64,000 bases of DNA from Microbacterium luteolum (GTDB lineage: Bacteria; Actinomycetota; Actinomycetes; Actinomycetales; Microbacteriaceae): the NCBI RefSeq assembly GCF_039533965.1, contig NZ_BAAAUN010000001.1, forward strand, positions 2,826,950 to 2,890,949, written 5' to 3'. Both the position numbers and the translations under genes were made by a program. Each line of letters opens with the position of its first letter. Position 1 is the stretch's first letter. Below are positions 1 through 64,000 of the stretch, piece after piece. The notes beneath the pieces are model-generated. The model made no database searches. It was given only the letters and a program-made list of their open reading frames with translations, and was not told the origin of the DNA.

Positions 1-2
1 CG

Positions 3-680
3 TTCGCCGGAGCGGCCGCCGCCCTGCTCTTCGGCGGCAGCGTCGTCGCAGGGTCGCTCGGCGGGGCGCTCGTGGCGGCGATCCTCATCGGCGTCCTCGG
101 CGCGAAGGCCAGGGACCGCAACTCGATCGTGGGCGTGCTCATGCCGTTCGGCCTCGGCCTCGGCATCCTGTTCCTCTCCCTGTACGACGGGCGGAGCGCC
201 AACCGTTTCAGCCTGTTGACCGGGCAGATCGTGTCGGTCTCGAGCCCCGACCTCGGCTGGCTGATCGGCATCAGCATCGTCGTGCTGCTTGGGCTGCTCG
301 TGATGTGGAACCCGCTGCGCTTCGACTCGCTCGACCCCGAGTCGGCCGCCGCGCGCGGAGTGCCCACCCGCGCCGTGAGCCTGATCTTCATGGTGCTGCT
401 CGGACTCATCGTCGCGGTGAGCGTGCACATCATCGGCGCCCTGCTCGTCATGGCGCTGCTCGTGACGCCCGCCGCCGCGGCGATGCGGATCACCGCCGGG
501 CCCGTGGCCGTTCCGTTCCTCGCCGCACTGTTCGGCTTCGTGTCGGCGGTCGGCGGCATCCTGCTCGCGCTCGCCGGCACCCTCCCGGTGAGTCCGTACA
601 TCACGACCCTGTCGTTCACGATCTACGTCGTGTGCTGGATCGTGCAGCGGGCCAGGGCCCGCGTGCGGCGCGTGGCCTGA
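3..680 (+). CDS. Metal (zinc/manganese) ABC transporter permease, 5'-truncated by window edge
   Basis: An open frame runs in from the window edge, so the true start lies upstream; 225 residues are visible. It is strongly hydrophobic with about six membrane segments and has the pattern of the ABC-3 family (ZnuB/MntB-like) inner-membrane permeases, including the loop with two Pro-Ala-Ala-Ala-like small-residue stretches near the middle. Such proteins form the channel of a Zn or Mn importer with a lipoprotein binder and an ATPase, presumably just upstream. A zur gene lies 2.3 kb downstream, which favours zinc over manganese; that substrate call is inference. The metal cannot be read from this sequence alone. 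Confidence 0.85.
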   Translation, partial: FAGAAAALLFGGSVVAGSLGGALVAAILIGVLGAKARDRNSIVGVLMPFGLGLGILFLSLYDGRSANRFSLLTGQIVSVSSPDLGWLIGISIVVLLGLLVMWNPLRFDSLDPESAAARGVPTRAVSLIFMVLLGLIVAVSVHIIGALLVMALLVTPAAAAMRITAGPVAVPFLAALFGFVSAVGGILLALAGTLPVSPYITTLSFTIYVVCWIVQRARARVRRVA

Positions 681-731
681 CCGCTGCGGGCCTGCGCGCG
701 GCGAGAATATCGCTATGCGTGCGGCGAGTTG

Positions 732-742
732 CTACACTGTAG
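732..742. promoter_or_regulatory. Palindromic operator overlapping the -10 of the toxin-antitoxin pair
   Basis: The sequence CTACA-C-TGTAG is an inverted repeat that contains a -10-like TACACT (733-738). The antitoxin ATG follows 7 bases after that hexamer, so the mRNA is probably leaderless and a ribbon-helix-helix antitoxin bound here would block its own promoter. The palindrome is visible; autoregulation is inferred from the usual behaviour of antitoxins. Confidence 0.5.
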
Positions 743-745
743 TGC

Positions 746-1168
746 ATGGTAGCTCCCACGAACGTTCGCTTCAGTGAGCCTGTCCACGATGCCCTGACCC
801 GATACGTGCACCTCACCGGTCAGACGAAGTCCGGGGTCATCAACAGCGCCGTCGAAGAGTGGTTGAGGATGCAGGTGCACACCGGCATCCGGTTCGTCAC
901 GATCGAGACCGGTGAGCGGCGCGCGCGACTCGTCGACGGACCCGAGGTGTGGACCATCGCGGAAGCATGGCTGGCGCACGAACCGGAGAGGCGCAGGGTT
1001 CCGGAGTTGGCGGAGGTTCTCGGGTTGCCGGAGCGGTCGATCGAGGCTGCTCTGAGCTACTGGGCGGACTTTCGGGCTGAGATCGACGGCGTGATCGAGC
1101 GGCATCGCACTGCCCAGGACGAGGCGCTCGCGGCCTGGGAGAGGCGCCGCGCGATTGATGCCGCCTGA
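746..1168 (+). CDS. Antitoxin: ribbon-helix-helix N-terminus with DUF433-like C-terminus
   Basis: 140 residues. Residues 3-42 fit a ribbon-helix-helix DNA-binding fold (NVRFSEPVHDALTRYV followed by a helix with SGVINSAVEEW). Residues about 62-120 resemble the DUF433 winged-helix antitoxin domain (VWTIAEAWL, then PELAEVLGLPERSIEAALSY). The gene overlaps the downstream PIN-like gene by 11 bases, as in toxin-antitoxin operons. It probably neutralises that partner and represses its own promoter, whose -10 lies in the palindrome just upstream. The fusion of the two DNA-binding types in one chain is a little unusual. Family assignment is from pattern only. Confidence 0.7.
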   Translation: MVAPTNVRFSEPVHDALTRYVHLTGQTKSGVINSAVEEWLRMQVHTGIRFVTIETGERRARLVDGPEVWTIAEAWLAHEPERRRVPELAEVLGLPERSIEAALSYWADFRAEIDGVIERHRTAQDEALAAWERRRAIDAA

Positions 1169-1517
1169 CGTCCGATTCCTCCTCGACGAGCACTACCCGG
1201 CCTGGTTGGCCGACGCGCTTCGCGACGGGGGCATCGACGCCGTAGCGGTCGTCGAGCGGGAGGATCTTCGCGGTGTCCCCGACGCGACCGTCCTCCAGGT
1301 CGCCACCGATGAGCATCGGCTCGTGATCACCGAGGATGTGAATACCTTTGCGCTCGCCATGCATCGCACCCCTGAGCACAGCGGAGTCGTCTTCTGCCAC
1401 CACAGGCGCTTCCCTCGGAACCGGCATGGGCTCGAAGGTCTGAGGCTGGCCCTGATCGCCTTTGCGGCGACGCCGCCTTCGTCGAGCAGTGAGCCATCCT
1501 TCGTGTGGTGGTTGTGA
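1158..1517 (+). CDS. DUF5615 PIN-like toxin
   Basis: 119 residues. The opening FLLDEHYPAWLADALRDGG and the later LVITEDVNTFAL match the DUF5615 (PIN-like, Mut7-C related) family, with acidic residues of a putative nuclease site in the LDE and TED motifs. The ATG at 1158 overlaps the antitoxin's end; a TTG directly before it is the only alternative. Proteins of this family are normally paired with DUF433 or small DNA-binding antitoxins, as here. RNase activity is inferred from the PIN superfamily, not shown. The pair sits between a metal ABC permease and zur, which suggests an insertion. Confidence 0.75.
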   Translation: MPPDVRFLLDEHYPAWLADALRDGGIDAVAVVEREDLRGVPDATVLQVATDEHRLVITEDVNTFALAMHRTPEHSGVVFCHHRRFPRNRHGLEGLRLALIAFAATPPSSSSEPSFVWWL

Positions 1518-1552
1518 AAACGAATCGTCGGGTCACCGGCGGATGCCGCCGC

Positions 1553-2854
1553 TCACACCCGCGCGAGCGCCTCGATGTCCTCGAGGAACTGGGCTGCCGT
1601 CTCCGCGGAGACCGTCGTGCGCGTGCCGGCGATGGCTTCGAGGTAGTCCTCGGTGCTCGGGCCGGCGGCATCCGCTGCCGTGCCCTCGGCCCCCGGCAGC
1701 CGCGAGCCGACGGCGGCTTCGAACGCACGCTGGGAGGCGCTGCGCGCGGCGAACTCGATGTCGGCCGGCGAGAATCCCTCGGTGCGCTGCACGAGAGCCT
1801 CGACATCGACGGCGTCCCGGGTGACGTCCGGGATGTAGCGCCGCCAGATCGAGGCTCGGGCGGCACGGTCGGGCAGGCCGATCGGGATCACGTAGTCGAA
1901 GCGTCCGTGACGCAGGAATGCGCTGTCGAGGGCGCGGATGAAGTTCGTCGCGCACACGAGAAGGCGGCCGGGCTGCTCGCGGAACGCGGGGATGATCTTC
2001 AGCAGCTCATTCGTCACGCCCTGCAGCGGGGAGGGCGGCTCGCCGGAGCGCTGCGCCGCGATCTCTTCCACCTCGTCGATGAAGACCACGGCGTGCTCGA
2101 GCTCGGAGATCTTGGTGAAGGTTTCGCGGAGTGCGCCGGCGAGTCCCTGCGGATCGGCGGCGAGGCGGGAGGGGAACACCTCGACGAACGACCACTCGAG
2201 CCGCGAGGCGATGGCCTTGGCGAACGTGGTCTTGCCGGTGCCGGGAGGGCCGAACAGCACCACCGCACGCGGGGGCACGACGCCGAAGCTCTCGGCGAGG
2301 TCCTGCTCGGCGAGCGGCAGCACCAGCCGCTGCTCGAGGATGTCCTTCTCGCGACGCATGCCCGACACGGATTCCCAGAGGTCGCGCGGCATCTGGCGGC
2401 CGCCCAGCTCGGCGAGCGACGTGAGCTCCTGCCGCTGCACGGGGATGCGCCGCTCGAAGTAGCGCAGGTGGTGCTTCTGCTCGAACCCACGGGCGTCGAA
2501 AGCGGCCAGACGCGTCTCGACCTCGGGCATCAGGGCCGACAGCTTGGTGAGGCCGTACGGCGCCATGCTCTTCTCGAGGGCCGCGAGCAGGGCCGAGCCG
2601 ATGCCGCGATCGCGCCAGGCGTCGTCGATGGCGAAGAACACCACCCAGCCCTGATCGTGCGCTGCACGTCCCACCACGGCCGCGATCACCTCATCGCCGT
2701 GCACGGCGACGATCGCGTGGTCCTTCTGGCACGACGCGACCACCTCGCTGAGGTCGTACACAGGCTCTGACCCCGATCGCTTCAGCTCCTCCCACAGGTG
2801 GAGGATGCCGCCCAGATCGTCATTGTGGAACTCGCGCAGTCGCCAGCCGGTCAT
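1553..2854 (-). CDS. GNAT acetyltransferase-AAA+ ATPase fusion protein
   Basis: 433 residues from an ATG preceded by GGGAG; a longer upstream extension has no coding character. Residues about 1-140 are a GNAT domain (FFAIDDAWRDRGIGSALLAAL is the acetyl-CoA loop region). Residues about 165-400 are a classical AAA+ module: Walker A GPPGTGKT near 201-208, Walker B VVFIDEVEE near 256, sensor CATNFIRALDSAF, arginine finger RHGRFD, and a lid helix with FSPADIEFAA. The AAA part resembles FtsH/Cdc48-type remodelling ATPases. It stands alone, between a toxin-antitoxin pair and the divergent zur. The role is unknown; an ATP-driven remodeller whose target is acetylated or sensed by the GNAT part is only a guess. 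Confidence 0.8.
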   Translation of the reverse strand: MTGWRLREFHNDDLGGILHLWEELKRSGSEPVYDLSEVVASCQKDHAIVAVHGDEVIAAVVGRAAHDQGWVVFFAIDDAWRDRGIGSALLAALEKSMAPYGLTKLSALMPEVETRLAAFDARGFEQKHHLRYFERRIPVQRQELTSLAELGGRQMPRDLWESVSGMRREKDILEQRLVLPLAEQDLAESFGVVPPRAVVLFGPPGTGKTTFAKAIASRLEWSFVEVFPSRLAADPQGLAGALRETFTKISELEHAVVFIDEVEEIAAQRSGEPPSPLQGVTNELLKIIPAFREQPGRLLVCATNFIRALDSAFLRHGRFDYVIPIGLPDRAARASIWRRYIPDVTRDAVDVEALVQRTEGFSPADIEFAARSASQRAFEAAVGSRLPGAEGTAADAAGPSTEDYLEAIAGTRTTVSAETAAQFLEDIEALARV

Positions 2855-3001
2855 CGGGACTCCCTCGTCTCGGATGCCGCAACGATACCGGCGGCTCGGT
2901 CCAGCACCCAGACGGGGGCGTAACACGCCGGCTCGGGAGGGCATCCGGGACCGTTCACGCGCTCCCAGCCCTCGTCAACCCCCGCCGCCTAGACTTGTCG
3001 C

Positions 3002-3418
3002 ATGGCTCAGCGGAACACCTGGCAGCGCGAACGCGTGCGCGAAGCACTCGCCGACGCGCGCGGTTTCGTGAGCGCGCAGAATCTGCACGCCTCGCTGCGC
3101 GAGGACAACACCGGGATCGGGCTCGCGACCGTGTATCGCGCACTCGCCGGGCTCGCGGCATCCGGAGACGCCGACTCGCTGCAGAGCCCCGAGGGGGAAG
3201 CGCTCTATCGCGCCTGCACCACCCAGGGTCACCACCACCATCTGATCTGCCGCTCCTGCGGGCTGACCGTCGAGATCGAGGCGAAGGACGTCGAGCAGTG
3301 GGCGCATCGCACCGCGGCGCTCCACGGGTTCACCGAAGCCGCGCACGTGGTCGACATCTTCGGGCTGTGCACCCCCTGCACGAACAAGCGCGACGCCGAA
3401 CGGGCAGCGAACGCGTGA
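3002..3418 (+). CDS. zur: Zinc uptake regulator Zur (Fur family)
   Basis: 138 residues with a Fur-type winged helix (LATVYRALAGLA near residue 41) and the Zur-like dimerisation and metal region: HHHH at 77-80, CxxC at 83/86 and 123/126, and VDIFGLC near 117. In actinobacteria Zur with zinc represses zinc importers and zinc-free ribosomal protein genes; both kinds of gene are in this window. A -10 TAGACT (2990-2995) ends six bases before the ATG, so the transcript is probably leaderless. The stop overlaps the next gene's GTG. Fur-type iron or peroxide sensing is less likely given the motifs. Confidence 0.85.
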   Translation: MAQRNTWQRERVREALADARGFVSAQNLHASLREDNTGIGLATVYRALAGLAASGDADSLQSPEGEALYRACTTQGHHHHLICRSCGLTVEIEAKDVEQWAHRTAALHGFTEAAHVVDIFGLCTPCTNKRDAERAANA

Positions 3419-4461
3419 GCCCCTCGGCAGGAACGGCGACCCGCCCGGGGCACACCCACGCGCATCGCCCGACGCGCTCTCCGCGCTCGGCCTGGGTCGG
3501 CGTCGGCCTCGGGGTCGCGATCATCGCCGCGCTGTTCCTCGTGGATCGCTTCCTGCCGTCGCTGTTCCCCGCGTCGCTCCCGACCAGGGCGCAGGACGGA
3601 CTCACGCTCGCGCTGAGCGTGCTCATCGAGGCGCTGCCGTTCGTGGTCCTCGGCGTGCTGCTGTCGATCGTGGTGCAGGTCTGGCTTCCGGCCGACGTCA
3701 TCCACCGCTGGCTGCCGAAGCGCGCCTGGGCGCGGCGGGCGGTGCTGTCGCTGCTCGGGATGCTGATCCCGGTGTGCGAGTGCGGCAACGTGCCGTTCGC
3801 GCGCGGCCTGATGATGCGCGGGCTCGCCCCGGCCGAGGCGCTCACCTTCCTGATCGCCGCGCCGATCGTGAATCCGATCGTGATCCTCACCACGCATGCG
3901 GCATTCGGCTGGGACGGCGGCATCCTCGTCGCCCGCCTCGTCGGCGGCTACCTGATCGCGAACCTCATCGGCTGGATCTACAGCCGGCACCCGTCGCCGG
4001 ACTCCCTGCTCACCCAGCGCTTCGTCGACACCTGCGACCGCGTCACCCACGAGCCGGGCACGCCCGTGCGACGCAGCCTCACGCAGTTCCTCGTCGAGCT
4101 GCGCGCCGTGATGCCCGCCCTCGTGATCGGATCCGCGCTCGCCGGAGCCGTGCAGGTGCTGATCCCGCGCGACATGCTGCTCGCGATCGGATCGAATCCG
4201 GTGCTCTCGATCGTCGCGATGATGGTGCTCGCGATGACGGTCGCCATCTGCTCGAACGTGGATGCCTTCTTCGCTCTCTCCTTCGCGTCGACCTTCTCGT
4301 CCGGCGCGCTGGTCGCCTTCCTCCTGGTCGGCCCTCTCGTCGACATCAAGATGCTCGCACTCATGCGCACGACCTTCACCGGGCGCACCCTGGCCGGGAT
4401 CGTCGGCGTGGTGGTGGCCGCGGCCTTCGCGATCGGGATCGGGGTGAACGTCCTTGTCTGA
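3415..4461 (+). CDS. UPF0718-type permease (putative metal transporter)
   Basis: 348 residues from a GTG that overlaps the zur stop by four bases (GTGA), so translation is coupled. After a short His-containing N-terminus it has about eight membrane segments and the family signature PVCECGNVPFARGLM (Cys near 121 and 123) and APIVNPIVI. This matches the UPF0718/DUF318 (YraQ-like) permeases. Together with the next gene it forms a two-gene set that is repeatedly found with Zur or metal genes. A role in zinc uptake or handling is inferred from the operon with zur; transport has not been shown from sequence. Confidence 0.8.
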   Translation: MSPSAGTATRPGHTHAHRPTRSPRSAWVGVGLGVAIIAALFLVDRFLPSLFPASLPTRAQDGLTLALSVLIEALPFVVLGVLLSIVVQVWLPADVIHRWLPKRAWARRAVLSLLGMLIPVCECGNVPFARGLMMRGLAPAEALTFLIAAPIVNPIVILTTHAAFGWDGGILVARLVGGYLIANLIGWIYSRHPSPDSLLTQRFVDTCDRVTHEPGTPVRRSLTQFLVELRAVMPALVIGSALAGAVQVLIPRDMLLAIGSNPVLSIVAMMVLAMTVAICSNVDAFFALSFASTFSSGALVAFLLVGPLVDIKMLALMRTTFTGRTLAGIVGVVVAAAFAIGIGVNVLV

Positions 4462-5251
4462 GCACACCTCTTCGCGCGCCCGCGCCCTGGGCAGTCGCTG
4501 GCTCGGCGTCGGCCTCGCCGCGGTCATCGCCGTCGTCACGCTCGGTCTCGGCGTCACCGGGCGGCTGACGCTCTACATCAGCCCCGAGTCGGTGTGGTTC
4601 GCGTGTGCCGCGGCCGTCGTGACCCTGGCCGGAGCGATCTGGTCGTTCGCGCTTCCCCTCGGCGAGGAGGGCGATCACGGACACGACCACGGGCACGGAG
4701 CGGATGCTGCGGATGATGCGCCGCCATCGGCCGCTTCCCCGCGCAGAACCCTCGCCGCCGTCGGCGCGGTCACCGGAGGGGTGATCGCCACGGGCGTGGT
4801 CGCCGCCGCCCTCGTGCTGCCGCCGGCGTCGCTGTCGGTCGAGCTGGCGATGTCGCGCGCGGGGGAGCAGACCGCGCTCTTCGCCGGCGCCGACACCGTC
4901 GCTCTCGGCGTCGCGGACACCACGACCTTCGGCATCGGCGACTGGGCGAGCGTCTTCGCCACCGCGACCAACACGACCGCCTACGACGGGGCCGCGGTCA
5001 CCCTCACCGGCTTCGTCACGCCTGGATCCTCGGGCGACGACGGCGTGAACCTCACCCGATTGATCATCACGCACTGCGTGATCGACGCGCAGACCGCCAC
5101 CCTGCCGGTCTCGGTCGACCCGAACGAGTACCCGACCGGCCAGTGGGTCGAGATCACCGGAACGGTCAGAGCGGATGCCGACGGCGACCTCCACATCGAG
5201 CCGACCGACGTCGTCGCGATCGATGAGCCGGGGGATCCTTATGAGTACTGA
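4454..5251 (+). CDS. TIGR03943-family putative permease subunit
   Basis: 265 residues starting at a TTG that overlaps the upstream permease by eight bases. Two membrane segments near residues 17-37 and 46-66 are followed by a His-rich loop (HGHDHGHG near 75-82), a third segment, and a C-terminal beta-rich domain ending in a TDVVAI segment. This is the layout of the TIGR03943 (YcgQ-like) partner of UPF0718 permeases. The His-rich loop could bind zinc on its way through the membrane. The start codon is uncertain, but no better one is near. Confidence 0.75.
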   Translation: MSEHTSSRARALGSRWLGVGLAAVIAVVTLGLGVTGRLTLYISPESVWFACAAAVVTLAGAIWSFALPLGEEGDHGHDHGHGADAADDAPPSAASPRRTLAAVGAVTGGVIATGVVAAALVLPPASLSVELAMSRAGEQTALFAGADTVALGVADTTTFGIGDWASVFATATNTTAYDGAAVTLTGFVTPGSSGDDGVNLTRLIITHCVIDAQTATLPVSVDPNEYPTGQWVEITGTVRADADGDLHIEPTDVVAIDEPGDPYEY

Positions 5252-7190
5252 GGACGAGCGGCCCGAGATCCCCGCCGTCCCGCGCACGCGCGCCGAGATG
5301 CGCGCCGCCCGTGAGGCGGCGGAGGCGGCGGAAGCTGAGCGGATCAGTCGCGCGGCCGCATCCACCACCGATCCGACCGCGCAGCGCACTGACCAGCCGG
5401 ATGCCGGCCCGGATGAGGCTGTTGCCCGCGATGCTGCTGCGCGTGAGGCTGCGGCGCGTGAGGCTGCGGCGCGTGAGGCTGCGGCGCGTGAGGCTGCGGC
5501 CCGTGAGGCTGCTGTCCGCCAGGCAGGCGACCGTGAGATTGCGGAGCAGGAAGCCGCTGCCCGGAAGATGGCGGCCTTCGAGGCCGCCGCTCGGGAAGAT
5601 GTCGAGGCGACTGCTCGGGAAGATGTCGACGCGGATGCGGTTTCCGCGGTTCCCGTCGCCCCTGAGTCGGTGCTGGCCGGTCTGACGCCGGTCGCCCCGG
5701 ACGCTGCCCCACGACCCGTTCTGGGGGCCGACACGCCAGATGTCGGACCGGATGCCACGGAACGTCCGACATCTGGCGTGTCGTCCGACACCGGAACGTC
5801 GTCCCCCCGGAAGCCCGCGGGGTCCCCTCGTCGCTTCCTCGTCGCACTCGGCGCCGTGCTCGGCGTCCTGGTGCTGGTCGGAACCGGCTTCGGCATCGTC
5901 AGTCTCCTGCAGGGACCGCGCATCTCCGAGGTGCAGGTCGATCCGGCGCAGGCGATCGAGGCCTCGGGCAGTCGGGTCATCCTCACGGCGAACCAGGCGC
6001 TCGCCGACATCGACCCCGAACAGGTCACGGTCGAGCCCGCGGTGCCCTTCACGGTCGACGCTTCGGGCCGAGGGGTCGGCATCCGCTTCACCGTGCCGCT
6101 CGACGAGTCGACGAAGTACACGGTACGCGTCGCCGATGTCGTGGGGAGGGGAGGAGGGCCGTCGACCGAGCTGAGCACGACGTTCTCCACTCCGGCCTCG
6201 AACATCTTCCTGCTCCGGCGCGACGCCTCCGGTGACGACACCATCTTCCGTACCGACCTCAGCGGCGAGAACGCGGTTCCGGTGTTCTCGCACGCCGAGA
6301 TCAACGACTTCCGGGCGACGTCGACGAAGCTGGTCGTCTCCGTCGCCGAAGACGAGGGATCTCGGCTGCTGGTGATGGACCGCGATGGAAAGAACGAGCG
6401 CGAGCTGAAGCTCCCCGGCGTCGGGTACGTCGGGGCGATCCAGGTGTCCGAGCGGGGCGGACTCGTCGGCTACAGCTACTCGGACCGCGAGCTCAGCGAC
6501 ACCGAGGGCCGCGCCAGCGTGCTCGTCACGCAGCCGCTGAGCGGTGACGAGGAGCCGCAGATCATCGAGGTCGGCGGCGAGGAGGCGAGCGTCTTCGTCT
6601 GGCAGTTCGTCCCCGACAGCTCCGCCGTCCTGTTCATCGACTTCGACGGAGCGCTCTCGCTCGTCGACCGCTCGACCGACGCGGGAGTGCAGTCGCTGGG
6701 ACTGGCATCCACGATCCAGGGGATCTCCCGCGGAACGTACACCGCGATCGTGGAGCGCGTCGACGGATCCGTGGTGGAGATCAACCTCGCCGACGGGTCG
6801 GAGGCGCCGCTGGCGGCATCCGATCCCGACTACGGCACGGCGACCTCGATCACTCCTTTCCCCGGCGGTACTCTCCGTCACGTCGTCCAGCGTGACGCGA
6901 ACGGGATCCCCGTGGGGCAGGCGGTCATCCGCGTGGACGAGGACGGAAAGGCGACGCCGCTGGTCGAGGTCGGCTCGTCCGACAGGATCCTCCAGGCCTG
7001 TGCGTCTCCGAGCGGTCAGTACGCCGCCGTGGCCCTCGCCTCCGACATGGCGAACAACCCCTACGACGGCATGCTGCTGCCGCTGCCGGAGAACGTCGAG
7101 ACGCACCTGATCGACATGGAGTCGGGCAAGGAGCTCGTCGCCCTCACCGGCTTCGACGCGTCCTGGTGCCAGACGGCCCCTCGCTTCTGA
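5241..7190 (+). CDS. Membrane-anchored protein with Ala/Arg/Glu repeats, Ig-like and propeller-like ectodomain
   Basis: 649 residues from an ATG that overlaps the previous stop by 11 bases. Residues 1-195 are cytoplasmic and low in complexity, including five AAARE pentads that should form a charged helix. One membrane segment lies near 199-223. Outside, residues about 225-310 look like an SbsA-type Ig-like domain and 320-649 show repeated beta-blade sequence with phrases such as SRLLVMDRDGK, typical of WD40/TolB-like propellers. I do not recognise a named family. An envelope sensor or scaffold is plausible. The linker carries a perfect 20-bp inverted repeat (see separate entry). Confidence 0.75.
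   Translation: MSTEDERPEIPAVPRTRAEMRAAREAAEAAEAERISRAAASTTDPTAQRTDQPDAGPDEAVARDAAAREAAAREAAAREAAAREAAAREAAVRQAGDREIAEQEAAARKMAAFEAAAREDVEATAREDVDADAVSAVPVAPESVLAGLTPVAPDAAPRPVLGADTPDVGPDATERPTSGVSSDTGTSSPRKPAGSPRRFLVALGAVLGVLVLVGTGFGIVSLLQGPRISEVQVDPAQAIEASGSRVILTANQALADIDPEQVTVEPAVPFTVDASGRGVGIRFTVPLDESTKYTVRVADVVGRGGGPSTELSTTFSTPASNIFLLRRDASGDDTIFRTDLSGENAVPVFSHAEINDFRATSTKLVVSVAEDEGSRLLVMDRDGKNERELKLPGVGYVGAIQVSERGGLVGYSYSDRELSDTEGRASVLVTQPLSGDEEPQIIEVGGEEASVFVWQFVPDSSAVLFIDFDGALSLVDRSTDAGVQSLGLASTIQGISRGTYTAIVERVDGSVVEINLADGSEAPLAASDPDYGTATSITPFPGGTLRHVVQRDANGIPVGQAVIRVDEDGKATPLVEVGSSDRILQACASPSGQYAAVALASDMANNPYDGMLLPLPENVETHLIDMESGKELVALTGFDASWCQTAPRF
5433..5507 (+). repeat. Five tandem 15-bp in-frame repeats
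   Basis: The unit GCTGCGGCGCGTGAG (Ala-Ala-Ala-Arg-Glu) occurs five times in a row with one-base changes in the first and fifth copies; a degenerate sixth follows. The repeats are in frame, so copy-number change by slippage would lengthen or shorten a cytoplasmic helix without disrupting the gene. Confidence 0.9.
5729..5783. repeat. Perfect 20-bp inverted repeat inside a coding region
   Basis: CGACACGCCAGATGTCGGAC at 5729-5748 is repeated in exact reverse complement at 5764-5783, with a 15-base loop. It encodes a disordered linker around ADTPDVG and PTSGVSS just before the membrane segment. There is no T-run after it, so it is not a standard terminator. It may be an inserted palindromic unit. 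Confidence 0.9.
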
Positions 7191-7210
7191 GATGGACTCT
7201 CGGTTCTGAG

Positions 7211-7936
7211 GTGGCGGAACACGATGGGCGGCGTCGCGCCACGCGTGCGGAGCTGAGCGGCTCGGCGGTCGAGGTCGCACCTCGTCTTCTCGGTGCGGAG
7301 TTGCGCACGGTCGTCGTCCCTCAGGGCGTCGCCACCGACGCCGCTCCCGTCGAGGTGCGCCTGCGCATCACCGAGGTCGAGGCGTACCACGGGCAGGGAA
7401 CGGGGGCGCTGCCCGACCCCGGCTCGCACGCGCGCATGGGCCGCACGGCGCGGAACGCCACGATGTGGGGAGAGCCCGGACATCTGTACGTGTACCTGAG
7501 CCACGGCATCCACTCGTGCGTCAACGTCGTCTGCGGCCCCGAGGGTCAGGGAGACGGCGTGCTGCTCCGGGCGGGCGAGGTCGTCTTCGGAACGGATGCC
7601 GCGGCCCGACGCCGTGGTGCGACACTGCCGCTCGGCCGCACGGCGCTGCGCGATCTCGCGCGCGGCCCTGGTCGACTCGGTCAGGCCGTGGGCCTTCGGC
7701 ATCCGGTGCACGACGGGATCGATGCGATCACCGGCGAAGAGCTTCACGGCGCCAGGGCGGAGCTGTGGCTCGGAGAGCCTGTGGGCGGCTTCGCGCGCGG
7801 TCCCCGAGTCGGCGTCGCCGGCGTTGCCGGAACGGACGCTTTCCCCTGGCGCTTCTGGCTCGAGGGCGACCCGACCGTGTCGGCGTTCCGCTGGGGTCGC
7901 GGGGCGCAGGCGGCTGCTTCCGGCGTGCTAGACTGA
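7211..7936 (+). CDS. DNA-3-methyladenine glycosylase (AAG/MPG family)
   Basis: 241 residues. The protein has the alkyladenine glycosylase fold signature: EVEAYHGQGTGALPDPGSHARMGRT-like substrate loop (read in short pieces), YVYLSHGIHSCVNVVCGPEG, and GPGRLGQAVG near the end. The Glu in EVEAYH is the usual catalytic base. It excises alkylated purines in base-excision repair. The GTG at 7211 was chosen because it gives the usual family N-terminus (ATRAELSGSAVEVAPRLLG); an upstream frame extension overlaps the preceding gene. The promoter of the ribosomal operon lies over its last codons. Confidence 0.9.
   Translation: MAEHDGRRRATRAELSGSAVEVAPRLLGAELRTVVVPQGVATDAAPVEVRLRITEVEAYHGQGTGALPDPGSHARMGRTARNATMWGEPGHLYVYLSHGIHSCVNVVCGPEGQGDGVLLRAGEVVFGTDAAARRRGATLPLGRTALRDLARGPGRLGQAVGLRHPVHDGIDAITGEELHGARAELWLGEPVGGFARGPRVGVAGVAGTDAFPWRFWLEGDPTVSAFRWGRGAQAAASGVLD
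7926..7934 (+). promoter_or_regulatory. Extended -10 promoter of the rpmB operon
   Basis: TGCTAGACT forms an extended -10 element (TGN plus TAGACT) that overlaps the stop codon of the glycosylase gene. No clear -35 is seen, as is common for extended -10 promoters. It would produce a leader of about 150 bases before rpmB. No actinobacterial Zur-box-like A/T-rich palindrome is visible next to it. Confidence 0.5.
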
Positions 7937-8089
7937 CTCTTTGTCTGCGCACACTCCTGTGCGCAGTTCGCGTGCCTGCTGGGTTTTCTCGGTTCCTGAG
8001 CTTGTCGAAGGAGTCGAAGGGCCCGAGGCGTGCAGACAAGGGATCTTGGGTGGGGCCGTCGGCCTCACGGTAGAGAAGGAGTCACCATC
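7937..8089 (+). promoter_or_regulatory. Structured 5' leader of rpmB-rpmG-rpsN
   Basis: A perfect 9-bp hairpin CTGCGCACA/TGTGCGCAG with a 4-base loop lies at 7945-7966. TTGTCTGC (7941-7948) can also pair with GCAGACAA (8032-8039), which would close the whole leader or compete with the hairpin because the two share CTGC. A dispersed repeat word CTGAGCTTGTCGAAG lies between at 7996-8010. The ribosome site AGAAGGAG precedes the rpmB ATG. A switch that controls ribosomal protein synthesis is inferred only from these mutually exclusive pairings. Confidence 0.45.
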
Positions 8090-8326
8090 ATGGCAGCAGT
8101 GTGCCAGGTGACCGGAGCTGTTCCCGGTTTCGGTCACAACGTCTCGCACTCGCACCGCCGGACGAAGCGCCGCTTCGACCCGAACGTGCAGAAGAAGACG
8201 TATTTCGTCCCCTCGCTCGGTCGTAAGATCACGCTCAACGTGTCCGCCAAGGGCATCAAGGTGATCGACGTCCGCGGCATCGAGAACGTCGTCAAGGACC
8301 TCCAGGCGAAGGGTGTGAAGCTCTAA
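8090..8326 (+). CDS. rpmB: 50S ribosomal protein L28, zinc-free (C-minus) form
   Basis: 78 residues, the usual L28 length, with the family start MAAVCQVTG and [14 protein letters not shown]. Only one Cys remains (residue 5), so the zinc ribbon of the C-plus paralogue is missing. Its ATG follows AGAAGGAG at the normal distance. The stop overlaps the rpmG ATG by one base. In actinobacteria such zinc-free copies are often repressed by Zur and replace the zinc-binding forms under starvation; whether this is the sole copy cannot be told from the window. Confidence 0.97.
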
Positions 8327-8496
8327 TGGCCAAGAAGGCTCAGGACGTCCGTCCGATCATCAAGCTGCGTTCGACGGCAGGTACGGGTTACACGTACGTG
8401 ACGAAGAAGAACCGCCGCAACACCCCCGACCGCCTCGTGCTGAAGAAGTACGACCCGGTCGTCCGCAAGCACGTCGAATTCCGAGAGGAGCGTTGA
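8326..8496 (+). CDS. rpmG: 50S ribosomal protein L33, zinc-free (C-minus) form
   Basis: 56 residues, read directly from the sequence. It opens [19 protein letters not shown] and ends HVEFREER, a typical L33. Neither of the two CxxC pairs of zinc-binding L33 is present. The ATG shares a base with the rpmB stop and the gene is followed after three bases by rpsN, so the three are clearly one operon. Confidence 0.97.
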
Positions 8497-8499
8497 TCA

Positions 8500-8805
8500 A
8501 TGGCTAAGAAGAGCAAGATCGCTCGCAACGAGCAGCGCAAGGTCATCGTCGAGCGCTACGCCGAGCGTCGCGCCGAGCTGAAGAAGACCCTGGTCGACCC
8601 GAACGCCACCGACGAGGCCCGCGAGGCCGCACGCGTCGGCCTGCAGAAGCTGCCGCGCAACGCGTCGCCGGCTCGCGTGCGTTCGCGCGACGTCATCGAC
8701 GGCCGCCCCCGCGGTGTCCTCACGAAGTTCGGCATCTCGCGTGTCCGCTTCCGTGACATGGCACACCGTGGCGAGCTGCCCGGCGTGACCAAGTCCAGCT
8801 GGTAA
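8500..8805 (+). CDS. rpsN: 30S ribosomal protein S14, long zinc-free form
   Basis: 101 residues, the long S14 type without the CxxC pairs of the short zinc form. Family landmarks are [30 protein letters not shown] and the C-terminal [21 protein letters not shown] ribosome site GAGAGGAG precedes the ATG. As third gene in a C-minus L28/L33/S14 operon downstream of zur it fits the known set of zinc-sparing ribosomal proteins. A strong terminator follows. Confidence 0.97.
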
Positions 8806-8818
8806 GCACCAGTACTCG

Positions 8819-8852
8819 AAAGGGGCGAGGATCTTCGGATCCTCGCCCCTTT
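8819..8852 (+). terminator. Intrinsic terminator after rpsN
   Basis: A perfect 15-bp stem (AAAGGGGCGAGGATC with its complement) is capped by a stable TTCG tetraloop and runs into TTTTC. It ends the ribosomal operon and, by its A-run, could also serve the convergent hydrolase gene. Confidence 0.9.
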
Positions 8853-8895
8853 TCGTGCGTCCGGGCGGGGTTGCCCGACGCGCAGCGCCCCGGCA

Positions 8896-9747
8896 TCAGG
8901 CGACGGATGCCGTCGGCTGGGCCGCGTGCGACACCGCCCAGGCGAGGGCCTCGTCGGCGATCTCTTCCCAGCCGTCCTGGCTGACCAGGCGGTGCGTCCG
9001 TCCGGCGTACTCCTTGCGCTCGACGATCGCAGGGCTGCCGGTGGAGCGGTACTTCTTCTCGATCGCGCGGACGATGGCCGGCGGCACGACGTGGTCGATC
9101 TCGCCGGCGATCAGCAGCAGCGGTGCACGGTCGGTGCGGGCGTAGTCGACGCGGGTCACGCCGCCCTTCTCGTTCAGCACGGAGGTGACGCCCTCGAAGA
9201 AGACCCGGTTGTAGGAGTTCACCGCGTAGTCCTCCCAGAGCAGATCGGATGCTGCGCGGGGAAGGTCGTTGCCGAAGGTGAAGTGGAAGTGGCGCTTGGA
9301 CAGCGGCTTGGCGCCGTTGCGGCCGAACGGGTTCGCGAGGATCGGCGTGCCGGTCCAGAGGGTGGAGAGGGGGAGTGCCGTGACGCCGGCCGTCTGTCCC
9401 GGCGCGACGCCCACGTAGGCGACACCGAGTCCGCGATCGGCGAGCATCTGGGTGATCACACCGCCGAACGAGTGGCCCATGATGATCGGCTTGACCGGGA
9501 GGGCGCGGATGATGCGCTCGTAGTGGTCGGCGATCTGCTTCAGGCCGATGCCCTTGAGGGCCTCCGGGTTCCGGCGGATGTCCTCGACCGTGCGGTCGTC
9601 GATACCGGGCCACCCGGGAACGACGACCTCGTGCCCCTTCGCCCGGAAGCGCTCGGCCCAGGTGTCCCAGCTCTTCGGCGTCATCCACAGCCCGTGGATC
9701 AGGACGATCGGTGCCTTGCCGGTGCTGGTGATGTCGGTGCTGTTCAT
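8896..9747 (-). CDS. Alpha/beta hydrolase
   Basis: 283 residues from an ATG with AAGGAGA upstream. The alpha/beta fold motifs are clear: PIVLIHGLWMTPKSW (oxyanion region), nucleophile elbow GHSFGG near residue 90, an acidic residue in GEIDHVVPP and a His in GRTHRLV near 250. It is probably cytoplasmic, with no signal peptide. Substrate unknown. A TetR gene diverges from it and a shared palindrome lies between, so it is probably derepressed by a small-molecule ligand of that regulator. Confidence 0.85.
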   Translation of the reverse strand: MNSTDITSTGKAPIVLIHGLWMTPKSWDTWAERFRAKGHEVVVPGWPGIDDRTVEDIRRNPEALKGIGLKQIADHYERIIRALPVKPIIMGHSFGGVITQMLADRGLGVAYVGVAPGQTAGVTALPLSTLWTGTPILANPFGRNGAKPLSKRHFHFTFGNDLPRAASDLLWEDYAVNSYNRVFFEGVTSVLNEKGGVTRVDYARTDRAPLLLIAGEIDHVVPPAIVRAIEKKYRSTGSPAIVERKEYAGRTHRLVSQDGWEEIADEALAWAVSHAAQPTASVA

Positions 9748-9799
9748 GATGCCTTCTCCTTGTCGGGCCCCGCCCTGTGCGGCTGCCGTATAGTGATAG

Positions 9800-9819
9800 T
9801 AGACCGAACGTTCTATCTA
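9800..9819. promoter_or_regulatory. Putative TetR operator between hydrolase and tetR genes
   Basis: TAGACCGAACGTTCTATCTA is palindromic at 16 of 20 positions around a perfect GAACGTTC core, in the gap between divergent genes. This size and symmetry suit a TetR dimer. A -10-like word overlaps it on each strand. Confidence 0.6.
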
Positions 9820-9907
9820 CCGCAACTCCTTTTCCGAATTTCTTCTCGAGGACCGGATACGAGGACCGGATGCGGGGATCGGATGCGACGATGAGAGGAG
9901 AGAGATC

Positions 9908-10486
9908 ATGACCACCACCACGAAGCGCCCCAGTCCCGCCCGCGCACGATTGATCGACGCCGCCACCCGGCTCTTCTACGAGGAGGGCATCCACGCGGTG
10001 GGCGTGGATCGCGTGATCGAGGAGGCCGCGGTGACGCGCGCCACCCTCTACAAGCAGTTCGGCGGCAAGGAGAACCTCGTGCTCGCGTACCTCGCGAACG
10101 AGGACACGATGCTCCGGGAGCTGTTCGCTGCTGCCGGCTCAACCGGCGCTGCCCCCGACGACCTGCTGACCGCGGTGATCGACGGCATCGCCGCCGACAT
10201 CCGCCACCGCCACACGCGCGGCTGCCCGTTCATCAATGCGGCCGCCGAGTATCCGGATGCCGCCGGCGCCGTGCGGCAGCTCATCGGCGAGCACCGCGAG
10301 TGGTTCCGTGCGACCCTGCAGGCCGTCGCCGAAGCGGCGGGTCTCGACCGGCCGGCCGACGTCGCGGCATCCCTCGTCCTGCTGCGGGACGCGGCCCTCG
10401 TGGGCGGATACCTCGACGGCGATGACCGCGTGACGCCGGCTTTCGAGCGCACCGCGCGTTCCGTGATCGACGCCCACCGGACCTGA
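9908..10486 (+). CDS. TetR family transcriptional regulator
   Basis: 192 residues. The N-terminal helix-turn-helix is typical (RLIDAATRLFYEEGIHAVGVDRVIEE and TRATLYKQFGGKENLV, residues about 13-60). The C-terminal ligand domain contains TRGCPFINAAAEYP, found in the TetR_C subgroup of YjdC/AcrR-like repressors that respond to small organics. A GAGAGGAGAGAG ribosome site precedes the ATG. It diverges from the alpha/beta hydrolase and probably represses it and itself at the shared palindrome. Confidence 0.9.
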   Translation: MTTTTKRPSPARARLIDAATRLFYEEGIHAVGVDRVIEEAAVTRATLYKQFGGKENLVLAYLANEDTMLRELFAAAGSTGAAPDDLLTAVIDGIAADIRHRHTRGCPFINAAAEYPDAAGAVRQLIGEHREWFRATLQAVAEAAGLDRPADVAASLVLLRDAALVGGYLDGDDRVTPAFERTARSVIDAHRT

Positions 10487-10669
10487 AACGGCCTGAAACC
10501 TGTGACTGGAGTGACCAAAGTGGTGCGACACGCCCAGTAATTGCCCAAAACCCGCGAAATGACGCGGAAATGCGGGCGGTCGTTGATACATTCGAGGCGG
10601 TCGCAAGACCAGGAGCATCCGCTCCGAACCCACAACGATGCGACGGGATCTCGTCGCTGGAGGAGTGAC

Positions 10670-10957
10670 ATGGCTGACAAGTCCATCACCAAGACCGAGC
10701 TCGTCGCGAGCATCGCAAGCGCCACGGGCCAGAGCCAGGCCACCGTCTCCGGTGTCCTCGACTCGCTGTTCGCCACGGTCTCCGACGCCGTTGCCAAGGG
10801 CAGCAAGGTCTCGATCCCGGGCTGGATCTCGTTCGAGCAGGTCGACACGGCTGCCCGCACGGGCCGCAACCCGCAGACCGGCGCCGAGATCAAGATCCCG
10901 GCCGGCAAGCGCGTCAAGGTGACCGCTGGCTCCAAGCTCAAGGCTGCCGTCAAGTAA
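10670..10957 (+). CDS. hup: HU family DNA-binding protein
   Basis: 95 residues, the short bacterial HU type without the Lys/Ala tail of mycobacterial HupB. Landmarks are KTELVASIASATGQSQ at the N-terminus and the DNA-wrapping arm region RTGRNPQTGAEIKIPAGKRVK. GGAGGAG lies at the right distance before the ATG. A TACATT -10 candidate is at 10587-10592. It bends and compacts DNA in the nucleoid. The gene has its own terminator. Confidence 0.95.
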   Translation: MADKSITKTELVASIASATGQSQATVSGVLDSLFATVSDAVAKGSKVSIPGWISFEQVDTAARTGRNPQTGAEIKIPAGKRVKVTAGSKLKAAVK

Positions 10958-10973
10958 TTCGACGCACCTTCAC

Positions 10974-11007
10974 GAAGGCCGCCGTCCCTCGCGGGATGGC
11001 GGCCTTC
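10974..11007 (+). terminator. Intrinsic terminator after the HU gene
   Basis: GAAGGCCGCC pairs perfectly with GGCGGCCTTC and an inner TCCC/GGGA extends the stem. A T-run is lacking, as often in high-GC actinobacteria. Confidence 0.75.
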
Positions 11008-11058
11008 GGCGTTCCCGGACGGTCAGCCGGCACGGATGCCGCGGCTTAGGCTGGTGGG

Positions 11059-13071
11059 GTGACTTCCCGCGCCGAGACGACCACCCGGTCCTCGGCGTAT
11101 CGACTCGCCGGGATCGCGATCCTCCTCGTCGCGGCGGTCGTCGCGACCGTGATCGCGCTCGCCCTCGGAGGAGGCGCCAAGCCTCCGCTCCTGCAGGACC
11201 CTGGACCCTTCGTGCTGTGGGGCACTCCGATCGCGAGGCTGGTCATGAACATCGCCGGCGCCGCGATGCTCGGCTCCCTCGTGCTCGCCCTGTTCGCGCT
11301 GCGCGCCGGCGAGAAGGCTTTCGACGCGGCGCTGAACATCGCATCGGTCGGGGCCGCGATCTTCACGGTCGCGTCCGGGCTCGCCGGTTTCCTCGCGTTC
11401 ATGGCGGCGTTCAACCCGAAGCTCAGCATCGAGCGCGAGTTCGGCACGCAGCTCGGCCGGTTCCTGCTCGACCTGCCCCTCGGCCAGTCCTGGCTCATCA
11501 CCACGATCTTCGGCGCCGTCATCACGGTCCTCGCGTTCGCCTGGCGCACGTGGACACCCACGCTCATCACGGCTCTCCTCGCCGCGGCATCCTTCCTTCC
11601 GCTCGCGACGCAGGGGCACGCGGGAGATCTCGCCGGCCACAACATCGCGGTGAACTCGATCCTGCTGCACATGATCGCCGCGGCCGTCTGGCTTGGCGGA
11701 CTGCTGCTGCTCGTGCTCCTGCGCGGACGCACCGACGTCGACACCCCGCGACTGGTGGCGCGATACTCGTCGCTCGCGATAGCGGCCTTCGCGGTCGTCG
11801 CGGTGTCGGGCGTCACTCGGTCGATCGTCGCGGTCGGCAGCTGGGACGCGCTCTGGGCCACCCCGTACGGCGCGATCGTCCTCGCGAAGGTCGCCCTGCT
11901 CGTCGGCATGGGCCTGCTCGGTGCCTGGTACCGCACCCGGCTCATCCCGAAGCTCTCCGGGGAACGCGCCACCCGCTGGTTCTGGATGCTGGTGCTCGGC
12001 GAGGTCGCCCTGATGGGGCTCGCCTCCGGCGCCGCGGCAGCGCTCGCTCGCACGCCCCCGCCGACCGGCGAGACCGCCGCGTTCGCCCAGACGCCCGCCG
12101 AGATCCTGACCGGCGCGACGCTCCCGCCGGAGCTCACCCTCGAGCGCTGGTTCACGGCATGGAACATCGACGTGCTCTGGCTCGTCGCCGCCGGGTTCGG
12201 ACTCTTCCTCTACCTCGCCGGCGTGATCCGCCTGCACCGTCGCGGCGATCGTTGGCCGATCTACCGCACCGTGTTCTGGATCCTCGGGATGCTGCTGCTC
12301 GTCTGGGTGACCGGCGGGCCGATCAACGCGTACCAGGAGTACCTGTTCAGCGTGCACATGCTCGGGCACATGATGCTGTCGATGGCGATCCCGCTGCTGC
12401 TCGTGACCGGGGCCCCGATCACCCTCGCGCTGCGTGCCGTCCACAAGCGCGACGACGGCACCCGCGGCGGCCGCGAGTGGATCATGTGGGCCGTGCATTC
12501 GCCCGTCGCCCGCGTTCTCACGCATCCGTTCGTCGCGGCGGCCATCTTCATCCTGTCGCTGTGGGCGTTCTACTTCACCGATCTCGTGCGCTGGTCGATG
12601 TACGAGCATCTCGGTCACGAGTGGATGGTCATCCACTTCCTGATGTCGGGCTACCTGTTCGTGATGAGCCTGATCGGCGCCGACCCCGTGCCGTACCGCC
12701 TGCCGTACCCCGGACGCCTCATCACCCTCATCGCCATCATGGCCATGCACGCGTTCTTCGGCATCGCGATCATGATGCAGGACGGCCTCATGGTCGCCGA
12801 CTGGTTCGGGTCGATGGGCCGCGCCTGGGGTGCAGACCCGATGGCGGACCAGTACGTCGGCGGCGGCATCGCCTGGTCGATCGGCGAGATCCCGACCCTG
12901 ATCCTGGCGATCACGGTCGCGATCCAGTGGAGCCGCAACGACACGAAGCTGCAGCGTCGGACCGACCGGAACGCGGATCGCACCGGCGACGCCGAGCTGG
13001 CGGAGTACAACGCCAAGCTCGCGGCGCTCGCCGAGCGGGACCGGCGCGCCGCGGAGCACGAGCGCCGCTAG
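11059..13071 (+). CDS. CopD/CtaG fusion: copper resistance and cytochrome c oxidase assembly membrane protein
   Basis: 670 residues with about 15 membrane segments. Residues about 15-330 match CopD (His in LLHMIAAAVWLGG), and residues about 370-640 match caa3-type CtaG (HMLGHMMLSMAIPLLL, EHLGHEWMVIHFLMSGYLF, MHAFFGIAIMMQD), with membrane-facing His and Met suited to copper. The fusion is common in actinobacteria and probably supplies copper to cytochrome oxidase. TAGGCT at 11047-11052 lies six bases before the GTG, so the transcript is probably leaderless. The C-terminal tail is charged and cytoplasmic. Confidence 0.9.
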   Translation: MTSRAETTTRSSAYRLAGIAILLVAAVVATVIALALGGGAKPPLLQDPGPFVLWGTPIARLVMNIAGAAMLGSLVLALFALRAGEKAFDAALNIASVGAAIFTVASGLAGFLAFMAAFNPKLSIEREFGTQLGRFLLDLPLGQSWLITTIFGAVITVLAFAWRTWTPTLITALLAAASFLPLATQGHAGDLAGHNIAVNSILLHMIAAAVWLGGLLLLVLLRGRTDVDTPRLVARYSSLAIAAFAVVAVSGVTRSIVAVGSWDALWATPYGAIVLAKVALLVGMGLLGAWYRTRLIPKLSGERATRWFWMLVLGEVALMGLASGAAAALARTPPPTGETAAFAQTPAEILTGATLPPELTLERWFTAWNIDVLWLVAAGFGLFLYLAGVIRLHRRGDRWPIYRTVFWILGMLLLVWVTGGPINAYQEYLFSVHMLGHMMLSMAIPLLLVTGAPITLALRAVHKRDDGTRGGREWIMWAVHSPVARVLTHPFVAAAIFILSLWAFYFTDLVRWSMYEHLGHEWMVIHFLMSGYLFVMSLIGADPVPYRLPYPGRLITLIAIMAMHAFFGIAIMMQDGLMVADWFGSMGRAWGADPMADQYVGGGIAWSIGEIPTLILAITVAIQWSRNDTKLQRRTDRNADRTGDAELAEYNAKLAALAERDRRAAEHERR

Positions 13072-13080
13072 ACGGACGGA

Positions 13081-14151
13081 TCAGTCGGGGACGGTGTCGT
13101 CGGGGGATCCGACCCGGATCGACGCGGTTCCGTCCGGCAGGATGGTGATCGTGCCGTTGACCTGGAACGGCACGTCTTCGGACACCGGCTCGACGGAGCC
13201 GTCGAACAGGGACTGGATCTCGACCTCGACGTGGGCGACGGCATCCGTCGTCGGGATCTGCCAGTTGCCGCCGTCGGGTGCGACAGTGACCTGCGGCTGG
13301 GTGCTGATCGACCACTTCGGCGGGGAGGCGATGCGGTTCCTGACCTCGAGGCCGAACGGGCATGCGGCCGGCATCAGCACCTCCTGAGTCGTGCACTCGG
13401 TGAGGAACTCCTCGACGCGCTGCTGCACGACGCCGATGAACTCCTCGGTCGGAGTCGTCTGCACCTCGAGCGGCGTGATGGCCAGGGGAGTGTCGGCGAG
13501 GACCCCGGTGCCGGACGCCTGCGCGATGGGGGTGTCGACCGTGACGGAGTACAGGCCGGGCGTGAACACGAGCAGCGGCAGGGGATCGGCCGCGGCAGCC
13601 TCCGCCCCGGCGGCTGACACCTGGCGGCGATCGACCTCGAAGCCGTTCACGGCGAAACGGTCGGCCCCGAGCACCGTGAGGTCGACGACCGCCAGCGGGC
13701 TGGTGGTGAAGCGCCAGTCGGGGGTGACTCCGGCCCAGCCGTCCTGTTCGACGAGGAACGTGGTGGTTCCGGCGTGGCCGCCGGCCTTGTAGCTGACGGT
13801 CACGGCCGTCTTGCCGTCGGCGGGCTCCTCCGACTCGATCTCGACGTCGGTCAGCGGGGCGAGCGCGGCGTGACGGAGCATGGCCTCGGATGCCGCGGCA
13901 TCGATGCCTGCCGCGTCCAGCGTCTCGCGGTCGACGGCCACGCCGGGGATCCGCAGGGCGTCTGCGGCACGGCCGGCGGCGAGGAGGTCGAGATAGCGGG
14001 TCACGAACGCCGACGGTCCGTAGAACTGCTGGTAGAGCGTGGCGGCGCCGGCGCCGATCGCGGCGAGGAGCAAGACGCCCACGAGCGCGAGCATCGCCAG
14101 GTCGGCACCGAGACGGGCGCGCCGGGCCCCCGTGGTCGCGACCTGCTGCAT
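13081..14151 (-). CDS. Membrane-anchored extracellular protein of unknown function
   Basis: 356 residues with one membrane segment at about 19-42 and a large outside domain. The ectodomain starts with a helical section (residues 50-95, DLLAAGRAADALRIPG) like the DUF4878 class of small alpha-beta folds and continues with three beta-rich units; two Cys near 253 and 262 may pair. I do not recognise the family. A TAGACT -10 ends six bases before the ATG on this strand, so the mRNA is probably leaderless. It converges with the CopD-CtaG gene with ten bases between. Confidence 0.75.
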   Translation of the reverse strand: MQQVATTGARRARLGADLAMLALVGVLLLAAIGAGAATLYQQFYGPSAFVTRYLDLLAAGRAADALRIPGVAVDRETLDAAGIDAAASEAMLRHAALAPLTDVEIESEEPADGKTAVTVSYKAGGHAGTTTFLVEQDGWAGVTPDWRFTTSPLAVVDLTVLGADRFAVNGFEVDRRQVSAAGAEAAAADPLPLLVFTPGLYSVTVDTPIAQASGTGVLADTPLAITPLEVQTTPTEEFIGVVQQRVEEFLTECTTQEVLMPAACPFGLEVRNRIASPPKWSISTQPQVTVAPDGGNWQIPTTDAVAHVEVEIQSLFDGSVEPVSEDVPFQVNGTITILPDGTASIRVGSPDDTVPD

Positions 14152-14257
14152 GGCGTCAGTCTAGGAGGGCGTCCTGGGACGACGCCGAGCGTCGGCGACT
14201 GCGGGCGGATGCCGGGACGTAGCATGGGTGGGCGCCCCGTGTCCGTCTGCTGCCCCT

Positions 14258-15688
14258 GTGAGTACCGTGTCCCTTCCCGCCCTGTCCGAGGAGCAGCAAG
14301 AGCTGTTCCGGCTCGTCGAGGACACCGGCGAGCACGTCTTCATCACCGGGCGCGCCGGCACCGGCAAGTCGACGCTCCTGCAGCACTTCGCCTGGAACAC
14401 GAAGAAGCAGATCGCGATCTGCGCTCCGACCGGGGTCGCGGCGCTGAACGTGGAGGGGCAGACCATCCACTCCCTCTTCCGCCTGCCGATCGGGCTCATC
14501 GGCGACGCCGACATCGACCAGAACGACGCGACCCGTCGCATCCTCAATGCGATCGAGACCCTGGTGATCGACGAGATCTCCATGGTCAACGCCGATCTGA
14601 TGGATGCCATCGACCGCTCGCTGCGGCAGGCGCGCGGTCGGCGCGGCGAGCCCTTCGGCGGAGTGCAGGTGGTGATGTTCGGCGATCCGTACCAGCTGGC
14701 TCCGGTGCCGCCGCGCGGCGACGAGGCCCGCTACGTGCAGGATCACTACCGGTCGTTCTGGTTCTTCGATGCGAAGGTGTGGGCGGGGCCCTGGACCGGT
14801 TCCGGCACGCGGGCCGAGTCGCACGGCTACGGCTCCTCCGATCAGGACGGCCTCTTCGCCGTCGACACGCGGGCCGAGCTGCACGTGCGCGAGCTGGTGA
14901 ACATCCACCGGCAGTCCGACGACGGATTCAAGGCGATGCTGAACGCGGTGCGGTACGGGCGGGTGACGGCCGAGATCGCCGGGGTGCTCAACGCCCAGGG
15001 AGCCCGCACGCCGCCGGACCCCGAGCCCGGCGAGGTGCCGATGATCACGCTCGCGACCCGCAACGACATCGTGAACAAGATCAACAGCCAGCACTTGAAC
15101 GCCCTGCCCGGCAAGGAGCAGACGGCGCGGGCCGAGGTCAGCGGCGACTTCGGGCGGGGCGAGGCGTCGCTGCCGGCGGAGTCGGAGCTGAAGCTCAAGG
15201 TCGGCGCGCAGGTCATGTTCCTGCGCAACGACACCGCGATGTCGGGCGAGCCGCCCCGCTGGGTGAACGGCACGATCGGCACCGTGATCCGCATCCTCGG
15301 GAGCGCGGTGCGCGTCGACATCGACGGCGAGGAGGTCGACGTCGAGCCGGCGGTCTGGGAACGCTTCCGCTACGCCTACGACCAGAGCACCAAGAAGCTC
15401 TCCCGCGACGTGGTGGCCGAGTTCACGCAGTTCCCGCTGCGCCTGGCCTGGGCCGTGACGATCCACAAGTCGCAGGGGAAGACGTACGAGCGCGCGATCA
15501 TCGACCTGGGCTCCGGGGCGTTCGCCCCCGGCCAGACGTATGTCGCCCTCAGTCGGCTGACGTCTCTGGAGGGTCTGTACCTGTCGCGCGCGCTGCGCCC
15601 CACCGACATCCGCGTCGACGAGGACGTGCGGCGGTTCATGCGCGAGGCGTGGCTCGCGAAGTCGACGCCGGAGCTGCCGAAGGGGTGA
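14258..15688 (+). CDS. PIF1/RecD-like ATP-dependent DNA helicase
   Basis: 476 residues from the GTG at 14258; a GTG 30 bases upstream or one 9 bases downstream are alternatives. Superfamily 1 helicase motifs are complete: Walker A ITGRAGTGKSTLL, motif Ia APTGVAALNV, motif II VIDEISMV, motif III GDPYQLAPV, and C-terminal motifs VTIHKSQGKTYER and YVALSRLTSLEGLYLSR. The chain is shorter than full RecD and lacks nuclease motifs, so it is a stand-alone Pif1-like 5'-3' helicase, probably acting on structured DNA. A TAGCAT -10 candidate lies at 14220-14225. Confidence 0.88.
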   Translation: MSTVSLPALSEEQQELFRLVEDTGEHVFITGRAGTGKSTLLQHFAWNTKKQIAICAPTGVAALNVEGQTIHSLFRLPIGLIGDADIDQNDATRRILNAIETLVIDEISMVNADLMDAIDRSLRQARGRRGEPFGGVQVVMFGDPYQLAPVPPRGDEARYVQDHYRSFWFFDAKVWAGPWTGSGTRAESHGYGSSDQDGLFAVDTRAELHVRELVNIHRQSDDGFKAMLNAVRYGRVTAEIAGVLNAQGARTPPDPEPGEVPMITLATRNDIVNKINSQHLNALPGKEQTARAEVSGDFGRGEASLPAESELKLKVGAQVMFLRNDTAMSGEPPRWVNGTIGTVIRILGSAVRVDIDGEEVDVEPAVWERFRYAYDQSTKKLSRDVVAEFTQFPLRLAWAVTIHKSQGKTYERAIIDLGSGAFAPGQTYVALSRLTSLEGLYLSRALRPTDIRVDEDVRRFMREAWLAKSTPELPKG

Positions 15689-15703
15689 CGCGGCGTTTCG
15701 TCC

Positions 15704-15753
15704 CTTCGACAAGCTCAGGGACCCAGCCTCCTGGGTCGCTGAGCTTGTCGAAG
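15704..15753. repeat. Dispersed palindromic repeat (REP-like), full hairpin copy
   Basis: CTTCGACAAGCTCAG and its exact complement CTGAGCTTGTCGAAG flank an inner GACCCAG/CTGGGTC stem, giving a long hairpin between convergent genes. The right arm's 15-mer recurs in the rpmB leader at 7996-8010. The adjacent word GGCGTTTCGTC (15692-15702) recurs in the element near 58.6 kb. It may also end transcription from both sides. Confidence 0.8.
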
Positions 15754-15774
15754 CGTCCGAGCGGTCGCGTATCG

Positions 15775-16422
15775 TCAGGCCGCGACGCGGGCGCGGTCGA
15801 GGTCTTCGAAGAGCTCGGTGTTGAAGCGGTAGGCGAGGAGGACCTCGTCGATCACGCGCTCGCGCTCCGCCTGGTCCCACGGGGCGGCGTCGAGCTGCTC
15901 TCGGTAGACGTCCTTGAAGGCAGACGGGTCGGCGATGTCGTCGAACAGGTAGAAGCCGATGCCGTTGGTCTCGAACCCGAAGCGCCGGGCCATCACACGG
16001 CCGATGAAGATGCCGCCGGACAGATCGCCGAGGTACCGCGTGTAGTGGTGGGCGACGAAGCCGCCGGCCCAGGTCGCGCCGACCTGACGGATGCGCTCGA
16101 CGTAGCGCTGGGTGGTCGGCAGTGGCGTGATGCGCGCGAGCCAGTCGGCCCCGAGCAGGAAGGCGAGGTCGGCCTCGAGAGCGGGCAGGCGGGTCAGCTT
16201 GTCGCTGAGGAAGACGGATGCCACGGGGTCCTGGCGCATCCGCTCGCCGGCTGCCTCGAGCGCCTCGTAGATGAAGTAGTGCTGCGAGACCAGCGAGATG
16301 TAGTCCTCGCGCGAGCCCTCGCCCTTCAGCAGGTCGGACATGAAGCCGGCGCCCTCGCTGCGGGAATGCGACCCGGAGGAGCGTTCGCGCAGGGCGGCGG
16401 AGAAGGAGAGGATCTCGGGCAT
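15775..16422 (-). CDS. hmuO: Heme oxygenase (biliverdin-producing)
   Basis: 215 residues. His19 in RERSSGSHSR is the expected proximal heme ligand and YLGDLSGGIFIG is the distal-helix signature. The enzyme opens heme to biliverdin, CO and iron, so it provides iron. The ATG at 16422 is six bases after a TACACT -10, so the mRNA is probably leaderless. An iron-box-like operator overlaps that -10, pointing to repression by a DtxR/IdeR-type regulator in iron plenty. The DUF2470 gene just upstream on the same strand belongs to the same pathway. Confidence 0.92.
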   Translation of the reverse strand: MPEILSFSAALRERSSGSHSRSEGAGFMSDLLKGEGSREDYISLVSQHYFIYEALEAAGERMRQDPVASVFLSDKLTRLPALEADLAFLLGADWLARITPLPTTQRYVERIRQVGATWAGGFVAHHYTRYLGDLSGGIFIGRVMARRFGFETNGIGFYLFDDIADPSAFKDVYREQLDAAPWDQAERERVIDEVLLAYRFNTELFEDLDRARVAA

Positions 16423-16427
16423 GCGAC

Positions 16428-16446
16428 CAGTGTAAGGCTTACCTAA
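16428..16446 (-). promoter_or_regulatory. DtxR/IdeR-type iron box over the heme oxygenase -10
   Basis: On the minus strand TTAGGTAAGCCTTACACTG matches the iron-box consensus TTAGGTTAGSCTAACCTAA at 14 of its first 15 positions (counting W positions). The -10 TACACT lies inside it at 16429-16434. Binding of an iron-loaded repressor here would cover the promoter. Confidence 0.75.
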
Positions 16447-16472
16447 CCTGATGCGGAAGTGCGAGATGCGGC

Positions 16473-16787
16473 TCAGGCGTGCGGGCGCGGCTCGACTCCG
16501 AGACGTGCGCAGGCGGCGTCGTAGAGCGCGACGACCTCGCGGCGGACGGCCGGCCGGTCGTCGATCGAGCCGCCCGGCCACGGCACGCGGAGCTCGGAGA
16601 CCGTGGCGTTCCGCGTGATCTCCCACACTCCGCCGTCGCCGTCGAAGCCGACCATCACGGCATCCGTGATCGGGGCATCGGCCGGTGCGGCGAAGGCGCG
16701 CGCGATGAGGAGGTTGTCATCGGTGTGGTCGCCGTTCATGTGGCGGAGGACGGCGGAGATCACATCGGCATCGAAGGCGTGGGGCAC
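16473..16787 (-). CDS. DUF2470 domain protein (heme-linked)
   Basis: 104 residues from a GTG at 16787, six bases after TAAGGT; a GTG two codons earlier is the alternative. VISAVLRHMNGDHTDDNLLIARAF is the DUF2470 signature with the His-Met-Asn-Gly-Asp-His cluster, as found at the C-terminus of HugZ/HutZ heme-degrading proteins. Here the domain stands alone upstream of heme oxygenase on the same strand, which suggests a role in heme binding or delivery. That role is inferred from context. Confidence 0.85.
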   Translation of the reverse strand: MPHAFDADVISAVLRHMNGDHTDDNLLIARAFAAPADAPITDAVMVGFDGDGGVWEITRNATVSELRVPWPGGSIDDRPAVRREVVALYDAACARLGVEPRPHA

Positions 16788-16884
16788 ATTCACACCTTAG
16801 AGGCGCTCGGCGCAGCGGGTGCCGGTGCAGAAATTCAGCATCCGCGTTCTAGACTCGGGAGACACGTCTTCGGGGGTACTTTCC

Positions 16885-18159
16885 ATGCAGCATCTCTCGT
16901 CGCGCCGGTGGCGCGCCGTCGCGGCCACTGCGGCCGTGATCGGTCTGGTCCTCACCGGCTGTTCCTCCGGTGAGACTTTCACGTACACGCCACCCGCTCA
17001 GGTCGACGGCGCACTGCCGGACGACACGGTCGCCGCCATGCAGGAAGCGGTCGACAGTGCGGTCGCGGCGTCCGGTGCCTCCGGGGCCATCGTCGGGGTG
17101 TGGGTCCCCTGGAGCGGCACCTGGGTCACGGCGACCGGCACGCAGGATCGTGACGGCGCGACGCCCGTCGACACCGACATGTCCTTCCGCATCGCCGACG
17201 TGACGCGTCTGATGACCTGCGATGTGCTCTACGCCCTCGTCGACGAGGGGACCGTCGAGCTCGACGCGAAGGTCCCGAAGTACGTGTCGGGCGTCGCCGA
17301 CATGCAGGACATCACTCTCCTCGACCTCTGCAACGGCACCAGCGGCGCCGGGTCGTCCGAGGCGGTCGCGAAGAACGCCTGGCTGAACACCCCCGAGCGC
17401 GTGTGGGCGCCTCTGGAGCTCGCGGGCTACGGCCTGGGCATCACCCGCGTCGCCGCGCACACGACCTACCGCGATTCGGACTCGGGATATCTGCTGCTCG
17501 GCATGGCGCTCGAGCGCGCCTCCGGGATGACCGCCTCCGAGCTGATCGCGGAGTACGTCACCGAGCCCCTCGGCCTTCCTGACACGTCGCTGCCCGGCGT
17601 CAAGGCAGACCCGCCGTCGATGAACGGGCACTTCATCAACGGCGTCACGGGTGGATACACCTGCGCGGCACCGGTCGACATCACCGCGCTCTCGTCCAGC
17701 GCCGGTTTCACGGACTCCGGCGTCGTCTCGACGATCACCGACCTCGGCCGCTACGCGCAGGCCGAGGCGGCGCAGGTGCTCCGCAAGGACAAGGACAAGC
17801 CGAACCGCTTCGGTGCTCCGCTCCCGGTCGCTGCCGACGCCGCGTCCTGGTACCAGGCCACGGGCGGCGCCTACCTCGTCGGCTCGATGGTCGGCCAGCA
17901 CGGCTGGACCCCCGGGTACGCGACGGCCGCCTACTCGGACCCGACGACCGGCTTCACGGTGGCGGTCGTGCTGAACGACTCCACGGCGGGCGCGACGTTC
18001 GCGCAGTACCTCTCGTGGGAGCTCGCAGCGATCGCCTCCAAGGCGCCGGCGGCCTCCGGCGAGACCGCACCGGAGTTCGGACTGCCGTTCACGGCCGGGC
18101 AGTACCACCAGGCCATCCTCGACGCCGCGCTCGTCTGCGTCGAACCGCCCGTGGAGTGA
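16885..18159 (+). CDS. Serine-hydrolase-like lipoprotein with degenerate active site
   Basis: 424 residues. A signal sequence ends in a lipobox LTGC (Cys26), so it is membrane-anchored outside. The fold is that of the beta-lactamase/DD-peptidase class C family: FRIADVTRLMT, GYLLLGMALERASGMTASELIAEYV in pieces, EPLGLPDTSLP, and HGWTPGY near the end. The usual SxxK catalytic pair is replaced: alignment of FRIADVTR with the family's FRIGSVTK puts Asp105 for Ser and Arg108 for Lys. It is probably a non-catalytic binding protein. A TAGACT -10 is at 16850-16855. Confidence 0.85.
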   Translation: MQHLSSRRWRAVAATAAVIGLVLTGCSSGETFTYTPPAQVDGALPDDTVAAMQEAVDSAVAASGASGAIVGVWVPWSGTWVTATGTQDRDGATPVDTDMSFRIADVTRLMTCDVLYALVDEGTVELDAKVPKYVSGVADMQDITLLDLCNGTSGAGSSEAVAKNAWLNTPERVWAPLELAGYGLGITRVAAHTTYRDSDSGYLLLGMALERASGMTASELIAEYVTEPLGLPDTSLPGVKADPPSMNGHFINGVTGGYTCAAPVDITALSSSAGFTDSGVVSTITDLGRYAQAEAAQVLRKDKDKPNRFGAPLPVAADAASWYQATGGAYLVGSMVGQHGWTPGYATAAYSDPTTGFTVAVVLNDSTAGATFAQYLSWELAAIASKAPAASGETAPEFGLPFTAGQYHQAILDAALVCVEPPVE

Positions 18160-18194
18160 TCCGGGGCTGATCCGGCAGAGGGAGGACGGCGACG

Positions 18195-19211
18195 ATGGCG
18201 ATCATCGACAACGCGATCTACGTGAACGGCGTCCGCACCGAGAATCCGCAGAGTCTCAGCGAGACGTTCGAGCGCATGCGCGAGCGCGGCGGGATGAGCT
18301 GGATCGGGCTGTACCGCCCCAGTGAGGCGGAGCTCCGCGCGGTCGCCGATGAGTTCGGCATCCATGCGCTCGTCGTCGAGGACGCGCTCGCCGGACACCA
18401 GCGGTCGAAGCTGGAGCGCTATGGCGACGTGCTGTTCATGGTCCTGCGACCGGCGCGCTACCTCGATGCGTCGGAGGAGGTCGAGTTCGGCGAGGTGCAC
18501 GTCCTCGTCGGCCCGGACTTCGTGGTGACCATCCGGCACGCCGAGTCGCCCGATCTCGGGCGGGTCCGCCGGCGATTGGAAGACGATCCGACGCTGCTCG
18601 GCCACGGGCCGGAGGCGGTGCTCTACGCCATCCTCGACGAGGTGGTCGACGAGTACGCGCCGGTGCTGGCCGGGCTCGAGAACGACATCGACGAGATCGA
18701 GAGTCAGCTGTTCGAGGAGGACGTGGACGCCACACAGCGCATCTACGACCTCGGCCGCGAGGTCATCGACTTCCAGCGAGCGACGCAGCCGCTCTCGGGG
18801 ATGCTGGAGGCCCTGCTGCGCGGGTCGGACAAGTACCGGGTGAGCGAGGAGCTGCAGAAGTATCTGCGCGACGTCCTCGACCACACGCTGCGCGTCACGG
18901 ATCGCGCGACAACGTTCCGCACGGTGCTGGACAACGCCCTCACGGTCGAGTCGACCATCGTGGCGCGCCGGCAGAACGAGGAGATGCGGCGGATGACCGA
19001 GCTGAGCATCCGCCAGAACGATGAGGTCAAGAAGATCTCCGGATGGGCCGCGATCCTGTTCGCCCCGACGCTGGTCGGCACCATCTACGGGATGAACTTC
19101 GACCACATGCCCGAGCTGCACTGGGTGCTCGGCTATCCGATGGCGATCGGTCTGATGCTCGCCATGGGCGTCGGCCTGTACGCGGTCTTCAAGCGCAAGG
19201 GCTGGCTCTAG
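18195..19211 (+). CDS. corA: CorA-type magnesium/cobalt transporter
   Basis: 338 residues. A long cytoplasmic funnel with coiled helices is followed by two C-terminal membrane segments and the family signature YGMNFDHMPELHW near residue 298, which forms the pore mouth. CorA pentamers import Mg2+ (or Co2+/Ni2+) down the membrane potential. The ATG follows GAGGGAGGACGG. It converges with the MarR-like gene and overlaps its stop by four bases. Confidence 0.93.
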   Translation: MAIIDNAIYVNGVRTENPQSLSETFERMRERGGMSWIGLYRPSEAELRAVADEFGIHALVVEDALAGHQRSKLERYGDVLFMVLRPARYLDASEEVEFGEVHVLVGPDFVVTIRHAESPDLGRVRRRLEDDPTLLGHGPEAVLYAILDEVVDEYAPVLAGLENDIDEIESQLFEEDVDATQRIYDLGREVIDFQRATQPLSGMLEALLRGSDKYRVSEELQKYLRDVLDHTLRVTDRATTFRTVLDNALTVESTIVARRQNEEMRRMTELSIRQNDEVKKISGWAAILFAPTLVGTIYGMNFDHMPELHWVLGYPMAIGLMLAMGVGLYAVFKRKGWL

Positions 19212-19603
19212 CCGCGAAGGAGCGCCCTGGTCTGCGTGAGCACGCTGTCGAGTGCGCGTGCCGCGGCCTCGGCGTCGGCGGGGGCGATGCTCGCCCAGAT
19301 GGGCTCGGTCAGGGCTCCGATCTCGCGGCTGATCTCGGCGACCAGGTCGGCTCCCGCCGGGCTGAGCGCCTCGTCGACGACCAGGCCGCGCGCCTCGAGG
19401 CCGGACAGGAGGTCGGCAGCGTCGGTGAAATGCGCGCTGTCCCTGATGGTCTCGACGAGAGTGCCGGGGCCCTCGAACTGCGAGGTGAGGCGCAGCGCGA
19501 CCCATTCACGCTCGGAGAGCCGTCGGTCGAGCAGAACCGTGCGCAGGAGCGCATTCAAGGCCTTCTCCGTCTGTCCGATGAGCTGTGTGCTGAAAGCGAG
19601 CAT
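19208..19603 (-). CDS. MarR-like winged-helix protein
   Basis: 131 residues with an AAAAGGAGAAG ribosome site. Predicted helices and the ALSPAGADLVAEI wing-to-helix join resemble MarR proteins, but the recognition helix is poorly conserved. It diverges from a better MarR gene (19675) with only 71 bases between. It may be a co-regulator or a target controlled by its neighbour. Function unknown. Confidence 0.65.
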   Translation of the reverse strand: MLAFSTQLIGQTEKALNALLRTVLLDRRLSEREWVALRLTSQFEGPGTLVETIRDSAHFTDAADLLSGLEARGLVVDEALSPAGADLVAEISREIGALTEPIWASIAPADAEAAARALDSVLTQTRALLRG

Positions 19604-19626
19604 GGTCTTCTCCTTTTAGTTGGTCT

Positions 19627-19661
19627 GGCCAACGATATCAGATCGTGGGTAAGGCCAACGA
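19627..19661. promoter_or_regulatory. Repeated operator words between divergent MarR-like genes
   Basis: GGCCAACGA occurs twice as direct repeats (19627-19635 and 19653-19661), and GTTGG/CCAAC forms an inverted repeat across the first copy. The -10 TAGGGT of the plus-strand gene follows directly. The layout suits binding of one or two MarR dimers that control both genes. Confidence 0.5.
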
Positions 19662-19674
19662 GTAGGGTGGGGGC

Positions 19675-20106
19675 ATGGAACGTCTCGACGGCCGGGCGAC
19701 GTGGCAGGTCAGCCGCGCGCACCTGCGTGCCTACTCCCTTCTGCAGGAGCTGTTCGCCGATGCGGGAGCGCGGGCGTATCACTACCGTCTGCTCGCGGCG
19801 CTCGACGAAGCGGGTGCCGTGAGTCAAGCCGAGCTCGGGCGCGTGACGGGTCTCGACCGCAGCGATGTCTCGGTCGCGCTGAGCGCTCTGGAGAAGGACG
19901 CGCTCATCATGCGCGCTGCGCACCCGACCGACCGGCGGCAGAATCTCGTCTCCCTCACCGCGCGAGGGCGCGACGAGCTCCTGCGCCTCGACGCCGTCGT
20001 CGAGCAGGCGCAGACCGAGTTCCTGGCGCCGCTGACCGCGGAGGAACGCGGGGTCTTCCTCGACATGATCACCCGCCTCGGGCGCGAGCCGGACGCCGGG
20101 TCGTGA
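19675..20106 (+). CDS. MarR family transcriptional regulator
   Basis: 143 residues with the full MarR winged helix: AYHYRLLAALDEAGAVSQAEL, then LDRSDVSVALSALEKDALI (recognition helix) and HPTDRRQNLVSLTARG (wing), residues about 38-100. TAGGGT (19663-19668) ends six bases before the ATG, so the transcript is probably leaderless. It probably represses itself and the divergent gene at the repeated GGCCAACGA words; the ligand is unknown. Confidence 0.88.
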   Translation: MERLDGRATWQVSRAHLRAYSLLQELFADAGARAYHYRLLAALDEAGAVSQAELGRVTGLDRSDVSVALSALEKDALIMRAAHPTDRRQNLVSLTARGRDELLRLDAVVEQAQTEFLAPLTAEERGVFLDMITRLGREPDAGS

Positions 20107-20186
20107 GCGGGGAGTGGCGGGATCCCTCCCGTTGCTGACCGTTCCGCGTCTTGTGGGGGCGCAGACGGCGGGCCCAAGCTGAACGG

Positions 20187-20762
20187 ATGACCGCATCCTC
20201 CGACACCGCTCTGCTCGTGATCGACGCGCAGGAGTCCTTCCGCCAGCGTCCCGACGACTGGGCGGCCACCGCGAACCCCGCGGTGCTCGACAACATCGCG
20301 CTTCTCGTCGATCACGCCAGGACGGTCGGCGACCCGGTCGTGTGGATCACCCACTCCGAGCCCGGGACCGGGGGAGTGTTCGACCCCGCGCTCGGGTTCG
20401 TGCGCGTGATCGGTGAGCTCGCCCCGGCAGACGACGAAGCGGCCGTCACGAAGACCACGATCAACGCCTTCACGTCGACCGATCTCCAGGAGCGGCTGCA
20501 GGGTGCCGGCATCCGCCGGGTCGTGATCTGCGGCATCCGCACCGAGCAGTGCTGCGAGACGACGGCGCGCGTCGCCGCCGACCTCGGCTTCGAGGTCGAG
20601 TTCGTCACGGATGCCACGACGACCTCCGCCATCCCGTCCCACGGTGCGCTCGCCGCCGTGTCGGGTGACGACATCATGCGCCGCACCGAGAGCATCCTCT
20701 CCGCGCGCGGTTTCGCCACGATCACCGACACGAAGACGCGGATCGGGGCGAGCAGCGCCTGA
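20187..20762 (+). CDS. Isochorismatase-family cysteine hydrolase
   Basis: 191 residues. The triad of this family is visible: Asp in LLVIDAQESF, Lys in AVTKTTINAF, and Cys in VVICGIRTEQCCETTAR. Relatives hydrolyse amides or isochorismate-type substrates, for example nicotinamidase-like enzymes. The protein is cytosolic. The start at 20187 gives the family N-terminus. No neighbour reveals the substrate. Confidence 0.88.
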   Translation: MTASSDTALLVIDAQESFRQRPDDWAATANPAVLDNIALLVDHARTVGDPVVWITHSEPGTGGVFDPALGFVRVIGELAPADDEAAVTKTTINAFTSTDLQERLQGAGIRRVVICGIRTEQCCETTARVAADLGFEVEFVTDATTTSAIPSHGALAAVSGDDIMRRTESILSARGFATITDTKTRIGASSA

Positions 20763-20771
20763 GCGGCGCCC

Positions 20772-20987
20772 TTACGAAGACGCGTCGTCGGTCTCCACGC
20801 CCGGCCCGGGCCCGGGGCGGACCGGTGCGTCCGGAGCGATGTCGATGCGGGTGTTGCCGTCGTGCTCGCTCACCTCGATGCGCGGCGCGGTGTCGGCTTC
20901 GGTGGCATCGGGTGCCGCCGTCAGCTGATCGTGGCGCTTCTCCTCGAAGGTCTCGTCGTCTGCGGATGCGTGATCAGGCGTGCTCAT
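20772..20987 (-). CDS. Small acidic protein of unknown function, coupled to APC permease
   Basis: 71 residues, acidic and Pro-rich (IDIAPDAPVRPGPGPG near the end), with no recognisable domain and probably disordered. Its ATG has GAGGAG upstream and overlaps the end of the APC permease gene by 14 bases, so it is translated from the same mRNA. It may be an accessory of the permease, but that is only inferred from position. Confidence 0.65.
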   Translation of the reverse strand: MSTPDHASADDETFEEKRHDQLTAAPDATEADTAPRIEVSEHDGNTRIDIAPDAPVRPGPGPGVETDDASS

Positions 20988-22347
20988 GACTCTCCTCGGG
21001 GTTGCGGTCGTCATCGGTCTTCCGGCTCTCGGTGCGCTTCCGGCCCCACCTCGCCAGCAGGTACAGCGCCACTCCGACCGCGATCAGGATCGCGCCGAAC
21101 AGCCACACGACGGGGCGCTGCTGCGTGAGGAGCAGGATGCAGGAGCCGATCCCCAGCACCGGCACGAAGGTCCACACGCGGAAGTGGTCCTGCTCGACGC
21201 GGTCCCGCCTCAGCACCAGCACCGACACGTTCACGCTGAGGAAGACGAACAGGAGCAGCAGCACGACGGTCTCGGCGAGCGTCGCCAGGTCGCCGACCAG
21301 GGTGAGCCCCATCGCCACGAGAGTTGTGGTGAGGATGGCGACCCACGGGGTCTTCCGGTTCGGCAGCACGCGGCCCAGCGCGGCAGGAAGCAGGTTCTGC
21401 TCGGCCATGCCGTAGGTCAGGCGGCTGACCATGATCATCGTCAGGAGGGCGCCGTTCGCGACCGCGATGAGCGCGATCAGACTGAACAGCCAGGAGGGAA
21501 TGCTGACGCCGGTCGCCTCGACCACGGCGAGGAGCGGTCCGCTGGACTCCTGCAGATCCGCCGCCGGCAGCGCGATCGAGCTCGCCAGCCCCACCAGCAC
21601 GTAGACCCCGCCCGCCGTGAAGAGCGCAGCGAACAGGGCGCGGGGATACGTGCGCCGCGGGTTCTTCACCTCTTCGATCATGTTGGCCGAGGTCTCGAAC
21701 CCGACGAAGGAGTAGTACGCGATCACGGCGCCGGCGAGGACGGCCATGCCCACGCTCGTTCCCTCGGGCGTCTCGGTGATGCGCGACACGTCGCCGCCGC
21801 CCCCGCCGACGAAGACCGCGACGACGGCGATCACGATCACCAGTCCGCTGAGCTCGATCGCGGTCATGACGAGGTTGGCGCCCAGGGATTCCCGGATGCC
21901 GCGGGCGTTGAGGAGCGCGACCACAGCGAGGAACGCGATGGCGACGGGAATCGTCGGCAGATCGATGAACGTGCGGAAGTAGTCGCCGGCGAACGCGATG
22001 GCGAGCCCGGCGGCGCTGGTCACGCCGGCCGCCAGCATGCTGAACCCCACGAGGAAGGAGACGAGCGGACTGCGGAAGGCCCGCTCGGCGAAGACCGCCG
22101 ATCCGCCGGCCCTCGGATACTTGGTCACGAGCTCCGCGTAGGAGCCGGCCGTGAGCAGCGCGAGCAGAAGCGCGAGCAGCAGAGGCGCCCAGAGCATCCC
22201 ACCCACCTTCTCGGAGAGCACGCCCATGAGCGCGTAGATCCCCGCTCCGAGGACGTCGCCCAGGATGAAGGCGAAGAGCAGCGGTCCGGTGATGGCTCTG
22301 CGGAGGCGAGTGGGAGCCTCGGCGCCGGTCGCGGTCTCGGTGGTCAT
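20974..22347 (-). CDS. APC superfamily amino acid permease
   Basis: 457 residues with about 12 membrane segments. The first segment GPLLFAFILGDVLGAGIYAL is the APC substrate-binding signature (G-A-G-I-Y), and FVGFETSANMIEEVKNPRRTYP follows in the loop after segment 6. It most resembles basic/neutral amino acid transporters (CAT type). A TAGCTT -10 is six bases before the ATG on this strand, so it is probably leaderless. The exact amino acid cannot be predicted. Confidence 0.9.
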   Translation of the reverse strand: MTTETATGAEAPTRLRRAITGPLLFAFILGDVLGAGIYALMGVLSEKVGGMLWAPLLLALLLALLTAGSYAELVTKYPRAGGSAVFAERAFRSPLVSFLVGFSMLAAGVTSAAGLAIAFAGDYFRTFIDLPTIPVAIAFLAVVALLNARGIRESLGANLVMTAIELSGLVIVIAVVAVFVGGGGGDVSRITETPEGTSVGMAVLAGAVIAYYSFVGFETSANMIEEVKNPRRTYPRALFAALFTAGGVYVLVGLASSIALPAADLQESSGPLLAVVEATGVSIPSWLFSLIALIAVANGALLTMIMVSRLTYGMAEQNLLPAALGRVLPNRKTPWVAILTTTLVAMGLTLVGDLATLAETVVLLLLFVFLSVNVSVLVLRRDRVEQDHFRVWTFVPVLGIGSCILLLTQQRPVVWLFGAILIAVGVALYLLARWGRKRTESRKTDDDRNPEESHEHA

Positions 22348-22444
22348 CCTCGAAAGCTAGGGCCGACGGCGGATCGCCGCGACGGGGTTGACAGATATGC
22401 CGGTGTCACGCACTCAGCATTCTCACAGACATGCCGCGCGGCGC

Positions 22445-22466
22445 GGCGATCCACTGCAGGATCGCC
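22445..22466. promoter_or_regulatory. Inverted repeat upstream of the aquaporin gene
   Basis: GGCGATCC-actgca-GGATCGCC is a perfect 8-bp inverted repeat located two bases before a -10-like TAAATT (22469-22474). It may be an operator or a leader hairpin. The rest of the 215-base gap to the divergent permease holds a lone TTGACA at 22388 with no matched -10. Confidence 0.45.
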
Positions 22467-22562
22467 GATAAATTGTCGTCGCACGAAGGACGGTCCGCCG
22501 GCCTCCGGCAGGGGCGATCGAGGGGATCGCTTCACGACCTGACACAAGAAACGGGTTCTCTC

Positions 22563-23210
22563 ATGACCGGTACCGCACGGAAGGCGCTCGCCGAAGGCCT
22601 CGCGACCTTCCTCTTCGTCCTCGCCATCATCGCCGCGGTGAACAGCGAAAGCCCGCTGACACCGCTCGCGATCGGCTTCACCCTCATGGTCCTCGTCTAC
22701 TCGACGGGCCACATCTCGGGCGCGCACCTGAACCCGGCCGTCTCGGTCGGTGTCTTCCTGCGCGGCGGCCTCAGCGTCGTCGACTTCATCGCCTACCTCA
22801 TCGCCCAGTTCGTCGGCGGCGCGCTGGCCGCCCTCGCCAGCCTGGCCGTGTGGCCGAGCGGCGGCAAGGCGGTCGTCATCGAGATCGGCCCGGCCTTCCT
22901 CGTCGAGGCGCTGTTCACGCTGATCCTCGTCTGGGTCGTGCTCAACACCGCCACCGCCAAGGGCACCGACGGCAACTCGTTCTACGGTCTCGCGATCGGC
23001 GCCACGGTGTTCGTCGGCGCGGCGACCGTCGGCTCGATCTCGGGCGGCGGCTTCAACCCGGCCGTGGCCCTCGGCCTCTCGGTGGGCGGCTACTTCGCGT
23101 GGAGCTCGCTGTGGCTCTACATCGTCGCTCCGGTCGTCGGTGCGGTGATCGCTGCGATCCTGTTCCGCGTGCTCAACGCGGATGACGCCAAGAAGATCGC
23201 CGGCGAGTAA
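22563..23210 (+). CDS. Aquaporin / MIP family channel
   Basis: 215 residues with six membrane segments and both half-helix NPA boxes: SGAHLNPAVS near residue 58 and GGGFNPAVAL near residue 162. The residue set looks like a water-selective aquaporin (AqpZ-like) rather than a glycerol facilitator, but this is a weak call. It allows fast water exchange across the cell membrane. A hairpin terminator follows. Confidence 0.92.
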   Translation: MTGTARKALAEGLATFLFVLAIIAAVNSESPLTPLAIGFTLMVLVYSTGHISGAHLNPAVSVGVFLRGGLSVVDFIAYLIAQFVGGALAALASLAVWPSGGKAVVIEIGPAFLVEALFTLILVWVVLNTATAKGTDGNSFYGLAIGATVFVGAATVGSISGGGFNPAVALGLSVGGYFAWSSLWLYIVAPVVGAVIAAILFRVLNADDAKKIAGE

Positions 23211-23221
23211 CTCCCGGCTCC

Positions 23222-23257
23222 GAAGCGCCGCGTCCTCTCCGGAGGGCGCGGCGCTTC
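23222..23257 (+). terminator. Terminator hairpin after the aquaporin gene
   Basis: GAAGCGCCGCG pairs with CGCGGCGCTTC (11 bp perfect) around a 14-base loop. No strong T-run. Confidence 0.7.
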
Positions 23258-23335
23258 TGCGTGCGGCCGTATCCTCCGAGGGAAATCCGTCGTGCGGGGG
23301 ATGCCGTCGGCATCCGCCTTCCGTAGCGTGAAGCC

Positions 23336-24007
23336 ATGCTGATCGTCGAGGAACTCCACCTGCTGCTGACCCGGCCGGACGGACGCGTCGAGAGCGCCGC
23401 GAGCGTGCACCGCCTGTTCGGTGCGATCGCCGCGGTCATCGTCGACCTCTCCGTGCAGGGTCGCGTCGTGGTGACGGAGGAGAAGAATCCCGCCGTGCAG
23501 GTCGTCTCGGCCGAGCCGACCGGGAATCCGGTGCTCGACGCCACCCTCGTCCGTCTCGAGCCGCTGAGCGGCAAGCGCCTGCAGTCGCTCCTGATGCGGT
23601 CGAAGCTCGACCCGCTCGACCACGTCATCGAGTCGCTCGTCGTCCAGGGTGTGCTCGTGCGCGGAGAGCGCGGCTTCTTCGGATGGGGTTCGCTGCGCAC
23701 GCCCGAATCGGATCCCGGGCCCGAGATGCTGATCCGCTCCCGGCTCGCCGCCGTGCTGTCCGGTTCGGCCGCGCCCACTCAGGCGGACGTCACGATCCTC
23801 GCGATCCTGCAGGGGATGAACGCGGCGCATCCGATCCTGAAGAACGAGGCGGCCGGGGCATCAGCGGGTCAGCTGAAGAAGCGCATCGAGCAGCTCGTCT
23901 CGGGCTCGGCAGCGGGCGACGCCGTCACGAAGGCGGTGAACACGGCGATCGCTGCGGCGCTGATGGCCGCGATGACGCCGGTCATCGTCGCGACGACGAC
24001 CGGCTGA
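23336..24007 (+). CDS. GPP34 (GOLPH3-like) domain protein
   Basis: 223 residues. LIVEELHLLLTRPDG at the start, SVHRLFGAIAAVIVDLSVQGRV and KNEAAGASAGQLKKRI fit the GPP34 family, a helical fold shared with eukaryotic GOLPH3, which binds phosphoinositides. Its bacterial role is unknown, though actinobacterial genomes carry many. TAGCGT ends six bases before the ATG, so it is probably leaderless. The last 25 residues are hydrophobic. Confidence 0.85.
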   Translation: MLIVEELHLLLTRPDGRVESAASVHRLFGAIAAVIVDLSVQGRVVVTEEKNPAVQVVSAEPTGNPVLDATLVRLEPLSGKRLQSLLMRSKLDPLDHVIESLVVQGVLVRGERGFFGWGSLRTPESDPGPEMLIRSRLAAVLSGSAAPTQADVTILAILQGMNAAHPILKNEAAGASAGQLKKRIEQLVSGSAAGDAVTKAVNTAIAAALMAAMTPVIVATTTG

Positions 24008-24019
24008 GCGCCGCTCGGA

Positions 24020-25210
24020 TCAGCGCACGACGGCGGTGACCGGGGCCTGCGCGTCCGACGTCGCGGGAATGCGCGCGCGTGCAGCGGCGATCACGATGAC
24101 CACCAGCGCGGCGCCGGTGATGATCGCGCCGAGCCAGATCGGCGAGGTGTAGCCGAGCCCGGCGGAGATCCCCACGCCGCCGGCCCACGCGCCCAGCGCG
24201 TTGCCGACGTTGAACGCGCCGATGTTGGCGCCGGAGGCGAGCGTCGGCGCACCGCCGGCGTAGTGCATGACCCTGCTCTGCAGACCGGGCACCGTGCCGA
24301 ACCCGAAGCCGCCCATCAGGAACAGGGCGAAGACGGTCGCGATCCCGGACTGCGCGAAGAGGGCGAAGAAGGCGAGCACGACGACCAGTGCCGCGATGAA
24401 GACGATGAGCGTACGGTCGATGGCCCGGTCGGCGAGGCGGCCGCCCAGCCAGTTGCCGAGCACGAGGCCGCCGCCGAAGAGCACCAGCAGCCAGGGCACG
24501 GCGGAGGACGCGAATCCGCTGACCTCGGTGAGCGTGTAGGCGATGTAGGTGAACGCCCCGAACATGCCGCCGAAGGCGAGGATCGTGACCACCAGCGAGA
24601 ACCAGACCTGGCCGGACCGGAAGGCCCGCAGCTCCTGGCGGAGGCTGATGCTCTGATCGGGCCGCGGCAGGGCCGGTACGAGCGCCGCGATGCCGATGAA
24701 CGCCAGCACGCCGATGGCGGAGATCACCCAGAAGGTCGAACGCCAGCCGAACTCCTGCCCGATGAACGTGCCGAACGGCACGCCGAAGACGTTCGCCGCG
24801 GTGAGGCCGGTGAACATGATCGCGATCGCACCGGCCTTCTTCTCCGGGGCCACCAGGCCGGCCGCGACGACAGAGCCGATGCCGAAGAACGCGCCGTGGC
24901 AGAGGGCGGCGATGATCCGGCCGGTCATGGCGGTGCCGTAGTCGGGAGCGAGCGCCGTGAGGGTGTTGCCGAGGATGAAGAGAACGAGCAGCCCCAGCAG
25001 CACGGGCTTGCGGGGCAGGCGCGTGGTCGCGGCGGTCAGAAGCAGAGCGCCCACGACGACGGCCAGCGCATAGCCGGAGATGAGCCAGCCGGCCGCGGAT
25101 TCGGTGACACCGTAGTCGGCGGCGACCTCCGGCAGCAGTCCCATGATGACGAACTCGGTGAGTCCGATGCCGAACGCCCCGATGGCGAGTGCGATCAGTC
25201 CTGCGGGCAT
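24020..25210 (-). CDS. MFS transporter, AraJ/drug-efflux type (DHA1)
   Basis: 396 residues with 12 membrane segments. GIGLTEFVIMGLLPEVAADYGV is the signature of the AraJ/CmlR-like DHA1 subgroup, and VRPLG-like motif A is present as GNWLGGRLADRAIDR in the second half. It probably exports a drug or metabolite by proton antiport. AGGAGA precedes the ATG. The divergent MarR gene and the repeats between suggest control by that regulator. Confidence 0.9.
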   Translation of the reverse strand: MPAGLIALAIGAFGIGLTEFVIMGLLPEVAADYGVTESAAGWLISGYALAVVVGALLLTAATTRLPRKPVLLGLLVLFILGNTLTALAPDYGTAMTGRIIAALCHGAFFGIGSVVAAGLVAPEKKAGAIAIMFTGLTAANVFGVPFGTFIGQEFGWRSTFWVISAIGVLAFIGIAALVPALPRPDQSISLRQELRAFRSGQVWFSLVVTILAFGGMFGAFTYIAYTLTEVSGFASSAVPWLLVLFGGGLVLGNWLGGRLADRAIDRTLIVFIAALVVVLAFFALFAQSGIATVFALFLMGGFGFGTVPGLQSRVMHYAGGAPTLASGANIGAFNVGNALGAWAGGVGISAGLGYTSPIWLGAIITGAALVVIVIAAARARIPATSDAQAPVTAVVR

Positions 25211-25273
25211 GACGATTCTCCTGATAAAGTGATTTGATTGCAGACGCCGGATATTGCGCGTCGAAGCACAATC

Positions 25274-25306
25274 GTTGCACACGCAACTATAAAGCGCAAG
25301 CAACTA
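25274..25306. promoter_or_regulatory. MarR operator candidates between MFS and marR
   Basis: GTTGC-acac-GCAAC (25274-25287) is a perfect inverted repeat, and GCAACTA repeats directly at 25283-25289 and 25300-25306. This A/T-rich stretch stands out from its GC-rich surroundings and lies between the divergent starts. Confidence 0.6.
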
Positions 25307-25320
25307 CTTGAGGAGTGCTG

Positions 25321-25791
25321 ATGGGAATCGCGGACGACGCCGTCGAAGTGCGCGCCCAGGGGTGGCGGACACTGGCCGCTCTGCACGGTCTGATCGAAGC
25401 CGAGCTGGAGCGCGCCCTGGGTGACGCCGTCGGTCTCTCGGTCGTGGAGTACACCGTGCTCGACGCGCTGGAGCGTCAGGACGGCTGGCACATGCGCATG
25501 CAGCAGCTCGCCAGGGCGACCGCGCTGAGTCCCAGCGCCACGACCCGGCTCGTGAACCGCCTGGAGGACCGCGCTCTCCTCACGCGCGTGCTGTGCGCCG
25601 ACGACCGCCGCGGCATCTACACCGAGCTGACGGCATCCGGTCGTGAGCTCTACGAACGAGCCCACCCGATCCACGACGCCACGCTCCGCCGCGCGCTGGA
25701 CGAGGCGGCCACCCAGCCGGAGCTCGCTCCGGTGGTCGACGCGCTGCACGGCGTCGCGCTTCCGGCGCTCGTCACGACGACGACGGGCTGA
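25321..25791 (+). CDS. MarR family transcriptional regulator
   Basis: 156 residues from the ATG with GAGGAG upstream. The winged helix is clear: VVEYTVLDALERQDGWHMRMQQLARATALSPSATTRLVNRL in pieces and CADDRRGIYTELTASGREL for the wing. It diverges from the MFS exporter and probably represses both until a toxic ligand binds. Its end overlaps the convergent response-regulator gene by 20 bases. Confidence 0.9.
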   Translation: MGIADDAVEVRAQGWRTLAALHGLIEAELERALGDAVGLSVVEYTVLDALERQDGWHMRMQQLARATALSPSATTRLVNRLEDRALLTRVLCADDRRGIYTELTASGRELYERAHPIHDATLRRALDEAATQPELAPVVDALHGVALPALVTTTTG

Positions 25792-26470
25792 TCCCGCCCG
25801 GCGGCCGATCGTCCTGCGCGCCGGGAACGATCAGTCCCATCTCGTACGCACTGATCGCCGCCTGTGCGCGGTCGCGCAGATGGAGTTTGGTCAGGACGTT
25901 GCTGACGTGCGTCTTGACCGTGTGCTCGCTCACCACGAGTTCGGCGGCCATCTCCGCGTTCGACAGGGCGCGCCCCAACAGGACGAGGGTCTCGAGCTCT
26001 CGAGCGGTCAGCACCTCGCGGTACCGGGCAGGAATGCCGGGAAGAGGCTGCCTGCGCACTGCCGCCTCGATGAGTCGTCGTGTCACCGCCGGAGCGATCA
26101 GGGCGTCGCCCGCCGCGACCACCCGGACGGCCTGCACGAGGTCGTCGCGGCGCAGATCCTTGAGCAGGTAGCCGCTCGCGCCGGAGCGCAGTGCGTCGAA
26201 GACGTAGTCGTCCTGGTCGAAGGTGGTGAGCATGATCACCCGGGTCGCCGTGGCGGCGCAGATGGTCTTCGTCGCCGCGATCCCGTCGAGCTGCGGCATC
26301 CGGATATCCATCAGCATCACGTCGGGCCGGTGCACCTGGGCGGCGGCGATCGCCTGCAACCCGTCGCTCGCCTCGCCGACGACGTCGATGTCGGGCTGGG
26401 CGTCGAGGATCATCACGAAGCCCGTCCTGACCAGCTCCTGGTCATCGGCCACGACCACTCGAATGCTCAT
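25772..26470 (-). CDS. NarL/LuxR-type response regulator
   Basis: 232 residues. The receiver domain has Asp9-Asp10, phospho-acceptor Asp55 in VMLMDIRMPQLDG, Thr in MLTTFD, and Lys in GYLLKDLRRDDL. The C-terminal LuxR helix-turn-helix is LTARELETLVLLGRALSNAEMA and VSEHTVKTHVSNVLTKLHLRDR. It is the partner of the histidine kinase upstream, with a four-base overlap. Target genes are unknown; the divergent DUF4097 protein is the obvious candidate. Confidence 0.93.
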   Translation of the reverse strand: MSIRVVVADDQELVRTGFVMILDAQPDIDVVGEASDGLQAIAAAQVHRPDVMLMDIRMPQLDGIAATKTICAATATRVIMLTTFDQDDYVFDALRSGASGYLLKDLRRDDLVQAVRVVAAGDALIAPAVTRRLIEAAVRRQPLPGIPARYREVLTARELETLVLLGRALSNAEMAAELVVSEHTVKTHVSNVLTKLHLRDRAQAAISAYEMGLIVPGAQDDRPPGGISPSSS

Positions 26471-27642
26471 GAAGCGGGTATCCGAGCCGTGACCTCGAAC
26501 CCGCTCGCTCCGACACGAGGGCCGGATCGCGCCGACCCACCGCACGCGGCGGCACGTTCCCGGATGCCGATCAGGCCGGCCCCGCTCCCGCTGTCCGCGC
26601 CGGGGGTCGTGGCGCGCTTGCCGTCGTCCACCACCGAGACGATCAGCTCGGAGTCGTCCCAGCGCAGCGCGACCGCGACATTCTCGGCATCGGCGTGCTT
26701 GATCACGTTGGTGAGCGCCTCCTGGACGATCCGATAGACCGCGACCTCCACGTCGGGTGGCAGCGCGCGGGGGATGCCGCTGGACTGGAGGGTTCCGTGC
26801 AGGCCGACGCCGGCGACGAGATCGGGGAGCCGGGCGAGAGTCGGCTGCGGAGTCCGAGCGAGGTCGGGCTCCGCGAGCAGGCCCAGCGTTCTTCGCAGCT
26901 GACCCATCGCATCGCGGCCCGCCTCGGCGATCGCGTCGAAGATGGCCTCGCTGCGCCCGGGAACAGCAGCTCCGGCTGCCGCTCCGGCCTCCGCCTGCAC
27001 GACCATCAGGCTGACCGCGTGGGCGAGGATGTCGTGCATATCCCTGGCGATCCTGGCGCGCTCCCGCTCGGCTGCCCGCTCGGCCTCCACCGCACGCTCG
27101 CGCGCTGCCCGTGCCGCCCGTTCCTCGAGCATCGTCGTGTTCTCCCGGTGGAGTTTCGCACTTCGGCCCAATGCGTACGCCGCTCCCCACAGGATCGCCT
27201 CCCGGATCCCGACGGCGAGCGATCCGAAGACGCCGCCGATGATCGTGATCCCGGCCGCCGCCAGGACGAGGGTCAGCCGGCGCTGCCGCTGCGGTGCCCG
27301 CTCGGCCACCGCGTACATGAGCATGAGCGCGCCGTACCAGATCGGCTGCTCCGGCCCGTCACCGCCGACGATCGCGTACACGCCGATCCCCGCCGCGGAG
27401 ATGAGCAGACAGGTGATCGGCGCATGCCGGCGCCCCAGGACGGGAAGCGAGACGAGCAGGACCGGCAGGAACTCGGCGGCGGTCCAGGGCCTGCCATCCC
27501 CGCGGGTGGTGGTCAGGAACGGGGTGACCTGTCCGGCCAATGCCAGCACCGTGAGTGCGGCATCCGCTCCGGCGGGGGGAAGGCTGCGCAGGCGCGCCGA
27601 CCATCCGTGCAGCGCACGCCGTATCGCAGAAACGTCGGACAT
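26467..27642 (-). CDS. NarL-type sensor histidine kinase
   Basis: 391 residues. About four to five membrane segments (residues 25-160) form the sensor, with almost no outside loop, as in intramembrane-sensing kinases. HisKA_3 follows with His203 in RIARDMHDILAH, and an HATPase domain has VVDDGK and GLIGIRERAAACGG. GGAGTCG precedes the ATG. Gene order kinase-regulator with an adjacent divergent membrane protein recalls LiaFSR/DesKR-type envelope-stress systems; the stimulus is inferred only by that analogy. Confidence 0.92.
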   Translation of the reverse strand: MSDVSAIRRALHGWSARLRSLPPAGADAALTVLALAGQVTPFLTTTRGDGRPWTAAEFLPVLLVSLPVLGRRHAPITCLLISAAGIGVYAIVGGDGPEQPIWYGALMLMYAVAERAPQRQRRLTLVLAAAGITIIGGVFGSLAVGIREAILWGAAYALGRSAKLHRENTTMLEERAARAARERAVEAERAAERERARIARDMHDILAHAVSLMVVQAEAGAAAGAAVPGRSEAIFDAIAEAGRDAMGQLRRTLGLLAEPDLARTPQPTLARLPDLVAGVGLHGTLQSSGIPRALPPDVEVAVYRIVQEALTNVIKHADAENVAVALRWDDSELIVSVVDDGKRATTPGADSGSGAGLIGIRERAAACGGSARSGPRVGASGFEVTARIPAS

Positions 27643-27802
27643 CGACTCCTCCTCGGATCGCGCCTGTGACCGACGCTACTCCCGCAGCCGCCGGCCGTCC
27701 TCACTCGCGCGAGGGAGATCCGAAATCGGTCGCACCGGCGATCCGCCGGGCTCCGTGGGCGAGCAGTGTGAGCGGTGTCCCGCATCCAGCAGAGGAGTCG
27801 TC

Positions 27803-27847
27803 ATGTCATCGAATCACTCGCCCACCACCACATCGACCCCGTCGTGA
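27803..27847 (+). other. Short ORF with ribosome site just upstream of the DUF4097 gene (leader or frameshift)
   Basis: AGAGGAG precedes an ATG that codes 14 residues (MSSNHSPTTTSTPS) and stops at 27845. The downstream membrane protein is in the next frame and has no ribosome site of its own. Either the 14 codons are its true N-terminus, separated by a one-base frameshift, or they form a coupled leader peptide. Confidence 0.5.
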
Positions 27848-27860
27848 GCCGGTCGGCGCC

Positions 27861-29174
27861 GTGCGCGCCGCCGCCATGATCATCGGTCCGTTCCTGCTTC
27901 TTGCGGGCGTGGTGCTCATGATCCTGCCCGGGTTCTGGACCCTGTCGCATCTGTTCTTCCTCGCCGGAAGCCTCGCGATGCTGCCGACAGGCGTCGCACT
28001 GCACAGTCTGTTCGTCGACCGGCATCCGACCTGGCCGAGCCGGACAGCGCTCGTGCTGACCTCGGCCGGCGCGTTGGCGCTGGCCGGCCAGTTCGTCATC
28101 GACTTCGTCGTCGTCCACCTCGGCGGCGGCGACGCCGAAGCCGTCGACCGCATGTTCGACACGATCCGGAGTGCCGCACCGATGGATCTGATCTTCTACA
28201 CGGTGGGCCCTGCACTGCTGTTCACCGGACTCGCCGTCTTCGGGGTCCTCCTGATCCTCCGCCCGAACCCCCGGCGACTCCCGGGGTGGATGCTCGTCGC
28301 CGGCGCCTCGCTCATGGGCGTCGCACGGGTCGTCGAATCCCGGCCGACCGAGGTCGTCGCGCTCGCGATCATCGTCGTCGGGCTCGCACTCACCGTGCGG
28401 GCCGGGCGCGGAGAACCCCGCCCGGTCGCCACCGACCGCATCGGTCTCACCGTCGCACCGAAACGTCGCCGTCGGATGGTGCTTCTCGGCGCCCTCGGGG
28501 CGATCGTGCTCGTCGCGGCCGGCCTGACCCTGGTCACCGTCCTGCCGGCGGTGTCCACGACGCACGACCAGATCCGACTGCCGATCGAGCAGCAGCACCT
28601 GCGGCTGGACGTCTCCAGCGGTGATGTGGTCCTGCGCCACGGCACAGGAACGGAGATCATCGTCGATCGGACGACGCGACGAGGCATCACCGAGCCGACC
28701 ATCCGGGAGACCTCCGGCGCCGACGGCATCGTCATCGAGGCCGACTGCAGCGGGCAGTTCAACTCCGGCTGCGAGGTCTCCTACGACATCACCATCCCGG
28801 ACGGCTTCGACCTCGAGATCGAGATCGGCGGCGGCTCGCTCACCGCGCGCGACATCGAGGTCGGGACGGTGAACCTTCGGATCGCGAGCGGCGACGTCGA
28901 ACTGGCCGGTGTGAGCGGCTTGTCGGAGGCTGTCGTCGATGTCGCCTCCGGGGAGGTCTCGCTCGACTTCGCGAGCGTTCCCGACAGCATCGACGCCACC
29001 GTCAGCTCCGGTCGCATCGAGATCGGTCTGCCCGACGGATCGTACGACGTGACCGCGGAGGCGGGCGCCGGAGACGAGCGGATCGATGTGGACGTCGACC
29101 CCGACAGTGACAGCGCGATCCGCGCACGCACAGGACAGGGCGACATCGAGATCGTCGGCAACGGCCGTCGATGA
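27861..29174 (+). CDS. Membrane protein with C-terminal DUF4097 beta-helix domain
   Basis: 437 residues from GTG 27861 (ATG 27876 is an alternative; see the short ORF upstream). About six or seven membrane segments (to residue 235) are followed by an outside domain with repeated short beta units: LRLDVSSGDVVLRHG, VNLRIASGDVELAGV, VVDVASGEVSLDF, ATVSSGRIEIGLP. This is the DUF4097/putative adhesin beta-helix seen in LiaF-like and stress-response partners of two-component systems. It diverges from the kinase-regulator pair and may be their sensor partner or target. Confidence 0.8.
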   Translation: MRAAAMIIGPFLLLAGVVLMILPGFWTLSHLFFLAGSLAMLPTGVALHSLFVDRHPTWPSRTALVLTSAGALALAGQFVIDFVVVHLGGGDAEAVDRMFDTIRSAAPMDLIFYTVGPALLFTGLAVFGVLLILRPNPRRLPGWMLVAGASLMGVARVVESRPTEVVALAIIVVGLALTVRAGRGEPRPVATDRIGLTVAPKRRRRMVLLGALGAIVLVAAGLTLVTVLPAVSTTHDQIRLPIEQQHLRLDVSSGDVVLRHGTGTEIIVDRTTRRGITEPTIRETSGADGIVIEADCSGQFNSGCEVSYDITIPDGFDLEIEIGGGSLTARDIEVGTVNLRIASGDVELAGVSGLSEAVVDVASGEVSLDFASVPDSIDATVSSGRIEIGLPDGSYDVTAEAGAGDERIDVDVDPDSDSAIRARTGQGDIEIVGNGRR

Positions 29175-29227
29175 CTCCCCACCAGCGCATGAATCAGCGA
29201 AACAACACCGGACAGGAAGGCACGCCC

Positions 29228-30034
29228 ATGAATGATCAGCTGCTCACCGACAGGACCGCCGTGATCTACGGCGCCGGAGCCATCGGCGCCGCCACCGCGC
29301 GAGTGTTCGCCCGCGAGGGCGCCCGGGTGTTCCTCGCCGGGAGGACGCCGGCGAGGCTCGACGCCGTGGCACAGGGCATCGCGGCCGAGGGCGGTACGGT
29401 CGCGACCGCTCAGCTCGACGTGCACGATCAGCAGGCGGTCGAGCGGCACGCCGCTCAGGTCGCGTCGACCGAAGGGGGCATCGACATCGTCATGAATGCG
29501 GTGAGTGTTCCGCACGATCAGGGCACGGGCTTGGCTGATCTCTCGGTGGAGGCCTTCCTGCAGCCGATCGACGGCTTCCTGCGGATGCTGTTCATCACCA
29601 GCAAGGCCGTCGCGCCGCACATGGGGCATGAACGCCCTGGCGTCATCCTCACGCTGTCCGAGCCGGGTGCGAAGCTCACGGCGCCTGGGATCCTCGGGCA
29701 CGGCGTCAGCGCGGCCGGCAAGGAGGCGTTCTCGCGCCTGCTCGCGGCCGAGCTGGCGGCGAGCAACATCCGGGTCGTCGGCATCCGCCCGCACGCGATC
29801 ATCGATGCTCCGGCCGCGGGGTCCTACACCGGAGCCCTGTTCGAACAGTTCGCCGCGGCAGGCGGGCGCTCGGTCCAGGGCTTCCTCACCGAAGAGCTCG
29901 CGCAGGGGACGCTTCTGAAGCGCCTGCCCACTCTCTCGGAGGTCGCGGAGATGGCCGCTTTCCTCGCGTCGGATCGTGCAGGATCCATCACCGGGACCGT
30001 GGTCAACCTCTCCGCCGGGGCGCTGGTCGACTGA
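29228..30034 (+). CDS. SDR family oxidoreductase lacking the catalytic tyrosine
   Basis: 268 residues. The Rossmann motif GAGAIGAATARVFAREGARV (residues about 15-34) and NAVSV fit short-chain dehydrogenases. In the YxxxK position the sequence is SAAGK, so Ser161 replaces Tyr while Lys165 remains. Catalysis may differ or be lost. AGGAAGG upstream suits the ATG. Co-directional with the membrane protein before it, from which it is 53 bases away; the function is not evident. Confidence 0.85.
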   Translation: MNDQLLTDRTAVIYGAGAIGAATARVFAREGARVFLAGRTPARLDAVAQGIAAEGGTVATAQLDVHDQQAVERHAAQVASTEGGIDIVMNAVSVPHDQGTGLADLSVEAFLQPIDGFLRMLFITSKAVAPHMGHERPGVILTLSEPGAKLTAPGILGHGVSAAGKEAFSRLLAAELAASNIRVVGIRPHAIIDAPAAGSYTGALFEQFAAAGGRSVQGFLTEELAQGTLLKRLPTLSEVAEMAAFLASDRAGSITGTVVNLSAGALVD

Positions 30035-30042
30035 GGCAGAGG

Positions 30043-31014
30043 TCAGTCGATCTCGTCGGCCTCCGCGACCGGCGCTGTCGTGATCACGATCTTGCCGGTC
30101 GCGTGGCCTTCGATCGATCGCGCATACGCGGCACGCACATCTTCGAGCGGATGCACGGAGTCGATCGGAAGCTCGATCCTGCCGTCGGCGAGGAGCTGCG
30201 CGATCATCGCGAGCTCCGGCCCGCCGGCTTCCGCCCCGCCGACGCCGCGGACCGGATGACGGGATCGCGCCTCGCAGTCGGCGATGGTGTTGATCCGATC
30301 CGCGGGGACGCCCAGCGAGAGGGTGAGGTCGACGGTCCCGTGGCCGACGGTGTCGAGCACCACGGTGAGCCCGTCGGGCGCCGCCGCGCGCATCGCCTCG
30401 GTGAGGTCGTCGCCGTAGGCGAGGGGGTGGATGCCGAGCCGTTGCAGCAGCGGGTGGTTGCGGGTGCTGGCCGTCCCGAGCGCCCGCGCACCGCGCAGGA
30501 CGCAGAGCTGCGCGGTGAGGATGCCGACACCGCCGGTCGCACCGCTCACGAGCACGACGTCGCCCTCGCCGATCCGCTGTGACTCCACGCTCGCGACGGC
30601 GGTGCGCCCGACGACGTTGAGTGCTCCCGCGACGAGGAGCGAGAGTCCCTCGGGCACGCGGACGAGCAGGTCGGGGTCGATCACCAGGTGGTCGGCCTGC
30701 GCCTCGTATCGCAGACCGCCGAAGACCCGCTCGCCGACGCGCCACCCGCTCACGTCATCGCCGAGCGCTTCGATCGTGCCGGAGAAGTCGTAGCCGTTGC
30801 CCGACGGCAGACTCCGCTCGTACGGGTCGTGCATCGGCTCGCCGCTGAACAGCTTCCAGTCCACGGGGTTCACGCCGGCCGCGGCGACCCGCACCAGGAC
30901 CTCGCCCGGTGCGGAGCGAGGCACCGCACGGCGCTCGATCTCCAGCACCTCGGGCCCCCCGAACCGGCGGAAGACGACGCGTCGCGATGCGGCATCCGTC
31001 GGTTCGGGGGTCAT
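30043..31014 (-). CDS. NADP-dependent zinc-less alcohol dehydrogenase (quinone-reductase-like)
   Basis: 323 residues of the medium-chain reductase family. The GroES-like N-terminal part has VRVAAAGVNPVDWKLFSG; the nucleotide-binding part has VLVSGATGGVGILTAQL near residue 155. The Cys and His zinc ligands of alcohol dehydrogenases are missing, as in quinone oxidoreductases. TAGGCT ends six bases before the ATG, so it is probably leaderless. It converges with the SDR gene. Confidence 0.9.
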   Translation of the reverse strand: MTPEPTDAASRRVVFRRFGGPEVLEIERRAVPRSAPGEVLVRVAAAGVNPVDWKLFSGEPMHDPYERSLPSGNGYDFSGTIEALGDDVSGWRVGERVFGGLRYEAQADHLVIDPDLLVRVPEGLSLLVAGALNVVGRTAVASVESQRIGEGDVVLVSGATGGVGILTAQLCVLRGARALGTASTRNHPLLQRLGIHPLAYGDDLTEAMRAAAPDGLTVVLDTVGHGTVDLTLSLGVPADRINTIADCEARSRHPVRGVGGAEAGGPELAMIAQLLADGRIELPIDSVHPLEDVRAAYARSIEGHATGKIVITTAPVAEADEID

Positions 31015-31023
31015 GGGGACAGC

Positions 31024-31974
31024 CTAGGAGGCTCCGCGCGACAGCCAGTCGAGGATGACGCGGTTGGTCGCCTCCGCCTGCTCCTGCTGAATCCAGTGGC
31101 CGCTGTCGAGGTGCACCTCCTCGACGTTCGGCACGAACTCCGCGAGGTTCGGTGACGGCGCCACAGGGTCGCGATCGCCGGAGATCATGAGCGCGGGCTG
31201 GTGGATGATCGGATCGACGTCCCCGAGCAGATGCCAGTCGCGGTCGAAGTTGCGGTACCAGTTGATGCCGCCCGTGAACCCGGTCTTCTCGAAGGCGGCG
31301 ACGTAGACGGCGAGCTCGTCTGCGCTCAACAGGGGTTCTCCGTGAGGCGAGTCGGTCAGCGCGAGTTCGATCATCGCGTTCCCGGGCTGTGGAGCCTGGA
31401 GCGGCTCGTTCCGGCGGTACAGGTTGCGGAGGAATCGCTCCGTGTTCGCGTCGAGCACGGCGTCGGCGACGCCGGGCTGCCGGTTGAAGTGGACGAAGTA
31501 GTAGTCGCTGCCGAGCACCTCCTCCATGAATTCGAGCCACGGCCGCTCACCGCGCGCGGGGTAGGGCAGGCTCAGGCAGATCACCTTGTTCACCCTGGTC
31601 GGGTGCAGCACGGTGAGGCTCCACACGACCATCGCGCCCCAGTCGTGACCGACGAAGGTCGCGTCCTCGTAGCCGTAGTGGTCGAGCAGGGCCACGAGAT
31701 CGCCGGCCAGCTGCGCGACGTCGTAGGCGGTGACCTCGCTCGGGCGCGAGGAGTTTCCGAAGCCGCGCTGGTTCGGAGCGATCACGTGGTAGCCCGCGGC
31801 GACCAGCGCGGGCACCTGGTACCGCCAGGTGAAGGCGAGGTCCGGCCAGCCGTGGCACAGCACGATGGGTCGGCCGGCGTTCTCGCGGCCGGCTTCGAAG
31901 ACCTCGAGGGTCACGCCGTTGACGGCGATCAGGGTCGGTTGAGGGAAGGAGAGGGAGGGAGTGAGTGTGTTCAT
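31024..31974 (-). CDS. Epoxide-hydrolase-like alpha/beta hydrolase
   Basis: 316 residues. HGWPDLAFTWRYQ holds the HGxP oxyanion motif and GHDWGAMVVWSL gives an Asp nucleophile (G-H-D-W-G-A), the mark of soluble epoxide hydrolases and haloalkane dehalogenases; His in LDSGHWIQQEQ completes the triad. A -10-like TAGCGT lies seven bases before the ATG; a GTG three codons earlier is possible. The divergent WYL regulator shares a palindrome with it, so it is probably its target. Confidence 0.88.
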   Translation of the reverse strand: MNTLTPSLSFPQPTLIAVNGVTLEVFEAGRENAGRPIVLCHGWPDLAFTWRYQVPALVAAGYHVIAPNQRGFGNSSRPSEVTAYDVAQLAGDLVALLDHYGYEDATFVGHDWGAMVVWSLTVLHPTRVNKVICLSLPYPARGERPWLEFMEEVLGSDYYFVHFNRQPGVADAVLDANTERFLRNLYRRNEPLQAPQPGNAMIELALTDSPHGEPLLSADELAVYVAAFEKTGFTGGINWYRNFDRDWHLLGDVDPIIHQPALMISGDRDPVAPSPNLAEFVPNVEEVHLDSGHWIQQEQAEATNRVILDWLSRGAS

Positions 31975-31999
31975 GTTCTTCACGCTAGGGAGGTAAACA

Positions 32000-32014
32000 G
32001 GTCACCTGATGACC
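32000..32014. promoter_or_regulatory. Operator palindrome between hydrolase and WYL regulator
   Basis: GGTCA-cctga-TGACC is a perfect inverted repeat in the 64-base gap between divergent starts. It lies just upstream of the hydrolase -10. Confidence 0.6.
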
Positions 32015-32038
32015 GGTTCATCTGGAAAAGTCGTCCCT

Positions 32039-33007
32039 ATGCGAAGTGACCGACTCGTGGCCATCCTCCTCATGCTCCAGCGGCGCGAGCAGGTGACGGC
32101 CGCCGAGGTCGCCGCCGAGCTCGAGGTCTCGGAGCGCACCGCGCGTCGCGACCTCGACGCGCTGGGTCAGAGCGGCGTTCCGGTCTACTCGATCCAGGGC
32201 CGAGCCGGCGGCTGGCGGCTCCTCGGCGGCGGCCGCACCGATCTCTCCGGGCTCACCGCGAGCGAGACCCGCGCCCTGTTCCTCGTCGCCGGCCCGGCCT
32301 CGACGGCGACTCCGGCCGTGAGGTCTGCGCTCCGCAAGCTCGTGCGCGCCCTTCCGGAGTCGTTCCGGGACGAGGCCGAGGCCGCGGCGTCGTCATTGAT
32401 CCTGGACTCCCAGCCGTGGGGGTCTCCGCGCACCGAGCGGCCGCGCCCTCCATTCCTCGACGACCTGCAGGATGCCGCGATCCGCGGCGTGCAGGTGCGA
32501 CTCGGCTACGTCGACAGCTCCGGAGCGGCATCCGACAGAATCGTCCACCCGCTGGGCATCGTCGCCAAGGGCTCATCCTGGTACCTCGTCGCGTATACGG
32601 AGACCGGTCGGCGCACCTTCCGGATGGATCGGGTCTCGTCCGCCGTGGTGACCGAAGCAGCCGTCATCATCCCCGACGGCGTCGATCTCTCCGGAAGCTG
32701 GCAGGAGATCGCGGCCGACATCGACGTCAGGCGGTCGTCGCCCGTCGAGATCCTCGCGACCTGCGAGCCCGAGGGTCTCGACTATCTCAGAGTCGCCGTC
32801 GGCGACAACCTCGAGATCCGAGGAGCCGACGCCGACGGACGCATCTCCGTCGTGATCCGCGGGCCCGGCGAATACGGACTCGCAGGACTTCTCGCCGGAC
32901 TGGTCGAATGGCTCGACATCATCGAGCCCTCCGGTGTTCGCGAACATCTCGCGTCCATCGGCAGCGCCCTCGTCGCACGGTACGGCGGCTCCGGTGCCAC
33001 GCGCTGA
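32039..33007 (+). CDS. YafY/DeoR-type transcriptional regulator with WYL domain
   Basis: 322 residues. N-terminal helix-turn-helix RLVAILLMLQRREQVTAAEV and VSERTARRDLDALGQSGVPV (residues 4-45), then a WYL sensor domain (residues about 135-215: GIVAKGSSWYLVAYTETGRRTFRMDRV in pieces, with the W-Y-L triplet intact) and the WCX extension. WYL domains sense ligands or nucleic acids. It diverges from the epoxide-hydrolase-like gene and probably controls it. Confidence 0.9.
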   Translation: MRSDRLVAILLMLQRREQVTAAEVAAELEVSERTARRDLDALGQSGVPVYSIQGRAGGWRLLGGGRTDLSGLTASETRALFLVAGPASTATPAVRSALRKLVRALPESFRDEAEAAASSLILDSQPWGSPRTERPRPPFLDDLQDAAIRGVQVRLGYVDSSGAASDRIVHPLGIVAKGSSWYLVAYTETGRRTFRMDRVSSAVVTEAAVIIPDGVDLSGSWQEIAADIDVRRSSPVEILATCEPEGLDYLRVAVGDNLEIRGADADGRISVVIRGPGEYGLAGLLAGLVEWLDIIEPSGVREHLASIGSALVARYGGSGATR

Positions 33008-33031
33008 GCGCATCGACACGGCTGGCGCGAT

Positions 33032-33910
33032 TCACTCCGCTCTCTCTTCTCCGAGCACCTCGAACAGGCTCGAGAAGCCCTGGTCGCCGTGGCCGTCGGC
33101 GATGCGCCGGTCCATCAGCCTCTTGACCTCGCGCATGCGGACCGCGTCGACGCCGAGGGTCTCCCGGTGGCTGATCAGGTCGTCCATCAGAGCGGCCTGC
33201 ACGTCGAGAGAGCCGAGATCGGGTCCGTACTCGCCGCTCGCGACGGCGGTGCCGAAGGCGTTCACTAGCGGTGCGTATCCGCCGATCGTGCCGGCGACTC
33301 TCTCCGCGAAGGCCGCGACGTCGACGCCTTCCGCGCGCACGAGGTCGAAGGCGTGCAGGAGCCCGATGAGGAACTCGTAGCCGACTGCCACCTGCGCCAG
33401 GAACTCCACGCCGGCCAGCCCAGGGTCCTCGCCGTAGTATGCGACGGTTCCGAGCGCCTCGAGCGTAGACCGCTGTGCCTTCCAGGCGTCCGGGTCGCCG
33501 CTGAACGAGAGCATCATGGTCGGCGTCCCCATGTACGGCGGGTCTCCCATGAGCCCGCCGTCGATGTACGTCGCCCCCTGCGCGTGCGCCCAGTCCGCGT
33601 TGATCCGCGCCTGAGCGGGCGAGCCGCTGGTGACGTTCACGAGGGCGCGGCCGGCGACAGCATCCGCGATCGTCTCCTGCACGGCCTCGACGGCAGGGCT
33701 ATCGAGCAGGCAGATGACGACGAGCGGACTCGCGGCCACGGCATCCGCCGCGGTCTCCGCCACCGAGGCTCCCGCCGCCGCCAGGGGCTCGGCCTTGCTC
33801 GCCGTCCGGTTCCAGACGGTCGTGCGGTATCCGCGGTCGAGGAACGTTCGTGCGATCGCCGACCCCATGTTCCCGAGGCCGATCACGGTGACCTGGCTGT
33901 TCATCGTCAT
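33032..33910 (-). CDS. NAD(P)-dependent imine-reductase-like / beta-hydroxyacid dehydrogenase
   Basis: 292 residues from an ATG after GGGAAGGA. The Rossmann motif VTVIGLGNMGSAIART and VWNRTASKAEPL are characteristic of the imine reductase branch of the 6-phosphogluconate/3-hydroxyisobutyrate dehydrogenase superfamily. A helical C-terminal dimer domain follows. It reduces C=N or C=O groups with NADPH; the natural substrate is unknown. It lies 14 bases after the MFS pump in one transcript that is predicted to be SoxR controlled. Confidence 0.85.
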   Translation of the reverse strand: MTMNSQVTVIGLGNMGSAIARTFLDRGYRTTVWNRTASKAEPLAAAGASVAETAADAVAASPLVVICLLDSPAVEAVQETIADAVAGRALVNVTSGSPAQARINADWAHAQGATYIDGGLMGDPPYMGTPTMMLSFSGDPDAWKAQRSTLEALGTVAYYGEDPGLAGVEFLAQVAVGYEFLIGLLHAFDLVRAEGVDVAAFAERVAGTIGGYAPLVNAFGTAVASGEYGPDLGSLDVQAALMDDLISHRETLGVDAVRMREVKRLMDRRIADGHGDQGFSSLFEVLGEERAE

Positions 33911-33924
33911 GACGTCCTTCCCCT

Positions 33925-35364
33925 TCAATGTGCGGTCGTGTCGGTCGGCTGCTCGTCGTCGGACCTCAGTCCGATGCCCCAGCTGGCGCCGCGCGCGATG
34001 AAGACCCCGATGACCGTGACGCCGGCGAACACCAGCATGAGCAGGCGGGCCGATCCGACGATGTCGGGCATGGCCAGGTTGACGAGCACTCCGGCCATCG
34101 CCGCGCTGAACGCGCTGGCGATGATGAACACGGTGTTCACCGCCGCGGCAGCCTTGGCGCCCTCCTCCTCGCCCGAGGTGCTGCCGAGCGCCGCGACCGT
34201 CAGGTGCGGGAAGCCCAAGCCGATGCCCGCTCCGGCGATGAAGAGAGTCGTGAACCACAGCGCGATGACGAGCACCGACGGGCCCTCGTGCTGCAGCAGG
34301 CCGTACGCGGCGAGGCCGAGGGCGACGACGAGCGGGCCCAGGGTGATCAGCGCCCGGCGCGAGCGGATGCCGGAGGCATTGGCGGTGAACACCTGGGTGA
34401 TCGACCATCCGAGCGAGAGGGCTGCTCCGAGGAGTCCGGCCACGAACGGTGCCAGCCCGCCGATCTCCTGGCCGAACAGCGGGATGAACGCCTCGGTGCC
34501 GATCGCGAACGCGAGCACGGCGACCGTGAGGTACACCCATCCGAGCGAGGAGCCGTGCGCGAACGTCACGCGGGGGAGGATGCCGCGGCTGCCGCGCTTC
34601 TCCTGGCGCAGGAACCAGATGCCCAGCGCCACGCCGACGACCAGCGCGATCGCCGTGCCGAGACCCGCCGGGACCACGCTCGCGATCCCGACGGCGGCGA
34701 CACCGCCGGACAGGAGGATGAGCGAGAGCCAGGGGAGCGACTCGCTCGACCGGCCCCGTGCGGTGCGCGGAAGCGCGCGGACCACGACGATGCCGATGAG
34801 TGCGGACACCACCGCGAGTCCGACGAACGTCACGCGCCAGGCATCCAGCTGGGCGAAGACACCGCCGACCACGGGGCCGACGATGTTGCCGACGCCCCAC
34901 ATGGCCGAGACCAGGGCGGCGCCTCGTGCCCACAGGCGTTCGGGCAGTGCCCGCTGGATGAGGGCGTAGCCGAGGCCGGCGAGCAGCCCACCGCCGAGAC
35001 CCTGCACCGCACGGCCGAAGAGCAATGCCGACATCCACGGGCTCGCGGCGCACAGCAGCGAGCCGAGCGCGAACAGTCCCAACGCCAGCAGGTAGGCCCG
35101 CACGGCGCCCTGCTGCGTGAGGATCCTGCTCACCAGCATCGAGCTGACCACCGAGGCCAGCAGAAAGGTCATCATGGTCCACGCGTAGAACTCGGCGCCG
35201 CCGATCTCGCCGACGATCGTGGGGAGGAGGCTGGTCGTCAGATAGACGTTGCTGGCTTCGAGCAGCACGCCTCCGGCGAGCACGGAGGCGACGGGGGCGT
35301 AGCGGCTGCCCAGGAGTTCGCGCCAGGTGCCGCCGGCTGCGGTCTTCTGCGGGGTCTGCGTCAT
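33925..35364 (-). CDS. MFS multidrug transporter (SoxR-linked)
   Basis: 479 residues with 12-14 membrane segments. Motif-like stretches GRAVQGLGGGLLAGLGYALIQ and VSAMWGVGNIVGPVVGG (motif C of antiporters) show a drug:H+ antiporter. A ribosome site GAAGGA precedes the ATG. Its promoter has TTGACC, a 19-base spacer carrying a sox box, and TAGCGT. It would be induced when SoxR is oxidised, for example by redox-cycling antibiotics or dyes, which the pump may expel. Confidence 0.9.
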   Translation of the reverse strand: MTQTPQKTAAGGTWRELLGSRYAPVASVLAGGVLLEASNVYLTTSLLPTIVGEIGGAEFYAWTMMTFLLASVVSSMLVSRILTQQGAVRAYLLALGLFALGSLLCAASPWMSALLFGRAVQGLGGGLLAGLGYALIQRALPERLWARGAALVSAMWGVGNIVGPVVGGVFAQLDAWRVTFVGLAVVSALIGIVVVRALPRTARGRSSESLPWLSLILLSGGVAAVGIASVVPAGLGTAIALVVGVALGIWFLRQEKRGSRGILPRVTFAHGSSLGWVYLTVAVLAFAIGTEAFIPLFGQEIGGLAPFVAGLLGAALSLGWSITQVFTANASGIRSRRALITLGPLVVALGLAAYGLLQHEGPSVLVIALWFTTLFIAGAGIGLGFPHLTVAALGSTSGEEEGAKAAAAVNTVFIIASAFSAAMAGVLVNLAMPDIVGSARLLMLVFAGVTVIGVFIARGASWGIGLRSDDEQPTDTTAH

Positions 35365-35434
35365 CGATCGTTCCTTCACGGCATCGGGGGAGGCTGACGG
35401 CCTCCGCGGCGCCGACTGCCGGCGACCTTTCGTC

Positions 35435-35465
35435 ACGCTATGACCTCAAGTAAGCTTGAGGTCAA
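35435..35465 (-). promoter_or_regulatory. SoxR-controlled promoter with sox box in a 19-bp spacer
   Basis: On the minus strand TTGACC (35465-35460) and TAGCGT (35440-35435) are separated by exactly 19 bases. The spacer region holds the palindrome GACCTCAAG-TAAG-CTTGAGGTC (35442-35463), nearly identical to the enteric sox box CCTCAAGTTAACTTGAGG. A 19-bp spacer is the hallmark of MerR-family activation by DNA untwisting. Confidence 0.9.
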
Positions 35466-35478
35466 GAGGAGGGTCGAG

Positions 35479-35919
35479 ATGTCTCTGGAACCCGATGATC
35501 TGCTGGCGATCGGCGAGGTGACGCAGCGCACCGGAGTGCCGGCATCCGCTCTCCACTTCTACGAGCAGCTCGGCCTGATCGCGTCGACGCGCACCCCGGG
35601 GAATCAGCGTCGATACCGCCGGCACATGCTGCGGCGGATCTCGCTGATCGTGGTCGCGAAACGGCTCGGCATCCCGCTCAGCGACGTGCAGGAGGTCTTC
35701 CAGAGCCTGCCGCTCGACGATCCGCCCTCGCAGCGCGACTGGCGACGGGTCGCCCAGCTCTGGCGTGCGCAGCTCGAAGTGCGCCGCACTCAGCTCGACC
35801 ATCTGCAACGCGAGCTCACCGGCTGCATCGGCTGCGGCTGTCTCTCGCTCAAGGCCTGCCGGCTGCTGAACCCCGAGGACGCGCTGGGCGTCGACGGGCC
35901 GGGCCCGCGTCGCATCTGA
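35479..35919 (+). CDS. soxR: Redox-sensitive transcriptional activator SoxR
   Basis: 146 residues. MerR helix-turn-helix (LLAIGEVTQRTGVPASALHFYEQ, then NQRRYRRHMLRRI), a dimerisation helix, and Cys116, 119, 121 and 127 in the exact CxxCxCx5C arrangement that holds the [2Fe-2S] cluster of SoxR. AGAGGAGGG precedes the ATG. It diverges from an MFS pump whose promoter holds the sox box. As in other actinobacteria, it likely senses redox-active metabolites rather than running the enteric SoxS cascade; no soxS is present. Confidence 0.95.
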   Translation: MSLEPDDLLAIGEVTQRTGVPASALHFYEQLGLIASTRTPGNQRRYRRHMLRRISLIVVAKRLGIPLSDVQEVFQSLPLDDPPSQRDWRRVAQLWRAQLEVRRTQLDHLQRELTGCIGCGCLSLKACRLLNPEDALGVDGPGPRRI

Positions 35920-35940
35920 CGCGGGACCAGCCCGTCGATC

Positions 35941-35962
35941 GTCCCGGCCGTCAGGCCGGGAC
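35941..35962. terminator. Hairpin terminator between soxR and convergent MFS gene
   Basis: GTCCCGGCC-GTCA-GGCCGGGAC is a perfect 9-bp stem that overlaps the stop of the minus-strand MFS gene and follows soxR. It can serve both directions. Confidence 0.7.
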
Positions 35963-37378
35963 GGAGTGCGCTGTCGTGTGCGTGGACACCCGCGGCGTTC
36001 TCATCGCGATCGCGGTGACCAACGCCCCGACCAGGGCGAGGATCGCGGCGCCGATGAATGCCGCGGAGTATCCCTGGGTCAGTTCCACGCGAGAAGGATC
36101 CGTGCCGGAGATTCCGGAGACGACGGCCGTGAGGCCGGCGAGGCCGAGTGCGGAACCGATCTGGTAGCTGGTGCTCACGAGCCCCGAGGCCACGCCCGTC
36201 TCCGCCGGCGGTGCGGCGTTGATGGCCGTGCCGAGCGAGGGGACGAAGGCCAGCGACATGCCGAGGGCGGCCACGAGCGAGGCGGGCAGGACATCGACGA
36301 CGTAGTTGCCGTCCGGTCGGACGAAGGCGAGCCAGGCGAGCCCCGCCGCCAGGAGGAGAAGACCGCTGACGATCAGCGCCTTCGCACCGAACCTCCCCTG
36401 CAGCCGTGGTGCGAGAGCGACCATGACGAGCACGACGAGGCCGGTCATCGGGAGGAGTGCGGCGCCGGCGGCGAAGGCGCTCGCGCCCAGCACCTGCTGG
36501 AGGTAGAGGTTCAGGAAGAACCACATCGAGACCCACGCCGCGCCCAGCAGGAGCTGTGCGCCGTTGGCCGCTCCGAGCAGCGGAGTGCGCAGCAGCCCGA
36601 GCCGAAGAAGCGGGTTGCGGCTCCGCGCCTGGACGAGGAAGAAGATCACCAGCAGGACGAGGCCTCCGCTCAGCAGGCCCAGGGTGGACCAGGTGAGCCA
36701 GCCGACCTCCGGCGCGTTGACCACCGCGTAGACGACCGCGGCGAGTCCGCCGGTGACGGTGATCGCGCCGACGATGTCGATCGATCCCGATGCCTTGCGG
36801 ACGGTCCGGGGGAGCGACGTGGCCGTGAAGGCGAGCACGAACAGCGCGATCGGGACGGTGACGTAGAACACCCACGGCCAGCTCACGTACTCGGTGAGCA
36901 CGCCGCCGAGGAAGACCCCGGCCGTCCCACCGATCGGGGCCGCAGCGCCGTACACCGCGAACGCCTTCGGCAGGTCGGAGGTGCCGCCGAAGAGCATCAT
37001 CAGCAGGGTCAGCGCGGCGGGGGCGATGAGTGCGGAGCCGGCCCCCTGGATGGCGCGGCCGGTGATCTCGAGTCCGACAGTGCCGGCGGCGCCGGCGAGG
37101 ATCGACCCGGCGATCAGGACGATCCAGCCGAGCACGAAGATCTTGCGGGCGCCGAAGACGTCGGCGAGGCGACCGCCGAGCAGGAGCAGGCCGCCGAAGG
37201 CGACCACGTAGGCGTTGAAGACCCACGACAACGACTCGGGGGTGAAGCCGAGCTCCCGTTGGATGTCGGGAAGAGCGACGCCGATGATCGAGGTGTCCAT
37301 GATGACGACGAACTGCGCCATGGCGATCAGCACGAGGCCGAGCCAGCGCTTCGCCGGCGTTATGGGTGGGTGGGACAT
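35951..37378 (-). CDS. MFS transporter, DHA2 (EmrB/QacA) family, with copper-type operator upstream
   Basis: 475 residues with 14 membrane segments. MAQFVVIMDTSIIGVALPDIQ is the motif D1 of DHA2 exporters, and GGRLADVFGARKIFVLGW is motif A. AGGAGG lies before the ATG. Its promoter (CTGAAC, 17 bases, TATTAC on the minus strand) encloses a perfect copy of the ATACCC-N5-GGGTAT operator also found before copZ. This suggests regulation by a copper-sensing CsoR-type repressor, unusual for this family. Substrate unknown. Confidence 0.9.
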   Translation of the reverse strand: MSHPPITPAKRWLGLVLIAMAQFVVIMDTSIIGVALPDIQRELGFTPESLSWVFNAYVVAFGGLLLLGGRLADVFGARKIFVLGWIVLIAGSILAGAAGTVGLEITGRAIQGAGSALIAPAALTLLMMLFGGTSDLPKAFAVYGAAAPIGGTAGVFLGGVLTEYVSWPWVFYVTVPIALFVLAFTATSLPRTVRKASGSIDIVGAITVTGGLAAVVYAVVNAPEVGWLTWSTLGLLSGGLVLLVIFFLVQARSRNPLLRLGLLRTPLLGAANGAQLLLGAAWVSMWFFLNLYLQQVLGASAFAAGAALLPMTGLVVLVMVALAPRLQGRFGAKALIVSGLLLLAAGLAWLAFVRPDGNYVVDVLPASLVAALGMSLAFVPSLGTAINAAPPAETGVASGLVSTSYQIGSALGLAGLTAVVSGISGTDPSRVELTQGYSAAFIGAAILALVGALVTAIAMRTPRVSTHTTAHSVPA

Positions 37379-37424
37379 GGTGATTCCTCCTGAAGGGTGG
37401 CCCGGCGGTCCGGGCGAGATGCGG

Positions 37425-37445
37425 TAATACCCCAGGGGGGTATTA
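37425..37445. promoter_or_regulatory. CsoR-type operator 1 (MFS side)
   Basis: TAATACCCC-AGG-GGGGTATTA is a perfect palindrome with the ATACCC-N5-GGGTAT core at 37427-37443. It lies between the -35 and -10 of the minus-strand MFS promoter. Confidence 0.8.
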
Positions 37446-37461
37446 CGTTCAGAGTAGCGGA

Positions 37462-37478
37462 ATACCCGGGTGGGGTAT
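37462..37478. promoter_or_regulatory. CsoR-type operator 2 (central)
   Basis: ATACCC-gggtg-GGGTAT has the same arms and 5-base gap as the other two copies, 35 bases from the first and 30 from the third. Confidence 0.75.
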
Positions 37479-37491
37479 ACGGTTGGAACAA

Positions 37492-37508
37492 ATACCCAGC
37501 AGGGGTAT
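37492..37508. promoter_or_regulatory. CsoR-type operator 3 (copZ side)
   Basis: ATACCC-agcag-GGGTAT follows a TTGGAA -35 candidate (37483-37488) and overlaps a TATCCC -10 candidate of the copper operon. Copper binding to a CsoR-type repressor would free this promoter. Confidence 0.8.
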
Positions 37509-37530
37509 CCCAAGACGAGAAGAGGATGAC

Positions 37531-37743
37531 ATGGCGACGAACGAGTACCAGGTGACGGGCATGACGTGCGGGCACTGCGAGATGTCGGTGCGCGAAGAGG
37601 TCGGACAGGTCGCCGGAGTCGAAGGCATTCAGGTGAGTGCGAAGACCGGGCTGCTGGAGGTCACCGCCTCGGACGCGATCGACGACGCGCAGATTCTCGC
37701 GGCGGTCAAGGAGGCCGGCTACTCGGCGGTACGCGCGTCATGA
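37531..37743 (+). CDS. copZ: Copper chaperone CopZ (heavy-metal-associated domain)
   Basis: 70 residues. VTGMTCGHCEMSVREEV holds the GMTCxxC copper-binding motif (Cys near 12 and 15) and the chain has the beta-alpha-beta-beta-alpha-beta pattern of HMA domains. It carries Cu(I) in the cytoplasm to the CopA ATPase two genes downstream. AAGAGGA precedes the ATG. The stop overlaps the next ATG by four bases. Confidence 0.95.
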   Translation: MATNEYQVTGMTCGHCEMSVREEVGQVAGVEGIQVSAKTGLLEVTASDAIDDAQILAAVKEAGYSAVRAS

Positions 37744-38663
37744 AGACCGGCGCACGTCTCGCCCTGTACGGGCTCGGACTGATCGTCGCTTTCGGCGGAG
37801 CCTTCGGCATCGCCGCAGCGGTGGTTCCCGACGACGTGGTCGCCGGATGGCAGAAGGGAAGCGAAATGAACGGGCATGACGAGGGACACGAGTCCGGGGA
37901 GACGGCATCCGCATCGGCATCCGTCGCCACTGCGCTGAAGGGTCTGGCGCTCAGCATCGACGGGTACGTCCTGTCGCCGATCGAAGCGCCGACGACCGTG
38001 GGCGAGGCCGGTGAGCTCCGCTTCCAGATCCAGGATGCCGCCGGCGAGGCGGTGACCGACTACACGACGGCTCACGACAAGGATCTGCACCTGATCGTCG
38101 CGCGCTCGGACGGGAGCGGTTTCCAGCATGTGCACCCGCTGCTCGATGAGGCGACGGGCACATGGTCGCTGCCGTGGGAGTGGGAGGCGGCGGGAACGTA
38201 CCGCGTGTTCGCCGACTTCACGCCGGGCGGCGCGGACGCGGCGAACCTGACCCTCTCGCGCACCGTGCAGGTGGCGGGCGAGTTCGTTCCGGTCGAGACG
38301 CAGCCGAGCGTGGCCTCCGAGGTCGACGGCTTCACCGTCTCCCTCGAAGGAGACGTGGTGGCAGGGTCTGCGAGTGAACTGGCCATCACCATCTCGCGTG
38401 ACGGCGAACCCGTCACGACGTTGGAGCCCTACCTGGGGGCTTTCGGTCACCTCGTGGCTCTGCGCGAGGGCGATCTCGCCTTCCTGCACGTGCACGCCGA
38501 GGGGGACGAGCCCGAGGCCGGCGACACGTCGGGACCGGAGATCGTGTTCTTCGCCGAAGCCCCGACCGCCGGACACTACCTGCTGTACTTGGACTTCCAG
38601 GTCGACGGCGTGGTGCACACGGCCGAGTTCGTCGTCGACGCGGCACACGGAGACCACTCATGA
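37740..38663 (+). CDS. Secreted or membrane-anchored copper-operon protein
   Basis: 307 residues. One N-terminal membrane or signal segment (residues 5-28) is followed by a His/Met/Glu-rich stretch ([12 protein letters not shown]) and two related beta-sandwich-like units, each with HLVAxxxGxxFxHxHP-like His clusters ([37 protein letters not shown]). The end is AAHGDHS. The repeated His motifs suggest extracellular copper binding. It overlaps copZ and copA by four bases each, so it is part of the copper operon. No enzymatic motif seen. Confidence 0.8.
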
Positions 38664-40927
38664 GCACGACAGCCCCCCAGACCGCCGGCGCCGGCGTCGA
38701 GTTGGAGATCGGCGGGATGACGTGCGCCTCGTGCGCGATGCGGATCGAGAAGAAGCTCAACAAGCTCGACGGCGTCACGGCGACGGTCAACTACGCGACC
38801 GAGAAGGCGAAGGTCACGGTGCCGGAGGGGTACGACCCCGCGGCACTGATCGCCGAGGTGGAGAAGACCGGGTACACGGCCGTCCTGCCCGCGCCGAAGG
38901 GCGACAAGAAGAAGACCGGTGACGCCGACGAGGCGGACCCGGAGCTGCGTTCGCTGCGCAATCGGCTGATCGGATCGATCATCCTCACCGTTCCGGTGAT
39001 CGCGATGGCGATGATCCCCGCTCTGCAGTTCACGTACTGGCAGTGGGCGTCGCTCGCGCTCGCCGCACCGGTGATCGTCTGGGCGGCGTGGCCGTTCCAC
39101 CGGGCGGCCTGGATGAACCTTCGGCACGGTGCGGCCACGATGGACACGCTCATCTCGATGGGCACCTCGGCCGCGTTCCTCTGGTCGCTGTATGCGCTGT
39201 TCTTCGGCACGGCGGGCACGCCGGGGATGACGCATCCGTTCGAGTTCGCGCTGGCGCCGTCCGACGGTGCGGCGAACATCTACCTCGAGGTCGGCGCGGG
39301 CGTGACGATGTTCATCCTCGCCGGGCGCTACTTCGAGAAGCGCTCGAAGAAGCAGGCCGGGGCCGCTCTGCGGGCGCTGCTCGAGCTCGGCGCCAAGGAG
39401 GTCTCGATCGTTCGCGACGGGATCGAGGGCAAGATCCCCGTGGAGGACCTCCGCGTGGGCGATGAGTTCATCGTGCGTCCGGGCGAGAAGATCGCCACGG
39501 ACGGGGTCGTGGTCTCCGGCACGTCGGCGGTCGACGCCTCCATGCTCACCGGGGAGTCCGTCCCCGTCGAGGTCGCCTCGGGGGATGCGGTGACCGGTGC
39601 CACCACGAACGTCGGGGGACGACTCGTGGTGCGGGCGACGCGGATCGGATCCGACACGCAGCTGGCGCAGATGGCCCGGCTCGTCGAAGACGCGCAGACC
39701 GGCAAGGCCGAGGTGCAGCGCCTCGCCGACCGGATCTCCGGGGTCTTCGTGCCGATCGTGATCGTTATCGCCGTCGCGGCACTCGGGGGCTGGTTGGGAG
39801 CCGGCTTCCCGGTGACGGCGGCGTTCACGGCAGCAGTCGCCGTGCTCGTGATCGCGTGCCCGTGCGCCCTGGGGCTGGCGACGCCGACGGCGCTGCTGGT
39901 CGGCACCGGTCGCGGCGCGCAGATGGGCATCCTCATCAAGGGTCCGGAGGTGCTGGAATCCACGCGCATGGTCGACACGGTCGTGCTCGACAAGACCGGC
40001 ACCGTCACCAGCGGGAAGATGACCCTGGTGGATGTCGTCGTCGAGCCGGGTGTGGACCGCGCGGACCTGCTGCGGTTGGCCGGCGCGCTGGAGGATGCCT
40101 CGGAGCACCCCATCGCGCAGGCCATCGCCAAGGGCGCGACGCAGGAAGTCGGTGCGCTCGCCGCCCCGGAGGACTTCGCGAACATCGAGGGCAAGGGCGT
40201 GCAGGGCGTCGTGGACGGGCACGCGGTGCTGGTGGGCCGCGAGTCCCTGTTGGCCGAGTGGTCGCTGAAGCTGAGTCACGAGCTGGCATCCACGAAGGCG
40301 CGCGCGGAGAGCGAAGGCAAGACGGTCGTCGCCGTGGGCTGGGACGGCCAGGCGCGCGGCATCCTCATCGTGGCCGACACGGTCAAGCCGACGAGTGCCG
40401 AGGCGATCGCGCAGTTCAAGGCGATCGGTCTGACCCCGGTCCTGCTCACCGGAGACAACGAGGCGGTCGCACGGCAGATCGCCACCGAGGTCGGGATCGA
40501 CGAGGTCATCGCCGAGGTGCTGCCTGCGGACAAGGTCGACGTCGTCCGCCGCCTTCAGAGCGAGGGCAAGGTCGTCGCGATGATCGGCGACGGCGTCAAC
40601 GACGCCCCGGCGCTCGCGCAGGCCGACCTCGGTCTGGCGATGGGCACAGGAGCGGATGTCGCGATCGAAGCATCCGACATCACCCTGGTGCGCGGCGATC
40701 TGCGCAGCGCGGTCGATGCGATCCGGTTGTCTCGCAAGACGCTCGGAACCATCAAGACCAACCTGTTCTGGGCCTTCGCCTACAACGTCGCGGCGATCCC
40801 CGTCGCGGCCCTCGGGATGCTGAACCCGATGCTCGCGGGCGCGGCGATGGCGCTCTCCAGCGTCTTCGTCGTCGGCAACAGCCTGCGGTTGCGCGGGTTC
40901 AAGAGCGTCGCGGACCACAGCCAGTAG
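38660..40927 (+). CDS. copA: Copper-exporting P1B-type ATPase CopA
   Basis: 755 residues. One N-terminal HMA domain (GMTCASC, Cys22 and Cys25), eight membrane segments, the CPC motif (Cys400 and Cys402 in [17 protein letters not shown]), the phosphorylation site DKTGT (Asp444), the SEHPIA motif and [16 protein letters not shown] hinge. All catalytic elements are intact. It pumps Cu(I) out of the cytoplasm using ATP, with copper handed over by CopZ. Four-base overlap with the upstream gene shows translational coupling. Confidence 0.96.
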
Positions 40928-40970
40928 GCTCCGGGCCCAGGGTGCGCGCAGACCTTCCTAGGATCGAGAG

Positions 40971-41507
40971 ATGACTTCTGCTGTCACTGATCTGCCGCTC
41001 CGCCGGGCTGCGCCGGAGGATGCCGCCGCCGTGCTGCGTCTGTTCGACGAGGCGATCGCCTGGTTCGTCTCGATCGGCAACACCGGCCAGTGGGGCACCG
41101 AGCCGGTCTCGGGCACGCCCCGCTGGGAGGCGCGGGCCGAGGAGTGGTGCTCCGGCGACGACAGCTGGGTGGTCGAGCATCCGGAGATCGGAGTCTGCGG
41201 GCTGATCGCGCTCGGCGACGCCGTCGACTACGTCCCGGCTGCCGTCGAGCCGGAGCTCTATGTCCGGGTGCTGATCGGCTCGCGGGATCCACGGGCGAAG
41301 GGCGTCGGACGCCGGCTGCTCGCCCTCGCGGACGAGCGCGCGGCCGCGAAGGGCGTCGACCTGCTTCGAGTCGACTGCTACGCCGGAGGGTCCGGCGACC
41401 TCGTGCGGTTCTACGAAGCCTGCGGGTACACCCGGGCGGGGACCTTCGCCGTGGGCGAGGAGCCCAACGCGTGGCCCGGCCAGGTGCTGGAGCGGCGACT
41501 CCCCTAG
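40971..41507 (+). CDS. GNAT family N-acetyltransferase
   Basis: 178 residues. LRRAAPEDAAAVLRLF at the start and the acetyl-CoA loop RDPRAKGVGRRLLALADERA near residue 105, followed by LVRFYEACGYTRAG, are clear GNAT landmarks. TAGGAT (40959-40964) ends six bases before the ATG, so the transcript is probably leaderless. Substrate unknown. It converges with and slightly overlaps the small secreted-peptide gene. Confidence 0.88.
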   Translation: MTSAVTDLPLRRAAPEDAAAVLRLFDEAIAWFVSIGNTGQWGTEPVSGTPRWEARAEEWCSGDDSWVVEHPEIGVCGLIALGDAVDYVPAAVEPELYVRVLIGSRDPRAKGVGRRLLALADERAAAKGVDLLRVDCYAGGSGDLVRFYEACGYTRAGTFAVGEEPNAWPGQVLERRLP

Positions 41508-41725
41508 TACGGCACCTGACTGGTCAGGTGGAAGGTCATTCCCATCCACCTGTCCATGTAGGCGCTCTGGGCGCCGTTGCTGTACTTGAAGCAACCCGCG
41601 CCGCAGGAGCCCTGGTACACGTAGCTGTTCGCCGCGTTGGCGGCTCCAGCGGGTACGAGGAGGAGCGCGGCCGCGAGTGCGACGACGGCCCCGGCGCCGG
41701 CGGCGCGCTTCTTGATGTTCTTCAT
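41504..41725 (-). CDS. Small secreted peptide with one Cys pair
   Basis: 73 residues from an ATG after GAGAGGAAC. A clear Sec signal (KNIKKR, then a hydrophobic Ala/Val/Leu core) ends with a likely cleavage after ANA (residue 31). The 42-residue mature peptide is rich in Tyr, Ser, Gly and aromatic residues with Cys41 and Cys45 as CGAGC and a C-terminal MTFHLTSQVPY. I recognise no family. The size suggests a surface, signalling or antimicrobial peptide; no immunity or export gene is adjacent. The 211 bases upstream to the next gene hold nothing else I can support. Confidence 0.7.
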   Translation of the reverse strand: MKNIKKRAAGAGAVVALAAALLLVPAGAANAANSYVYQGSCGAGCFKYSNGAQSAYMDRWMGMTFHLTSQVPY

Positions 41726-41936
41726 GGTCTGTTCCTCTCGGTCGTGCCCACCCCGCGCGCGTGCGGGAGCGGTCCGACCGTCAGTCTTCTCCGACCGGGA
41801 GGCGTGCACATCGGTGGAACTACGGACTCACGCGAACTCGTCTAGCGCCGGGGCGCCGGCGGGATGGAACTCGAGATGGCCTGCGCGATCGCGGCGGCGA
41901 CGTCGGGGGTCCGCGATCGTGTGACAGATTGAAGCG

Positions 41937-42767
41937 ATGAACTCCTCCGCCCGCCTCGCGCCTCCCCGCCGCACGCTCCTCGTCGGATTCGGCAAGCTCG
42001 GGCGGGGTCTCGCTCACCGGCTCGTCGCCGACGGCAGTGAGGTGTTCGCGCTGCGGCGCAGTGACGACGACCTGCCGGAGGGCGTCACCGGCATCCGCGC
42101 GGATCTGTCGGTCCCGCTGACCGAGCCTCTGCCTGCGGTCGACGCGATGGTCGTGACGCTTCCGCCGCCGGGAGGCGTCGACGGGTACCGCATCGCCCTG
42201 ACCCACCTCCGCGACGCTCTGCCCTCCCTTCCCGATCGCACCGTGTTCGTCTCGTCGACGGGGGTCTTCGAGGCGACGGCATCCGATCACCCGATCACCG
42301 AGCAGGACGAGCCCGTGCCGGCATCCGATCGCTCCCGAGGTCTGTACGACGGGGAGCGCGCGGCGATCGAGCTGTTCTCGGCGGTGGTCGTGCGGCCGAG
42401 CGGGATCTACGGCCCGGGCCGAGGGTTCCTGCTCCGTCAGGTGCGCGAGCACAAGCCCGTGAACCACCGCCGCCGTACGAACCGCATCCACGAGGTGGAT
42501 CTGGTACGCGCACTCGATCTGCTCCTGCGGATGCCGGAGCCGCCCGCCCTGGTCCACGCGGTCGATCAGGCGCCGGCGCCATTGGGAGACGTCGTCGCGC
42601 ACATCGCGTTCCGGCTCGGCGTCGACGCGCCGCCGGGCGACCCGTCGGCCGAGGCGACCGGGCTCGTGCACGACGGGTCGCTGCTGCTGTCTCTGCTCGG
42701 AGATCTCGACTACCCGACGTACGTCGAGGGGTACGACGAGATGATCGCAGCCGAGCCCACCCCCTGA
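41937..42767 (+). CDS. NAD(P)-binding atypical SDR (YeeZ-like)
   Basis: 276 residues. LLVGFGKLGRGLAHRLVADG (residues about 14-33) is a GxGxxG dinucleotide motif, VFVSSTGVFEA and SRGLYDGERAAIELF follow, and VVVRPSGIYGPGRG matches extended or atypical SDRs of the YeeZ type. The YxxxK Tyr/Lys is replaced by YDGER, typical of this non-reductase branch. It may be an epimerase-like or regulatory protein. A CAGATT hexamer lies six bases before the ATG. Confidence 0.8.
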   Translation: MNSSARLAPPRRTLLVGFGKLGRGLAHRLVADGSEVFALRRSDDDLPEGVTGIRADLSVPLTEPLPAVDAMVVTLPPPGGVDGYRIALTHLRDALPSLPDRTVFVSSTGVFEATASDHPITEQDEPVPASDRSRGLYDGERAAIELFSAVVVRPSGIYGPGRGFLLRQVREHKPVNHRRRTNRIHEVDLVRALDLLLRMPEPPALVHAVDQAPAPLGDVVAHIAFRLGVDAPPGDPSAEATGLVHDGSLLLSLLGDLDYPTYVEGYDEMIAAEPTP

Positions 42768-42824
42768 GAACCGGGCGAAGATGGAGGGAGCACGCACCCC
42801 CGCCAGCGCAACGACAGGAGCCCC

Positions 42825-43991
42825 ATGTCTCTCGCCTCCGCCTTCGACGCCATCGAGGTCGAGCATCTTCGTCGCATCGGCGGGCTGAAGTGGTCGATGT
42901 TCCCCGACGCGGTGGGCGCCTTCGTCGCCGAGATGGACTTCGGGGTCGCACCCGGCATCTCCCGTGCACTGCACACGGCCGTCGACCAGGGCATCTTCGG
43001 ATACCTTCCGACCGCCCTCTCCGACGAGATGTCGGAGGCCACGTCGGATTGGCTGCGTGACATGTACGGCTGGGCTGTGCCGGCATCCGACGTCCACCCG
43101 ATCGCCGACGTGATCCAGGGCCTCGAGCTCGCGATGGAGCACTTCTCGCGCCCCGGCTCTCCGATCATCGTTCCGACGCCCGCCTACATGCCGTTCCTCT
43201 CGGTGCCGCCCGCGGCAGGGCGCGAGGTCATCCAGGTGCCGATGACGGTGACCGATGGGCGCTACACGCTCGATCTCGACGGCATCGACGCGGCGTTCCG
43301 TGCCGGGGCCGGCCTGCTGATCCTCTGCAACCCGTACAACCCGGTCGGTCGCGTCTTCACGCGCGAGGAGCTGCTCGCCGTCAGCGAGGTCGTCGAGCGT
43401 CACGGCGGGCGGGTGTTCTCCGACGAGATCCATGCGCCGCTCGTCTACGCCCCGGCGTCTCACATCCCCTACGCCTCGATCTCGGATGCCGCCGCCGCTC
43501 ACACCGTCACCGCGACGTCTGCCTCCAAGGCCTGGAACCTCCCGGGCCTGAAGACGGCGCAGATCATCCTGAGCAACGACGCCGACCGCGCAGTCTGGGA
43601 GCCGATCGGGATGATGGCCTCGCACGGCGCGAGCAACCTCGGCGTCATCGCGAACACCGCCGCCTACCGCGACGACCGCGCCTGGCTCGCCGACGTCAAG
43701 GGCTACCTCGACGGCAATCGCCGGTTCCTCGGCGAGGCGCTGGCCGCGCGCATCCCGGAGATCTCCTACCGCGCACCCGAGGGGACGTACATCGGCTGGC
43801 TCGACGCGAGAGCGCTCGACCTCGGCGCGCAGCCGGCCGAGTTCTTCCGCGAGAAGGCCGGCGTCGCCCTCACCGACGGATCCGCCACCGGCACGGCCGG
43901 CATCGGATTCATGCGCTTCGTCTTCGCGACGCCCCGCCCGATCATCGAGCAGGCCGTCGATCGGATGGCCCTCGCGCTCGCCGCGCGCTGA
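42825..43991 (+). CDS. MalY/PatB-type PLP-dependent C-S lyase (cystathionine beta-lyase-like aminotransferase)
   Basis: 388 residues of fold type I. LLILCNPYNPVGRVFT is the MalY/PatB signature, VFSDEIHAPLVY holds the Asp that bonds the pyridine nitrogen, and ATSASKAWNLPGLK holds the Lys that binds PLP. It is expected to split cystathionine or other Cys conjugates. ACAGGAG precedes the ATG. It is followed 44 bases later by an aldo-keto reductase in the same direction. Confidence 0.92.
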   Translation: MSLASAFDAIEVEHLRRIGGLKWSMFPDAVGAFVAEMDFGVAPGISRALHTAVDQGIFGYLPTALSDEMSEATSDWLRDMYGWAVPASDVHPIADVIQGLELAMEHFSRPGSPIIVPTPAYMPFLSVPPAAGREVIQVPMTVTDGRYTLDLDGIDAAFRAGAGLLILCNPYNPVGRVFTREELLAVSEVVERHGGRVFSDEIHAPLVYAPASHIPYASISDAAAAHTVTATSASKAWNLPGLKTAQIILSNDADRAVWEPIGMMASHGASNLGVIANTAAYRDDRAWLADVKGYLDGNRRFLGEALAARIPEISYRAPEGTYIGWLDARALDLGAQPAEFFREKAGVALTDGSATGTAGIGFMRFVFATPRPIIEQAVDRMALALAAR

Positions 43992-44035
43992 GGCTGGAAT
44001 AGTGGACTCGAATCCTTCCCCCAGAAAGCAGGACG

Positions 44036-45037
44036 ATGACGTACACCGCTGAGCCGACCAGGTACGACTCGATCACGACGGCCCGATCCGGGCGGAGCGG
44101 ACTGATCCTGCCGCGCGTCTCGTTGGGCCTGTGGAACAACTTCGGCGAGGACCGCACGTTCGAGACGCAGCGCGCGATCCTGCGCCGCGCCTTCGATCTG
44201 GGCGTCTTCCACTTCGACCTGGCCAACAACTACGGTCCGCCGGCCGGCAGCGCCGAGCAGAACTACGGTCGCATCCACCAGCTCGACTTCCAGCCCTACC
44301 GCGATGAGCTCATCATCTCGACGAAGGCGGGCTACCAGATGTGGGACGGGCCGTTCGGCGAATGGGGCTCGCGCAAGACCATGGTCGCGTCGCTCGATCA
44401 GTCCCTGCAGCGCCTCGGTCTCGAGTACGTCGACATCTACTACTCCCACCGGCCCGACCCCGAGACGCCCATCGAGGAGACCATGGGTGCGCTCGCCACC
44501 GCCGTCCGGCAGGGGAAGGCGTTGTACGCCGGCATCTCGAACTACTACACGCCGGAGGAGACGCGGGCTGCTGCGGCGGCACTCCGCGTCGAGGGTGTTC
44601 CCCTGACGATCCACCAGCCGCGGTACAACATGTTCGACCGCCGCATCGAGGAGCTGGGTCTGCTCGACACCCTGACCGAGCTCGGCACGGGCGCGATCGC
44701 CTTCTCCCCGCTGGATCAGGGACTGCTCACGGATCGCTACCTGAAGGGCATCCCGAGCGACTCCCGTGCGGCGACCGGACGATGGATGACCGAGTCGAAC
44801 ATCTCGGAGGCGTACCTCGATCGGGCGAAGGCCTTGAATGAGATCGCCTCGTCGCGCGGCCAGACCCTCGCTCAGCTGGCGATCCAGTGGGTGCTGCGCG
44901 ACCCGGCGGTCACCAGCGCGCTGATCGGTGCGTCGAGCGTCCGCCAGCTGGAGGACTCCCTGCGCGCTCTCGACGGTGCTCCGCTGTCGGACGAGGAGAT
45001 CGCCCGCCTCGAGCCGCTGGCCGCGAAGCCGGCGTGA
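44036..45037 (+). CDS. Aldo/keto reductase (YghZ / AKR14-like)
   Basis: 333 residues. The catalytic tetrad is in place: Asp and Tyr in FDLANNYGPPAG, Lys in IISTKAGYQMWDGP, His in IYYSHRPDPETP. The GPYG-like loop and MWDGPFGEWGSRK follow the YghZ/L-glyceraldehyde-3-phosphate reductase branch that detoxifies methylglyoxal. GCAGGA precedes the ATG. NADPH-dependent reduction of small aldehydes is the likely role. It abuts the convergent esterase stop to stop. Confidence 0.92.
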   Translation: MTYTAEPTRYDSITTARSGRSGLILPRVSLGLWNNFGEDRTFETQRAILRRAFDLGVFHFDLANNYGPPAGSAEQNYGRIHQLDFQPYRDELIISTKAGYQMWDGPFGEWGSRKTMVASLDQSLQRLGLEYVDIYYSHRPDPETPIEETMGALATAVRQGKALYAGISNYYTPEETRAAAAALRVEGVPLTIHQPRYNMFDRRIEELGLLDTLTELGTGAIAFSPLDQGLLTDRYLKGIPSDSRAATGRWMTESNISEAYLDRAKALNEIASSRGQTLAQLAIQWVLRDPAVTSALIGASSVRQLEDSLRALDGAPLSDEEIARLEPLAAKPA

Positions 45038-45721
45038 TCACAGCGCCGGATCGAGCTGCGTCAGCGCAGCATCCATCTGCTCTGCCATGTGCTGGTAGCC
45101 CACGTTGGAGGGATGCTGGCCGTCGGACGCCATCCAGCTGTCCTCCGAGCCGGCGTAATGACCGTCGAGCCAGCGACTCGCGCCCGGTATCCAGTCCGCG
45201 TCGATCTCGGCGGCGGCGGCCCGGACCCAGGCGATGATGGTCTCCACGGATTCCGGTCGTCTTTCGGTGTACCAGAAGGGCTCGACGACGATGATCCGTG
45301 CCGAGGGCAGTGCGTCGCGGATCCGGGTGAGGTCGGTGGTGATCGTCTTGCGGATGAGGTCGGCGCGCTGGGCATAGCTGAAGTTGTCGTTCAGGCCCAT
45401 CGTGACGAAGACGATGTCGGGCTCGGACTCGATGATCTGCTCGGGAAGGTCGTCTTCGTCGAAGTCCGAGCGGTGGTTGACGAAGCCGAGTCCGTTCACG
45501 CTCGGGTTGAACTCGCGCCACCCGCGGCCCTCGCTGATGATCGTCGACCAGCGCAAAGACGGGTCGCTGGCGCCGGTCCCGAGCGTGTACGAATCTCCGT
45601 AGAACGAGACGAGCGGCCCGCTCCCGGGCGTCGGCGACACATCCGGCGCGGGCGTCGCGCTGCAGGCGGTGAGCCCCAGGGCGACGGCGACGACGGAAGC
45701 GAACGATCGGAGGAGGCGCAT
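45038..45721 (-). CDS. SGNH/GDSL hydrolase lipoprotein
   Basis: 227 residues. A signal sequence ends in lipobox LTAC, so it is anchored outside the membrane. Block I FYGDSYTLGTG holds the Ser nucleophile, block III VTMGLNDNFSY the Asn, and block V MASDGQHPSNVGY the Asp and His. AGGAGG lies one base before the ATG region. It probably deacylates a lipid or polysaccharide ester at the surface. Confidence 0.9.
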   Translation of the reverse strand: MRLLRSFASVVAVALGLTACSATPAPDVSPTPGSGPLVSFYGDSYTLGTGASDPSLRWSTIISEGRGWREFNPSVNGLGFVNHRSDFDEDDLPEQIIESEPDIVFVTMGLNDNFSYAQRADLIRKTITTDLTRIRDALPSARIIVVEPFWYTERRPESVETIIAWVRAAAAEIDADWIPGASRWLDGHYAGSEDSWMASDGQHPSNVGYQHMAEQMDAALTQLDPAL

Positions 45722-45786
45722 ACCTCCTGTTCGTCGCGGACCGCGGGACGGATGGGGCGCGGCCAGCGCGGAGTTCCGGCCCCGTC

Positions 45787-46206
45787 TCACAGAGACCGGG
45801 TCGACGGCAGAGCTGCGGGGAGCGACCCGCCGAGCGCTTCGACCACCGGACAGGCGGCGTCCGCATCGATGACGGGGCGCTCGGCGATCACCAGTAGCGC
45901 GGCCCGGGTGCGCTGGAGGTCGGCGATGCGTCGATCGATGTCATCGACCTTCGACAGCGCCTGCTCGGTGACGATCGATGCCGGGACCGCTCCACCGGTG
46001 AGGGCGGCGAACGCGCTGAGCTCCGTGAGGGCGAACCCCAGCTCCTGCCCGCGCCGCAGGAAACGGACGTGGCGCGCGTCGTCTAGGTCGTACTCGCGGT
46101 AGCCGTTCGCCGCGCGCTTCACCGCCGGCAGCAGGCCTGCGCGTTCGTAGAATCGGATGGTCGATACCTTCACGCCCGCTTGCGCTGCGAGCTCGCTGAT
46201 CATCAC
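45787..46206 (-). CDS. MerR family transcriptional regulator
   Basis: 139 residues. ISELAAQAGVKVSTIRFYERAGLL and NGYREYDLDDARHVRFL form a standard MerR DNA-binding half. No Cys cluster for metals is present; a single Cys near 123 exists. TAGAGT ends six bases before GTG 46206 (ATG 46203 is the other choice), so it is probably leaderless. It likely acts at the MerR-type promoter of the membrane-protein gene next to it. Confidence 0.88.
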   Translation of the reverse strand: MMISELAAQAGVKVSTIRFYERAGLLPAVKRAANGYREYDLDDARHVRFLRRGQELGFALTELSAFAALTGGAVPASIVTEQALSKVDDIDRRIADLQRTRAALLVIAERPVIDADAACPVVEALGGSLPAALPSTRSL

Positions 46207-46215
46207 GAGCACACT

Positions 46216-46638
46216 CTAAACGGATGCCGTCGCCCGGCGCCGATGCGCGAGGACGGCGCCGCCCTGGACGACAGCCCAAGCGAGTTCGAGGGCGAGCAGG
46301 ACTCCGGTCAAGGCGGTGGCCCCGTTCAGGAGGGCGGTCGCCATCCCCACCGAGAACAGCAGGCGCGCGGTGGTGTCGGCGACGCCGGCGGCGATCGTGG
46401 GCCGGAGGATCCGGAACACGGCCCAGACCACCACGATCGAACCCATGAGGTTCGCGAACATGACGGTGAAGACGTCATCCGGCGAGGGCGTGATGCCCGT
46501 GAGTCCGAGCGCTTCATGAGCCTGCGCCAGACCACCGAAGACGAGGACCGCCGTCCATGGCAGGGCGAAACCGGCGGTGATCACCAGGTCGTAGAGGGCG
46601 GAGATGCGGATCACGCGGAGCGTCGTCGATTCGGTCAT
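46216..46638 (-). CDS. Four-helix integral membrane protein, MerR-linked
   Basis: 140 residues with four membrane segments (residues about 15-40, 55-78, 82-100, 108-130). I do not recognise a named family; it resembles small DUF-type membrane proteins of actinobacteria. Its promoter has TTGACA and a palindrome in the spacer, typical of MerR control, and a merR gene follows 9 bases downstream. Confidence 0.75.
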   Translation of the reverse strand: MTESTTLRVIRISALYDLVITAGFALPWTAVLVFGGLAQAHEALGLTGITPSPDDVFTVMFANLMGSIVVVWAVFRILRPTIAAGVADTTARLLFSVGMATALLNGATALTGVLLALELAWAVVQGGAVLAHRRRATASV

Positions 46639-46654
46639 GCCCTCATCGTCGAGC

Positions 46655-46676
46655 CTGCACCTCGGTGCAGTGTCAA
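46655..46676 (-). promoter_or_regulatory. MerR-type promoter with spacer palindrome
   Basis: On the minus strand TTGACA (46676-46671) is followed at once by CTGCACC-GA-GGTGCAG (46670-46655), a perfect 7-bp inverted repeat. A spacer of 19-20 bases would place a weak -10 at CGACGA or GACGAT. Long spacers with a central palindrome are usual for MerR activators. Confidence 0.65.
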
Positions 46677-46850
46677 GTCGTGGGTCGATCCAGCGCAGCA
46701 TCCGAGGAAACGGCACGGGGGTCGAAAGGTTCAGAACATTTCGTGACGAATCGACAGGTGTGTCCGTCTTACCTGTGAGCGAGGATCTCGCTCCCGGTCG
46801 AAGCCCCAGAGGGGCGGGCGACCGGTCTTCAGATCGAGATAGGACCCGTC

Positions 46851-47372
46851 ATGGCAAACCAGGACCAGAACACCCCCGCCGCTCCCGCCGAGAAGGAGCT
46901 GGCCCAGACCGCGACCGCGTCGAAGCCCGCTTCCGCCTCCCGCGTGGACCGGTCCTCGAGCTTCTCGACGTCCCGGATCCCCGCGGACTCGGATGCCGCA
47001 GGCAAGACGGTCATCGCCGACGGCGTGGTCGCCAAGGTCGCCGGCATCGCCGCCCGTGAGGTCCCGGGTGTGTTCGCGCTCGGCGGCGGCGGAGCACGCG
47101 CTTTCGGTGCGATCCGCGACGTGATCAACGCGACCGACCTCGCCCAGGGCGTCAAGGTCGAGGTCGGCGAGACCCAGGCCGCCGCAGACCTGACCATCGT
47201 CGTCGAGTACCCCGCCCCCATCCAGGAGGTCGCGGGCAACGTGCGCGCCGCCGTCGCCGGAGCCATCAGTCGACTGGTCGGCCTCGAGGTCGTCGAGGTC
47301 AACGTCGAGGTCAACGACGTGCACGTGCCCGGAACCGACAACCAGGAGAACGAGGAGTCGCGCGTCTCATGA
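46851..47372 (+). CDS. Asp23/Gls24 family envelope stress protein
   Basis: 173 residues. After a disordered Ala/Pro-rich start (residues 1-50), GKTVIADGVVAKVAGIAAREVPGVFALG (in pieces) and VEVGETQAAADLTIVVEYPAPI fit the Asp23/Gls24 (alkaline shock protein) domain. In firmicutes such proteins line the membrane through AmaP. It is first of a five-gene operon; each stop overlaps or touches the next start. The 212 bases upstream hold the MerR promoter and an ACAGGT/ACCTGT inverted repeat (46754-46776). Confidence 0.9.
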   Translation: MANQDQNTPAAPAEKELAQTATASKPASASRVDRSSSFSTSRIPADSDAAGKTVIADGVVAKVAGIAAREVPGVFALGGGGARAFGAIRDVINATDLAQGVKVEVGETQAAADLTIVVEYPAPIQEVAGNVRAAVAGAISRLVGLEVVEVNVEVNDVHVPGTDNQENEESRVS

Positions 47373-47557
47373 GTCCCACCGTCACCGGCGCCCTGATCGG
47401 CGCCCTCCTCGCTCTCGCGGCGCTGCTGTTCGGGTTCTGGGGATTCCTCCTCATGGCCCTGTTCGCCGGCATCGGCGCGATCGTCGGCCGGATCGCCTCC
47501 GGCAAGATCGACGTTCGCGGGCTCGCCGACGCCTTCACAGGGCGGCGCACCTCCTGA
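47369..47557 (+). CDS. DUF2273 small membrane protein
   Basis: 62 residues with one or two membrane segments (GALIGALLALAALLFGFWGF and LLMALFAGIGAIVGRIASG), a known companion of Asp23/Gls24 genes. Four-base overlap with the upstream gene and one-base overlap with the downstream gene show coupling. It may anchor the Gls24 proteins to the membrane. Confidence 0.88.
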   Translation: MSPTVTGALIGALLALAALLFGFWGFLLMALFAGIGAIVGRIASGKIDVRGLADAFTGRRTS

Positions 47558-47952
47558 TGCGCGTCGACCAGCACATCGCCCCCGGTGGCGGCCCCGCGGG
47601 GGTCGCCACCGGAGGGGACACCGTCCCGGGCCGCATCGACGTGAGAGAGCGCGTGTACCGCACGGTCACCGAGCAGGCGTCCGCAACCCTGATCGGCGTG
47701 CCCCGCGGTGACGTGAAGGTCGATGTCGCCGAACACCCCGGAGGCATCGCCGTCCGCATCGCGACGCCGCTTCCCGTGCCCGATCTCGACGACACCGCCG
47801 CGATCTCCCAGAGTCCGCCGGTCCTCGACCGGGCACGTCAGCTGCAGGAGCAGCTGCAGCAGCGGCTCTCCGGCATCCTCGGCCGTCAGGTCACCCGCAT
47901 CAACCTCACCATCACCGGTGCCGCCATCCCCGAAAGGAGACGAGTGCGATGA
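47557..47952 (+). CDS. Second Asp23/Gls24-like protein
   Basis: 131 residues. GRIDVRERVYRTVTEQASATLIGV and VKVDVAEHPGGIAVRIATPLPVP in pieces resemble a shortened Asp23 fold, ending with INLTITGAAIPERRRVR. The ATG overlaps the previous stop. It probably assembles with the first Asp23 protein. Confidence 0.8.
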   Translation: MRVDQHIAPGGGPAGVATGGDTVPGRIDVRERVYRTVTEQASATLIGVPRGDVKVDVAEHPGGIAVRIATPLPVPDLDDTAAISQSPPVLDRARQLQEQLQQRLSGILGRQVTRINLTITGAAIPERRRVR

Positions 47953-48533
47953 GCACCCCGGTCCTGCGCCGCGTCGTCCGACGCGAGACGCACTCGCCGC
48001 GCACCGTCGCGACCTTCGTCGCCGTCATCCTGCTGATCCTGGCGCTCGTCTACATCGGGCTGGAGATCGTGCTGAGTCTCGCCGCCCAGCCCGCGCTCCT
48101 CCTGGGGCCCGCCGCCGCAGGAGGATGGCTGATCGGCCTTCCGACCGCTCAGCCGGCCGGCCTCGTGATCGCCGGGAGCGCGGTCCTCGTTCTCCTCGGC
48201 GTGATCTTCGTGTGGCTCGCCGTCACCCCGGGGCGCCTGTCGAAGCACACCCTCGACGCGGGCGACCGTGCGGTCGTCGTCGACAACGGCGTGATCGCCA
48301 GCGCCCTGGCGCAGCACCTGTCGGAGGAGACGGGACTCGCACGCGAGAACATCACCGTCGGGGTCGCCCACCGCAGCGTCGACGTCACCGTGCGCCCCGG
48401 CGCCGGCATCCCGCTCGACAAGAGCATGGTGCAGTCGGCGGCCGAGCTCGAGCTGGAGACGTACCGACTGACCCGGAGCGTCCGAACACGGGTACGGATC
48501 GACCGCCCTGACACCAAGGAGGACGAGCTGTGA
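47949..48533 (+). CDS. DUF6286-type membrane protein of the Gls24 operon
   Basis: 194 residues. Two membrane segments (about 22-45 and 70-95) are followed by a cytosolic beta-alpha domain with VVVDNGVIASALAQHLSEETGL and VDVTVRPGAGIPLDK. This is the DUF6286 pattern seen in actinobacterial Asp23/Gls24 clusters. It has four-base overlaps on both sides. Confidence 0.8.
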   Translation: MSTPVLRRVVRRETHSPRTVATFVAVILLILALVYIGLEIVLSLAAQPALLLGPAAAGGWLIGLPTAQPAGLVIAGSAVLVLLGVIFVWLAVTPGRLSKHTLDAGDRAVVVDNGVIASALAQHLSEETGLARENITVGVAHRSVDVTVRPGAGIPLDKSMVQSAAELELETYRLTRSVRTRVRIDRPDTKEDEL

Positions 48534-49144
48534 ACACCACGAATCGCGCTCTCAACCGCACGCTGCTCCTGATCATCGGGCTGCTGTTCCTCGGGCTCGG
48601 GGCGGTCGGCATCGCCATCATGAGCTGGCCCACTGCGACCGACATCTGGACGTCGGCGGGAGAGGACACGCGCTCCTGGCTCGACCAGGCGATCGCGGCG
48701 TCCGCCATCGCGGGCGGCAACCTCTCATGGGTCGCCGTCGGCGTCGTCGCCGCGATCCTCGTCGTCGTCGTGCTGCTGATCCTGGCGCTGACCAGCATCG
48801 CGGGTCGCCGCTCGAAGACCGTCTTCCGTTCGTCGGGTGCGCAGAATCCCCTCGGTCGGGTCACGGTCACCGAGTCCTTCGTGTCGGATGCCGTGAAGAA
48901 CTCGCTGGCGACACGGGACGAGATCCTCTCGACGCAGGTCACGGCCAACGACATCCGTCAGCGTCCGGTGCTGCACGTGGCCGTGACGCCGCGGCAGAAC
49001 ACCGACCCCCGCGAGGTCGTCGATCACCTCGACCGCCTGCTCACCAACCTCGCCGCCCTGACCGGACGCGAGACGGAGACCTACTTGTCGATCCACACCG
49101 GACTGCGTGCGCGCCTCGCGCACGATCAGCGTCGACTCTCCTGA
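48530..49144 (+). CDS. AmaP-like membrane anchor protein
   Basis: 204 residues. Two membrane segments (LLLIIGLLFLGLGAVGIAIM and VAVGVVAAILVVVVLLILAL) flank a short outside loop, followed by a cytosolic domain. The layout matches AmaP, which anchors Asp23 in Staphylococcus; identity is inferred from topology and operon position rather than a strong motif. Confidence 0.7.
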   Translation: MNTTNRALNRTLLLIIGLLFLGLGAVGIAIMSWPTATDIWTSAGEDTRSWLDQAIAASAIAGGNLSWVAVGVVAAILVVVVLLILALTSIAGRRSKTVFRSSGAQNPLGRVTVTESFVSDAVKNSLATRDEILSTQVTANDIRQRPVLHVAVTPRQNTDPREVVDHLDRLLTNLAALTGRETETYLSIHTGLRARLAHDQRRLS

Positions 49145-49255
49145 CAGAGAGGTTCGCGCCCACCCAGAGACTTATCGTCGGTCGCTGCGCGGCACGTCGA
49201 TAAGGCGTCGGGGGATCATCCCGACGTCATGATCACCACAGGAAAGGAGCTCCCC

Positions 49256-49429
49256 ATGGGACTCGATGACAAGATCAAGAACGCCGCTCAGGACATCGCC
49301 GGCAAGGCGAAGGAAGCGATCGGCAACGTGACCGACAACGACAAGCTCGTCGCCGAGGGCAAGGCCGACCAGGCCAAGTCCGACGTGAAGCAGGCCGGCG
49401 AGAACATCAAGGACGCCTTCAAGAAGTAA
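49256..49429 (+). CDS. CsbD family stress protein
   Basis: 57 residues. GLDDKIKNAAQDIAGKAKEAIG and the repeated Lys/Ala/Gln helix KADQAKSDVKQAGENIKDAF are typical of CsbD, a small hydrophilic stress protein under general stress sigma factors in other bacteria. AGGAAAGGAG precedes the ATG. It sits 111 bases after the Gls24 operon, and may share its stress control. Confidence 0.92.
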   Translation: MGLDDKIKNAAQDIAGKAKEAIGNVTDNDKLVAEGKADQAKSDVKQAGENIKDAFKK

Positions 49430-49449
49430 TCAGGGCGACCCGGGATGCG

Positions 49450-49477
49450 GGGTGGGCGGGGGAGACCCTGCCCACCC
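49450..49477 (+). terminator. Terminator after csbD-like gene
   Basis: GGGTGGGC and GCCCACCC form an 8-bp stem with a 12-base loop, followed by TGTCTTCG. It lies between convergent genes. Confidence 0.65.
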
Positions 49478-49485
49478 TGTCTTCG

Positions 49486-50586
49486 TCAAACAGTGTCTGC
49501 GAACAGCTCCATGATCGCCTCGCCCATCTCGACCTGGGTGAGCACGATCTGGAAGGTGCCGTCCGGGTCGATGTGGAAATCGGTGCCCTGGCCGCCGGAC
49601 CAGCCGTAGCGTCCGGCGTGCTCGCCCTCTGTCACGACGGCGACGCCGAAGCCCCAGCCGGTGCCGTTCCAGAACCCGGGGAAGAAGCTGTCCTCCGCCT
49701 TCGCCGCGGCCGGCACCTGATCCGTGCGCATCAGGTCGAGAAGCTCCGCATCGATGACGATCCTCCCGTCGTGGATGCCGCCGGCTGCCAGCATCCGTGC
49801 GAACGCGGCGTAGTCGGATGCCGTCGACACGAGCTCCGAATGGCTGAGGTCGAACGGGGCCGGGGCGACGGAGAACCCGCCTGCGGCGGGTTCGATCTCC
49901 ACCAAGGTGCCGGACTCGTCGTGGCGATACGCGGCGGGCAGCCGATGCGCCTGCGCGATGGGCACGGTGTACCCGGTGTCGACCATGCCGAGCGGCTCGA
50001 ACAGGTCGGTCCGCAGGTGATCCTCGAGCGATCCCTCGACCACGCGGGAGAGCAGGATGCCGAGGATCCCGAAGGAGTGGTGGTAGCGCCATCCGGTCCC
50101 GGGCTGGAAGGCGAGCGGCAGGTCGGCGAGGGCATCCAACCATTCCTGCGCACCGAGGGCGACGGGTTCCTGTCTGGCCTGGGTCCGGTTGGCGATCATC
50201 GCATCCTGCAACGGGCACGGCGCTGGCATCATGCCGTACCCCGACATGTTCGTCAGCAGATCCCGCACTGTGATCGGCGACTCGGCGGGCTCGACGTCAT
50301 CGAGTGAGGACGTCGGAGTGCGCAGCACCTGACGATCCGCAAGCTCCGGCAGCCACCGTGCGACCGGATCATCGAGACCGAGCCGTCCGTCCTGCACGAG
50401 CCGCAACGCCGCCACCGTCACGATCGGCTTGGTCATCGACTGGATCCGCACGATCGCATCCGCCGGCAGATCGCCCGCCGTGACGACCTCGTCCGGTCCG
50501 TCGGGCCGACCGCGAACGGCGATGATCCCCGGCGCCGTCCCGCGCGAGACATGGTCTTCGAGAATCGGAAGCAGAGGATTCGTCAT
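49486..50586 (-). CDS. Serine hydrolase, beta-lactamase/class C family
   Basis: 366 residues, no signal peptide. RIQSMTKPIVTVAALRL contains an intact SxxK (Ser-Met-Thr-Lys), and ITVRDLLTNMSGYGMMP and GWSGGQGTDFHIDP fit the family. The second motif reads YHH rather than YxN. It likely acts as an esterase or amidase in the cytoplasm. In contrast to the lipoprotein at 16.9 kb, its nucleophile is present. The ATG at 50586 was chosen since upstream codons cross the tRNA. Confidence 0.88.
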   Translation of the reverse strand: MTNPLLPILEDHVSRGTAPGIIAVRGRPDGPDEVVTAGDLPADAIVRIQSMTKPIVTVAALRLVQDGRLGLDDPVARWLPELADRQVLRTPTSSLDDVEPAESPITVRDLLTNMSGYGMMPAPCPLQDAMIANRTQARQEPVALGAQEWLDALADLPLAFQPGTGWRYHHSFGILGILLSRVVEGSLEDHLRTDLFEPLGMVDTGYTVPIAQAHRLPAAYRHDESGTLVEIEPAAGGFSVAPAPFDLSHSELVSTASDYAAFARMLAAGGIHDGRIVIDAELLDLMRTDQVPAAAKAEDSFFPGFWNGTGWGFGVAVVTEGEHAGRYGWSGGQGTDFHIDPDGTFQIVLTQVEMGEAIMELFADTV

Positions 50587-50652
50587 GCCCACCATTGAAC
50601 ACGCTGCGCGTCGCGAGCGAATGTCCGGAACAGCTCTGGACGTTACATGTGG

Positions 50653-50723
50653 AGGGACTGACGGGAATCGAACCCGCGCTATCTGCTTGGGAAGCAGAAG
50701 TTCTGCCATTGAACTACAGTCCC
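50653..50723 (-). tRNA. glyT: tRNA-Gly (anticodon CCC)
   Basis: The minus strand folds to a cloverleaf: acceptor GGGACTG/CAGTCCC, D arm with TAGTTCAATGGCAGA, anticodon stem TCTGC/GCAGA with loop TTCCCAA (anticodon CCC), and T arm with GGGTTCGAATCCC. A discriminator T is followed by an encoded CCA (50652-50650). It reads GGG codons. Confidence 0.96.
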
Positions 50724-50781
50724 GAACCCGCTCGCGGAGCGGGTGAACGCAAGCCTACCCGTCCGCCGCCCGATGGCAAAA

Positions 50782-50823
50782 GCACGGGGCCACCGCGGAT
50801 GCTGCTCCGCGGTGGCCCCGTGC
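50782..50823 (-). terminator. Strong terminator of the large glycoside hydrolase gene
   Basis: A perfect 18-bp GC-rich stem (50782-50799 with 50806-50823) and a 6-base loop is followed on the minus strand by TTTTGCC. It lies nine bases after the stop codon. Confidence 0.92.
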
Positions 50824-50832
50824 GTCAGTCGC

Positions 50833-53800
50833 TCAGCGACGCCAGCGCCGCCGCCCGGCGAAGGCGAGTCCGCCGCCGACGAGCAGGAGCGCCGCCAGGG
50901 CGAGAGTCACGGTGAGGACGTTTCCGTCCAGTCCGGTCGCCGCGAGTCCGCCTCCGCCGCTCGTGCCGCTGGAGGCTCCGCCGCTTCCGCCGGTGCCCGT
51001 GCCCGGCTGCCCGGTTCCCGGCCCGGTTCCGGGGTCCGCCGCCCGCACGGTCAGAGCGGCGCGGAACTCCGTGCCGTCGGCCCGTGTCATCACGATGTGG
51101 TGCTGGCCCGCCGGGACGTTCGCCGGCACCTTCCACGTCAGCGACGCCGCTCCGGCCGCGTCAGCCGCCACCGTGCCCATGTCGACCGGGTCGGAGTGCA
51201 GCGCGAACGACACATCCTCCTCCGGCTCGAGCCCGGCGACCTCGACCGTGATGTTGTCGCCGGCGGTGACGGCATCCGTCGAGATCGTGATCTCGGGAGC
51301 CGCCGGGGTCACGGCTTCGTCGAGCGTCACCATGATCCAGCTCACCTGCACGTCGGCGTCACGGGTCGGTGCCAGCACCAGCTCGATCTCGCCCGCATCG
51401 CCCACGGTGATGTCGCCGTAGCTGCGCGTCTCGTCGGCCGCGACGTAGTCGTGGTCCTCCTCGACGACGGTGCCGTTGACGCTCACCCGTGCCCCGCGGT
51501 CATCCCACTGATCCCACGGATCCGCGTATCCGACGTGCACGCTGTAGCGACCTGGCTCGAGGTCGCCGAAGCGGTACGCGATGTCGCGCCCATCGACGGC
51601 GTAGCGGAGCGTGGAGAACATCGTGCCGTCGGTCGCACCCGACGACTTGCTGCCCTCGCTGACGTACCCCCAGGATGCGCCGGTGTCGGCATCCTCGCCG
51701 TAGGACTGGTCGGCGAGGGTGTTCTGCAGGTCGCCCTCATCCGCGGCATCCCGCAGTGCCTTCCAGTCCGCCGTCTCCTGCCCGCCGGCGTTCACCGCGT
51801 AGCGGAGCCCGTCGGGGACGACGGCGATCGTCCGGGTGAAGGTGCGTCCGCCGAACTCCGGCAGGGTGCCCGTGGCCGTCACGATGCCCGGCGCGTCGAA
51901 CGATCCGCTGAAGCTCCACGTGACCGGCTGCTCCGTCGCGACGCCGTTCCTGGTCACGGTCACCACCGGCACGTCGAAGCTGCCGCCGACCGGGATCGTC
52001 TCCGGAACCGCCGAGACGTCCCACGCCGACCACTGGTCGAGCTGATCGAGAGTCCACTCGTCGTGCACCTCGACCGAGAGGGAGTCTCCGCCCTCGCCCA
52101 TGCTGATCGGGAGCCACACCATCTGCGCGTTCTTCAGATCGGTGCCGCCGTTCCAGCGGTCGCCCATGTAGATGTACTTCCCCTGCTCGGGGTCGACCGG
52201 GATCACGGAGGACGGCTGCGAGTTCCAGGAGTTGCTCTGCGCCCACCACGGGAACGGGTCGCCCATCTCGGTCCACGCGCCCATGAGGTCGGTCGACGTC
52301 GCCCAGCGCGACGGGTTGGGGCTCCAGCCCGTCGTGCCGGAAGTGATCAGGAAGTACCGTTCGTCGTGCTGGAAGATCGCCGGGGATTCCCGGGACTGGT
52401 TCACGAAGATGCGGTTGTAGTCCACACCGAGCACGGCCTCATCCGCGGGCGTCGCGAGATCCGTGTACTCGTCGTCGAGCTTCGAGATGAACATGGTGGC
52501 GTTCTCCTCGCTCGAGTAGATGATGTACCCGGTGCCGTCGTCGTCCACGAACAGGTTCATGTCGCGCGCCATGCCGCCGTTGTTCGGGGCGTGGTTGGGC
52601 GGATCGGCATCCGCGGGGGCGTAGTTCAGCCGGTAGCTGTCGATGTAGCGGAACGGGCCGAACGGGGAGTCCGACACCGCGACGCCGGCATTCGCCTTCG
52701 CGTACTGCGCCGACGACGTCGCGGACGGCCCGTCCATGTGCGCCCACATGACCCACTTGCCGGTCTGCTCGTTGAAGATGACCTTCGGACGCTCGATGAT
52801 CGGCGGGGTCACACCCTCGACCGGGACCGTGCCGAGGTCGCGGTAGACGGCATCCTTCTGCTCCTGCGTGTAGTCGCCGTAGAGCGCCTCGAAGTACGGC
52901 TCGTCGAACTGCTCCGTCGACGCCAGCGTGCGCAGCGCGACCCCGCGGTCCTCCCAGTTGTAGAGGTCGTAGGAGCTGTAGACGTGCACGCCCGGCGCCG
53001 AGTGGTAGCCGTTCGTGCGGTCCTCGCCGTAGAGGTAGTAGATCGTGCGGCCGTCGTCGTCGGTCGACGGGACGACCTGGCCGCCGTGCGCCTGGATGAC
53101 CTCGCCGTTCGTGTCGAGCCATTCCTGGCCGGGGCGGAAGCTCGCGTAGGGCGCGATCTCATCGCGCGCCGCGTCCAGCTTCCACTGCTGGTTCGCGCCG
53201 CCGTTCGACTGCCAGACCCCGACGGATGCGCCCGCGGAGGTCGAGGAGCCCCCGACGTCGAGCACCTTCCCGCGGCCGGCGTTGAGCAGGCTGAAGGTGC
53301 TGCCGTTCGTCGACGTCATCATCCAGAGGGCCGACGGGTCGGCGGATGCCGTGGCGTCGTCGACGTCGCGGAGGACCGTGCTGTCGCCGTCGGCGACGAG
53401 TGCGCGACCGTCGGCGGCGCGCAGAGCGAAGCGGTCACGGGACGTTCCCGGCTGGTCGTCGATCAGCGATGCCGTCCACGTCTGGGCGCCGATCAGCTCG
53501 GGCTCGCGAGCGCTGCCGAGCTGCGTGCTGTCGTCGACCACGGTGAGCGCGTGCCCGCTCTGCACGCCGGTGAGCGTGTAGGAGGCGCCATCTCGGAGGG
53601 CGGGCGCGTCGGCGGCGACGCCTTCGACACCGGTGACCACGAACGTGGTCACCGACTTCGCGGGCACCGTCAGGGTCGCCGTTCCGTCGGCACCGACGGT
53701 GACCGCCGTGCCGGTGCGGAGGGCGTTCGCCTCGGGGTCGGATGCCGGTGACCCGGTCGTCACGATCGGCGTCACGGTCGCGCTCTGGTCGATGTCGCCG

Positions 53801-55296
53801 AAGAGCGACAGGTCGATCGTGATCGTGCGGTCCTGGTCGCTCTCGTTCGTGTGCACGAGCGTGGCGCCGGAGCCGTCGCCGTCGATCGCGGCGGTGGTGT
53901 CATCGTCGCCGACGCGCACGAGCTGGTCGCCCGGCTCGATGTAATGGGTGAAGTTGCGCAGCGTGTTGTACTTCGCGTTCGTGCGGAGCTGGCAGCTCGG
54001 GTCGGCGTCGCCGTCGGCGATCCGGCGGGCGGAGTCGCCGTTCGCGTCGCAGTCGAAGTCGATGAAGATCGAACCCCAGTTCTTCTTCTCCACCTTCTCC
54101 ATGTTGTAGAGGTCCTCGACCGGCTGCCACAGCACCCAGGCGTCCGGTTCGAGTTCGCGCAGGTCGTCGCTGACCAGCTGGGCGATGCCGAGACCATTCT
54201 CGATCGCATCCGGGTTCCAGCTGTCGCCGCCCCAGTTGCCCTCGACCTCGCTCATCCACAGCGGCTTGTCGGCGCTCTTCGCGATGTCGCGAGCCAGCGG
54301 ACGGCCGCTGGTGCCGTAGGTGTGCACGTTGAGCTGCGAGACCACGTCTCGCGCCTCGGCATCCCACCCGTTCCAGTCCTCGACGAACCGGTCGGGGTTC
54401 GTCTCGTCGGGGCCGGAGATCGCGGCATCCGTCGTGGTGTCGGACTCGGCGAGTTCGGCGGCGAGGGCCTTGAGCACCTCGGCCTGCAGGGCGGGTCCGG
54501 CGTGGGCACCCTCCTGTCGGCTCGCGCTCGTCGGCCAGCCGTCGTCGCCCAGGGTCGTGCCCCAGTAGTTGGTGTTCGGCTCGTTCAGGGGATCGATCGT
54601 GTCGAAGGAGATGCCCTGGGTGTCCTCGACGTGCTCGACGACCGTCTTCACGTAGGTCGCGAAGGTGCCGAGCGAGTCCTGGCGGATCTGGTCCGCCCAG
54701 GCGTCGGTGCCGCCGCTGACGAATCCGCTCTCGGTCATGAAGTAGGGCGGGGAGTTGCTGAAGGCCTCCCACGTGTCGACCTGGTCCTTGATCGCCGACA
54801 CCCAGGCGAGCTGCGCGGCATCCGCCGAGAAGTCGTAGTCGCTCGCGTTCTCGCCGGTCCACGCGGCGCGGTAGCGGTCGCGGTCGGCGAAGTCCGACGT
54901 GATCTCGCCGCTGTCGTCGGTGAGGGGTGCGTCGGGGTTCCACCATCCGGGCACGGCGCCGCCGGGTCGGAGATAGGCGGGTACATCGGAGGCGTTGCCG
55001 CCGCCGATGTTGTACCGCGCGATGTTGAGGTTCAGGCCGTCGTCTCCGAACACCTTGCCGATGAGCTCATCACGCAGCTCTTCCGGGTAGGAGCCGGTGG
55101 CGTTCGCCATCCAGACCAGGCTCGATCCCCATCCCTGGAACGGCCCGCCGGCATAGGCCGGATTGGGCGTGAGGGTGAGATCGGATTCGGCGGCGCTGGC
55201 CGCCTGGGGGAGGGCGGCGAGTCCGCTCGCTGTCGCCGCAAGCACGGCGGCCATGGCGAGCGCGCGCCGGGGTGAGGTCGCTCTTCTTTCAGACAT
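50833..55296 (-). CDS. Cell-wall-anchored GH30-like / GH43_24-like arabinogalactan-degrading enzyme
   Basis: 1487 residues. A Sec signal (to about residue 37, AASAA) leads to a GH30-like domain (about 40-520) close to endo-beta-1,6-galactanases: GGPFQGWGSSLVWMANATG, acid/base Glu239 in DPLNEPNTNYWG and nucleophile Glu350 in PLWMSEVEGNWGG. A ricin-like beta-trefoil (about 535-715, GANQQWKLD) comes next, then a GH43 domain of the subfamily 24 exo-beta-1,3-galactanase type (about 730-1060: VIQAHGGQVV, YYLYGEDRTNGYHSAPGVHVYSS, RESPAIF, NSWNSQPSSV). Ig-like and carbohydrate-binding-like units follow. The end is LAATG, a membrane helix and RRRWRR: a sortase sorting signal. Predicted to strip side chains and backbone of plant arabinogalactan at the surface. 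Confidence 0.85.
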   Translation of the reverse strand: MSERRATSPRRALAMAAVLAATASGLAALPQAASAAESDLTLTPNPAYAGGPFQGWGSSLVWMANATGSYPEELRDELIGKVFGDDGLNLNIARYNIGGGNASDVPAYLRPGGAVPGWWNPDAPLTDDSGEITSDFADRDRYRAAWTGENASDYDFSADAAQLAWVSAIKDQVDTWEAFSNSPPYFMTESGFVSGGTDAWADQIRQDSLGTFATYVKTVVEHVEDTQGISFDTIDPLNEPNTNYWGTTLGDDGWPTSASRQEGAHAGPALQAEVLKALAAELAESDTTTDAAISGPDETNPDRFVEDWNGWDAEARDVVSQLNVHTYGTSGRPLARDIAKSADKPLWMSEVEGNWGGDSWNPDAIENGLGIAQLVSDDLRELEPDAWVLWQPVEDLYNMEKVEKKNWGSIFIDFDCDANGDSARRIADGDADPSCQLRTNAKYNTLRNFTHYIEPGDQLVRVGDDDTTAAIDGDGSGATLVHTNESDQDRTITIDLSLFGDIDQSATVTPIVTTGSPASDPEANALRTGTAVTVGADGTATLTVPAKSVTTFVVTGVEGVAADAPALRDGASYTLTGVQSGHALTVVDDSTQLGSAREPELIGAQTWTASLIDDQPGTSRDRFALRAADGRALVADGDSTVLRDVDDATASADPSALWMMTSTNGSTFSLLNAGRGKVLDVGGSSTSAGASVGVWQSNGGANQQWKLDAARDEIAPYASFRPGQEWLDTNGEVIQAHGGQVVPSTDDDGRTIYYLYGEDRTNGYHSAPGVHVYSSYDLYNWEDRGVALRTLASTEQFDEPYFEALYGDYTQEQKDAVYRDLGTVPVEGVTPPIIERPKVIFNEQTGKWVMWAHMDGPSATSSAQYAKANAGVAVSDSPFGPFRYIDSYRLNYAPADADPPNHAPNNGGMARDMNLFVDDDGTGYIIYSSEENATMFISKLDDEYTDLATPADEAVLGVDYNRIFVNQSRESPAIFQHDERYFLITSGTTGWSPNPSRWATSTDLMGAWTEMGDPFPWWAQSNSWNSQPSSVIPVDPEQGKYIYMGDRWNGGTDLKNAQMVWLPISMGEGGDSLSVEVHDEWTLDQLDQWSAWDVSAVPETIPVGGSFDVPVVTVTRNGVATEQPVTWSFSGSFDAPGIVTATGTLPEFGGRTFTRTIAVVPDGLRYAVNAGGQETADWKALRDAADEGDLQNTLADQSYGEDADTGASWGYVSEGSKSSGATDGTMFSTLRYAVDGRDIAYRFGDLEPGRYSVHVGYADPWDQWDDRGARVSVNGTVVEEDHDYVAADETRSYGDITVGDAGEIELVLAPTRDADVQVSWIMVTLDEAVTPAAPEITISTDAVTAGDNITVEVAGLEPEEDVSFALHSDPVDMGTVAADAAGAASLTWKVPANVPAGQHHIVMTRADGTEFRAALTVRAADPGTGPGTGQPGTGTGGSGGASSGTSGGGGLAATGLDGNVLTVTLALAALLLVGGGLAFAGRRRWRR

Positions 55297-55310
55297 CCTT
55301 GTCCATTCCG

Positions 55311-55346
55311 ATTGTGTTGACGTCAACATGTCAACGTCAACACAAT
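55311..55346. promoter_or_regulatory. LacI-type operator cluster upstream of the glycoside hydrolase
   Basis: ATTGTGTTGACGT (55311-55323) and its exact complement (55334-55346) flank ten bases. Within this, TGTTGACGTCAACA (55316-55329) is a perfect 14-bp palindrome and TTGACGTTGAC-like words repeat on the other strand. Such TTGACGTCAA cores are typical of LacI-family sugar repressors. No lacI gene is in the window. Confidence 0.75.
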
Positions 55347-55400
55347 CTAGCGGAAGACGATCCTCCCGACAAGGGTGCGGGGGACAACTAGGCTGAACCC

Positions 55401-56006
55401 GTGCTTCTCAGCGATCGCGACATCAGGGCAGAACTCGCATCGGGCCGCGTCGGCCTGGAACCGCACGAGCCGGAGATGATCCAGCCGTCGAGCATCGACG
55501 TGCGCCTCGATCGGTACTTCCGCCTCTTCGACAACCACAAGTACCCGTTCATCGATCCGTCGGTCGATCAGCCCGAGCTCACGCGCCTGATCGAGGTCGA
55601 TCCGGAGGAGCCGTTCATCCTGCACCCGGGGGAGTTCGCCCTCGGTGCGACGTACGAGCAGGTCACTCTTCCCGACGACGTCGCCGCCCGCCTCGAGGGC
55701 AAGTCGTCGCTCGGCCGCCTCGGCCTGATCACGCACTCGACGGCCGGGTTCATCGACCCGGGATTCACCGGGCACGTGACGCTCGAGCTCGCGAACGTCG
55801 CGACCCTGCCGATCAAGCTCTGGCCGGGGATGAAGATCGGGCAGCTGTGCTTCTTCCGCCTGACCTCGCCGGCCGAGAACCCGTACGGCTCCGGCCCCTA
55901 CGGCAACCGGTACCAGGGGCAGCGGGGCCCGACGGCCTCCCGCTCCTTCCAGAACTTCCATCGGACGGATGTCGGCGTGACCGACGTCGGAGCAACAGGG
56001 GGCTGA
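55401..56006 (+). CDS. dcd: dCTP deaminase
   Basis: 201 residues, usual length. [18 protein letters not shown], the catalytic Glu region [12 protein letters not shown], and [18 protein letters not shown] are family signatures; the C-terminal [17 protein letters not shown] closes over the nucleotide. It forms dUTP from dCTP for thymidylate synthesis; actinobacterial members such as that of M. tuberculosis also hydrolyse dUTP. TAGGCT ends six bases before the GTG, so it is probably leaderless. Confidence 0.96.
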
Positions 56007-56007
56007 C

Positions 56008-56469
56008 ATGAGTGACGGCAGCGGCACGACTCCGGATGAACCGGTCACCCCGGAAGAGCCGGCGATCGCGCCCGCGGATGCCGTCATCCCGCCGCCTCCG
56101 CCGGAGATCCCGATCCCGGAGGGGCTGCTGACCCCTCCGCCGGCGGAGATCCCGGTGCCGGACGCGGTGATCCCGCCGCCCCCGCCCGAGGCGCGCCTGC
56201 GCTCGTCCGAGCGCCCGCGCCCCGCGATCCTCGAAGGGGATCAGCCCGCCGCCGTCGCCGACGACTGGGCCAAGCCGTCGGTCGCGCCCGAGGTCCCGAC
56301 CTCGGGCGGCTATCGCGGCCTCACCGTCGCGATCTTCGCCTTCCTGCTGATCCTGCTCACCGCCGCGGTCGTCACCGGGATCTATCTGCTCAGCACCGGC
56401 CGCTTCCCGTTCGTGGTGTTCGATCTCGACGCCTCCGCGCTGGGCCTGGGCGTGGTGCTGCCGCTCTGA
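56008..56469 (+). CDS. Proline-rich single-span membrane protein
   Basis: 153 residues. The first 95 are disordered with an imperfect repeat (DAVIPPPPPEIPIPEG and DAVIPPPPPEARL), then a membrane segment at about 108-130 (LTVAIFAFLLILLTAAVVTG). The start lies one base after the dcd stop, so the genes are co-transcribed. No family recognised; the Pro-rich part may bind partners or span the wall depending on orientation. Confidence 0.75.
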   Translation: MSDGSGTTPDEPVTPEEPAIAPADAVIPPPPPEIPIPEGLLTPPPAEIPVPDAVIPPPPPEARLRSSERPRPAILEGDQPAAVADDWAKPSVAPEVPTSGGYRGLTVAIFAFLLILLTAAVVTGIYLLSTGRFPFVVFDLDASALGLGVVLPL

Positions 56470-56477
56470 GCGGGCGG

Positions 56478-56912
56478 GTGGCGTGGGAGCTGCGCCCGAG
56501 CACGGCGGCGGATGCGACCTGGATCGCCGAGCTGCGGGCGATCGTGCTCCGTGACGACCTGGAGCGCCTGGGTCGTTATGACCCGGTGCGCGTGCGACGG
56601 CGGTTCCTCGATGCCTTCGGCTCGTCGTCGACCCGTGTGATCGTGATCGACGGGGCGGATGCCGGGTCCATCGCGCTGCGAGCCGACGAGGAGGGTGCCG
56701 TGTGGATCGAGCACTTCTACCTCGATCCCCGGCAGCAGGGGCGCGGGATCGGATCAGCGGTGCTCGCCCTGGTCCTCGCCGAGTGCCTCACGCCGCGGTT
56801 CCGACTCAACGTGCTCCAGGGCAGTCCCGCGCGGCGGCTCTACGAACGGGCCGGCTTCGTCGTCGACAGCGAAGACGAGATCGACGTCTTCATGACACGG
56901 GCGCAGATCTGA
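56478..56912 (+). CDS. GNAT family N-acetyltransferase
   Basis: 144 residues from a GTG eight bases after the previous stop. WELRPSTAADATWIAELRAIV, the acetyl-CoA loop LDPRQQGRGIGSAVLALVLAE and LYERAGFVVDSEDEIDVFM fit GNAT proteins. The substrate is unknown. It is third in the dcd transcript and overlaps the convergent hydrolase gene by 23 bases. Confidence 0.85.
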   Translation: MAWELRPSTAADATWIAELRAIVLRDDLERLGRYDPVRVRRRFLDAFGSSSTRVIVIDGADAGSIALRADEEGAVWIEHFYLDPRQQGRGIGSAVLALVLAECLTPRFRLNVLQGSPARRLYERAGFVVDSEDEIDVFMTRAQI

Positions 56913-57825
56913 CCACGGCATCCGTCGTGACCGGCTGGGCCTGACCCTCGGTCGTGCCGAGCGCGTCGACGCCCGCGAGTCCGCCGGCCACGAATGCCAC
57001 GACCGCGTCGAGGGTGGCATCCGCCGAGAGCACCCTCGTGTGCCCGTAGTCGTCGGTGCGCAGCAGTCGTGAGCGCGCGCCGTGCGCGGCGTGCAGGCGC
57101 AGCGAATCGGCATCCGGCATCCGACGATCGCCGCGATCGTGCACGACGAGCAGCGACGTGTCGGCGGGGAGCGGATGCTGCGCCGCGTCGGACAACGCCC
57201 CGGTCGCGGTCTCCTCCGTGCCGAAGCGCCGGCGGAACCGCGCCTTCATGTTGTCGGCCGTGGTCTGGTCGACCTGGAACTCGCGCACGAACTCGTCGAT
57301 GAAGGCGTAGGGACCGGCACCCCCGGCGATCGCGACCACGGCCGGCGTCGGCACGCTCGATCGTGCAGCCGCCAGGGCGGCGAGGGCGCCGAAGGAGTGC
57401 CCGACGATCGCGGCGAACGGTCCGTGGATCGCCTGCAGCTCCTCGGCCAGGGCGACCCAGTCGCGCACGTCGGTGCGGCGGCCCTTCGATGCGCCATGCG
57501 CGGGAGCGTCGAACGTGACCACACGGAAGCCCTCGAACACGAGTTCTCGCACGAGCGGCGCGAACTGCGAGGCACGGCCGCGCCAACCGTGGAGCACGAG
57601 CACGGTGCGGGGCCCCGTGCCCCACTCGTAGCCGGCGACCTCGATGCCACGCACGGCGAGGCGACGGTGCCGGGCTTCGCTGTGCGTGGTGGCATCCCAG
57701 TCCCGAACGGGCATCCGCGGGCCGGTCGCGAAGAACGCCCGGAGGGCGAGTCCGCCGGCGAGGGTGGGGGACAGTGCCGCGGTGGTGCGAATGCCGCGGG
57801 CGGCGAGTGCAGGCAGGGACGACAT
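56890..57825 (-). CDS. Alpha/beta hydrolase
   Basis: 311 residues from an ATG after GAAGGAG. VLVLHGWRGRASQFAPLV (oxyanion region), VVTFDAPAHGAS, nucleophile elbow IVGHSFGALAAL, Asp in VVHDRGDRRMP and His in DDYGHTRVL form a complete hydrolase fold. The N-terminus carries a hydrophobic stretch, perhaps membrane-associated. It diverges from a TetR gene with two palindromes between, so it is probably induced by a ligand of that regulator. Confidence 0.88.
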   Translation of the reverse strand: MSSLPALAARGIRTTAALSPTLAGGLALRAFFATGPRMPVRDWDATTHSEARHRRLAVRGIEVAGYEWGTGPRTVLVLHGWRGRASQFAPLVRELVFEGFRVVTFDAPAHGASKGRRTDVRDWVALAEELQAIHGPFAAIVGHSFGALAALAAARSSVPTPAVVAIAGGAGPYAFIDEFVREFQVDQTTADNMKARFRRRFGTEETATGALSDAAQHPLPADTSLLVVHDRGDRRMPDADSLRLHAAHGARSRLLRTDDYGHTRVLSADATLDAVVAFVAGGLAGVDALGTTEGQAQPVTTDAVVRSAPVS

Positions 57826-57848
57826 GGTTTCTCCTTCGCCGAAACAAT

Positions 57849-57892
57849 ACGAACGATCATACGTATAGTAGGCGAACGATCGTTCGTATACT
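57849..57892. promoter_or_regulatory. Double TetR operator overlapping the tetR -10
   Basis: CGAACGATCGTTCG (57873-57886) is a perfect palindrome next to TATACT (57887-57892), the -10 of tetR. A second, imperfect copy TACGAACGATCATACGTA lies at 57849-57866 toward the hydrolase. Two dimers could control both divergent genes. Confidence 0.75.
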
Positions 57893-57898
57893 AGGGGG

Positions 57899-58546
57899 AT
57901 GTCGGATCATGCAGTTCTGGACGGCCGAAGGGCCCGCGGCGATGCCTCGCGCCGCGTGGTGCTGCAGAGCGCGACCGACCTGGCATCGGTCGACGGGCTT
58001 GACGGACTCACGATCGGGCGGCTCTCCGAGGCGTCCGGCTACAGCAAGAGCAGCATCGCCACGCTCTTCCAGAGCAAGGAGCGGCTGCAGCTCGCGACGG
58101 TCGCCGCCGCGCGGGAGATCTTCGTGGCGCAGATCGTCGAACCGGCCAGGTCCGAGCCGCGTGGAGTCCGCCGGTTGGCGGCGCTGATGCGTAACGGACT
58201 CGTCTACTCCCGCGACCGCGTGTTCACCGGTGGATGCTTCTTCGCCGCGACCGCGGCCGATGTCGACTCGAAACCCGGCCCCGTGAGCGACGCCGTACGT
58301 GCGGGCCTGTCGGACTGGTACGCCTACGTGGGGATGCAGATCCGCTACGCGGTCGATGCCGGCGAGATAGAGGTCGACGACATCGAGGTCCTCGCCTTCG
58401 AGTTGATCGCCTTGGATGACCAGGCGAACTCGCGTTCGCTGCTCATGCGCGACGAGCGTCCGTACGCCCTGGCCGCTGCGGCCATGCGCGGACGCCTGCG
58501 CGCGGCCGGTGCCGACGAAGACGCGGTCGCCCTGCTCGAGCTATGA
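57899..58546 (+). CDS. TetR family transcriptional regulator
   Basis: 215 residues. The helix-turn-helix is DLASVDGLDGLTIGRLSEASGYSKSSIATLFQSKERLQ (in pieces, residues about 20-60), followed by a TetR_C ligand domain with GCFFAATAADVDSKPGPV. TATACT ends six bases before the ATG, so the transcript is probably leaderless and the operator covers the -10. It likely represses itself and the divergent hydrolase. Confidence 0.9.
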   Translation: MSDHAVLDGRRARGDASRRVVLQSATDLASVDGLDGLTIGRLSEASGYSKSSIATLFQSKERLQLATVAAAREIFVAQIVEPARSEPRGVRRLAALMRNGLVYSRDRVFTGGCFFAATAADVDSKPGPVSDAVRAGLSDWYAYVGMQIRYAVDAGEIEVDDIEVLAFELIALDDQANSRSLLMRDERPYALAAAAMRGRLRAAGADEDAVALLEL

Positions 58547-58566
58547 GCCTGGGCCCCGGCGACCTC

Positions 58567-58599
58567 GGTCGTTGAGCGAGCGCAGCGAGACGAAACGCC
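58567..58599. repeat. Dispersed repeat element, GTTGAGCGAGCG type
   Basis: A 33-base unit whose minus strand begins GGCGTTTCGTC, the same 11-mer that heads the repeat at 15692-15702, and continues with TCGCTGCGCTCGCTCAACGA. It lies between convergent genes and joins the terminator below. Units of this kind are frequent in Microbacterium-like genomes by my recollection; copy number cannot be checked here. Confidence 0.6.
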
Positions 58600-58628
58600 C
58601 CACCCGACGTCGTGTCGGATGGGGCGTT
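58593..58628. terminator. Bidirectional terminator between tetR and the winged-helix gene
   Basis: AACGCCCCACCCGAC and GTCGGATGGGGCGTT pair with a single mismatch around a five-base loop. An A-run on one side and TTCC on the other allow use in both directions. Confidence 0.8.
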
Positions 58629-58650
58629 CCCTGTTTCATGAGCCTGGAGC

Positions 58651-59415
58651 TCAGGCGTCGCGACCGCGGCTGTAGCCGGCATCGAAGCCGCGCTCGTACG
58701 CGTGCTGCGCGAACCGCGCGGCGCGCTGCGGGCCGTGGCCGCGGTGACCGTGGTCTCCGCGCTCACCGTACTCGCCCTCGTGGAAGCCCGGGTGGCCGTG
58801 GTGGCCGTGCCCGCGCTCGCCGTGGCGGCACTCGTCGTCACGCTGGTCGGCGTCGGGACCGAAGCCGCGACCCGGACCGAAGCCGGGACCGAAGCCGTGA
58901 CCGAAGCCGCGTCCCGGACCGAAGCCGCGACCGAAGGGCCGACCGAATCGGCCCGGGAGTCCGCGACCTTCGCCGCGCCCGCCGAAGCCGTGACGACGAC
59001 CGCGCGGAAGCGGGGTCTCCTCGTCCCAGCCGAAGGCGCGGGCGATCTTCTCGAGTGACGCGAGGGTGGTGGCCATCTCCTCTTCGGAGACGGCGTCGGA
59101 GACCTTCGCGCGGATGCCGTCGACGACGGCGCCGAGGCGCTCCTTGGCCGCGCGGCCCTCGTCGGTGAGCGTCCAGCCGTCGCCGTCTGCGGCGACCCAG
59201 CCGCGCTCGACGAGGCGGTGCAGCTTGTGGTCGTTGAGCGGACGATGCGCCGGGATGGTCCCGTCGACGACGTTGAGGATCCGCCAGTCGCGGCGGCTCG
59301 CCTGCTCGGCCTCGAAGGCCGAGGCGAACTCGGCCGCCATCAGGCGGTCGGCGGCCTTCAGCCAGAAGCCGAAGGGGCGGGAACTGTTCTGGGGGTTCTG
59401 TGTATCGGTGTTCAT
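58651..59415 (-). CDS. MarR-like winged-helix regulator with Gly/His-rich tail
   Basis: 254 residues. Residues about 15-125 have a MarR-like fold (DWRILNVVDGTIP, LNDHKLHRLVERGWVAADGDGWTLTDEGRAAKERL in pieces). Residues 140-235 are low complexity: repeated GFGPG units, then HGERGHGHHGHPGFHEGEYGE, dense in His, Glu and Asp. Such a tail could bind Zn, Ni or Co. It diverges from a second winged-helix gene with its own His/Gly-rich part. AAGGACT precedes the ATG. Confidence 0.8.
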   Translation of the reverse strand: MNTDTQNPQNSSRPFGFWLKAADRLMAAEFASAFEAEQASRRDWRILNVVDGTIPAHRPLNDHKLHRLVERGWVAADGDGWTLTDEGRAAKERLGAVVDGIRAKVSDAVSEEEMATTLASLEKIARAFGWDEETPLPRGRRHGFGGRGEGRGLPGRFGRPFGRGFGPGRGFGHGFGPGFGPGRGFGPDADQRDDECRHGERGHGHHGHPGFHEGEYGERGDHGHRGHGPQRAARFAQHAYERGFDAGYSRGRDA

Positions 59416-59472
59416 GAGTAGTCCTTAGATGTCAGTGTGCATGTGGTTGTCACATGTCATGTATATGTAGTG

Positions 59473-59497
59473 TGACATGGAGTAAGGATCCATGTCA
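59473..59497. promoter_or_regulatory. Inverted repeat between the two His-rich regulators
   Basis: TGACATGG-agtaaggat-CCATGTCA is a perfect 8-bp inverted repeat. CATGTCA/TGACATG words recur at 59453-59460 and nearby, so several overlapping sites may exist. The region is A/T-rich and includes the -10 TAAAAT (59507-59512). Confidence 0.65.
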
Positions 59498-59518
59498 AGT
59501 CGCATGTAAAATGAATTC

Positions 59519-60070
59519 GTGACCGCCGAACCGAACGATCCCGCCGAAGCCATCGCCCAGGCGCTCTCCCGTCTGCGCGGACGTCGTCTCGGGGGCGGCC
59601 CCGGCGGCCGCGGTCACGGCGGTCCTCATGGCTGGCCCGGCGGAGCGCCGGGCGACCACGGCGATCACGGGCCCTTCGGTCACCGCGGCCATCCGGGCAT
59701 GCCGCCGTGGATGGCGGATCCCTCCGGGCGCATGGGCGGCCCCGCCCGGATGCGGATGCTGGAGGCGCTCGCCGCGGCATCCGTTCCGCTGAGCGTCAGC
59801 GCGCTCGGCGAGGCGATCGGCGTCGATCAGCCCCGCGCGTCACGGCTCGTGCAGCAGGGGGTCGAGCGGGGCTTCGTGCGTCGCGAGGCCGACCCCGACG
59901 ACGCGCGCCGCACGCGCATCGCGCTCACCGACGAGGGCCGTCGCGTCGCGCGCGGCATGCGGGGGGAGCGACGCGAGATGCTGGCCGGAGCGCTGGCGGC
60001 CTTCACCGAGGAGGAGCGCGCCGAGCTCGCGCGACTGCTGAACAAGCTCGCCGACAACTGGCAGCGCTGA
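59519..60070 (+). CDS. MarR family regulator with N-terminal Gly/His-rich region
   Basis: 183 residues. Residues about 20-62 are Gly/His-rich (GGRGHGGPHGWPGG and GDHGDHGPFGHRGHPG). Residues 70-180 are a complete MarR winged helix (LSVSALGEAIGVDQPRASRLVQQGVERGFV in pieces; PDDARRTRIALTDEGRRV). TAAAAT ends six bases before the GTG, so it is probably leaderless. It points toward a convergent CDF metal exporter. Metal sensing is inferred from the His-rich part and context. Confidence 0.85.
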   Translation: MTAEPNDPAEAIAQALSRLRGRRLGGGPGGRGHGGPHGWPGGAPGDHGDHGPFGHRGHPGMPPWMADPSGRMGGPARMRMLEALAAASVPLSVSALGEAIGVDQPRASRLVQQGVERGFVRREADPDDARRTRIALTDEGRRVARGMRGERREMLAGALAAFTEEERAELARLLNKLADNWQR

Positions 60071-60078
60071 GCCGCCGC

Positions 60079-60996
60079 CTACGACGCGGAGAACTCCAGG
60101 GACGGCTCGTCGTCGACCGAGAGCGACAGCACGACGGTCTCGACCGCCTCATGCTCCTCGATCCGCTGCTCGACATCGCGCAGCCGACGGGCGACGTCAT
60201 GCTCGAGCGCGTCGCCGGCGAGGTCGACCTCCGCGACGATGAACAGGCGGTTCGGTCCCACGTACTCGATGTGCAGGTAGGTCACCCGCTCGATCTGGGG
60301 CAGCGCGAGAAGCGCGGTGCCGACACGGGCCCGCAGCTTCGGCGCCGCCGTCGTGCCCACGAGGAACTCGATGTTCCGGCTGATGAGGATGATCGCGACC
60401 ACGGCGAGCAGGATGCCGACGAGGATCGAGCCCACGGCATCCCACGCGGCGACGCCGGTGATCTGGTGGAGGAGGATCGCGCCACCCGCCAGGACCAGTC
60501 CGATGAGCGCCGCGGCGTCTTCGAAGAACACGGCGCGGAGGGTCGTGTCGCTCGTCTCGAGCACGAAGTCCCACGTCGACGAGCCGCGCTCCTTCGCCAG
60601 CCGGCGCGACTTCACCATCGCCTGCGTGAACGACGCGCCCTCGAGGACGAAGGCGATGCCCAGCACGATGTACGCGACGAGCGGGCTCTCGACCGGACCG
60701 GTCTCGGACAGCTCCTGGATGCCGTGCATGATCGACACGATCGCTCCGGCGGTGAAGATGCCGAACGCGGCGATCAGCGACCACACGAACGCGTTGCGTC
60801 CGTAGCCGAGCGGATGCCGGGCGTCCTTCGTGCGCGCACCGCGGCGGTCGGCGATGAGCAGGAAGATCTCGTTGCCGGCATCCGCCCACGAGTGCGCCGC
60901 CTCGGCGACCATCGACGCCGATGAGGTGATGACGGCGGCGATCGTCTTGGCGATCGCGACCAGGATGTTGGCGAGGAAGGCGATGATCACGGTCAC
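60079..60996 (-). CDS. Cation diffusion facilitator (CDF) metal exporter
   Basis: 305 residues with six membrane segments. AEAAHSWADAGNEIFLL gives the HxxxD metal site in segment 2; segment 5 has FFEDAAALIG (ExxDxxA-like, Glu in place of the common His), which may shift specificity. A cytosolic C-terminal domain follows. CDF proteins export Zn, Co, Mn or Fe by proton antiport. TAGCCT ends six bases before the GTG, so it is probably leaderless. Confidence 0.9.
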   Translation of the reverse strand: MTVIIAFLANILVAIAKTIAAVITSSASMVAEAAHSWADAGNEIFLLIADRRGARTKDARHPLGYGRNAFVWSLIAAFGIFTAGAIVSIMHGIQELSETGPVESPLVAYIVLGIAFVLEGASFTQAMVKSRRLAKERGSSTWDFVLETSDTTLRAVFFEDAAALIGLVLAGGAILLHQITGVAAWDAVGSILVGILLAVVAIILISRNIEFLVGTTAAPKLRARVGTALLALPQIERVTYLHIEYVGPNRLFIVAEVDLAGDALEHDVARRLRDVEQRIEEHEAVETVVLSLSVDDEPSLEFSAS

Positions 60997-61014
60997 GCGG
61001 TCAGGCTACTCCCG

Positions 61015-62421
61015 TCAGCGCGGCGCCTTCACCGGGAGCAGCAGCACGAACCCGAGGATCAGGACGAGCACGATGCCGAGGATGCCGTAGGCGGTCTGGC
61101 TCGTCGCCACGATGAGCACCGTCCAGGCGCCCGAGGCGATCCAGCTCGCCGCGCGACCCGTCGTGGCGTAGAGGCCGAAGATCTCGCCCTCGCGGCCGGC
61201 CGGGGTGACGCGGGCGAGGAACGAGCGGGCAGCGGCCTGCGCCGGGCCGACGAACGCGCAGAGGATGAGGCCGCCGATCCAGAACACCATCGATCCGCCG
61301 TCACGGAGGAAGAACACTGCGAGGCCCGCGACCACCATCGAACCGATCGAGGCGAGGATGATGCGCTTCGGTCCGACGCGGTCGTCGAGTCGTCCCGCGA
61401 GGATCGTGGAGACGCCGGCGATGAGGTTCGCGGCGATGCCGAAGATGATGATCGCCTGCGTCTCGAAGCCGAACACCGCCGTGCCGATGATGGCGCCGAA
61501 CGCGAAGACGCCGCCGAGTCCGTCGCGGAAGACGGCGCTCGAGAGCAGGTACCAGAAGGTCGGCCGGGTCTCGGGGTCGCGGTAGAGGCCGGCGACGTCC
61601 TTCACGAGCAGCGCGTACGACTGGAAGAAGCCGACCTTGCGTTCCGGGCGGCCGAGTGAGGGCTCCGGCACATTCAGGAAGATCGGGATGCTGAAGATGA
61701 TCGTCCAGACCGCGCACCCGACTGCGATCAGCCGATAGGCGAGGCCGTTGTCGGTCGACATGCCGAACCAGTCGAACGTGTCGAGCACCACCACGATGAC
61801 GAGGGCGAGGATGCCGCCGATGTAGCCGAAGCCCCAGCCGAGGCCCGAGATGCGGCCGACGTTCTTCGGCGTCGCGATGCCGATGAGCATCGCGTTCGAG
61901 TTCACCGCGGCGATCTCGCCGAACACAGATCCGGCCGAGATGAGCGCCACTCCGAGCCAGAACAGGCTGGGGGTCGGTTCGACGAACCACAGGCCGAGCA
62001 TGCAGAAGACCAGGGCGCCGGTGCCGATCCCGAGCCAGAGCTTCTGCCTGCCCGCGGCATCCGCTCGCTGGCCGAGGACGGGCGCGAGCAGCAGGATGCC
62101 GAAGGCGGCGATCGTCGAACCCAGTCCCAGGCCGGAGGCGAGGTCGGCTTCGGCGGCCTTGCGCACGGGGTCGGACGAGTCGAGAGCGGCGATGTCGGCG
62201 GGGAGGAAGCCCTTGCCGACCAGGTACAGCGCCGTGAACACGAACGTGAGGATGACGGTGTTGAACGGCTGCGTCGCCCAGTCCCACAGCGCCCACGAGT
62301 AGACCTGCTTCTTCGGGGCCGGAGTCTCGCCGCGCAGATCCAGTCCGATCACGCCGACGGCGCCGCTGTTCGCTGTGGCGACGGGCTCGGGAACGCCGGG
62401 GTGCGCGTCAGGTTCGCTCAT
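61015..62421 (-). CDS. MFS transporter, UMF1 (Atg22-like) family
   Basis: 468 residues, 12 membrane segments. YSWALWDWATQPFNTVILTF is the UMF1/Atg22 start signature, and GWGFGYIGGILALVIV follows in segment 5-6. It probably exports small metabolites such as amino acids, as Atg22 does from vacuoles; the substrate cannot be named. It lies 18 bases upstream of the CDF gene on the same strand, although the CDF has its own promoter. Confidence 0.9.
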   Translation of the reverse strand: MSEPDAHPGVPEPVATANSGAVGVIGLDLRGETPAPKKQVYSWALWDWATQPFNTVILTFVFTALYLVGKGFLPADIAALDSSDPVRKAAEADLASGLGLGSTIAAFGILLLAPVLGQRADAAGRQKLWLGIGTGALVFCMLGLWFVEPTPSLFWLGVALISAGSVFGEIAAVNSNAMLIGIATPKNVGRISGLGWGFGYIGGILALVIVVVLDTFDWFGMSTDNGLAYRLIAVGCAVWTIIFSIPIFLNVPEPSLGRPERKVGFFQSYALLVKDVAGLYRDPETRPTFWYLLSSAVFRDGLGGVFAFGAIIGTAVFGFETQAIIIFGIAANLIAGVSTILAGRLDDRVGPKRIILASIGSMVVAGLAVFFLRDGGSMVFWIGGLILCAFVGPAQAAARSFLARVTPAGREGEIFGLYATTGRAASWIASGAWTVLIVATSQTAYGILGIVLVLILGFVLLLPVKAPR

Positions 62422-62499
62422 GGTCGAAGTCTGGCGCTGCGCGGTGAACGGGCGGTGACGGCGCGCCGCGCGCTCATCCGCGACCGCAGAAGTGGCGCC

Positions 62500-63417
62500 T
62501 CAGTCCGTGCGCAGGGGCCGCAGCGTGCGGGCGTAGTCCTCCTTCAGCACCGCGAGGTGCAGCCACGCCTCGATGCGCGTCACCCCGGGTAGCGCCCGCA
62601 GACGTTCGAGGCTGGCGTACAGGGCGCCGGCCGAGGGCTCGACGAGGGTGGCGACCGCATCGAACCGACCGAGCGTGCGCGCGGCGAAGTCGACGCCGCG
62701 TCCCCTGCGCAGTTCCTCGATCACCGCTTCGTCGTCGTCGCCGAGGATCATGCCGACACCCATCGACAGCTGTCGGTGCGCGAGACCGCGTGCCTCGACC
62801 GCGCTGATCTTGATGACTCCCGCATCGATGAGCCGCTGCACGCGCGTGGCCACCGCGGAGGGGGAGAGCCGCACCTCCTCGCCGAGCGCGCGGAAGCTCC
62901 GGCGTCCGTCGGTCTGCAGCTGCTCGATCAGAGCCTCGTCGATCGCGTCGAGCGTGACCCCGCCGTGGTACTCCGAGACGAAGAATCCCTTCACGACGGT
63001 CGAGTAGATGATCGTGCTGATGTCGAGCACACCGGTGATCGCGCGGATCTGGGCGAGCAGGTCGTGCAGCTCCGACATCGAGCCGACCCGGATCTCCGTG
63101 ACCACGTCGTGCGCTCCGCCGACCGCCGACACCAGCACCGTCTCGTCGAGGTCCCGCAGGTGCTCCGCGACGACCTCGACGGCACCGTCGGTGCGGATCG
63201 AGACGTGCGCGAGGACGTGTTGGCCGAGGAAGACGGGATCGACGGCGGCGACCACCCGCACGGTGCGGTCTTCGAGCATGGCCTTCAGCCGGGCGGCGAC
63301 GGCGGCCCGGGACTGCCCGAGGCGCACGGACAGCGAGCGGATGCTGGCGCGCCCGTCCTCCTGGAGGGCCCGGATGAGTTCGGCGTCGAAATCCACGGCT
63401 TTCCTCCGATTCGTCAT
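62500..63417 (-). CDS. Double-length Lrp/AsnC family regulator
   Basis: 305 residues, twice the usual size. Two tandem Lrp/AsnC units are visible: helix-turn-helix at residues about 8-50 (LIRALQEDGRASIRSLSVRLGQSRAAVAARL in pieces) with an AsnC sensor to 150, then a second at about 160-205 (LIEQLQTDGRRSFRALGEEV and LSPSAVATRVQRLIDAGVI) with a sensor to 300. Such fused forms likely act as pseudo-tetramers. It diverges from an MHS symporter and may control its uptake gene. Confidence 0.9.
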   Translation of the reverse strand: MTNRRKAVDFDAELIRALQEDGRASIRSLSVRLGQSRAAVAARLKAMLEDRTVRVVAAVDPVFLGQHVLAHVSIRTDGAVEVVAEHLRDLDETVLVSAVGGAHDVVTEIRVGSMSELHDLLAQIRAITGVLDISTIIYSTVVKGFFVSEYHGGVTLDAIDEALIEQLQTDGRRSFRALGEEVRLSPSAVATRVQRLIDAGVIKISAVEARGLAHRQLSMGVGMILGDDDEAVIEELRRGRGVDFAARTLGRFDAVATLVEPSAGALYASLERLRALPGVTRIEAWLHLAVLKEDYARTLRPLRTD

Positions 63418-63619
63418 CTTTCCCGGGATCGCTCGCCCGGGAGAGCACAACCTCAGCCTAAGAGGTAGAACGACCGACGGGAAGGCGACACATGTCTCCG
63501 GTCGCGAACATTTCTCCAGTGAATGACTCTTCTCGCTGGAGTTCTGGCCTTGTCGCAGGCTCCGTACGGACGTAGCATCCTCCGTTATCCGACATCTTCC
63601 GCAAAGGAGCGGTTCCCTC

Positions 63620-64000
63620 ATGACCTCCACGCACAGCAAGGCCCGACGCGCAGGCATCGCCGCCTTCGTCGGCACCACCATCGAGTGGTACGACTTCTAC
63701 GTATACGCGACGGCCGCCGCCCTCGTCTTCGGCCCCCTGTTCTTCCCGAGCGGAGACCGGCTCGCCGAGACCGCCGCTGCTTTCGCGACCTTCGCGGTCG
63801 CCTTCCTCGTCCGGCCCCTCGGTGGCATCATCTTCGGCCACATCGGCGACAAGCTCGGCCGGCGCACCTCGCTCGTCATCACCCTGCTGATGATGGGCGC
63901 CGCCACCGTGCTGGTCGGCTGCCTGCCCACCTACGAGAACATCGGCATCCTGGCGCCGGTCCTCCTGATCCTGCTCCGCGCCATCCAGGGCCTGGCGGTC
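63620..64000 (+). CDS. MHS family MFS transporter (ProP/KgtP-like), 3'-truncated by window edge
   Basis: 127 residues to the window end. GTTIEWYDFYVYATAAALVF is the metabolite:H+ symporter signature, and VRPLGGIIFGHIGDKLGRRTS is the MFS motif A region. Relatives carry dicarboxylates, osmolytes or aromatic acids. AAAGGAG precedes the ATG. The divergent Lrp-like gene suggests a substrate related to amino acid metabolism. The 202-base gap holds no further gene; a CTCCAG/CTGGAG inverted repeat lies at about 63516-63537. Confidence 0.9.
   Translation, partial: MTSTHSKARRAGIAAFVGTTIEWYDFYVYATAAALVFGPLFFPSGDRLAETAAAFATFAVAFLVRPLGGIIFGHIGDKLGRRTSLVITLLMMGAATVLVGCLPTYENIGILAPVLLILLRAIQGLAV

Follow-up and report, generated by a model that had tools for sequence, protein, structure and literature searches.

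The gene described here lies on the minus strand at 50833..55296 of the window, by which we mean the whole stretch of 64,000 nucleotides that was analysed. The original prediction had placed it at these coordinates, correctly, and had given no strand. The open reading frame from the first ATG runs over 55329..50833 (1498 codons), and a start at the ATG at 55296, giving 1487 residues, is likelier. We prefer this second ATG because a promoter-like match and a pair of putative operators together span 55311-55342 and so overlap the first one, and because the homologues P0002 and P0003 also begin at MSERR. Below, residues are numbered in the 1498-codon frame; the 1487-residue numbering of the original prediction is lower by 11. 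The frame has a GC3 of 0.92. Since the protein has full-length homologues that are up to 93% identical over 99% of its length, the gene and its features are not a product of chance. The source genome is Microbacterium-type and 4.14 Mb in size, and the nearest named contigs are from Microbacterium sp. TPD7012 (92%) and K24 (90%).

The encoded protein is composed of a signal peptide, a GH30 barrel with its beta-sandwich, a ricin-type trefoil, a GH43 domain, an Ig-like stretch, a weakly malectin-like stretch and a tail made of LAATG, a helix and arginines. Three Pfam families matched above their gathering scores: RicinB_lectin_2 (2e-15), Glyco_hydr_30_2 (3.9e-12) and Glyco_hydro_43 (1.1e-11). A search of the protein against NCBIfam assigned no family. 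The Sec-type signal peptide region (55195..55296, minus strand, residues 12-45) was judged by eye from the sequence. The ricin-type beta-trefoil (53158..53613, minus strand, about residues 573-724) had been predicted between the two catalytic domains, and was recovered there by PF14200 with 57.7 bits at a cut-off of 25.6, as expected of a CBM13-like trefoil; the match falls in two stretches, the best at residues 668-724, and the strands are seen in a structural model. An Ig-like stretch following the GH43 domain (51790..52029, minus strand, residues 1101-1180) has no Pfam match and is proposed from sequence and alignment. It is followed by a malectin-like stretch (51424..51801, minus strand, about residues 1177-1302), a possible carbohydrate-binding module whose match to PF11721 is weak and below the cut-off (E 0.0023). 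A second presumed Ig-like stretch (51010..51309, minus strand, about residues 1341-1440) shows a 46% match to an anchored protein of the same genome (G000:C1:2488513-2488980).

The C-terminus (50833..50946, minus strand) reads as the sorting signal LAATG, a transmembrane helix, an Arg-rich tail and the stop codon, just as predicted. Class E sortases favour an LAXTG motif. The genome holds a single sortase match (PF04203), which NCBIfam places in class E (NF033747, 232 bits, cut-off 160). The fusion protein is thus probably anchored at the cell surface by sortase. A simple pattern for such tails was found in 7 of 44 fusion proteins and in 27 of 73 proteins with the GH30 domain only, which makes the wall anchor a minority trait among fusions.

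The GH43 domain (52030..53157, minus strand, residues 725-1100) was delimited by PDB matches and residue conservation. It matched the solved structures 6eug, 3vsf, 6euf and 7bys with E values of 1e-52 to 1e-34. Eight residues have been listed for subsite -1 of the GH43_24 exo-beta-1,3-galactanase Pc1,3Gal43A (PMC7939473), and all eight are present at the aligned positions (E769, E846, R847, Y876, D923, E981, W1002 and Q1038). Seven of them occur in at least 36 of 37 aligned rows and E846 in 34. By position E981 would be the acid, Q1038 the candidate base and E846 the Glu that recognises C4. The usual catalytic Asp base is absent, with AHGG at 747-750. The AHGG, RESPA and NSQPS motifs, from which subfamily 24 had been predicted, sit where GH43_24 structures carry their counterparts, and this assignment is further backed by the complete subsite -1 set. 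The domain resembles Pc1,3Gal43A (7bys), Ct1,3Gal43A (3vsf) and BT3683 (6eui, identical in sequence to 6eug) in the whole listed set, including the proposed base Gln, and differs from them in that their solved chains have no GH30 partner.

The GH30 half (53620..55194, minus strand, residues 46-570) was defined by PF14587, the PDB entry 24td, a residue table and an AlphaFold2 model. It consists of a (beta/alpha)8 barrel with two Glu and a beta-sandwich, the arrangement of GH30. The predicted catalytic pair, Glu 239 and Glu 350 in the original numbering, corresponds to the acid/base E250 and the nucleophile E361; both are invariant in an alignment of 36 sequences and align with E217 and E320 of the solved enzyme 24td. 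Similarity to 24td had an E value of 5.6e-28, which fell to 1e-58 with a profile of 36 relatives; the profile search scored 24td at 202 bits and the next GH30 structure at 67. The model of residues 46-730 was confident (mean pLDDT 92.8), comprised GH30 and the trefoil, and had GH30 enzymes as its best structural matches. Foldseek and VIA-align confirmed the family. Xylan-active GH30 enzymes ranked first, and 24td was not among the best 50 matches listed; because the library goes no further than 8 April 2026 and these matches do not include 24td, the ranking does not decide the substrate.

The residues of the Streptomyces avermitilis beta-1,6-galactanase Sa16Gal30A that contact galactobiose are reported to be N216, E217, Q229, Y294, E320, W350, D354 and W359 (PMC13431644). 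Their counterparts here are N249, E250, Q272, Y338, E361, W401 and W418, with E405 in place of Asp354. The same seven were kept in all 19 fusions examined, D354 again being Glu. The conserved residues include the Gln that reads the axial O4 of galactose and the Trp of subsite -2, and they favour a GH30 domain of the beta-1,6-galactanase type, as had been predicted. A distal beta-1,6-galactan site (W341, R301, D302) is reported as conserved in several characterised GH30_5 members (PMC13431644). In our alignment the query has Glu at 341 and gaps at 301 and 302, and 12 aligned bifidobacterial GH30 proteins likewise have no such site. Because these proteins are kin of a GH30_5 member from the literature, the distal site does not decide membership in GH30_5. 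Thus, the GH30 half is like Sa16Gal30A in both Glu, in all reported subsite -1 residues and in the subsite -2 Trp359, and unlike it in overall sequence (28% identity); Sa16Gal30A has shorter loops and a distal galactan site of its own, and its solved construct lacks a second catalytic domain.

The GH30 half had been predicted to act in the endo mode. This is not established, since the nearest characterised relatives are exo-acting and the loops are intermediate in length between those of endo- and exo-enzymes. BLLJ_1841 of Bifidobacterium longum is described as a GH30_5 exo-beta-1,6-galactobiohydrolase that contains GH30, galactose-binding, ricin-like, F5/8 and Ig domains and whose gene is clustered with that of the GH43_24 enzyme BLLJ_1840 (PMC10850190, PMC8406136). 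A B. aesculapii protein has been called its orthologue (PMC8406136), and from species and domains we took P0317 to be that protein. It aligned with the GH30 half at 36.8% identity over 619 columns (E 6e-107), compared with 28% over 486 columns (E 2.5e-42) for Sa16Gal30A; the bifidobacterial proteins as a group were 33-37% identical to it. P0324, of the same group as P0317, carries the source name galactan exo-1,6-beta-galactobiohydrolase. By sequence, the characterised protein nearest to the GH30 half is therefore the bifidobacterial exo-enzyme.

A tree of 65 rows, to which intermediates had been added and which included L092 and left out L089-L091, put the bifidobacterial proteins as a long branch (length 1.22) inside the actinobacterial GH30-ricin family. 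There they join P0343-P0346 and P0138 with support of 99/96, Sa16Gal30A being the sole outgroup. In an earlier tree of 53 rows, the only one subjected to the AU test for this point, a branch joining Sa16Gal30A was not excluded (p-AU 0.331). Loop 4 rises in length from 13 residues in the endo-enzyme through 22-23 in the fusions to 52-65 in the bifidobacterial proteins; the corresponding lengths of loop 8 are 10, 18 and 25-31. Together these comparisons slightly favour an exo, galactobiohydrolase-like mode over an endo one. That the GH30 half is instead a true endo-beta-1,6-galactanase, releasing mixed galacto-oligosaccharides from inside the side chains, is a serious contender to which we give somewhat less than an even chance: the solved structure nearest to it is that of the endo-enzyme 24td, by the wide margin in bit score given above, and its loop 4 is far from the bifidobacterial length, but sequence and tree bring it nearer the exo-acting family, and a narrower cleft could result from its loops 4 and 8, which exceed those of the endo-enzyme by about 9 and 8 residues.

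We then asked how common the fusion is. A homologue survey found 680 proteins; among the best 120 listed together with the query (121 proteins), 44 had both domains, always with GH30 first, 73 had GH30 only and 4 had GH43 only. A literature search at the level of titles and abstract beginnings, with most subscription journals outside it, found no description of a GH30-GH43_24 fusion among the records listed. The original prediction knew of no described enzyme with this exact domain order. The order itself is that of a protein family, shared by 43 of the 120 listed homologues. The main fusion was found across Microbacterium, Agromyces, Arthrobacter and others, and was present in 8 of 295 Microbacterium genomes. 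In the 65-row tree, the 19 fusions included are gathered in a single clade (100/99), whose sister group consists of unfused GH30-ricin proteins from Microbacteriaceae and other taxa. GH30 is also linked to GH43 in P0043 and P0044, two proteins of Demequina type, one of which bears the name Demequina soli. Their GH30 domains fall in the separate-gene clade, and their GH43 domains share a long branch (100/99) with the unfused GH43_24 enzymes of Microbacterium. For these reasons the trees indicate that the fusion arose at least twice, the Demequina lineage having joined the same type of GH30 to a different lineage of GH43_24. A single origin, with the 19 fusions and the Demequina pair as one clade, was rejected in the 53-row tree (p-AU 0.00123, for a group named after the tree had been seen).

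The known system closest to the fusion is the B. longum pair Bl1,6Gal (BLLJ_1841, GH30_5) and Bl1,3Gal (BLLJ_1840, GH43_24). It is alike in its two activities, which are those expected here, in its GH30 and ricin-like domains and in cell-surface anchoring, and it differs in being encoded by two genes of one cluster rather than as one polypeptide. In L092, termed Bifidobacterium-like from its kin, as are L089-L091, GH30 and GH43 are neighbouring reading frames about 20 bp apart; no GH43 was found among the reading frames of the stretches fetched for L089-L091. In a comparison with such kin, and not with the B. longum sequences by name, the bifidobacterial GH30 proteins have far longer loops 4 and 8, and the L092 GH43, weakly similar to PDB 5flw, is only 35% identical to the one studied here. 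Another B. longum surface protein, BlArafE, is reported to combine GH43_22 and GH43_34 for the side chains of arabinogalactan proteins (PMC8939339). It shares with the fusion its surface location and its two catalytic domains for such side chains, whereas its domains are two arabinofuranosidases of one family and those of the fusion would be a backbone and a side-chain galactanase.

Two ordinary galactanases might also have come to share a polypeptide by chance, with neither synergy nor advantage. The rarity of the fusion in the genus is in keeping with this (8 of 295 genomes, while 21 of 287 have both enzymes as separate genes), as is the lack of an anchor in 37 of the 44 fusions. Such a linkage would however have had to arise at least twice, from different GH43_24 lineages, and the main fusion has been kept across Microbacterium, Agromyces, Arthrobacter and others; on balance we find it rather unlikely.

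The immediate surroundings of the gene are unrelated to it. We scanned 27 reading frames of the window, the fusion included, and found no other enzyme for sugar polymers; the neighbours are a dCTP deaminase, a protein with beta-lactamase fold, a GDSL lipase and transporters. One scanned frame, 55347-56087, is probably not a gene. When the flanks of 11 named loci were compared with the window, L008 and L009 had long shared stretches, L011, L014 and L018 had one short match each, and six had none. At another fusion locus (G013) the gene stands among GH127, GH51, two GH43 genes, parts of an ABC importer, a LacI regulator and an esterase, and genes for L-arabinose isomerase and for a separate GH43_24 enzyme are no more than about 30 kb away; the fusion reading frame there is identical to that on a contig of Microbacterium hydrocarbonoxydans C1-2. 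Domain-wise searches of the 287 Microbacterium genomes with no fusion found GH30 in 62 (a count that takes in a few fragments and one match of only 37% identity) and a separate GH43_24 in 25 (E <= 3e-56). Both occurred together in 21 genomes where 5.4 are expected (Fisher p 3e-12, with shared ancestry ignored).

A perfect 14-bp palindrome, TGTTGACGTCAACA, lies directly upstream of the gene at 55315..55328 and is a proposed LacI-type operator (2 places at two or fewer mismatches, 0.10 expected). A second copy with two mismatches abuts it at 55329..55342, and the pair overlaps the promoter-like match at 55311-55340. The exact site was found in 57 of 74 Microbacterium genomes that carry these enzymes, being missing from the other 17, and in 15 of 221 that do not (Fisher p 1.9e-31, with shared ancestry ignored). 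A reversed control pattern occurred in none of the 295 genomes. Among 75 exact sites listed, 51 were within 400 bp upstream of a GH30 or GH43_24 match and 24 were elsewhere. Allowing two mismatches, the site was present at 7 of 12 fusion loci, the other 5 being beyond this limit. Among the loci fetched for separate genes, it was present at 8 of 12 for GH30 and at 16 of 22 for GH43_24, and one of the GH43_24 loci has almost no upstream sequence.

Several genomes carry the site at more than one of these genes. In G054, G071, G197, G219, G243 and G262 it stands before both the GH30 gene and the separate GH43_24 gene, and in G013 before both the fusion and the separate GH43_24 gene. In G080 it precedes the GH30 gene, and there are further copies in the gap that separates a LacI gene from a divergently transcribed operon for two permeases, a binding protein, GH35 and GH51. 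In G219 one copy is flanked by a LacI gene and by the start of a LamG-GH43 protein, and in G197 one is located just past a close LacI homologue. The genome of the fusion studied here has a cluster like that of G080, in which LacI (52%), the permeases (71% and 74%), the binding protein (60%) and GH35 (58%) are identical to the G080 counterparts to the extent given. Two copies with two mismatches, 34 bp apart, lie between its LacI gene and first permease. The GH51 gene of the G080 cluster is not found in this one, and a GH51-type gene lies elsewhere in the genome.

This distribution supports a single arabinogalactan regulon that would comprise the fused or separate enzymes, the importer and GH35. 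A LacI-family repressor probably controls the fusion gene through the paired TGTTGACGTCAACA-type operators. More than one LacI protein is a candidate for this role: those at different site loci are only 31-51% identical, except for one close pair, and the genome of the fusion has 34 matches to the LacI query. It is quite unlikely that the palindrome serves a broader regulator instead of marking out such a regulon. The exact sites in genomes with no such enzyme and those located elsewhere would fit a broader role, as would the differences among the LacI proteins beside the sites and the only other place within one mismatch in the genome of the fusion, which is found ahead of another ABC operon, one that has a ROK regulator; by an arithmetic estimate about 0.7 sites within one mismatch are expected in random sequence of this genome. 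Against it, sites are strongly enriched in front of GH30 and GH43_24 genes and at the LacI/ABC/GH35/GH51 cluster, and the reversed pattern is absent. The original prediction had tied the protein to type II arabinogalactan, and residues, gene clusters and shared operator all point the same way. Other GH30 subfamilies are active on xylan or beta-D-fucosides, and a GH30 half acting on one of these, which would make the protein a general side-chain trimmer, is very unlikely given the conserved axial-O4 Gln and subsite -2 Trp and the coupling to GH43_24, GH35 and GH51 in genome, operator and polypeptide, the xylan-active enzymes at the top of the fold search being matches in a list from which 24td is missing.

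Taken together, we consider it likely that the gene encodes a secreted, probably sortase-anchored protein of two enzymes for eating plant type II arabinogalactan; substrate, products, the identity of the regulator, anchoring and synergy are parts of this reading that we infer. It builds on the sequence anatomy, the conserved catalytic residues, the phylogeny and the operator distribution, from which the following catalytic and regulatory steps are proposed. Outside the cell, the GH43_24 half would shorten the beta-1,3-galactan backbone from the non-reducing end, letting side chains pass and releasing them, and the GH30 half would cut the released side chains to galactobiose. The trefoil and the malectin-like part may hold the substrate. 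The products would be taken up by the ABC importer and split by the intracellular GH35 beta-galactosidase, perhaps together with GH42 enzymes, with the LacI-family repressor co-controlling the fusion gene, the importer and GH35. Weighing against this reading are the low identity of the GH30 half to characterised kinds (28% to Sa16Gal30A, 33-37% to the bifidobacterial proteins), the absent distal GH30_5 site, the Foldseek ranking, the unrelated neighbours in the window, the fusion loci at which the operator has more than two mismatches, the 17 enzyme-bearing genomes that lack the exact site, the 24 listed exact sites located elsewhere and the lack of a GH51 gene in the importer cluster.

More tentatively, and with more doubt than confidence, we suggest that the protein is a one-polypeptide depolymerase that covalently couples an exo-beta-1,6-galactobiohydrolase to a side-chain-bypassing exo-beta-1,3-galactanase so as to pass branches between their active sites. 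This coupling would be the product of at least two separate events involving different GH43_24 lineages, and the LacI regulon in which it evolved would already have tied the separate genes together through its operator. What is new here is the 14-bp palindrome, a putative operator, common to the fusion and to separate GH30 and GH43_24 genes; a specialist would expect neither this shared operator nor a fusion that evolved twice.

Few plant glycans are as complex as arabinogalactan proteins, and it is debated what is gained by linking complementary glycosidases in a single chain. The report on BlArafE states that, for soluble substrates, no study reports a catalytic gain from domains coexisting in one polypeptide (PMC8939339). 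As related strains offer separate pairs, two independent fusions and both anchored and unanchored versions, the value of joining is directly testable. A narrow literature search, in which all terms were required together, found no paper on an arabinogalactan regulon of soil actinobacteria, and the operator provides a handle on such a regulon. As to the GH42 enzymes that might assist GH35, the genome of the fusion has four strong matches, and a fifth, weak one lies within the GH35 gene.

Alignment and residue counting showed that Trp replaces query residue E846 in three of the homologous proteins, P0045, P0047 and P0050, all of which are separate GH43 proteins and two of which are named, as Arthrobacter and Paenarthrobacter. 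The Glu at this position reads the galactose C4 hydroxyl and is essential in the exo-beta-1,3-galactanase Pc1,3Gal43A. A change of specificity is possible in the three proteins. Arthrobacter sp. 35W is the source of both P0045 and the fusion protein P0039. Within the sample of Microbacterium genomes, the GH43 half of the query also gave weaker matches at 29 places, with 32–40% identity (e.g., G100:C71:41397-42068). Many of these lie in ORFs of about 300 aa and they are possibly intracellular relatives; their GH43 subfamily is unassigned and they were left out of the GH43_24 count.

The same genus sample includes one genome, G071, that carries the fusion, a separate GH43_24 gene and two more GH30 matches, one of them at just 46% identity. 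With fusion and separate enzymes within one genome, it is a good natural test case. In two other genomes the GH30 match is in pieces (G079:C1:1391331-1393060 and G200:C1:1826505-1827772), with stop codons inside one of the pieces in G079, and the gene thus looks decayed in both. A GH30-ricin protein, P0048, was found in a record of the chytrid fungus Cladochytrium replicatum. It has 50% identity to the query GH30 and is nested inside the actinobacterial tree, and its presence in a fungal record reflects either horizontal transfer or contamination.

In Agromyces salentinus, the start of the fusion gene lacks the proposed operator, and two perfect copies are located ∼3 kb further upstream (L014:6801-6834). 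Separate GH30 genes at four loci (L030, L031, L032, and L033) are without the operator and have the palindrome TGTTTACGCAAACA at a similar position, which differs from it by three mismatches and is a possible variant operator. Apart from the fusion locus, the M. luteolum genome has a single site with at most one mismatch (G000:C1:2256844; L103:10845), ∼250 bp before an operon of an ABC transporter and a ROK regulator. As the count is near chance expectation, we regard this site as a lead only.

The M. luteolum genome also encodes, at about 2.486 Mb (L099:994-3993), a large secreted protein with a C-terminal stretch like that of the query followed by an LATTG tail. It is predicted from these features to be an anchored surface protein. 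Other genes of the window encode a 393-residue Lrp/AsnC-type regulator with helix-turn-helix and ligand domains each present twice (62500-63681, minus strand) and two beta-lactamase-fold (PF00144) proteins (16819-18156, plus strand; 49486-50709, minus strand), the minus-strand one scoring weakly against the methyl acetate hydrolase AcmB, far below the AcmB cut-off.
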